Shown here piece after piece: positions 1 to 23,900 of a stretch of DNA of 23,900 nt; the stretch's first letter is position 1; each line of letters starts with the position of its first letter. A program made the translations under genes and the position numbers. The notes under the pieces are model-generated. The model saw only the letters and a list, made by a program, of their open reading frames with translations, ran no database searches and was not told where the DNA came from. Source of the DNA: a virus; the IMG/VR virus record IMGVR_UViG_3300034101_000671, positions 1 through 23,900 of that record; one strand, written 5' to 3'.

Positions 1-719
1 CTTTCCATTTGAGCTACATCAGGCATCTTGATATGAGAAGCAGCAGATGCTACATTCCATCTCCAGTCTTCTTCAGACTTCATATACACTTTGTCTGTAA
101 GAGTATCCTGTCTCCAAAGAATATAATCTATCTTCATTTGAAGATAAGAAGCTATAGCTCTTTTGTATTTCACATCATCTGGCACAAGAGGAAATCCCTC
201 ATCATCCAAAGGGAATGCCCAGTATGACATGCATGCCTTACCTTCTTTAATGTCAAATGTAATGTAGTTATTATTAATAGTAAAAGTGGGGGAGCTGGCT
301 ACTATTCTTGTATTAAAAGGTAAAGCCTGAGGAGAGAATGTATTACCAAAATTATCATAGAACAAGTCCTGGCCTGAGTAAGTCACCTCGTCAAAGCCAC
401 AACATCCTCCGTCAAGTATGTGATGAAACATACCTTGACTAGGTATAGCCATTACACCATCTACTGATATGGAAATAAGTTTATGAAAATCCGAAGGAAG
501 CTCCACTCTGTAATGCTCTACATTATAAGACAGGTCATAATTCTCATCTCCTTTATGTCCTATAATCTTGGGTATGTATTGCAAAGGATGTCCTATCAAC
601 TCCATGGCTTCATACACCCAGTAAGCTGCATCACCTAAATTGAATAAATCATTGTAGGCTGTATTACGAAAGAAGTTGTTTATAGCTTCTTTGGAACTTG
701 TATATTTACTTATTAGCAT
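1..719 (-). CDS. Neck/connector-type structural protein, 3' end cut by window
   Basis: The gene starts at the ATG at 719-717, which overlaps the stop of the preceding gene as TAATG, and 239 codons are visible before the left edge with no stop. The protein opens MLISKYTSSKEAINNFF and continues with a helical stretch (residues about 8-60) ending in a GHP-LQYIPKI segment. A beta-rich middle follows, with Cys-Cys near the phrase HILDGGCCGFDEV. A helical C-terminal part (DDVKYKRAIASYLQMKIDY) is next, and the visible end reads MPDVAQME. Helical ends around a beta core and the place after two other neck-type genes suggest a ring or tail-adaptor protein of the P22 gp4 / T7 gp11 kind. That assignment is from context and general resemblance. 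Few residues are probably missing, because such proteins are usually 240-300 aa. Confidence 0.8.
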   Translation of the reverse strand, partial: MLISKYTSSKEAINNFFRNTAYNDLFNLGDAAYWVYEAMELIGHPLQYIPKIIGHKGDENYDLSYNVEHYRVELPSDFHKLISISVDGVMAIPSQGMFHHILDGGCCGFDEVTYSGQDLFYDNFGNTFSPQALPFNTRIVASSPTFTINNNYITFDIKEGKACMSYWAFPLDDEGFPLVPDDVKYKRAIASYLQMKIDYILWRQDTLTDKVYMKSEEDWRWNVASAASHIKMPDVAQME

Positions 720-1228
720 TATTCAAAATAGTCTATATTGGTTGTTTTAATAATCTTGGCAAGTTCCCTCTTCCTTTCACGCAGAGGTTCAAACTTGTAA
801 TACGACTTACCACTAGGGCCTTTTTTACACAACCAGTAAAACCTATACCTGCAATTATCTCTATGGTCATTCAGGTGTTTAATTATCTTCCCTGTCTTTT
901 GATAGTGCCCCCAATCTACTTTTAAATTATTATGGTCATTAAGAAAACCTACATCCATTCTTTTCTTCTGGATTCTAAGCTCTCCTAAATTATAAGGTAG
1001 TTGCAATGTCTTAGACTTGTAAAGCAACTCATGCATGATTTTCTCAAAGCATGAGTGCAATACTTTCTTATATTCTTCCCAGCTAAGAGCAAGGTCTTTA
1101 GGAGTAACTCCACTAAATTTACTGGAGTTAGACTTGAACTCAAACTTTGCAAGATACTTATTGTAAGCACTCTTCAAGTTCTTGTCAGTCTTATACCTAC
1201 CTTCTCCTCTTTTAGCTAGTCTGCTCAT
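719..1228 (-). CDS. HU/IHF-like DNA-binding protein, crAss-like type
   Basis: A basic 169-aa protein whose ATG overlaps the upstream stop as ATGA. The core reads like a divergent IHF/HU subunit: a helical pair (residues about 48-72, EEYKKVLHSCFEKIMHELLY) is followed by LPYNLGELRIQKKR at 77-90, where HU/IHF proteins carry a 'LxGFGxFxxRxR' strand. After this come a Lys/Arg-rich segment and an aromatic, basic C-terminus (residues 126-160, with YRFYW and YYKFEP). Genes annotated as IHF subunits are known among the neck genes of crAss-like phages, and this one sits between two neck-type genes. It may bind DNA during packaging or be carried in the virion. Real gene: near certain. HU/IHF relationship: moderately likely. 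No acidic catalytic motif is visible. Confidence 0.8.
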   Translation of the reverse strand: MSRLAKRGEGRYKTDKNLKSAYNKYLAKFEFKSNSSKFSGVTPKDLALSWEEYKKVLHSCFEKIMHELLYKSKTLQLPYNLGELRIQKKRMDVGFLNDHNNLKVDWGHYQKTGKIIKHLNDHRDNCRYRFYWLCKKGPSGKSYYKFEPLRERKRELAKIIKTTNIDYFE

Positions 1229-1920
1229 GAGCCACTTTCCTCAGTTTTAGTCTGTGGTTCTAAAACTTGGTTACCACTGTTAGTCCTATCCTGCATTACT
1301 TTCAAGCCTAAGGTCAACTCTTCTACAACCATTTTAATGCAAGGGTCTACAAGATGTGAAGACAAAGGATAGACACTATCCCAAGTAAAACATTGGTCCC
1401 CTGCACAATCGTCATATTCAGAAAGTTGATTAGGCTCTTCAAAGATACCAGAAATTGTAATTTGTTCAGTGTAAGGCGCATCTACAATATAAATGTAGCT
1501 ATTGAACATTACAGCCAGAGGTCTTTTAAACCTTGTGTATCTAGCGTAAGGAAGACGACTATAAGGTATAAACTCATAATTAAACCCACCAAACTCAGGT
1601 GCAGTAATATTTGTAATTAAGTCCTTTCCTTTAGCCTCAATAGGTTTAGGGATAGGAGTCTGAGTTTTGTATACTTTACAGTCAAGATTAAAGTTAGGGT
1701 CAAAACTAGTATCTACAGACTCTAAAGGCATGCACCTAATATGCTGGATATTATTCTCAGACAGACTTTGTCCTTTGTTGACTTGCTGTCTAAGAAGTGC
1801 AGCTCTTGCAGTATCTAAGAGAAAGGCTACTTGTCTATCAGAATATTTATCATCATCTGATATTAAGCCTCCTCTTAGAATCGACTTTACGCTGTAAATT
1901 AGTTCCCTCTGAGTTGCCAT
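1225..1920 (-). CDS. Ring/neck (head-tail connector) structural protein
   Basis: A 231-aa protein with a helical N-terminus that includes SDDDKYSDRQVAFLLDTARA (residues about 21-40). Such segments are typical of phage connector proteins that stack on the portal. The middle (residues 60-170) is beta-rich with two Cys near residues 63 and 81. A further helix (PCIKMVVEELTLGLKVMQD) comes before a polar tail. It uses the ATG at 1920 and its stop overlaps the next ATG as ATGA, so it is probably translationally coupled to the HU/IHF-like gene. Position and fold pattern suggest a P22 gp4 / T7 gp11-like ring protein as described for crAss-like phages; I cannot tell which ring. The first 68 bases of the gene overlap the end of the 66-aa gene in another frame. 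Confidence 0.8.
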   Translation of the reverse strand: MATQRELIYSVKSILRGGLISDDDKYSDRQVAFLLDTARAALLRQQVNKGQSLSENNIQHIRCMPLESVDTSFDPNFNLDCKVYKTQTPIPKPIEAKGKDLITNITAPEFGGFNYEFIPYSRLPYARYTRFKRPLAVMFNSYIYIVDAPYTEQITISGIFEEPNQLSEYDDCAGDQCFTWDSVYPLSSHLVDPCIKMVVEELTLGLKVMQDRTNSGNQVLEPQTKTEESGS

Positions 1921-2053
1921 CTTTTAATTTCTTCAGTTGTTTCTTTTTGTTTTTTAGTTGGGGTAAGCCTGGTAAATCCAAATCAATTTGTTCTTCTTCT
2001 GGATCATACTCTGGCTCATCTTGTACCCATCCTTTTGCCTTAGCTTTTTTCAT
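1853..2053 (-). CDS. Small charged hypothetical protein (66 aa)
   Basis: This gene starts with an ATG that overlaps the TGA of the metallophosphoesterase gene (ATGA at 2053-2050). It is the only reading frame that fills the 1921-2049 interval. The protein has an acidic first half (YDPEEEQIDLDLPGLP) and a Lys/Arg-rich second half (LKNKKKQLKKLKD, then RKVDSKRR), with no predicted membrane segment. Its last 68 bases overlap the start of the 231-aa neck gene in a different frame. I do not recognise a family. The charge pattern suggests a disordered linker or accessory protein. The coupled start supports translation; the long overlap lowers confidence in the exact 3' end. Confidence 0.62.
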   Translation of the reverse strand: MKKAKAKGWVQDEPEYDPEEEQIDLDLPGLPQLKNKKKQLKKLKDGNSEGTNLQRKVDSKRRLNIR

Positions 2054-3126
2054 GGTAATGATATTTGAAAGTAACCTTCTAAACCATTTTCCTTATTCCA
2101 CATATAAGCTTGAGCTGCACGTAAATGATTGTACCCCATCATTTTATGCCAATCATCAGTTCTGCAAATACTAGGGAGGAACCTAGTCTTTATTCCGCAG
2201 TATTCATTGAGCATCTCTTTATGGAAATGCCCTAAGTGGACTTCCCTAAACTTAGTACGAGCAAACATTTCAGGTTGCTCAGTAGCCATAAGAATAGGGA
2301 GTGATGCATGCTTTTCTTTATCTCCGTGAGTAAAGAGCAACATGTTTTTTCCATACTCATAGTATTTTCTGTATTCCCCTGAGTTGTCTACCTTGACTGA
2401 TTCAGAAGAACCAAAGTATGCTGAGAGTACTTCTCCTATATAGAACATCCTTTCCATATCATGATTACCAGGGATTATAATTATATCCACTGGATATGTA
2501 TTGGAAAGAACTTTAACAGTAGCTACAAGTGTAGCCCAGTAATGTCTAAAGGAGGTCTGCCAATCTACAGAATCATCTTGTGGCGTACCTCCAGTTGTAG
2601 TCTTCCTTTTGCCTTCTGAGTTCAACCCATCATTCCCAATAGGCAAAAGAATTCTATCTACATTGAATTTCTCTGCTTTCTCAAGAAGATTGAAAATACA
2701 CATAATATACTCATTAGCAGTAGTTTCAATATCTCCTTTACCGAAGTGTGCATCGGGTAAACTAATCTCTAAGCACACATCACCTGTCTTTACTTTTTTG
2801 GAGAGAATGGGTGTTTGAAGATTGCCTAATAAAGAGAGGTCTTTTATTAGCTCATCTTTAAACTTACTCCATTGCTCAAGTTCATCAACTTCAAAGGTTA
2901 GGGATTCTCTCCATGAACCATCATAAAGTTGCCACATCTTTCCACGTACGAAGGTTCCTTTGTAACCTTCAGGAGTTTCAACAGTTTGAATTCTGTCTGC
3001 CTCCTTAAGCCTGTTACGCAAAGACCTTACTCTGTCAGTAGTAGTCTGAAAGTTATCAGCTACTTCCCTAGTAGACATATGAGGGTTTGCCCTCAAAAAT
3101 GCCCTTAGAGTGTCATTGTTATACAT
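2050..3126 (-). CDS. Metallophosphoesterase with N-terminal helix-turn-helix
   Basis: A 358-aa two-part protein. Residues about 3-43 form a helix-turn-helix of the kind found in DNA-binding or terminase-small-like proteins (STREVADNFQTTTDRVRSL). Residues 118-330 carry all five calcineurin-like phosphoesterase motifs in order: D125-x-H127, GND at 164-166, GNHD at 220-223, H267-G268, and GHFH at 299-302. These residues normally bind two metal ions (Mn, Fe or Zn) for hydrolysis of phosphomonoesters or phosphodiesters. The catalytic set looks intact, so activity is likely. The substrate is unknown, but the DNA-binding domain points to a nucleic acid. It lies directly after the lysis cassette, behind a candidate promoter, and starts the last operon in the window. 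An enzyme inside a run of virion genes could be a packaged or assembly-linked nuclease. Confidence 0.92.
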   Translation of the reverse strand: MYNNDTLRAFLRANPHMSTREVADNFQTTTDRVRSLRNRLKEADRIQTVETPEGYKGTFVRGKMWQLYDGSWRESLTFEVDELEQWSKFKDELIKDLSLLGNLQTPILSKKVKTGDVCLEISLPDAHFGKGDIETTANEYIMCIFNLLEKAEKFNVDRILLPIGNDGLNSEGKRKTTTGGTPQDDSVDWQTSFRHYWATLVATVKVLSNTYPVDIIIIPGNHDMERMFYIGEVLSAYFGSSESVKVDNSGEYRKYYEYGKNMLLFTHGDKEKHASLPILMATEQPEMFARTKFREVHLGHFHKEMLNEYCGIKTRFLPSICRTDDWHKMMGYNHLRAAQAYMWNKENGLEGYFQISLP

Positions 3127-3137
3127 GCAGTTTCTTT

Positions 3138-3169
3138 CAAATATACATTATTTTTCGTATATTCCCAAA
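3138..3169 (-). promoter_or_regulatory. Candidate Bacteroidota-type promoter for the metallophosphoesterase/neck operon
   Basis: On the minus strand TTTG (3169-3166) is followed, after 20 bases, by TATATTTG (3145-3138). This fits the Bacteroides primary-sigma pattern TTTG-N19-21-TAnnTTTG. It lies in the 54-base gap between the 41-aa gene and the ATG at 3126. Only 11 bases separate the -7 element from the ATG, so the transcript would be nearly leaderless. That is the main doubt. Confidence 0.45.
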
Positions 3170-3180
3170 CTGTTAGTTAA

Positions 3181-3306
3181 CTATTTGACTTTGAAGTAAT
3201 TAGTAATTTTGTCAATGATAGCCTGAGCTGCTTGTTTTAGAGTCATTTGGTTGTATTCCATCAGGATTATCAACCCTACTGCGACTACTAAGAGAATAGT
3301 TTTCAT
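3181..3306 (-). CDS. Small single-TM protein (41 aa), end of lysis cassette
   Basis: A short frame from ATG 3306 to TAG 3183-3181. It encodes an N-terminal hydrophobic segment (residues 3-15, TILLVVAVGLIIL), then a polar amphipathic helix (MTLKQAAQAIIDKITNYFK) with a basic end. The pattern is that of a real N-anchored mini-protein and not of a random frame. The gene runs to just before the candidate promoter and fills space otherwise empty. It overlaps the 3' end of the two-TM protein gene by 95 bases in another frame. Its place after holin and endolysin suggests a lysis accessory, perhaps a spanin-like or regulatory membrane peptide. There is no lipobox Cys, so a classical o-spanin is unlikely. 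Confidence 0.55.
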   Translation of the reverse strand: MKTILLVVAVGLIILMEYNQMTLKQAAQAIIDKITNYFKVK

Positions 3307-3628
3307 CTGTAAAAATTGTTTGAGCTCCGAATCTTCCTTTTACAATAGCTACAATATTTTCAGCTGTCATAAAACCAAGACCCAAGAGAATGATTAAACT
3401 GTATATAATTATAAACTCCACTTGTATCTGTTGAGCAGTATACAGATGGTCTATAAATCCAATATTTAAAAGAACGAAGCAAAAGAAAACTGTAAGTTTC
3501 CTTGCTGAAGCTTTACCCCTAAACTCAAAACTCTTTCTAAGCCAAGGAATTAGCTGAAATAAAGTTGGGCTTCCACCCTCCTTCTGGTTATTAATCCCCG
3601 AATTACTCTGCCTCCTGCTCTTATCCAT
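3212..3628 (-). CDS. Two-TM membrane protein of the lysis cassette
   Basis: A 138-aa protein with a basic, polar N-terminus (residues 1-43) and two hydrophobic segments at about 44-60 (KLTVFFCFVLLNIGFID) and 71-88 (EFIIIYSLIILLGLGF). A motif TAENIVAIVKGRFG follows, then a Ser-rich tail. Its first 79 bases overlap the endolysin gene in another frame; no in-frame ATG, GTG or TTG lies between 3550 and the first TM, so the ATG at 3628 is the best start. It probably acts in the cytoplasmic membrane. As one of two small TM proteins flanking the endolysin it could be a second holin, a pinholin/antiholin or an inner-membrane spanin. The sequence does not decide between these. Confidence 0.72.
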   Translation of the reverse strand: MDKSRRQSNSGINNQKEGGSPTLFQLIPWLRKSFEFRGKASARKLTVFFCFVLLNIGFIDHLYTAQQIQVEFIIIYSLIILLGLGFMTAENIVAIVKGRFGAQTIFTDENYSLSSRSRVDNPDGIQPNDSKTSSSGYH

Positions 3629-3996
3629 TTCATAAACTGATTAGTAATGTCTGGGTCTTTGGGGTTAGCATTTATTCTTTTTAGTAAAGTAGAATTCTTA
3701 AAATTTGTAAGACCTACATTATACGCAAAGGATACTAACGCATCATATTGATTCTGAGTAATATCATCACGAGTCATTGAATCTACCCCAACTTCGTAAT
3801 GTACTAGCAATCTTTTAAGCAAGATTTCTGCCCAATCCTCAGATATAGGAGGGTCAGAAAGTTTAACCCTTGTACCATTTTCATAGTAAGTCGCACCATA
3901 CCCTATTGTAGGTACACCAGCAGAACATAAGTAAGGACTGGACCTAAACCCCTCAAATCTCTTGATTAGGTTTATTCCGTTTTGACTTATTCTCAT
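3550..3996 (-). CDS. GH24 (T4-lysozyme-type) endolysin
   Basis: A 148-aa muramidase. The N-terminus has the family signature: NGINLIKRFEGFR with the catalytic Glu at residue 15, then the beta-turn SAGVPTIGYGA with Thr at 30. The C-terminal half has QYDALVSFAYNVG, the usual helix of GH24 enzymes, and LITRRRVEAQLY at the end, matching the 'GLxxRRxxE' signature. Length is normal for the family. The usual catalytic Asp (Asp20 in T4 lysozyme) is replaced by Cys24; Cys at this place is tolerated in T4 lysozyme and is common in several phage enzymes, so it should still cut the MurNAc-GlcNAc bond. There is no signal peptide or SAR anchor, so a holin is required. It overlaps both neighbours out of frame (44 and 79 bases). 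Confidence 0.95.
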   Translation of the reverse strand: MRISQNGINLIKRFEGFRSSPYLCSAGVPTIGYGATYYENGTRVKLSDPPISEDWAEILLKRLLVHYEVGVDSMTRDDITQNQYDALVSFAYNVGLTNFKNSTLLKRINANPKDPDITNQFMKWIRAGGRVIRGLITRRRVEAQLYFS

Positions 3997-4201
3997 ACTT
4001 GTTTAACTTACTTACAATATATCTCTTAATCTTATTTCCCGACAGGGTGTCTACTGCTACAATAATAGTAGCAAGGTAAGCAGCTCCTTGTAGGGTCTCT
4101 ACAGTTTGTGCAGCTTCAAATAATTTTGCCATTATAATAAATAGTACACTAAGAAGTGTGCCATGTACGCTTTGCATATCTAAAGGTTGGGGTGTTTGCA
4201 T
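3953..4201 (-). CDS. Holin candidate, two TM segments (82 aa)
   Basis: I place the start at ATG 4201 (MQTPQPLDMQ), one base after the stop of the 177-aa gene. The same frame is open up to an ATG at 4327, but that form would overlap the 177-aa gene by 125 bases and add an extra hydrophobic segment. The 82-aa product has TM segments at about 13-29 (HGTLLSVLFIIMAKLF) and 38-52 (QGAAYLATIIVAVDTL), then a highly charged C-terminus (NKIKRYIVSKLNKYENKSKR). A small size, two membrane spans, a basic tail and a place directly before the endolysin fit a class II holin. Family assignment is by architecture and position only. Confidence 0.75.
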   Translation of the reverse strand: MQTPQPLDMQSVHGTLLSVLFIIMAKLFEAAQTVETLQGAAYLATIIVAVDTLSGNKIKRYIVSKLNKYENKSKRNKPNQEI

Positions 4202-4202
4202 G

Positions 4203-4736
4203 TTAGTTATAAGTAAGTTCAATGTGCATATCTTGTGGTGCAGGACAATCTCCACCAAAATAAGGCTTAAGAGTATAGCCAGCTGTAGGCTGTTTATTGA
4301 AAGGAATAGTAGCTTCAAACCCTCCAACTTTTACAACTGCTGCTTTACTAAACGTATCATTAAGTATTTCAAAATCATACCATTGGTCAAAAGTAAATGA
4401 ACTAGCCAAGCCAATTCTTTTTTCTACTCTTTTACCATTGACATAAGCATAAAGAAGAAGGACTAATCTTCCATTAGTATTTACACGCCAGCCAAGTCTG
4501 ATAGACCAAACCTGATGTGCATTGGGCCACAAGCCATATCCAAACCCTACTACCTTATTCACATCATTTGTGCAATTAGGTATGGCTCCAAAATTATAAA
4601 AGCAATCCTTTGCAAACTTTACACTACCTGACATTCTAGTCGTGCCATTATGCAAACCAGGAGGTGTAGGAATTTGAGGAATAACTTCAATAAGTGAGGA
4701 GTAGTGGTCTCCTTTAGGAATAAGGTATATAGCCAT
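4203..4736 (-). CDS. Conserved Bacteroidota phage protein, lectin-like (177 aa)
   Basis: The protein starts MAIYLIPKGDHYSS and continues as a beta-rich single domain. Key phrases are NDVNKVVGFGYG, RLGWRVNTNGRLVLLLYAYV, the pair KRVEKRIG, and near the end YTLKPYFGGDCPAPQDM. I recognise this pattern (IPKG start, 'DxNKLxGxGY', 'ARFGWR', 'LxPYFGGxxxAPxDM' end) from proteins in Bacteroidota phages and mobile DNA. No function is established to my knowledge. The fold looks like a concanavalin-type beta-sandwich, so sugar binding is a fair guess. It lies right after the second tailspike and overlaps its stop as TAATG, so it may be a virion or receptor-binding accessory. An enzyme motif is not evident. 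Confidence 0.8.
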   Translation of the reverse strand: MAIYLIPKGDHYSSLIEVIPQIPTPPGLHNGTTRMSGSVKFAKDCFYNFGAIPNCTNDVNKVVGFGYGLWPNAHQVWSIRLGWRVNTNGRLVLLLYAYVNGKRVEKRIGLASSFTFDQWYDFEILNDTFSKAAVVKVGGFEATIPFNKQPTAGYTLKPYFGGDCPAPQDMHIELTYN

Positions 4737-6163
4737 TATCTTACATAAAAAGGATAAACTTCAAATAATCTTACAGTTGAGCTAAGGTTAGGAGTAGCAG
4801 ACCAAGTACCTACAGTAGGCATAGTGCCTGTCCAGTTAGTAGGGTCAAGTGGGTCAAAGCTTCTAGCATACTCAAATATCCATTGAGTGTTTGTACCTGT
4901 AGCTTTAAATGTACTTGCAGGAGTAATGTAGTTTATATTTCTAATAATAACATTATTATAGCCTCCATAAGAACTACCATCACAATGCACCATAACAGCG
5001 TTGTATTGTGAAAATATACCGTCTATTTCTATTTGAGTATTATTATCAGGTTGTAAAAAAATAGCCTCATTTACAAAAGTAGTTTCAATATGAGCTCTTT
5101 GTATTCTAAAATCCTTTACAGCTGTAACTGCTTTAGAGTCAAACCAAATACCTCTGCTTTGTTGGCTACCTTCTATAATAGGCTGATTAATTACTACACC
5201 AGAACATCCAGATACTTTAATAGAAGTAGCTGTGTTGAATTTACAGAAATGCCTAAACTTAAACACCTCTACACTATTAGACTGAGAAGTAGCTGAAGTA
5301 TAAGATGTACCTGCCCAACCTCCAGATACAGAAGGATCCCCTGCATCTATGTGTATTGCTTCATTGACAATACCTACAGCCATACATCTTGATACTGTAG
5401 CACTAAGACAGAATCTAAGATGCAGACCTACATCCAAATCTGTAAAAACAAGATTACTAAGTTCTGAATTGTAAGAACATTTAAGGTGCAATCCTTTTTG
5501 TAGCCGACTTGTACTACCTCTAAAAAGAATATTCCTTAGAATAAATGTAGTATTTACTTGGATTAAAGCATCTGCTTGGTCATTAATCACCCTACCCCAC
5601 ATATCAAAAGTTCCTGCAGTTTGGGAACTATGCACACGCATCTGAGCATTATTACCTTCTATCTGGAACAATTCATAGTCACGAACTGTAGTATTAGAAA
5701 ATCTTTTTGGAAGATTACAAGTACCATTAAGGTAATATTCCTTGCGTTCAAAGGATATACTAAATGTATAGCCAAGTTCCATTAGATTAAATAAAAATCT
5801 AATAGCTGCTGTATCATAAGTATTAGCAGTACTTATAAAATTAGAGCCTCCACCAATATTGTAACGTGTGTTTAATTGAGCTTGAGTAAATCCATAACTA
5901 GCAAGAGTACCCTGACCTGCAGTATTCATTACTCCAAACCATTCTACTCTCCAAGGTCCTTCTGCAACCCTTTCCCAATAGCCTAAAGTAGTAGTCGTAG
6001 GAATAATCCTATAACCATAGATTTCCTGTACTCCAGTATTATTACTTTGAATCCATCTGAAGAACCCACCTCCTGCAGTACAATTTGCATCATACTGATT
6101 TACATAATGACTAGTATAAGCTGTACTAGTTTTAAGGTCTGATAAATATTGTACAGAATTCAT
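4736..6163 (-). CDS. Tailspike with pectate-lyase-like beta-helix (475 aa)
   Basis: The N-terminal 80 residues form a small adaptor: a Tyr-rich stretch with YDANCTAGGGFFRWI, then the WFG box (residues 75-77, VEWFGV). The box is followed by TYDTAAIRFLFNLM (115-128), the usual entry of pectate-lyase-superfamily tailspikes ('WFGAKGDGxTDDTxAI'). Residues 130-400 are regular short beta strands, as in a right-handed beta-helix, and the final 80 residues form a C-terminal cap. From about residue 302 to 449 it aligns with the neighbouring 433-aa protein (shared KFRH, HIE/HVE, IFSQYN/IYSQYD, FDP landmarks), so the two are paralogs. It probably trimerises and binds or cleaves a surface polysaccharide. 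Catalytic acids cannot be assigned by eye. Confidence 0.85.
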   Translation of the reverse strand: MNSVQYLSDLKTSTAYTSHYVNQYDANCTAGGGFFRWIQSNNTGVQEIYGYRIIPTTTTLGYWERVAEGPWRVEWFGVMNTAGQGTLASYGFTQAQLNTRYNIGGGSNFISTANTYDTAAIRFLFNLMELGYTFSISFERKEYYLNGTCNLPKRFSNTTVRDYELFQIEGNNAQMRVHSSQTAGTFDMWGRVINDQADALIQVNTTFILRNILFRGSTSRLQKGLHLKCSYNSELSNLVFTDLDVGLHLRFCLSATVSRCMAVGIVNEAIHIDAGDPSVSGGWAGTSYTSATSQSNSVEVFKFRHFCKFNTATSIKVSGCSGVVINQPIIEGSQQSRGIWFDSKAVTAVKDFRIQRAHIETTFVNEAIFLQPDNNTQIEIDGIFSQYNAVMVHCDGSSYGGYNNVIIRNINYITPASTFKATGTNTQWIFEYARSFDPLDPTNWTGTMPTVGTWSATPNLSSTVRLFEVYPFYVR

Positions 6164-6164
6164 A

Positions 6165-7466
6165 TTATAGAGTTCTTGAACCTAATTTAATATAAGGACT
6201 TTGCCCGTTTGTATTCCATCCGTCTATACCCATATTTACAGGTACATTAGAATTAATCCATCGTGTAGCAACTGAAGGGTCAAATGTAGCAGGTGGATTA
6301 ACCCAGTACCAACGTCCTGCGTTATTAATATGATTGAACTTAGTATTGGTAGTCAGGTATGGTACATTGTGTACAATCATTTTACCATACGCAGCTGAGT
6401 CAAATGCAATAAGTGTACAATCATATTGAGAATAGATAGTGTCTATATTGCAATACCCATCTTTCAGACGTACATGAAATGCAGCTACAGAAGGTTGCTG
6501 TTCTACATGGCATCCACGTATAGTAAGTTCTTTTACTACATTACTTGCATTGTCATCAAAGAATACCTCGTACTGAGGACCAGCTTGAACACCCTCAAAA
6601 ATGTTATGGTCAAGTACAAGTCCTGATACAGCAATAGCACGTATAGCTGCAAATTGTCCAGCACTATGCCTAAACTTACAATCTCTTACAAGAGAGTGGT
6701 TGCATTGAGACGCACTGTTAGAACCTCCTGTAAACCTAGCATAATCTAGGTCTATACTAATATTATTTTCCCAAAAGTAGCATTGGTCTATTACTGTACC
6801 CATAGTCCAACCACCTTTAAAAGCCGTGGCAAAACTATAAAATCTGCAACCTTGTATTCTTGTACCATAGTTAGCCTGCATATCTATTGCAGTAGCTGTA
6901 CGTCCAGAAGATTCAAAACTAAGGTTAGTAATTCTAAGCTGACAGTCTATGCCTGCATTGGCTTCACTAAGACTAGCATAGGCACGCTTAATTCCTGTCA
7001 TCCCTGAGGGAATAAACAGACGTGACCCATGTCCTTCTATTTCAAGAATCTTGTTATAATTAGCAGGTAGCTCAAGAGTCTTGCTAAGTGTAATGTCAGC
7101 AGCAAGATGAATACTTCTTACAGTACCACTTACCACTCCAGACCATGCAGCTTGTAATTCAGCATCTGTAGATACCCAACGTACAAATCCTATATTAGCT
7201 CCTCCTCCTGTACCACTTGGACCCATAGGACCTACAGGACCCTGAGGACCAGGAATACCTTGTGGACCAGCAGGACCTTGTGCCCCATCTGCCCCATCTG
7301 TACCTTTAAGTGGATTAGTTACTTTAACCCAACCAGTAGGTTGAAAGATATAACTATCTCCATTGTCAAGAATCATCAAATCCCTATTGGTAATAAATCC
7401 ATCAGGGCGTATGGTAGGAAGAGAATCTCTATACCATAATCTAGCTTGGTCTAAGTTGTATTCCAT
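6165..7466 (-). CDS. Collagen-hinged beta-helix tailspike (433 aa)
   Basis: Residues 1-54 are a short head-binding domain (IRPDGFITNRDLMILDNGDS, then GWVKVTNP). Residues 55-85 are ten Gly-X-Y collagen triplets ending in GPSG. A Gly-rich joint follows, and residues 90-400 form a beta-helix (IHLAADITLSKTLELPANYN, IEGHGSRLFIPSGM, many 'xxCxF' turns). The C-terminal section (264-409) is paralogous to that of the 475-aa tailspike next door. The collagen segment likely forms a trimeric stalk between attachment domain and spike. The gene starts at ATG 7466, three bases after the 103-aa gene, and is separated from the next tailspike by one base, so both are made from one message. Role in glycan binding is inferred. 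Confidence 0.85.
   Translation of the reverse strand: MEYNLDQARLWYRDSLPTIRPDGFITNRDLMILDNGDSYIFQPTGWVKVTNPLKGTDGADGAQGPAGPQGIPGPQGPVGPMGPSGTGGGANIGFVRWVSTDAELQAAWSGVVSGTVRSIHLAADITLSKTLELPANYNKILEIEGHGSRLFIPSGMTGIKRAYASLSEANAGIDCQLRITNLSFESSGRTATAIDMQANYGTRIQGCRFYSFATAFKGGWTMGTVIDQCYFWENNISIDLDYARFTGGSNSASQCNHSLVRDCKFRHSAGQFAAIRAIAVSGLVLDHNIFEGVQAGPQYEVFFDDNASNVVKELTIRGCHVEQQPSVAAFHVRLKDGYCNIDTIYSQYDCTLIAFDSAAYGKMIVHNVPYLTTNTKFNHINNAGRWYWVNPPATFDPSVATRWINSNVPVNMGIDGWNTNGQSPYIKLGSRTL
7212..7304 (-). repeat. Collagen-like Gly-X-Y repeat in the 433-aa tailspike
   Basis: Codons for residues 55-85 of the 433-aa protein encode ten Gly-X-Y triplets, mostly GPQ, GPV, GPA, GAD and GPM. The DNA is visibly repetitive (recurring 'gga cc' units on the plus strand) and locally richer in GC than its surroundings. 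Such coding repeats can change length by slippage. Confidence 0.85.
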
Positions 7467-7469
7467 AGT

Positions 7470-7781
7470 TTATATATCTTGTAGTATAGCAGGGGCATCT
7501 GTACAACAACCACATTGGTCACATAATTCCGCAACTTCTTGAATAATATCCTCTATCTGTGCTTCAGTTACACAAGGCTCTGTGTCTAAAAGTACATATA
7601 CAGTATCATAATATCTATTGAGGATAGCTATTAATGCCTGGATATATCTTACATTTTTAAATGCAGGAACTGCGTCAGCCTTTAAAAACATTTCTTGTTT
7701 TAAAGCTTTATACGCCATATCTGCTGCACAACATTGTGCCTTCAGAATAATGTTTAAGAAGTTGGATTGTGTCCTTGCCAT
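7470..7781 (-). CDS. Small Cys-rich helical protein (103 aa)
   Basis: A mostly helical protein with Cys in clusters: AQCCAADM near residue 16, EPCVTEAQ near 69, and a C-terminal ELCDQCGCCTDAP. There is no signal peptide and no classical zinc-finger spacing I can name. It starts with an ATG that overlaps the stop of the collagen-like fibre gene (TAATG) and ends three bases before the tailspike gene. The helix-plus-Cys pattern resembles the C-terminal domain of the 208-aa protein (residues about 140-208) in the same region. Both could be small partner proteins, such as a chaperone, cap or metal-binding clip for the collagen fibre. I do not recognise the family with certainty. Confidence 0.75.
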   Translation of the reverse strand: MARTQSNFLNIILKAQCCAADMAYKALKQEMFLKADAVPAFKNVRYIQALIAILNRYYDTVYVLLDTEPCVTEAQIEDIIQEVAELCDQCGCCTDAPAILQDI

Positions 7782-8890
7782 TAGCTAAGTTCAAATTCAA
7801 TAGTGTCCAGAGAAATATCTGAGTTATATACAGGTATTTTAGAACCAAGAAGGGTTACAATACCTGTAGTTGCAATACTTACTACTCCCCAAATTCCTGA
7901 GAATACATCAAAGATAGGAGCATATTGTAATACAGTAGGTGTATATCCTGCAGGGTATTGGTAAATCTGCACATCAGTATTTATGATGGACGGAGCTGTA
8001 CCATGCTGTATACTACCATTAGTCTTTACACTGTTACCATCCTGTCTGTATCTAGGAGTTCTAGCACTTGCTACATAAGGACTAAAAGGTGTAATGTTCT
8101 GATATGCTGTAATAGGATAAGCATAGGGCAACTGTTGCCACGCTGAACCATTGTAATACCAAAAAGTAGAACTTGTAGTATTAAGATATACATCTCCTAA
8201 TGTCCCTGCACCTACAGGATCTACAGGACCAGAAGTAAAACTACCTGTAGGATTACTAGGAGTTTGTCCTGCACAAAGGTTTACCCAGCCTGATACATAA
8301 GTTACAGAACCTCCTACTACAAAACTACCTAAGGTCAAAGAACCTATAGTAGCTGTACTAGTCAGTACATTTATGTAGCATTGGTTTGTGTATGTAGTGC
8401 TAAAACCTGTACCTGTATTACTTGTAGCATAAGCAAAGTACACATATGCAGAAGTACCATTAGTACCTGCTAATCCTTGGATACCTTGAGGACCTTGTGA
8501 TCCAGTAGCTCCTGCTGCGCCTGTAGCTCCTGTAGCTCCTGCAGGACCTTGCAAACCAGGTGCTCCTTGAGATGCAAGTAATGCCCAATTTGTAGTATCT
8601 ATAACTGGGTTAGAAGCAGAAGGACCTACATTATTAATACAGAAATAAGAAGCTCCTCCATATGCTACTGCATCATCTTGTACATATACACCTAAAGGAC
8701 TCCAAGTGCCTTGCCAATTTAAACCTGCTGGGCCTATTGGACCTGCATTACCTTGTGGACCTTGAGGACCTGTTGCACCTATAGGTCCTTGTGGGCCTGT
8801 TGCACCAACTGGTCCAACTGGACCTACAGGGCCTTGTGGTCCTGCAGTACCTCCAGGAATAGTAAGAATAGGGTCTTGACAACAGCTCAT
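7781..8890 (-). CDS. Collagen-like fibre with carbohydrate-binding module (369 aa)
   Basis: Order of parts: an N-terminal MSCCQDPILTIPGG; 14 Gly-X-Y triplets (residues 14-57); a CBM5/12-like module (57-108) with the typical WQGTWSPLGVYVQDDAV, YGGASYFC and NWALLA; 12 further Gly-X-Y triplets (109-145); and a beta domain beginning NGTSAYVYFAYA (145-180), which is also found near the N-terminus of the 1207-aa fibre. Then come a 'GTLGDVYLNT...WYYNGSAWQQL' strand pair (230-254) common in phage tail fibres, and a C-terminal beta domain. The whole looks like a trimeric, hinged adhesive fibre that binds sugars on the cell surface. It overlaps the next gene's ATG by one base (TAATG). The Cys-Cys start is unusual for a virion protein. 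Confidence 0.88.
   Translation of the reverse strand: MSCCQDPILTIPGGTAGPQGPVGPVGPVGATGPQGPIGATGPQGPQGNAGPIGPAGLNWQGTWSPLGVYVQDDAVAYGGASYFCINNVGPSASNPVIDTTNWALLASQGAPGLQGPAGATGATGAAGATGSQGPQGIQGLAGTNGTSAYVYFAYATSNTGTGFSTTYTNQCYINVLTSTATIGSLTLGSFVVGGSVTYVSGWVNLCAGQTPSNPTGSFTSGPVDPVGAGTLGDVYLNTTSSTFWYYNGSAWQQLPYAYPITAYQNITPFSPYVASARTPRYRQDGNSVKTNGSIQHGTAPSIINTDVQIYQYPAGYTPTVLQYAPIFDVFSGIWGVVSIATTGIVTLLGSKIPVYNSDISLDTIEFELS
8456..8566 (-). repeat. Second collagen-like Gly-X-Y block of the 369-aa fibre
   Basis: This block codes for residues 109-145: 12 triplets dominated by GAT, GAA and GPQ. It is separated from the first block by the CBM-like module, so the protein has two collagen stalks around a sugar-binding domain. 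Confidence 0.88.
8720..8851 (-). repeat. First collagen-like Gly-X-Y block of the 369-aa fibre
   Basis: This block codes for residues 14-57: 14 triplets dominated by GPQ, GPV, GAT and GPI. The plus strand shows near-repeats of ggacct, ggtcct and gcacc, so length variation by slippage or recombination with the second block is possible. Confidence 0.88.
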
Positions 8891-8891
8891 T

Positions 8892-11800
8892 TTATACGTG
8901 GATTATTTTGCTAAGAATTCTAATAACACCATTTTGTTTCATAAGAACTATTTCATCATATGCATATTGTGAACCAAATGTATAAGTACGAATAGTATAA
9001 GTAGTAGCTGCACTATCTTGTACAATTCTATTTGTAGCTAATGCTCCTGTGGCTACTAAATTGAATTGTACTGGGCATCCAATTGTAGTAACAAATCTTA
9101 CAGGCAACCCTTCAGGCATATTAGTAATAAAGCTAACTTGATAAGTAGCTGGAACATGACTTCCAAATATTACTGTACCTCCCATTAACTCAAAATATTT
9201 AGGCAGAGTTAAAGTTAAAGTACCTGGAACATACAATAAAGTAGTAGCTGCAGTATAATTGTAATATACATAATAGTTTCTAATGCCTGAAGGCATTGCA
9301 GGACCTATAAAAGGTGTAGTATCAATAAGTCCTAAAGCTATACGAGTAGTAAGCTCTGAGTAAGTAGGAGTAATAATAGAATTAAACGAACTGGCAGCAC
9401 TAATATTTACACTATTATTTCTACTATTAAACCAATAAGGGAACTGTATAAAATCTCTTCCTGCGTCATTATAAGGTCCTATAAGTCCAGCTCCAGGAGC
9501 TGCTACCCCTTGTCCATCTACTACAGCATTAGTACTATGTAATAAATATCTACCTGTAGTAGTAAGAGTAGCAGTACAAGTAAAAGTGTACTCATCTACA
9601 ATAGATGCTATAGTAGCTGTAACTTTAAGTGCAGCACCTGATGCTACTGTCCAAGTCCTGTAGTTACCATTAGGCGAATTATTTACAGGATTAGCCGCAT
9701 CATTTGCTAATACAGTATTTACAGTCATACCTTCTACTCCTACTTGATAAACACCTCCTGTCGCATTAATCATGTGCGGCATTTGTGTTTGAACAGTAAG
9801 TGTAAAAGTAGTTGTTTGATAAGTAATAGTTCCTATAGCAGTACCAGTAGCTCCTCCAGTAACAACTGTAATACTTCTTATCATATTCATATTATCCCCA
9901 AACAAAGAGGGGAGTAATGAATCATCTGGGCCATACCCAGAAGTAGCTACTTTTAAATCTCTAATTGTATTTCTTTGAAAAGTAGTAGGGATAGTGTAAT
10001 TTACTTCTTTAGTACTATTTGTACCAAATCTAACTGCAGACAATTTAGGATTACGTCCTTCAAGAGTCATTCCATATACAGTAGTTCCTGAAGTTAAAAT
10101 TACTGTATCTAATCCTGAAAATAAACTTATTAGAAGAGGAAGGTTACTACCATCTCCAAATGTTCCTTGTATCTTCCAAGAGTCTATTGTAGAGGTTGCA
10201 TTTAAAACACAAGATTGTATTGTGTTGGATTGTGTTACAAGGTTATTAGCAAAAGTAGATGTATTTGAAAAATCATTATCATATATATATGTAGATACAG
10301 CAGAATTTACATTGTTTCCTCCTGCCCAAGGTAAAACATTTGAACCATCTGCTCCTATAGATTTTGTACCTATAAATTTGTTATTACGGAAAGTTCCTAA
10401 TAATCCTAAAGACCCTGAAGAACCATCTCCATTTCTATAAAAGTATGCTCCTGATATATCATTTTGATAAAAGTCAGCAATTTTATTTGCATAGAAATAA
10501 GAGTACTCTATATTATTATCAGAAAATCCATTAGTACTTAGACTATCACCTATTTCTATTACACCTGGGTCACAAAAAGAATCATAATTCCAAGGTTCAG
10601 CAGCTGAATTACCATGGTTTACATAGTTATCTATAAGAGTATAACTTATAGTATTTTTATTAAAATAAGAAGAAAGTGGTAAAGTTTTATTTACTCCTCT
10701 AATAACACTATTTCTTATAGTATTACCTATAAAATAGTCAAAAGATGTATCTATAGCTTCATGAAAAATAAGCATAGTTATAACTCCTGTATAAGGAGCT
10801 ATGTTACCAGATACTGTAAAAGTAGTTCCAGTAGAAGCACTTATAATTGTTTTATAAGTAAGTACTAATGCAGAAGGCCCTGTAGTAAAATAAACTATGT
10901 CTCCTGCAGATGAATTATGTGCACTATTTGGACCATTTAGAGTAATTAATGTATTAGCTCCAGAAACTGTAGCTGTACTAGTCCCATTTCCTGCTACTAA
11001 CTCAAATACTCTAGAACCTAAATTATTTAAAATAGCTTCATTACAAATTCCTTGACGAACTTCTACATTACCTGCTACAGTATTTCTATATAAAAGAGCT
11101 TTTGCAGAAGTTGATAATACTGCTGAATCTGCATTTCTATAAAAAATATCTCCTATTACTGTATTATCAATAATAGTGTTATCATAAAATCGTGAAAAAT
11201 TTGCTTTATTTAATACAGAATCTTTTATTACATTATTAAAAAAATCTGTATACCCAAATATACTATCGTCTAAATTAGTAATAACTACATTAGAAAAAGT
11301 ATTATCTGCAATTGTAGATGCTTGAAAATTTACATTAAAAAATCTTGTAAAGTTTGCATAACCTGTTTCCTGGTCTATAGAATTATTTTTAAAATTTCCT
11401 ACTGTACTGTAATTAACTAAACTTGTGGTATTACCTGATGCAGTATAATCAGGCATTCTTTGAGTTAAACTTCTTCCTACATTATCATAAAAATTTATTT
11501 TATTTCCTGAATAAAAAGAAGCTCCCCATCTAAAAGCTTTTTTAATAAGTTCGTTAGATCCAGATAAATTTACATTACGTAAAACATTATTAAACTTATC
11601 CCAACGAGAAGTTACTGTATAAGTACCCATATCAAAAGTACAACCCTGTACTTCAAGATAATAGTAAGAAGTATTATCTTTTGGAATAAAATTCCAATTA
11701 GTCGGGTCACCTGCAGGGTCTGTAGTATATGTACCAGTAGAACCTGTAAGTTGAAAAACTTCATTAAAGTTTTCTACAAAATTTCCAAAAGTATAAGATT

Positions 11801-12515
11801 GTCCAGGTCTAAATAAATTAGTTACAGTCAACCTGTTTATAACTCTTGCGAGGTATATACCAGTAGTATCAAGTTCATTTGTACTAATAGCTCTTAAAAT
11901 AATACCTGCTGTATGAGGGTAATTATCAAATCCTGCAGAAGGATAAGTTTGACCATAGTATGCTGGTGAACAATCTGCAATACCCCCAGGAGGATTTTCT
12001 CCATCTCCTACATCTACAATCCAATAACTAGCCCCAGGTATTAAATCATTTGAAGTTATTTCATTAACTATGTCTGCTAAGTATCTTTTGTTAAGACCTG
12101 CAGTTATAAAAGTAAGGTCTACTTGACCTCCTCCTGCATTAGCTCCTGTAATACCTGTAAGATTAGCAGCACCTGCTGCTAAGAAATTTAGTATTGTAAA
12201 AGGACTTCCTGTAACAACAGAGTTATTTACTTCTATACCTACCCCTGCAGAACCTACTCCAGCAGCTCCTTTAATTTTTACCCAGTAATTGTCAAAGTCT
12301 ACAGCTACAGGATTATTAATAGGAGTAGTACTAGTAATAATAGCCATCCACTCTGAAGTAGGAGTGGGGAATTCATAGCTAAATCCTGTTACTACATCAG
12401 GAGAACCAGGAGTTACTGTATTAGCAAATGCAATATATACATAAGCTGAAATACCATTTTGACCGTATAAAGCTTGTGGTATATTTACAATACCACCATT
12501 GCAGTTAGCACTCAT
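8892..12515 (-). CDS. Very large fibre/spike with Asn-rich beta-helix (1207 aa)
   Basis: The N-terminal domain (residues 1-80) has NGISAYVYIAFA and FDNYWVKIKG, matching the beta domain of the 369-aa fibre. Next is a jelly-roll-like region (80-290) with NKRYLADIVNEITSNDLIPG and AGIILRAISTNELDTTGIYL, of a type seen in Bacteroidota phage tail proteins. Residues about 290-780 are a long run of short repeats rich in Asn, Phe and Ile (for example FFNNVIKDSVLNKANFSRFY), which looks like a solenoid beta-helix. Ser/Thr/Gly-rich beta domains and a C-terminal domain ending MKQNGVIRILSKIIHV follow. No catalytic motif is recognised. It is the largest gene in the window and the probable main adhesin. It starts in a TAATG overlap with the 208-aa gene. 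The central part is unusually AT-rich. Confidence 0.85.
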   Translation of the reverse strand: MSANCNGGIVNIPQALYGQNGISAYVYIAFANTVTPGSPDVVTGFSYEFPTPTSEWMAIITSTTPINNPVAVDFDNYWVKIKGAAGVGSAGVGIEVNNSVVTGSPFTILNFLAAGAANLTGITGANAGGGQVDLTFITAGLNKRYLADIVNEITSNDLIPGASYWIVDVGDGENPPGGIADCSPAYYGQTYPSAGFDNYPHTAGIILRAISTNELDTTGIYLARVINRLTVTNLFRPGQSYTFGNFVENFNEVFQLTGSTGTYTTDPAGDPTNWNFIPKDNTSYYYLEVQGCTFDMGTYTVTSRWDKFNNVLRNVNLSGSNELIKKAFRWGASFYSGNKINFYDNVGRSLTQRMPDYTASGNTTSLVNYSTVGNFKNNSIDQETGYANFTRFFNVNFQASTIADNTFSNVVITNLDDSIFGYTDFFNNVIKDSVLNKANFSRFYDNTIIDNTVIGDIFYRNADSAVLSTSAKALLYRNTVAGNVEVRQGICNEAILNNLGSRVFELVAGNGTSTATVSGANTLITLNGPNSAHNSSAGDIVYFTTGPSALVLTYKTIISASTGTTFTVSGNIAPYTGVITMLIFHEAIDTSFDYFIGNTIRNSVIRGVNKTLPLSSYFNKNTISYTLIDNYVNHGNSAAEPWNYDSFCDPGVIEIGDSLSTNGFSDNNIEYSYFYANKIADFYQNDISGAYFYRNGDGSSGSLGLLGTFRNNKFIGTKSIGADGSNVLPWAGGNNVNSAVSTYIYDNDFSNTSTFANNLVTQSNTIQSCVLNATSTIDSWKIQGTFGDGSNLPLLISLFSGLDTVILTSGTTVYGMTLEGRNPKLSAVRFGTNSTKEVNYTIPTTFQRNTIRDLKVATSGYGPDDSLLPSLFGDNMNMIRSITVVTGGATGTAIGTITYQTTTFTLTVQTQMPHMINATGGVYQVGVEGMTVNTVLANDAANPVNNSPNGNYRTWTVASGAALKVTATIASIVDEYTFTCTATLTTTGRYLLHSTNAVVDGQGVAAPGAGLIGPYNDAGRDFIQFPYWFNSRNNSVNISAASSFNSIITPTYSELTTRIALGLIDTTPFIGPAMPSGIRNYYVYYNYTAATTLLYVPGTLTLTLPKYFELMGGTVIFGSHVPATYQVSFITNMPEGLPVRFVTTIGCPVQFNLVATGALATNRIVQDSAATTYTIRTYTFGSQYAYDEIVLMKQNGVIRILSKIIHV

Positions 12516-13141
12516 TAGCAGTTAGTACAGTTTTTATTGTTACAAATCCATTGTGCTTTGGCAAGATGCTTCTTAGCCATTTCTAGTTTACCACAAGCTG
12601 CTGCAAACTCTGCAGCTTTTAAATAAGACTCTGCTTCAAGGGCATTATTAAGTTTCTCAGGTTTACAATCAGTACAATCAGCCTGAGAAGCAAGATGAAA
12701 CATTTTATCAATGCAGCATCTAATCTGACAAGTAAGGAAAAAAGTCTGTGTTACAGTAGCTGTATAAGTATTTACTCCTACATTACCATTTACTGTATAA
12801 GTAATAGAATATACACCATCTGCAAAAGCTGAAGTAGCTGCACCTCCAAAATTAGCCATAGTAAGACTAACTTCTAAAGTACCTGTATCATCAGGAAAAG
12901 CTGCGAAAGGATTTAATACACCAAGTTCTGCAGAGTCAAAGGTACTAATAGTACCAGAAGGTAATGTAAATGCAACTACTGTAGAAGTAACATCACCTAC
13001 TTCAGGATTAGGCGTACCCCAACCACCAGGGTTAGAACTAGCATTATATTCTCCTGTAGTCTCAGAGAATTTAATTGTTTTGCAATTACTTGTTTGGCAC
13101 AAGTGGATGCCTAACTGAAGATTTGTATTTACTAGAGCCAT
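12515..13141 (-). CDS. Fibre-associated protein: beta domain plus Cys-rich helical tail (208 aa)
   Basis: Residues 1-135 form a beta-rich domain that starts MALVNTNLQLGIHLCQTSNC and includes the phrase FSETTGEYNASSNPGGWG; I have seen similar starts in Bacteroidota phage proteins of unknown role. Residues about 136-208 are helical and carry nine Cys (TCQIRCCIDKM, ADCTDCKP, AACGKLEM, WICNNKNCTNC), with helix pairs typical of a small tetratricopeptide-like hairpin (AESYLKAAEFAAA). It is the first gene after the strong terminator at 13174-13201 and leads directly into the 1207-aa fibre gene. The Cys-rich end resembles the 103-aa protein. A fibre attachment or assembly partner is likely; function is not established. 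Confidence 0.78.
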   Translation of the reverse strand: MALVNTNLQLGIHLCQTSNCKTIKFSETTGEYNASSNPGGWGTPNPEVGDVTSTVVAFTLPSGTISTFDSAELGVLNPFAAFPDDTGTLEVSLTMANFGGAATSAFADGVYSITYTVNGNVGVNTYTATVTQTFFLTCQIRCCIDKMFHLASQADCTDCKPEKLNNALEAESYLKAAEFAAACGKLEMAKKHLAKAQWICNNKNCTNC

Positions 13142-13173
13142 TTATTTTCTTATTGACTTATTTATTTTATTTG

Positions 13174-13201
13174 AAAAAGGGGAGAGGTAACACCCCTCCC
13201 C
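13174..13201 (-). terminator. Strong intrinsic terminator after the 455-aa structural gene
   Basis: On the minus strand, GGGGAGGGG and CCTCTCCCC pair over nine positions (one G-T wobble) around the 5-base loop TGTTA, followed at once by five T. Flanking TTTGAA and TTCAAA could extend the stem. It is by far the most GC-rich hairpin in a gap in this window. It should separate the capsid transcription unit from the fibre genes. Confidence 0.9.
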
Positions 13202-13244
13202 TCATTCAAAAACCTAAAAACAAACTATGGAACTTGACAACAAA

Positions 13245-14612
13245 TTACACAAATGCAGTAACATTGGCAAATGCTCCAGGAACACTAGCCATCCAAGTAT
13301 TCAACGCAGGTTGAACAGCTGCTGTAGTATTATTTGTTTTACCTTGAGCTGCACCTGCACCACCAGCTGCTGTATCGTACATAAAGATTTTAATAAGCTG
13401 TGGCATGCGAGGAGACGCTACTACAGTTGCAAAATCTTGGCCGTAATGCTCAATAGTAATACAATCATAATACAAAGTAGCATTTACAAATGCATCAGCA
13501 TAAGTAGCATTTTGAGTAGAAGTTGTAGAAGCATCAGCTGTAAAAGTCTCATTAGCCAAAGGCAGGGGAACAGTCATACGATTGAGTGCTCCTTCAAATC
13601 CTTTGCTGAATGATTCTTCTTCAAGTACCAGACGACCATCTCCAGACCCATAAGTAGCATCTTGAGTTTTGCTAAGTACAGTAGCACCATAACCACTCAT
13701 TTGCAGAGTAAAGCCTACACGCTTAAACTTAAAGAAATCACGACGGTAAGGAAGAGCCTTACCAGTAAAACGCACACCCCAGTTAGCACCTGCAGTAACT
13801 ACACCATGATCTACATCAGCAATAGCAGATTGGCTAGGACCTGCGTAAGGCTGATCTAAAATAAATGCATTAGCAATAGTAGGATGAGCACCTTGAATAG
13901 TATAAACTGGAACAGTTACACCACGACCTGATGCTACAGTAGTAGTACCAATTCTTACAATAGATCCTGCACCTGTAATATTAGCTGTAGCTCCTGAGTA
14001 AGTAATTACATTAGATCCATGTGTTACAGCCAAAGTTCTTGCAGAACCATCTACTGCTCCTGCTGAACCACTATTTAACATTACAGCAGTAATTGCAGAA
14101 CCATCAGTAGTGTACTTCTTCATTTGATTCTTAACAATTGCCTTAGCAAGGTCAAGTTGTGAAGTAACCAGATTGTTAGGTACATATACTACGTTCTTTT
14201 TCTTTTGCTCAGACCACATCATGTCATCTTGATTCTCAATTACAGTAAGTTGGAAATCCAAACCTGCTGTAATATCAAGAGAACCTGAAGTTCCATTGTA
14301 ACCAATGTGATAGATTTGCTCTTGTCCAGTTGCACCAGCTTTACCACGGTATGCAGTTACTTTATCTCCAGAAATTTTTCCAGAAAACACTAAATTATCA
14401 CCATTGCGTTGTACAATTTGAATCCATGGGGAAGTTGCATAAGTAGCTAGAGAAGCTGCTAAAATAGGAGAACCAGAGCTATTTAAAACTACTACCTCAC
14501 CATCTGCGATATAAGCAGATGCATTAGGGTCAGTAAATTGGACATTTGCTGTACGGGCAATATTTTTACCTACAAATGTCTCTTGTAAGTTTTGAACACT
14601 TAATACGCTCAT
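13245..14612 (-). CDS. Abundant virion structural protein, family unknown (455 aa)
   Basis: The protein begins MSVLSVQNLQETFVGKNIAR and a beta-rich N-terminal domain follows (residues 20-115). Then come NVVYVPNNLVTSQLDLAKAIVKNQMKKY (a linker and helix), a Gly/Ala/Thr-rich beta domain (170-265), and a C-terminal part with LPYRRDFFKFKRVGFTLQM, EEESFSKGFEGALNRM and YYDCITIEHYGQDF. There is no signal peptide or membrane segment. It is the last gene before the strong terminator and the third after the connector, so it belongs to the capsid/neck unit. A major tail or head-decorating protein are both possible. I cannot choose by sequence alone. The start has an A-rich leader (AAAAATTAATCAAA) and no clear Shine-Dalgarno site. 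Confidence 0.8.
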   Translation of the reverse strand: MSVLSVQNLQETFVGKNIARTANVQFTDPNASAYIADGEVVVLNSSGSPILAASLATYATSPWIQIVQRNGDNLVFSGKISGDKVTAYRGKAGATGQEQIYHIGYNGTSGSLDITAGLDFQLTVIENQDDMMWSEQKKKNVVYVPNNLVTSQLDLAKAIVKNQMKKYTTDGSAITAVMLNSGSAGAVDGSARTLAVTHGSNVITYSGATANITGAGSIVRIGTTTVASGRGVTVPVYTIQGAHPTIANAFILDQPYAGPSQSAIADVDHGVVTAGANWGVRFTGKALPYRRDFFKFKRVGFTLQMSGYGATVLSKTQDATYGSGDGRLVLEEESFSKGFEGALNRMTVPLPLANETFTADASTTSTQNATYADAFVNATLYYDCITIEHYGQDFATVVASPRMPQLIKIFMYDTAAGGAGAAQGKTNNTTAAVQPALNTWMASVPGAFANVTAFV

Positions 14613-14635
14613 TTTGATTAATTTTTAAAGGTTAA

Positions 14636-15088
14636 TTAAAGAATAATAAATTTAATATTTACTGAAGCAGTACCTGTAAGAGCTACAGGATTGCTTAGTG
14701 TAATTTGGAATGAACCAGCAGAAGGCACAACACTTTGAATAAAGATAGTACCAGTACCAATAGTTACTCCACTAATTACTGCAAGAACAGTACTACTAGC
14801 TGTACAATAAGCATTTGTAACAGTAATAGTAGTTTTTGTATTTACAGTATTAGTAAGAGTAGCAGAGGTAATAGTACCACTAATTGCATTGAGTGTACCA
14901 GTTTGTGCTGTAGCAGTACCACCACTGGTAGTAACTGTATTAACAGCTGTATTAACATCTGCTCTATTGTTAATCCAATCAAGGATAGGATTTACATCAG
15001 ATGCTCTAGCAGGTTGGTTATTGCCTGTACCTGGTTCAAGTTGGGCAATCCTGTTAGATTTAGTTTTGATTTTATTTAATAGAGGCAT
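14636..15088 (-). CDS. Small beta-rich virion protein, decoration-like (150 aa)
   Basis: The first 50 residues (MPLLNKIKTKSNRIAQLEPG, then NNQPARASDVNPILDWINN) look like an attachment segment; the 'PARASDVNPI' phrase recurs in small proteins of Bacteroidota phages. Residues 55-150 are almost only Thr, Ser, Val, Gly, Ile and Ala in alternating strands (for example TKTTITVTNAYCTASST), as in a secreted-type beta barrel or capsid decoration protein. It starts one base after the stop of the 254-aa connector gene. A head decoration or minor structural role is inferred. There is no recognisable enzyme motif. Confidence 0.75.
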   Translation of the reverse strand: MPLLNKIKTKSNRIAQLEPGTGNNQPARASDVNPILDWINNRADVNTAVNTVTTSGGTATAQTGTLNAISGTITSATLTNTVNTKTTITVTNAYCTASSTVLAVISGVTIGTGTIFIQSVVPSAGSFQITLSNPVALTGTASVNIKFIIL

Positions 15089-15089
15089 T

Positions 15090-15854
15090 TTAAATAGTCT
15101 TTACAAGTTTATCATATTGTTCAAGAGCAAGCCTTTGGTCTCCAACAGTCTTAAGTGCTAACTCTACTGCAATCTCTACTATCTTAGTACCAGCCTTAGA
15201 TTCTAATTCACAATTTAGATTTACTCCTGCGCCTGGGCTTGTAGGAGTATAAGCTGTACCATATTGAATTTTTCCAGGTTCTTTTAGGTAATCTAAATAG
15301 TATGCAGTAATAGTAGCACCTGGGAATGCTATAAGTTCAAACAAATTAGTATTAGTAGTTAATCTGATGATGTCTTCTTTCCAAGGCTTTTTAAAAGGAT
15401 TAGTAGCTACTTTATTATACTCATCTCTTGTTACAGGAATAACTGGTACTCTAGCTGTCTTAGAAACACCACACTCATTATACGTAATTTGAGCTTCTTC
15501 TAGAAGAGCCAATCTGTATATAGGATTACCACTATTGTCCTTAGGCAAATGTACAAAATAACCATTAGGTTTATTCGTACTAGTGCTTGTAGCATTTAAC
15601 AACGCAAAAGCATTAGTTGCTGGGGGGACTGCCCCAGGAGTAGCTGTATATGACAAAGTAATATTCTTTGTATAATCCAACCACTCCTGTGACTTTTCTA
15701 ATCCCTTTTCTGTCAGTATTTTTAAGAACTGATATTGTGCATTGTTCAAGTATATGTCCACTTCCTCTGGCGTGACTTCAGGAGCAGAGAAATTACTCTG
15801 CTTGTCATACCAGTGCAGGAACTGCTGGTGCATATCTTGAACAGTCATTATCAT
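15090..15854 (-). CDS. Neck/head-tail connector protein (254 aa)
   Basis: The N-terminal part, MTVQDMHQQFLHWYDKQSNF then PEEVDIYLNNAQYQFLKIL, is helical and of the type that opens phage connector/adaptor proteins. Residues 65-200 form a beta-rich core, and TKIVEIAVELALKTVGDQR is a closing helix. Two ATGs are possible (15854 and 15848); the first overlaps the upstream stop as TGATG. It follows the capsid protein by one gene, the usual place for the first ring protein. Together with the 231-aa and the left-edge proteins it probably forms the stacked neck. The family assignment is from fold pattern and position; I cannot name the individual ring. Confidence 0.78.
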   Translation of the reverse strand: MIMTVQDMHQQFLHWYDKQSNFSAPEVTPEEVDIYLNNAQYQFLKILTEKGLEKSQEWLDYTKNITLSYTATPGAVPPATNAFALLNATSTSTNKPNGYFVHLPKDNSGNPIYRLALLEEAQITYNECGVSKTARVPVIPVTRDEYNKVATNPFKKPWKEDIIRLTTNTNLFELIAFPGATITAYYLDYLKEPGKIQYGTAYTPTSPGAGVNLNCELESKAGTKIVEIAVELALKTVGDQRLALEQYDKLVKTI

Positions 15855-16741
15855 CAGCTAGTAGCTTTAAGTTTAGCCATAAGGCCAATTTTAGTTTCCT
15901 GGAAATCATCTGCTCTAAGGTTTGTAATAACTTGAGACTTTGTAAGTCCAAGCTCTACTCCACCGTTGATAAAGAACTTACCACCTTTGCGGGTAATAAT
16001 ATTTTTACTGAGCAAATCTTCAAGAAGAATATAATCTTTAAAGTAAGGGTTGTCAAATGCAGCCAAGAACTGAGCAGGATCATTCTCTACAATATTACCC
16101 AAGGTCTGGTCAATCAGCTCAGGTTTAGTAGTAGAGTCAATCTTATAACGTCCCTCGTCAAATACTTTGAGGTAGTTAATCTTATCCTGCAAGCTCATAG
16201 AGCTAAATTTAACATAAGCTTTAGTCTTGGTATTGATTTTCTCAGAATCAAACTTAGCTTCTTGTTCTACAGAAGAAAGAAGTACATCAGCTATGGAATT
16301 CACAGCTAGGTCTTCTTTACCTTTTGCAACACGCTTAGAAGATTGAAGAACTTTAAACCAAAACTTATGCTTAACATTATTGTCACAATCCAAAGTCAAG
16401 CCTTCTTTAGGAATCTTGATTACATTTTTCTTGTCTGCCCAAAACTTTAGGTTATAGGGTGACAAGCTTCCAGGCTGAAGGAACATCTCTGCCTCAAAGG
16501 CAATACGCTCTTCTTCAGTAAGTCCTGTATTAACTACATCAGGATTTGAAGCACTTCTTGCCGCAACAATCCATATCTGAGCACCACTAAATATAGTGTT
16601 CCCATCATGGTTAGGGTTAATGGCGTGAAGCCAAGACTTTCTGCAAGGCTTCACTAACCATTTACCTGTTATTTTAGCAAGAGGACCAGCCACTTCGGAT
16701 TTTGTGTTTACTTTAGTTTCAACTGCACTTTTCTCCATCAC
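15854..16741 (-). CDS. Conserved protein downstream of the capsid gene (295 aa)
   Basis: A mixed alpha/beta soluble protein without membrane segment or signal. Landmarks are WLVKPCRKSWLHAINPNHDG (residues about 28-47), GAQIWIVAARS (52-62), a loop PGSLSPYNLKFWAD, then a helical second half (LQDKINYLKVFDEGRYKID; DPAQFLAAFDNPYFKDYILLEDLL) ending in KGGKFFINGGVELG. It lies 17 bases after the capsid gene and overlaps the connector gene by one base, so it is part of the capsid operon. A role in the head, such as an inner capsid, vertex or portal-adaptor protein, is likely from context. I do not recognise the family by function. Confidence 0.8.
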   Translation of the reverse strand: MMEKSAVETKVNTKSEVAGPLAKITGKWLVKPCRKSWLHAINPNHDGNTIFSGAQIWIVAARSASNPDVVNTGLTEEERIAFEAEMFLQPGSLSPYNLKFWADKKNVIKIPKEGLTLDCDNNVKHKFWFKVLQSSKRVAKGKEDLAVNSIADVLLSSVEQEAKFDSEKINTKTKAYVKFSSMSLQDKINYLKVFDEGRYKIDSTTKPELIDQTLGNIVENDPAQFLAAFDNPYFKDYILLEDLLSKNIITRKGGKFFINGGVELGLTKSQVITNLRADDFQETKIGLMAKLKATS

Positions 16742-16758
16742 TTTAAAGTTTATAGTTA

Positions 16759-18204
16759 TTAATAAGTTACATCCATGATAAGTTCTGCAGCACTCAAGGG
16801 GTTCTTAAGCATTACACCCTGAGTAGTCTGGCAGTACATTTCATAGCCATCTACGGGAGATGCACCCATGCCGCCATTCTGAGGACCAAATGGAGTAGTA
16901 GAACCAGGTACATACCACTTCACTTCTGCACGACCTTTAGGAGCAACTTTCTGAATGTTAGGCTCACCATTAGTAGTACCAATGTTAAAGATAGTCATAC
17001 GATAGTTCTCAGTGTAACCTCCATCAGGAGCTTCCATACGGTGCAACACTGGATCATCATACTGAGGCATGTGGGCTATAGTAATCTTAATACCCTGTGG
17101 TCCAAGGAACTGTTTGTACTGGCCACCCAGTGCTTTGTTCTGACCTGAACCTTTGATACGCTCAGTATCACCAAGAGGAATAAGGATACCAATCTTATCT
17201 TCTACAAGCTTGTGGAACATAATCATTCCTCTTTCACCTGTAAGAATCAAGAACTCACGCTCATCTTCAGGAAGGATGTTGATAGACAAGTTTGTCATAA
17301 CTTCCAGAAGATAATCCAGAGTAAGGGTATTGTAGTAGAATTTATAGGTCGGGGAGATTTGCTCACGAAGACCAGCACCCTGCTTAATCGGGAAACCATT
17401 AGGAGCTTTCTGAGTGAAAGTACCATCAAGGTTCTGATTAATAGTAGAGTACATAAGCTGGTTAGCCTTCTCCTTCTGCCATTGGAAATTAAATTCCATT
17501 TCCTGCCACTTAGTCCAAACAGTTACAGATTTACCTTCTGAACCTGTCATTTTGATAAGCAGAGGACGGTCTTGCATATTACCAGGAACTACATACTTCT
17601 TAGAAAGAGTAGAGAACTGGTTACGCATTTCAAACATAGAACTAAACTGAGTCTCACCATATTGGTCATTCAGAGTATTAGTTACTACGTTGTAGAGTTT
17701 AGCTACTTTACGACCTGCACGAAGAAGTTCGGTAGGTACGAAATAAGAAGCATCTGCTCTCATGTGGCGTACTGTAAATACCCAGTTGGTACCATCAGGA
17801 CGACCATCATCTTCAATACGTACTCCATGCTCTACATCATCAAATGCAATGTAGTCAGAAGCTACAAAGAATTTCTCAGTAAGAGTAATTTCAAATGTAG
17901 TCTTTCCAAGACCAGGAGTTGCTGCATTGGTAGCAGAGTAAGATACAATAGGAATAGCACGACGGCTATCACCTTTGAGCATCCACTTGTATTCACCATC
18001 ATGGTCAAACAACTTAGTAGGGTATTTAGAAAGGAAAGAATCCAGACCAATGTAACCCATACGATTGAACACTTCAGTTACAATGTCTGAAGCAAGCTGT
18101 ACGTCATTTTGGTAAATCGCATACAAGTGGTTCTCTGTAGTAAGACCAGCCCATGATTTGGCATAGCTTACTTGCAAGGAATTGAGTTTTTGTGTTGCGC
18201 TCAT
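16759..18204 (-). CDS. Major capsid protein (HK97-fold, crAss-like type)
   Basis: A 481-aa protein that begins MSATQKLNSLQVSYAKSWAG. Length, position after an acidic coiled-coil scaffold, and sequence character fit a phage major capsid protein. Landmarks are YIGLDSFLSKYPTKLFDHDG, a long beta region with FEITLTEKFFVASDYIAFDD, EMEFNFQWQKEKANQLMYST, DEREFLILTGERGMIMFHKL (typical of the P-domain region), GGYTENYRMTIFNIG and a C-terminal YEMYCQTTQGVMLKNP. There is no N-terminal protease domain. It should form the icosahedral shell. I recognise the general pattern as that of crAss-like phages. The gene is less AT-rich than the fibre genes, as expected for a highly expressed protein. Its leader is A/T-rich without a strong Shine-Dalgarno site. 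Confidence 0.9.
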   Translation of the reverse strand: MSATQKLNSLQVSYAKSWAGLTTENHLYAIYQNDVQLASDIVTEVFNRMGYIGLDSFLSKYPTKLFDHDGEYKWMLKGDSRRAIPIVSYSATNAATPGLGKTTFEITLTEKFFVASDYIAFDDVEHGVRIEDDGRPDGTNWVFTVRHMRADASYFVPTELLRAGRKVAKLYNVVTNTLNDQYGETQFSSMFEMRNQFSTLSKKYVVPGNMQDRPLLIKMTGSEGKSVTVWTKWQEMEFNFQWQKEKANQLMYSTINQNLDGTFTQKAPNGFPIKQGAGLREQISPTYKFYYNTLTLDYLLEVMTNLSINILPEDEREFLILTGERGMIMFHKLVEDKIGILIPLGDTERIKGSGQNKALGGQYKQFLGPQGIKITIAHMPQYDDPVLHRMEAPDGGYTENYRMTIFNIGTTNGEPNIQKVAPKGRAEVKWYVPGSTTPFGPQNGGMGASPVDGYEMYCQTTQGVMLKNPLSAAELIMDVTY

Positions 18205-18226
18205 TTAATTAAAGTTTAAATATATA

Positions 18227-19285
18227 TTAGAATTTGTATTGTTTTTTAGACTGGTCAATAGCTTTACGGACTACTGACATATCTATTTTTCTGCCTTTAC
18301 TATCTTCGGAATAACTATTAACAACTTTCTTGGTGTTCTGAGCAGCTTTAGTATAAGCCTTTCTCTCAACTGCCTCAAGTTTACCTTCAAGTTGAAGCAC
18401 AAATTGGGCCACAGCTAGCTGCATTTCTTTGCTTGACATTTTATTTTCAAGCTCAGTTCTGCCATTTCTATCACGACGAGTGATAGCCATGAAGAGTCTT
18501 TCTTTATCCTGCTTCTGCATAGCTACACCAGGAATAAAACTTTCAGTTGATTCTATGTCTTTCTTCAACTGATTAAGCTGCTCTTCATACTGTCTTTGAG
18601 CCATCTTTTGTTGCTCTTCAGCCTGAGCTGCAAGCTGCTGCTGGTAAGACTGCTCATACTTTTTAAGTTTCTTAAGAGCAACCTTTGCCTCTTTTTCAAG
18701 AAGCAATCCATCTTTATACGACTCAATCTTTTCCTTAATCTCGTCTTGGTCATGGTCCTGCAATGCAAGCCATTGACCTACAAGCTCTTCTTGAAGATTC
18801 TCATCTTCTTTGAGGTTATCATCATTGATAGATTCAAAACTTTCTTCACGAGCCTTTGAGTTAATTAAGTCGTTAAGAGGAATACCTTTCATGTAACCAT
18901 CTGCCAAATATTTCAACTCATCTGGCAGAGAGTTAATAGCTTCCTTTTTTACCTTTTCAAAGAACTTTTCTTTAAAGTACTCTTCTGAACTTTCAAACTT
19001 CTCTTCCTCATAATCAAGGATTCCTAGTTCGTGTGCCCATTTTGCAATCTCTCTAAGAGAGTCTTGCTCATCAGAACTGGAAGAATTATTTGAGGAATCC
19101 TCACTTTCTTCAGCAGCTTCCTCACCTTCATCTTTAAAAGAGTCTAGTGATTCTACTTCTTCAAGAGCCGTCTCTTGCAGTTCTTCTTTGTTTTCCTGCT
19201 CTACTTTAGTCTCAAACTGGTCAATAGTTTCAACTTCAGGAATTGTAATTTTGTCTAGTACAGACAGGTCTAATTTTTGTTCCAT
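18227..19285 (-). CDS. Scaffold protein (acidic, coiled-coil)
   Basis: A 352-aa protein with three clear zones. Residues 1-80 are strongly acidic and Ser-rich (EEVESLDSF, EGEEAAEESEDSSNN). Residues 80-180 are helical and charged. Residues about 180-248 are a Lys/Glu/Gln-rich coiled coil (KEAKVALKKLKKYEQSYQQQ, then QYEEQLNQLKKDIES). The C-terminus (300-352) is basic (EAVERKAYTKAAQNTKKVV, ending KQYKF), which suits binding to the capsid protein. Lacking Cys and membrane segments, and sitting directly upstream of the capsid gene, it is the expected internal scaffold that guides procapsid assembly. A candidate promoter lies about 45 bases upstream of its start. The assignment rests on position and composition, not on a conserved motif. 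Confidence 0.85.
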   Translation of the reverse strand: MEQKLDLSVLDKITIPEVETIDQFETKVEQENKEELQETALEEVESLDSFKDEGEEAAEESEDSSNNSSSSDEQDSLREIAKWAHELGILDYEEEKFESSEEYFKEKFFEKVKKEAINSLPDELKYLADGYMKGIPLNDLINSKAREESFESINDDNLKEDENLQEELVGQWLALQDHDQDEIKEKIESYKDGLLLEKEAKVALKKLKKYEQSYQQQLAAQAEEQQKMAQRQYEEQLNQLKKDIESTESFIPGVAMQKQDKERLFMAITRRDRNGRTELENKMSSKEMQLAVAQFVLQLEGKLEAVERKAYTKAAQNTKKVVNSYSEDSKGRKIDMSVVRKAIDQSKKQYKF

Positions 19286-19329
19286 ATTTTTATCTTTACA
19301 CAGTTACTTCTACACGTATGAACAAGATA

Positions 19330-19362
19330 CAAAATTAGTTTAAGGATAAACTATTAAACAAT
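19330..19362 (-). promoter_or_regulatory. Candidate Bacteroidota-type promoter for the scaffold-capsid operon
   Basis: On the minus strand TAATTTTG (19337-19330) fits TAnnTTTG at -7. ATTG (19362-19359), 21 bases upstream, is an imperfect -33 element. The start of the scaffold gene is about 45 bases downstream, giving a normal leader. A perfect 7-bp inverted repeat overlaps the -33 region. Confidence 0.45.
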
Positions 19363-19366
19363 AGTT
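19349..19366. promoter_or_regulatory. 7-bp inverted repeat over the -33 region
   Basis: AACTATT and AATAGTT form a perfect 7-bp palindrome with a 4-base spacer, within the 117-base gap before the scaffold gene. It lacks a T-tract and is AT-only except for one pair, so it is a poor terminator. An operator or protein-binding site over the promoter is possible but unproved. Confidence 0.3.
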
Positions 19367-19402
19367 ACCCCTAAATTTTGTAATGCTCCTATAGCATATT
19401 TA

Positions 19403-19546
19403 TTATTTACCTTGTCCACGATAAGGTTTTTTCCAATTTTTGGAGCTTTTTAGTCCACTAGTTTTCTTCTTACTATGTACCCCAGGACGACGTACTTTAG
19501 CCTTCTTTTTGAAGGTAGTAGTGTTTGTTTTACTTTGCTTTGCCAT
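19403..19546 (-). CDS. Small, very basic protein (47 aa)
   Basis: The frame runs from ATG 19546-19544 to TAA 19405-19403, one base after the stop of the 86-aa gene. It encodes MAKQSKTNTTTFKKKAKVRR, then PGVHSKKKTSGLKSSKNWKK and a final PYRGQGK: nearly half of its residues are Lys or Arg. Acidic residues and membrane segments are absent. I recall similar mini-proteins ('RxPGVHSKxK...SSKNxKKxYRGQG') from Bacteroidota phages near the capsid genes. It may bind DNA or coat proteins inside the head; this is inferred. The gene is below the usual annotation cutoff but the tight fit and protein-like composition make it credible. Confidence 0.8.
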   Translation of the reverse strand: MAKQSKTNTTTFKKKAKVRRPGVHSKKKTSGLKSSKNWKKPYRGQGK

Positions 19547-19547
19547 G

Positions 19548-19808
19548 TTATAATCCTAATAATGCTTTTTCTTCAGGTGTTAATTTATCCAAGGCATCTT
19601 GCCGTTTTAATGCTTCAATATCCAGACCTCCTGCTGGTATAGTTGTCTTCTCATATACATCAACACCAATACTTAGTTTTTCAGACAAGTATGCAGCGTA
19701 CACCACTGCATCCTCATACACATCAAATGCCTTCTCAGTAGTATCATCATACAGCCTTACTGCTGTACCATTTTCCATTGCATCTCTAAATGCTATTGCA
19801 GTCCACAT
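19548..19808 (-). CDS. Small conserved hypothetical protein (86 aa)
   Basis: The protein starts MWTAIAFRDAMENGTAVRLY and includes DVYEDAVVYAAYLSEKLSIG, a helix, then an IPAGGLDIEALKR linker and a C-terminal helix (PEEKALLGL). It is acidic overall, without membrane segment or Cys. The gene lies three bases after the 564-aa fibre protein and one base before the 47-aa basic protein. I recognise no family. The C-terminal 'LTPEEKALLGL' looks like a short docking helix. Together with the 47-aa gene it could encode a small accessory of head assembly. Confidence 0.68.
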   Translation of the reverse strand: MWTAIAFRDAMENGTAVRLYDDTTEKAFDVYEDAVVYAAYLSEKLSIGVDVYEKTTIPAGGLDIEALKRQDALDKLTPEEKALLGL

Positions 19809-19811
19809 ATC

Positions 19812-21506
19812 TTAGAAAGTTAACATTAGTTGAAAATAGTCAATTCCGTTACTTAGCAACCTTGTAGTATTGTAAAATGCCACCTTTGTTGTGCCGTCTT
19901 GATAGACAGAGCAGAATGATACATTGGCGCCATATCCATTTGCACTTCCTTGTGCTACTTTTGGACCTGTAACCTTTTCAAGCTGACCATTGATAGAGCT
20001 AAATCTATAATACTGTCTTTGAGAATTTGTTACAGAAGAGTTACCTCCTTGAGCGCCATATATATAAGCCCCGCCTTGTGTGTGCGGATTGTATGCAAAG
20101 TAATAGTAATCATTAGCACCAACCCATGAATCGGGTGTCGAGTTTCCGTTATATAACATAATTGCACCATTTGTCCAAGAACCTGTGGCTGCCCCAGAAA
20201 TATCTAATATATCGTATGTGCTAGAAGCACCCCTAAATGAAAATATATTACTGCTCTTAATATTGTTCTCAGAGGTACTATAAACAGTAGGACTAATACC
20301 AAAGGCATACCAAGTCAATCCTCCATTAGATATTGCCACTGCCCTAGCCGCCCAACTTGTAGTATCCCAAGTATTGGCTGTAGCAGCAGTGTTGCCTAGA
20401 TTACTAACGAAATAGTTGTATGTAGCAGTAGCTCCACCAAAAAATCCAATTATTCTGTCCGTGTCATTCTCAATAACAAACTTGCAGGTAGCACTAGGTG
20501 TTACAGTCCAGTTAGTCGCAACAGTATACACTGCGCTAGGACCTGCCGTGTGGGAACTAATCCTCCTCCTCTGACCAACAGCAGTGGGTATGGCTGTGTC
20601 CTCTACAATCCTAATCTGATAATTCCTAAACTTATTTATAGTGACACTTGAATCCCCGTTGGATGCTTGCCCTGTAATAGTGTTAGCAGCAGAGCCTGTA
20701 GCAAGCAAACAATTCTTAGTAAAATCACCCGTAGTATCATAGTTACTAGTGCCAACCATAAACCCTTCACCTGGATTCCTGTCACAAGGAACATACTGCT
20801 CGTCTAAAACTATAAGCTGATTGTGGGTAGTAGGTATGGTGGCTATCAATCCAGTAGTTGACAAGCTGCTATATGAGTTGGTAAGCATATCAAACCTTCT
20901 GAAAATATTAGCAGTAGCACTCGTACCAGTATTTAAAAATAATACCGACCCACTCAAAAACTCATACCTGTCACCAGTAGCAGGTGTAAAACTTAGTGGT
21001 TTGTCAAAGTATATTGTAGGAGTAGTTCCTGAACTATTAGCTATAATCCTTCTCTCCTCAATCTTACCACTTGACCCCGCAGCATTACCTATGATTCTTA
21101 CAATAAATCCTAAACCATCTCCACGATTAGCAAGCTGATTAGCAATTACCGTGGCGGGTAGTGCAGTAGTCAATGTAACCTTGTTAACTGTTGCTCCAGC
21201 AGCAATAGTACCCATAGGACTAAATGTTGGGCAGAATACAGCATTTGAACCTTGACTCATTGTACCTCCAACACCAGTAGATGATATGTAGTTCCAAGCA
21301 TCAAGCTTTGAATTGTATGAACATAATACATTGCTGCTATTAGAAAAAAATGTATGTGGACTTTGATAGTTTCTACAGCGCATATCAGGTGCAAAACAAG
21401 GACCAGTTGCACCTATAGGACTTGAGCTACTACCAGCCAAGGGTTGCTGTAACGCCCTCCATTCAGGTAAATCAATATTATACCTTGTGTTAATAGTTGT
21501 ACTCAT
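19812..21506 (-). CDS. Large beta-rich virion exterior protein (564 aa)
   Basis: The protein opens with residues 1-45 as an attachment region, including a short collagen-like piece (SSSSPIGATGPCFAPDMRCR). Then CRNYQSPHTFF and a long series of beta strands follow. Landmarks: GKIEERRIIANSSGTTPTIY, PLSFTPATGDRYEFLSG, LDEQYVPCDRNPGEGFMVG, NYQIRIVEDTAIPTAVGQRR and ISSHTAGPSAVYTVATNWTV. I recognise this landmark set from structural proteins of many environmental phages. The strand pattern could be a propeller or a chain of beta-sandwiches. Its ATG overlaps the stop of the 173-aa gene as ATGA. A head-fibre or neck-decoration role is inferred from the place between capsid-proximal genes; no catalytic residues are seen. 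Confidence 0.82.
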   Translation of the reverse strand: MSTTINTRYNIDLPEWRALQQPLAGSSSSPIGATGPCFAPDMRCRNYQSPHTFFSNSSNVLCSYNSKLDAWNYISSTGVGGTMSQGSNAVFCPTFSPMGTIAAGATVNKVTLTTALPATVIANQLANRGDGLGFIVRIIGNAAGSSGKIEERRIIANSSGTTPTIYFDKPLSFTPATGDRYEFLSGSVLFLNTGTSATANIFRRFDMLTNSYSSLSTTGLIATIPTTHNQLIVLDEQYVPCDRNPGEGFMVGTSNYDTTGDFTKNCLLATGSAANTITGQASNGDSSVTINKFRNYQIRIVEDTAIPTAVGQRRRISSHTAGPSAVYTVATNWTVTPSATCKFVIENDTDRIIGFFGGATATYNYFVSNLGNTAATANTWDTTSWAARAVAISNGGLTWYAFGISPTVYSTSENNIKSSNIFSFRGASSTYDILDISGAATGSWTNGAIMLYNGNSTPDSWVGANDYYYFAYNPHTQGGAYIYGAQGGNSSVTNSQRQYYRFSSINGQLEKVTGPKVAQGSANGYGANVSFCSVYQDGTTKVAFYNTTRLLSNGIDYFQLMLTF

Positions 21507-22024
21507 GTTATTATATTGTTTTTAAACAGCTGCCACTTTTGATTTAACCATATCTGATGAGCCAAGGTTCCATATCCACCCTCAGTAGCAACACCAAAAT
21601 ATAGCATTTGAGATACAGTGGATACCGTAGATACGGTAGTCAAGGCACCATTTGTGACAAATGTATTTAAACCAGTAGGTGTCATATTAGGCTCCCTGCG
21701 TATCATCTGAATATCTCTCTTGATACTCATTGCCAAATCCACCAAGTCAGTCTGCTGGGCATCTTCATTGTAGTACCATATCTGCAAATTATCCGTGTTA
21801 GACATAGCCACGGTGCTATAGTCTAAGGTCAACACGTTCCCATTGAGTGTTCCACCCAAGGCAGGATTGGCAAAGTTGTAGATAATGATGTTGTCCGTAA
21901 CATTAGTAATTAGCAAGATGCCCTCCAACTTAGGAGGCACCCCATTCAAATTCAACGTGACTTGGCTACTCGCAGCATTAAAGCTGTAGCTACCATAGTC
22001 AACACCTACCATTACCTTTGCCAT
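21503..22024 (-). CDS. Small fibre/adaptor protein (173 aa)
   Basis: Residues 1-95 form a beta domain with the phrase LLITNVTDNIIIYNFANPAL and then GGTLNGNVLTLDYSTVAMSN. This '(I)ITNxTDxxIIYNFAxPxxGGTLxGNVLTLxYDT' pattern recurs in structural proteins of phages from many habitats. Residues 105-125 are helical (LVDLAMSIKRDIQMIRREPN), and the end has a small beta/aromatic section (MLYFGVATEGGYGTLAHQIW). It lies one base after the 104-aa gene and overlaps the 564-aa gene as ATGA. It probably joins a head or neck fibre; the family has no experimentally proven function that I can name. Confidence 0.8.
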   Translation of the reverse strand: MAKVMVGVDYGSYSFNAASSQVTLNLNGVPPKLEGILLITNVTDNIIIYNFANPALGGTLNGNVLTLDYSTVAMSNTDNLQIWYYNEDAQQTDLVDLAMSIKRDIQMIRREPNMTPTGLNTFVTNGALTTVSTVSTVSQMLYFGVATEGGYGTLAHQIWLNQKWQLFKNNIIT

Positions 22025-22025
22025 A

Positions 22026-22340
22026 TTATCCTAGTGCTATTGCGTATGCTATTGCGTCACTTGCTGATACACCACCTGCCGTGCTAAATGTAACATAATC
22101 TGCAGCTGTAATGTATCCATCTGTGGTTGGAGAAGCTTGTGTTATAGTGATATTTGGAGTAGCACCACCTGTACTTGCCAGAGGTGTACTTGCTGTTACT
22201 GCACTTACCCCTCCAATTGTAGACAACTGATTTGCTACGTACTGTACTACAGCGTACTGCGAAGGTACTAATAAATTACTATTGTTTGCTAGCGTGGGAT
22301 CCGTATCTATTGGAACACCTCTTGTAAATCCTTGTGCCAT
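22026..22340 (-). CDS. Small fibre-base protein (104 aa)
   Basis: The protein begins MAQGFTRGVPIDTDPTLANN, then VPSQYAVVQYVANQL, a common phage fibre motif ('VPSQxAVxxYV'). The second half (TPLASTGGATPNITITQASP, then TTDGYITAADYVTFSTA) matches the 'PLASSGGxTPNIxI...DGYLSSxDWxTF' module of Bacteroidota phage tail fibres. It has a one-base overlap with the 416-aa gene and is one base from the next gene. Such proteins are short fibre bases or adaptors. Interestingly its first residues (MAQGF) resemble those of the 416-aa protein (MSQGF), so both may use the same docking surface. Confidence 0.8.
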   Translation of the reverse strand: MAQGFTRGVPIDTDPTLANNSNLLVPSQYAVVQYVANQLSTIGGVSAVTASTPLASTGGATPNITITQASPTTDGYITAADYVTFSTAGGVSASDAIAYAIALG

Positions 22341-23590
22341 TATCTTATCTCCCTAAATTTCATTGCCCCAAAGCAACTCTGTGTGCCACTGGTTGAGGTT
22401 AATACCAATGATAAGGTACCAAGCGTTCTGTGTGCCCCAGCAGCATTTAATGTAATAGGATACCTAGAGTTCACCGCTGTATTTGTTACACCCTTCGCAC
22501 CACCTGAAGCCGCCACATATCCCGCATCTATAATTATCGCAGGAGACCCACTTATTGTACCCAAGATGTTATACTCTGTACTACTATAGGTAGTATTTAC
22601 ATCGTTAAAGGTAGTAGTTCCAGTAATAGCTTGTCCTAAACAGAGCTGCCAATATACTGGCTGGTTGCCATTGTTGAATATCTCTACATCTATGAACGCC
22701 ACCCTGCTCCTATTGGTAATTCCATTAAACGTCAGTCTGGGCCTTAAACTCAACACATGAGTAGGTGAGGTAGCTACACTAACTGCTGTACTAGTCTGAC
22801 TGAACGTGTACCCAAACTGGTTCACATCGTCTAGTCCACCCTCACTAATTACCGTTGAACACAAGAAGTACATCGTGGTACTCACCGTAGCAGTACAGGT
22901 CATACCGCACCGCACAGGCAAACTAGCAGTCTGTAGATATGGTGGAGCTACGCTATTACCGTGTAAGAATTGATGGGCATAGATGATAGTTCCCCCTATG
23001 TCAAACCCTACACGAACTCTACCAGCATACAACGCCTGTAAGTCTATCACAAGGATTTGAACCTTGGTAAGATCAAGAGTGTATCCGCTAGCCCCTGTAC
23101 CGTCGAGCTTGTCTAAGTTCCAGCTTGACTGGTTCACAAACTGATTCCCAGTGCCCGTACCTGAGTATATCGCAAACCTAGGAGTGGTCCCATTGAGCTG
23201 AAACTCTACACCATTTACCCCATCTGAGTATCCAGCGAATTTAAGGACATTGGCTACCCCTCCTTCAAAGTTGAATGTAAGAAAAGACAGCTGACTCTTA
23301 CCTGGCTGATATGGGAGATACTCGTAACTCTGCATGTAACACTGCCCTCCCGTAGGAGTAGCAGAAAACGTCATAGCAGCATATCTATTAGTAGTATGAT
23401 GAGCTATACTAGCCCCTGCCCCACTAGTAATCTGTTCAAATAAAAGCGGATGGAGGTTATATGTAAACTGAGCATTGAAAAGTGTCAGAGGATTACTTAC
23501 ACGCAGTCTGCTAAATGCATCAAGATTAGCCCCATCCTTAATGGTAAAGGCTGAATCCATAATGTTATATCCTGCAAATCCCTGTGACAT
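22340..23590 (-). CDS. Virion exterior protein with DAFxRLR motif (416 aa)
   Basis: The signature DAFSRLRVSNPLTLFNAQF (residues about 25-43) belongs to a widespread family of phage structural proteins. Behind it is a jelly-roll-like domain (QCYMQSYEYLPYQPGKSQLS; KVQILVIDLQALYAGRVRVG; DIGGTIIYAHQFLH; MYFLCSTVISEGGLDD), then a second beta domain (HVLSLRPRLTFNGITNRSRV; EIFNNGNQPVYWQLCLGQAI) ending KFREIR. No enzyme residues are evident. It probably forms a homotrimeric or neck-attached exterior piece. The gene has clearly more G+C than the fibre genes on the left (32 of 60 bases in the line 22861-22920, against 12 of 60 in 11221-11280), which suggests separate acquisition. It overlaps both neighbours by single bases. 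Confidence 0.85.
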   Translation of the reverse strand: MSQGFAGYNIMDSAFTIKDGANLDAFSRLRVSNPLTLFNAQFTYNLHPLLFEQITSGAGASIAHHTTNRYAAMTFSATPTGGQCYMQSYEYLPYQPGKSQLSFLTFNFEGGVANVLKFAGYSDGVNGVEFQLNGTTPRFAIYSGTGTGNQFVNQSSWNLDKLDGTGASGYTLDLTKVQILVIDLQALYAGRVRVGFDIGGTIIYAHQFLHGNSVAPPYLQTASLPVRCGMTCTATVSTTMYFLCSTVISEGGLDDVNQFGYTFSQTSTAVSVATSPTHVLSLRPRLTFNGITNRSRVAFIDVEIFNNGNQPVYWQLCLGQAITGTTTFNDVNTTYSSTEYNILGTISGSPAIIIDAGYVAASGGAKGVTNTAVNSRYPITLNAAGAHRTLGTLSLVLTSTSGTQSCFGAMKFREIR

Positions 23591-23900
23591 TAGCTTATTT
23601 GTGAACCATATAATGAGAAGGACAAATTACCATTAGCTGCATAAACCTTGACTGAATCTCCTGCAGACAAAGTTACACCTATTGTAGCTATGAATGTGTC
23701 ATTTCCTGCTATTAGCAAATCGTAATATATATAATCTTTGTTTGTAGTAGTAGCTCCACCTAAAGAAACACATACTCTAAAAGTAGTTTGAGTACCACCT
23801 CTATTACATACAATCAATGAACTAGCCACAGCAGAAGCTACAGAAGAAGAATACAGAAGAGTTTCTGTAGTAGCCAAAGGGGCAACTTGTCCTAATATTG
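23590..23900 (-). CDS. Small virion beta protein, 5' end beyond the right edge
   Basis: The frame is open to the right edge. The visible upstream part reads ILGQVAPLATTETLLYSSSV, so TTG at 23877 is very likely not the start; the protein begins a few residues outside the window. It continues with ASSLIVCNRGGTQTTFRVCV, YIYYDLLIAGNDTFIATIGV and LSAGDSVKVYAANGNLSFSL. I recognise the pattern ('LGQxxPxATT...CNRxxTxTTFRxxV...YDxPIxxNDT...VRVYAxxxxLSFxxFG') from small structural proteins of many phages. A single beta domain of about 105 aa is expected. It is the first gene of the exterior cassette that I can see and overlaps the 416-aa gene by one base. Confidence 0.8.
   Translation of the reverse strand, partial: ILGQVAPLATTETLLYSSSVASAVASSLIVCNRGGTQTTFRVCVSLGGATTTNKDYIYYDLLIAGNDTFIATIGVTLSAGDSVKVYAANGNLSFSLYGSQIS

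Follow-up and report, generated by a model that had tools for sequence, protein, structure and literature searches.

A Crassvirales lysis cassette with a selected 41-codon gene in the spanin position

The virus record analysed here, a stretch of 23.9 kb referred to as the window, comes from an uncultured Crassvirales phage of the Bacteroidota type and includes its lysis cassette, in which one short gene under selection occupies the position of the spanin, the protein that breaches the bacterial outer membrane. This cassette is a real, conserved and partly explained variant, probably corresponding to a canonical holin/endolysin set whose spanin slot is now taken by a short single-TM peptide (p41) encoded by a cut-down spanin ORF. 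The window belongs to Crassvirales on the basis of its order-specific proteins, namely the major capsid protein (PF23898, E=7.1e-125) and the CrAss_Ring_2 tail ring protein (PF25702, 2.1e-33), and its capsid is ~32% identical to those of named crAss-like phages. The features of the cassette are compiled in Table 1. In the late region, two predicted proteins (433 and 369 aa; 6165-8890, minus strand) contain collagen-like GxxGPxGP repeats.

Table 1. Features of the lysis cassette, with positions in the window
Feature	Position	Strand	Remarks
82-aa holin-like gene	3953..4201	-	ATG at 4201, TGA stop
148-aa GH24 phage lysozyme (endolysin)	3550..3996	-	ATG, TAA
138-aa two-TM protein	3212..3628	-	ATG, TGA
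41-aa single-TM peptide (p41)	3181..3306	-	ATG, TAG
95-base out-of-frame overlap of p41 and the 138-aa gene	3212..3306	-	p41 frame constrained, 138-aa tail not
Promoter-like TTTG-N20-TATATTTG, Bacteroidota-type	3138..3169	-	just upstream of phosphoesterase gene, bounds cassette

The successive ORFs of 82, 148, 138 and 41 aa overlap by 44, 79 and 95 bases, each time out of frame, and they agree exactly with the four overlapping genes described in the initial annotation, whose 68-base overlap between a 66-aa ORF (1853-2053) and a 231-aa ORF was also reproduced. An overlapping ORF of 41 codons is by itself not unusual, many spurious ORFs being listed, and it is the conservation of p41 that exceeds chance. 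Such a gene is plausibly missed by length-filtered gene calling, as had been proposed.

The 148-aa protein, earlier assigned to GH24, indeed matches PF00959 (E=1.8e-38 over 131 residues) and a PHROG endolysin family (9.4e-54), and its triad pattern E15-C24-T30 (E-x8-C-x5-T) is intact, which marks it as the muralytic enzyme of a holin-endolysin cassette. Hydropathy revealed no signal or TM segment in this endolysin, and hence it should be holin-dependent. The 82-aa protein, regarded from the outset as a holin candidate, is holin-like in having two hydrophobic stretches and a strongly basic C-terminal tail, together with a conserved LQ-xx-(A/S)Y...DT(L/M)xG motif. In relatives of the window's group it always accompanies the endolysin, with homologues at the same position in L058, L059, L075, L083, L084-L090 and L132. 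Neither this protein nor the 138-aa protein matches a holin family in Pfam, PHROGs or NCBIfam, the two share no homology by profile comparison, and the AF2 model of the 82-aa protein is helical with low confidence (pLDDT 69). Its size, hydropathy, tail charge and position suggest that it is the holin.

The 138-aa protein contains a two-TM-helix hairpin preceded by a basic N-terminal part and carries a C-terminal R(V/I)(D/N)NP motif (RVDNP in the window). Its core and this motif are conserved among homologues in L003, L058, L059, L075, L132 and L084-L090, with no homologue in the cassette of L083. Its AF2 model is of low confidence (pLDDT 56); Foldseek with this model returned nothing at E<=0.001, its profile found no match among PDB sequences, and GTDB genomes yielded no confirmed relative. 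Weak Pfam matches (DUF2496, NADH5_C, Anoctamin and Transmemb_17) were discarded as below cut-offs or unconvincing. Among annotated phage records, no homologue of the 82-aa protein, the 138-aa protein or the spanin-like protein of L132 was found. The 138-aa protein is considered a candidate accessory protein of the holin or antiholin kind.

Relatives were identified by searches with the 138-aa protein, the endolysin, the ring protein, the phosphoesterase, the holin and spanin-like proteins, and in many related contigs the holin-like gene, the GH24 endolysin and the two-TM gene recur in this order. Overlaps of 44, 79 and 62-95 bases are present in L003, L058, L059 and near-identical contigs wherever the contig covers them. 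The large overlap of 79 bases between the lysin and two-TM genes occurs only in these closer kin of the window, distant relatives having 1-22 bases, and the holin/lysin overlap amounts to 44 bases in L083 and L132 and to 0-4 bases in L075 and L084-L090. The interval between the endolysin and the phosphoesterase was found in several layouts. In the window, L003, L058, L059 and near-identical contigs it holds the two-TM gene and a gene of 41-51 codons; in L075 and L132-L134 the two-TM gene is followed by an ORF of 160/162 aa with a lipobox and a C-terminal TM segment; in L084-L090 only the two-TM gene is present, and L083 has neither the two-TM nor the short gene. The phosphoesterase of L083 (3501-4568) contains an in-frame TGA after PGNHDM, reflecting decay or an assembly error, and this contig needs caution. 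Phosphoesterase and endolysin trees left undecided in which order gains and losses took place and which state is older. An undescribed multi-component release mechanism, as suggested by the initial annotation, is not established by these data, since L075 and L132 show the ordinary order of holin, endolysin, accessory two-TM protein and unimolecular spanin, and p41 lies in the spanin position.

Whether p41 encodes a protein was addressed by comparing the window with L003; across the last two genes, 70 of 448 bases are different between them. The observed differences were placed at random in 5000 draws and residue-changing codons were counted. The p41 frame has 6 such codons against 14.1 expected, a value as low being reached in none of the 5000 draws; its overlapping part alone has 4 against 9.9 (P=0.0002) and the short end outside the overlap 2 against 3.7 (P=0.09). 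Within the 95-base overlap, 4 residue-changing and 8 silent codons in the p41 frame stand against 12 and 0 in the 138-aa frame. The core of the 138-aa protein is under purifying selection (5 residue-changing codons, 22.1 expected), whereas its tail over p41 (12, 10.9 expected) and its head over the endolysin (10, 10.2 expected) are unconstrained. Thus, p41 is protein-coding, and the sequence of the 138-aa protein in its overlapping ends is set by the neighbouring genes. The claim that the 41-aa gene is real is thereby borne out by purifying selection on its frame, and the expectation of selection in the overlapping frames holds for p41 and the 138-aa core but fails for the ends of the 138-aa gene over its neighbours. 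The frames of L058 and L059 also favour coding (6 residue-changing codons, 10.5 expected, P=0.005). This pair lends weak support to p41, because the region is unusually similar at the DNA level: positions 1460-1700 of L058 share 85-98% DNA identity with L059 over the short gene and the spacer, with ~75% around them, to which recombination or a promoter or other conserved regulatory stretch may contribute.

Frame conservation across relatives, which the initial annotation had proposed as a check, gave a divided answer: the p41 frame is kept in all closer-kin contigs (the L003, L058 and L059 group), and L084-L090 and L083 lack the gene. With p41 and a spanin both missing from the slot in these contigs, either that clade can do without the peptide or its function is supplied elsewhere. 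The same absence would be expected if p41 were a non-functional leftover of a spanin, or if the region were conserved for a reason of DNA or RNA, and the L058/L059 block conserved at the DNA level and the promoter-like motif that follows p41 point in the same direction. The TAnnTTTG part of this motif occupies the equivalent position in L003, L059, L075, L083, L092, L094 and L132 and is absent from L084/L089, in which the two-TM gene comes right up to the phosphoesterase gene, and the promoter-like match by itself is not significant in the window. However, the constraint between the window and L003 acts at the codon level, the p41 frame is open in 4 of the 4 lineages having p41, and the overlap region has no Rfam match and an ordinary RNA fold (z=-1.04), for which reason a structured RNA was rejected; a leftover or a purely nucleic-acid signal is accordingly improbable. 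It is more improbable still that p41 extends beyond 41 aa by TAG readthrough in late genes, as in some crAss-like phages. Among 24 genes checked in the window p41 is the only one ending in TAG, and PMC10136315 discusses recoded lysis genes in crAss-like phages. However, read with the standard code, the late genes form long open frames, on which ground readthrough was rejected, and the sequences of the window and L003 after the TAG differ in the aligned DNA.

The last gene can be compared with the ORFs found in the same slot of relatives. The 160/162-aa ORFs of L075 and L132 contain ILTSSC and TILTSC, respectively, near the N-terminus and a hydrophobic segment at the C-terminus, the two hallmarks of unimolecular spanins, and are therefore taken as candidate unimolecular spanins. 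They are related to spanin-like ORFs that precede the phosphoesterase in L092-L097, where the neighbour is a different 80-aa protein and no GH24 gene was seen adjacent. The more distant phage L152 encodes a TM-coiled-coil protein, then a protein that is amidase-like by inspection and, directly after it, a homologue of the spanin candidates, a position that supports this family as lysis proteins. Other proteins with a lipobox and a C-terminal TM segment lie directly beside related GH24 endolysins in L005-L007, L011 and L012, and are apparently further u-spanin families.

The peptide p41 has a single N-terminal hydrophobic stretch and lacks a cysteine, a lipobox, a periplasmic domain and a C-terminal TM segment. 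Its homologues in three further lineages comprise 41-51 codons, with 85% identity in L003 and 35% in L058 and L059. Lacking any cysteine, p41 and the L058/L059 forms do not carry the lipobox of a T1 gp11-type unimolecular spanin, and with 41-51 aa and an N-terminal hydrophobic segment only they do not span the periplasm to a C-terminal TM segment. What connects them with the spanin candidates is the position of the start: an ATG in the +1 frame lies 29 bases upstream of the RVDNP codons in the window, L003, L058 and L059 as well as in the spanin candidate of L075, and 32 bases upstream in that of L132, with a second ATG 26 bases upstream in L058 and L059. L084 and L089 have no open +1 frame at this position. 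The shared start and frame speak for a single ORF behind p41 and the spanin candidates, which has met different fates downstream. When p41 was compared with the spanin family by profile, no significant protein similarity emerged, and hence the case for descent is built on position, start and frame; since the RVDNP codons of the overlapping gene are conserved, some of the resemblance between the signal regions is imposed by them. On balance, descent of p41 from a spanin ORF is judged likely.

The lack of significant similarity to spanins, and the large divergence of the 50/51-aa forms of L058/L059 from the 41-aa form (35% identity), would also fit a loss of the spanin and the rise of an unrelated overlapping ORF in its place, for example one encoding an antiholin or a second membrane-permeabilising peptide. 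Such a newly arisen peptide would not be expected to begin in the same +1 frame and at the same distance from RVDNP as the spanin ORF of L075, and this origin is considered the less likely of the two, albeit a serious one. A further reading takes the 138-aa and 41-aa genes as a two-component spanin pair of the Rz/Rz1 type, for which an overlapping out-of-frame order 3' of the endolysin is a usual layout (PMC6139136, PMC9636201). However, the 138-aa protein contains a pair of TM helices and lacks a periplasmic domain, and p41 has no cysteine to form a lipobox; with the wrong topology and no lipobox, this assignment is contradicted by the sequence and very improbable.

The preferred reading, a canonical set with a cut-down spanin ORF in the last slot, would operate as follows. 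The 82-aa two-helix protein would act as the holin and open the inner membrane at a set time, upon which the cytosolic GH24 endolysin would reach and cut the peptidoglycan, as in ordinary tailed phages of Gram-negative hosts, and the 138-aa two-TM hairpin would serve as an inner-membrane accessory, probably tuning the holin. In L075 and L132, the final slot would supply a candidate unimolecular spanin, whose signal-peptide codons lie in another frame within the tail of the two-TM gene; in the window, it would supply a cut-down spanin ORF of 41 codons, retained by selection as a lysis accessory acting at the inner membrane. A membrane-acting accessory in lysis is the most likely role of p41, with about an even chance of being correct, and a role outside lysis is possible. 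Disruption of the outer membrane by p41 as a stand-in for a spanin is possible but unlikely. Similarly, it is rather unlikely that a unimolecular spanin reduced to a membrane-anchored peptide of 41-51 residues still completes outer-membrane disruption, either alone or with the two-TM protein; if true, it would represent a spanin-free route whose origin from a spanin ORF is still visible.

With regard to a spanin encoded elsewhere, no homologue of the L075 spanin was found in two contigs with the short gene (54 kb and 38 kb) or in a 33.5-kb contig that has the two-TM gene only, and hydropathy and lipobox scans of the window and these three contigs gave no convincing spanin, all of these records being fragments. 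At the end of a crAss-like contig of 33.5 kb, L122 (G003 29861-31409) comprises bacterial-looking signal-peptide and lipoprotein ORFs, one with CATSGCHS, which may reflect a chimera or acquired genes.

Several known systems are instructive for comparison. Spanin types and overlapping spanin genes are described in PMC6139136, according to which 91 of 677 surveyed phages (about 13%) have no recognisable spanin, and whether spanin-less phages use disruptins or something else is stated as an open question in PMC12819732. Within the available parts of these two papers and of PMC10136315, which treats crAss-like phage lysis genes including recoded stops, and which together represent part of the literature, the arrangement of the window was not found described. 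Bacteroides phage crAss001 similarly has small TM proteins beside a peptidoglycan enzyme (gp27-gp30), but the enzyme is annotated as an L,D-carboxypeptidase/transpeptidase, the site lies just upstream of the capsid gene region and no overlapping short peptide is annotated. The late region of Cellulophaga phage phi14:2 (Crassvirales, Akihdevirus) has, at the place that corresponds to the cassette of the window and in the same order, an endolysin, a membrane-anchored protein, a calcineurin-like phosphoesterase, a ring protein and an IHF-like gene, which adds to the synteny of the cassette. It differs in that its endolysin is annotated by similarity to PF00182 instead of GH24, and in that this enzyme is flanked by a TM-PAS protein and an N-TM protein of 192 aa, with no homologue of the two-TM protein seen.

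Disruptins such as that of phage phiKT are short, amphipathic peptides that resemble antimicrobial ones and act by disrupting the outer membrane (PMC12819732); like them, p41 is a short peptide in a cassette without a recognisable spanin. The C-terminal part of p41 is amphipathic with a net charge of +2 in the window, and amphipathic in L003, whereas amphipathicity is not kept in L059. Shuffled sequences equal or exceed the hydrophobic moment in 1-2% of cases for the window and L003, 5% for L058 and 47% for L059, with charges of +2 to +3 among these forms. Unlike the disruptins, p41 has a hydrophobic N-terminal segment, and a disruptin-like role for it has weak support.

The closest likeness is to the canonical cassettes of holin, endolysin and unimolecular spanin (T1 gp11 type; PMC6139136), with which the window shares a small holin-like membrane protein, a muralytic enzyme and a last gene in the spanin position; in the relatives L075 and L132, this position is filled by a candidate u-spanin. 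By comparison, the last gene of the window has 41 codons and encodes no lipobox, periplasmic domain or C-terminal TM segment, an extra two-TM protein lies in between and the overlaps are larger. As a real 41-codon gene overlapping another out of frame, p41 provides a worked case of its kind. Together, the related cassettes, whose common slot is filled by a candidate spanin, by a short conserved peptide or not at all, constitute a natural series, in which it can be tested how outer-membrane disruption is lost or replaced.
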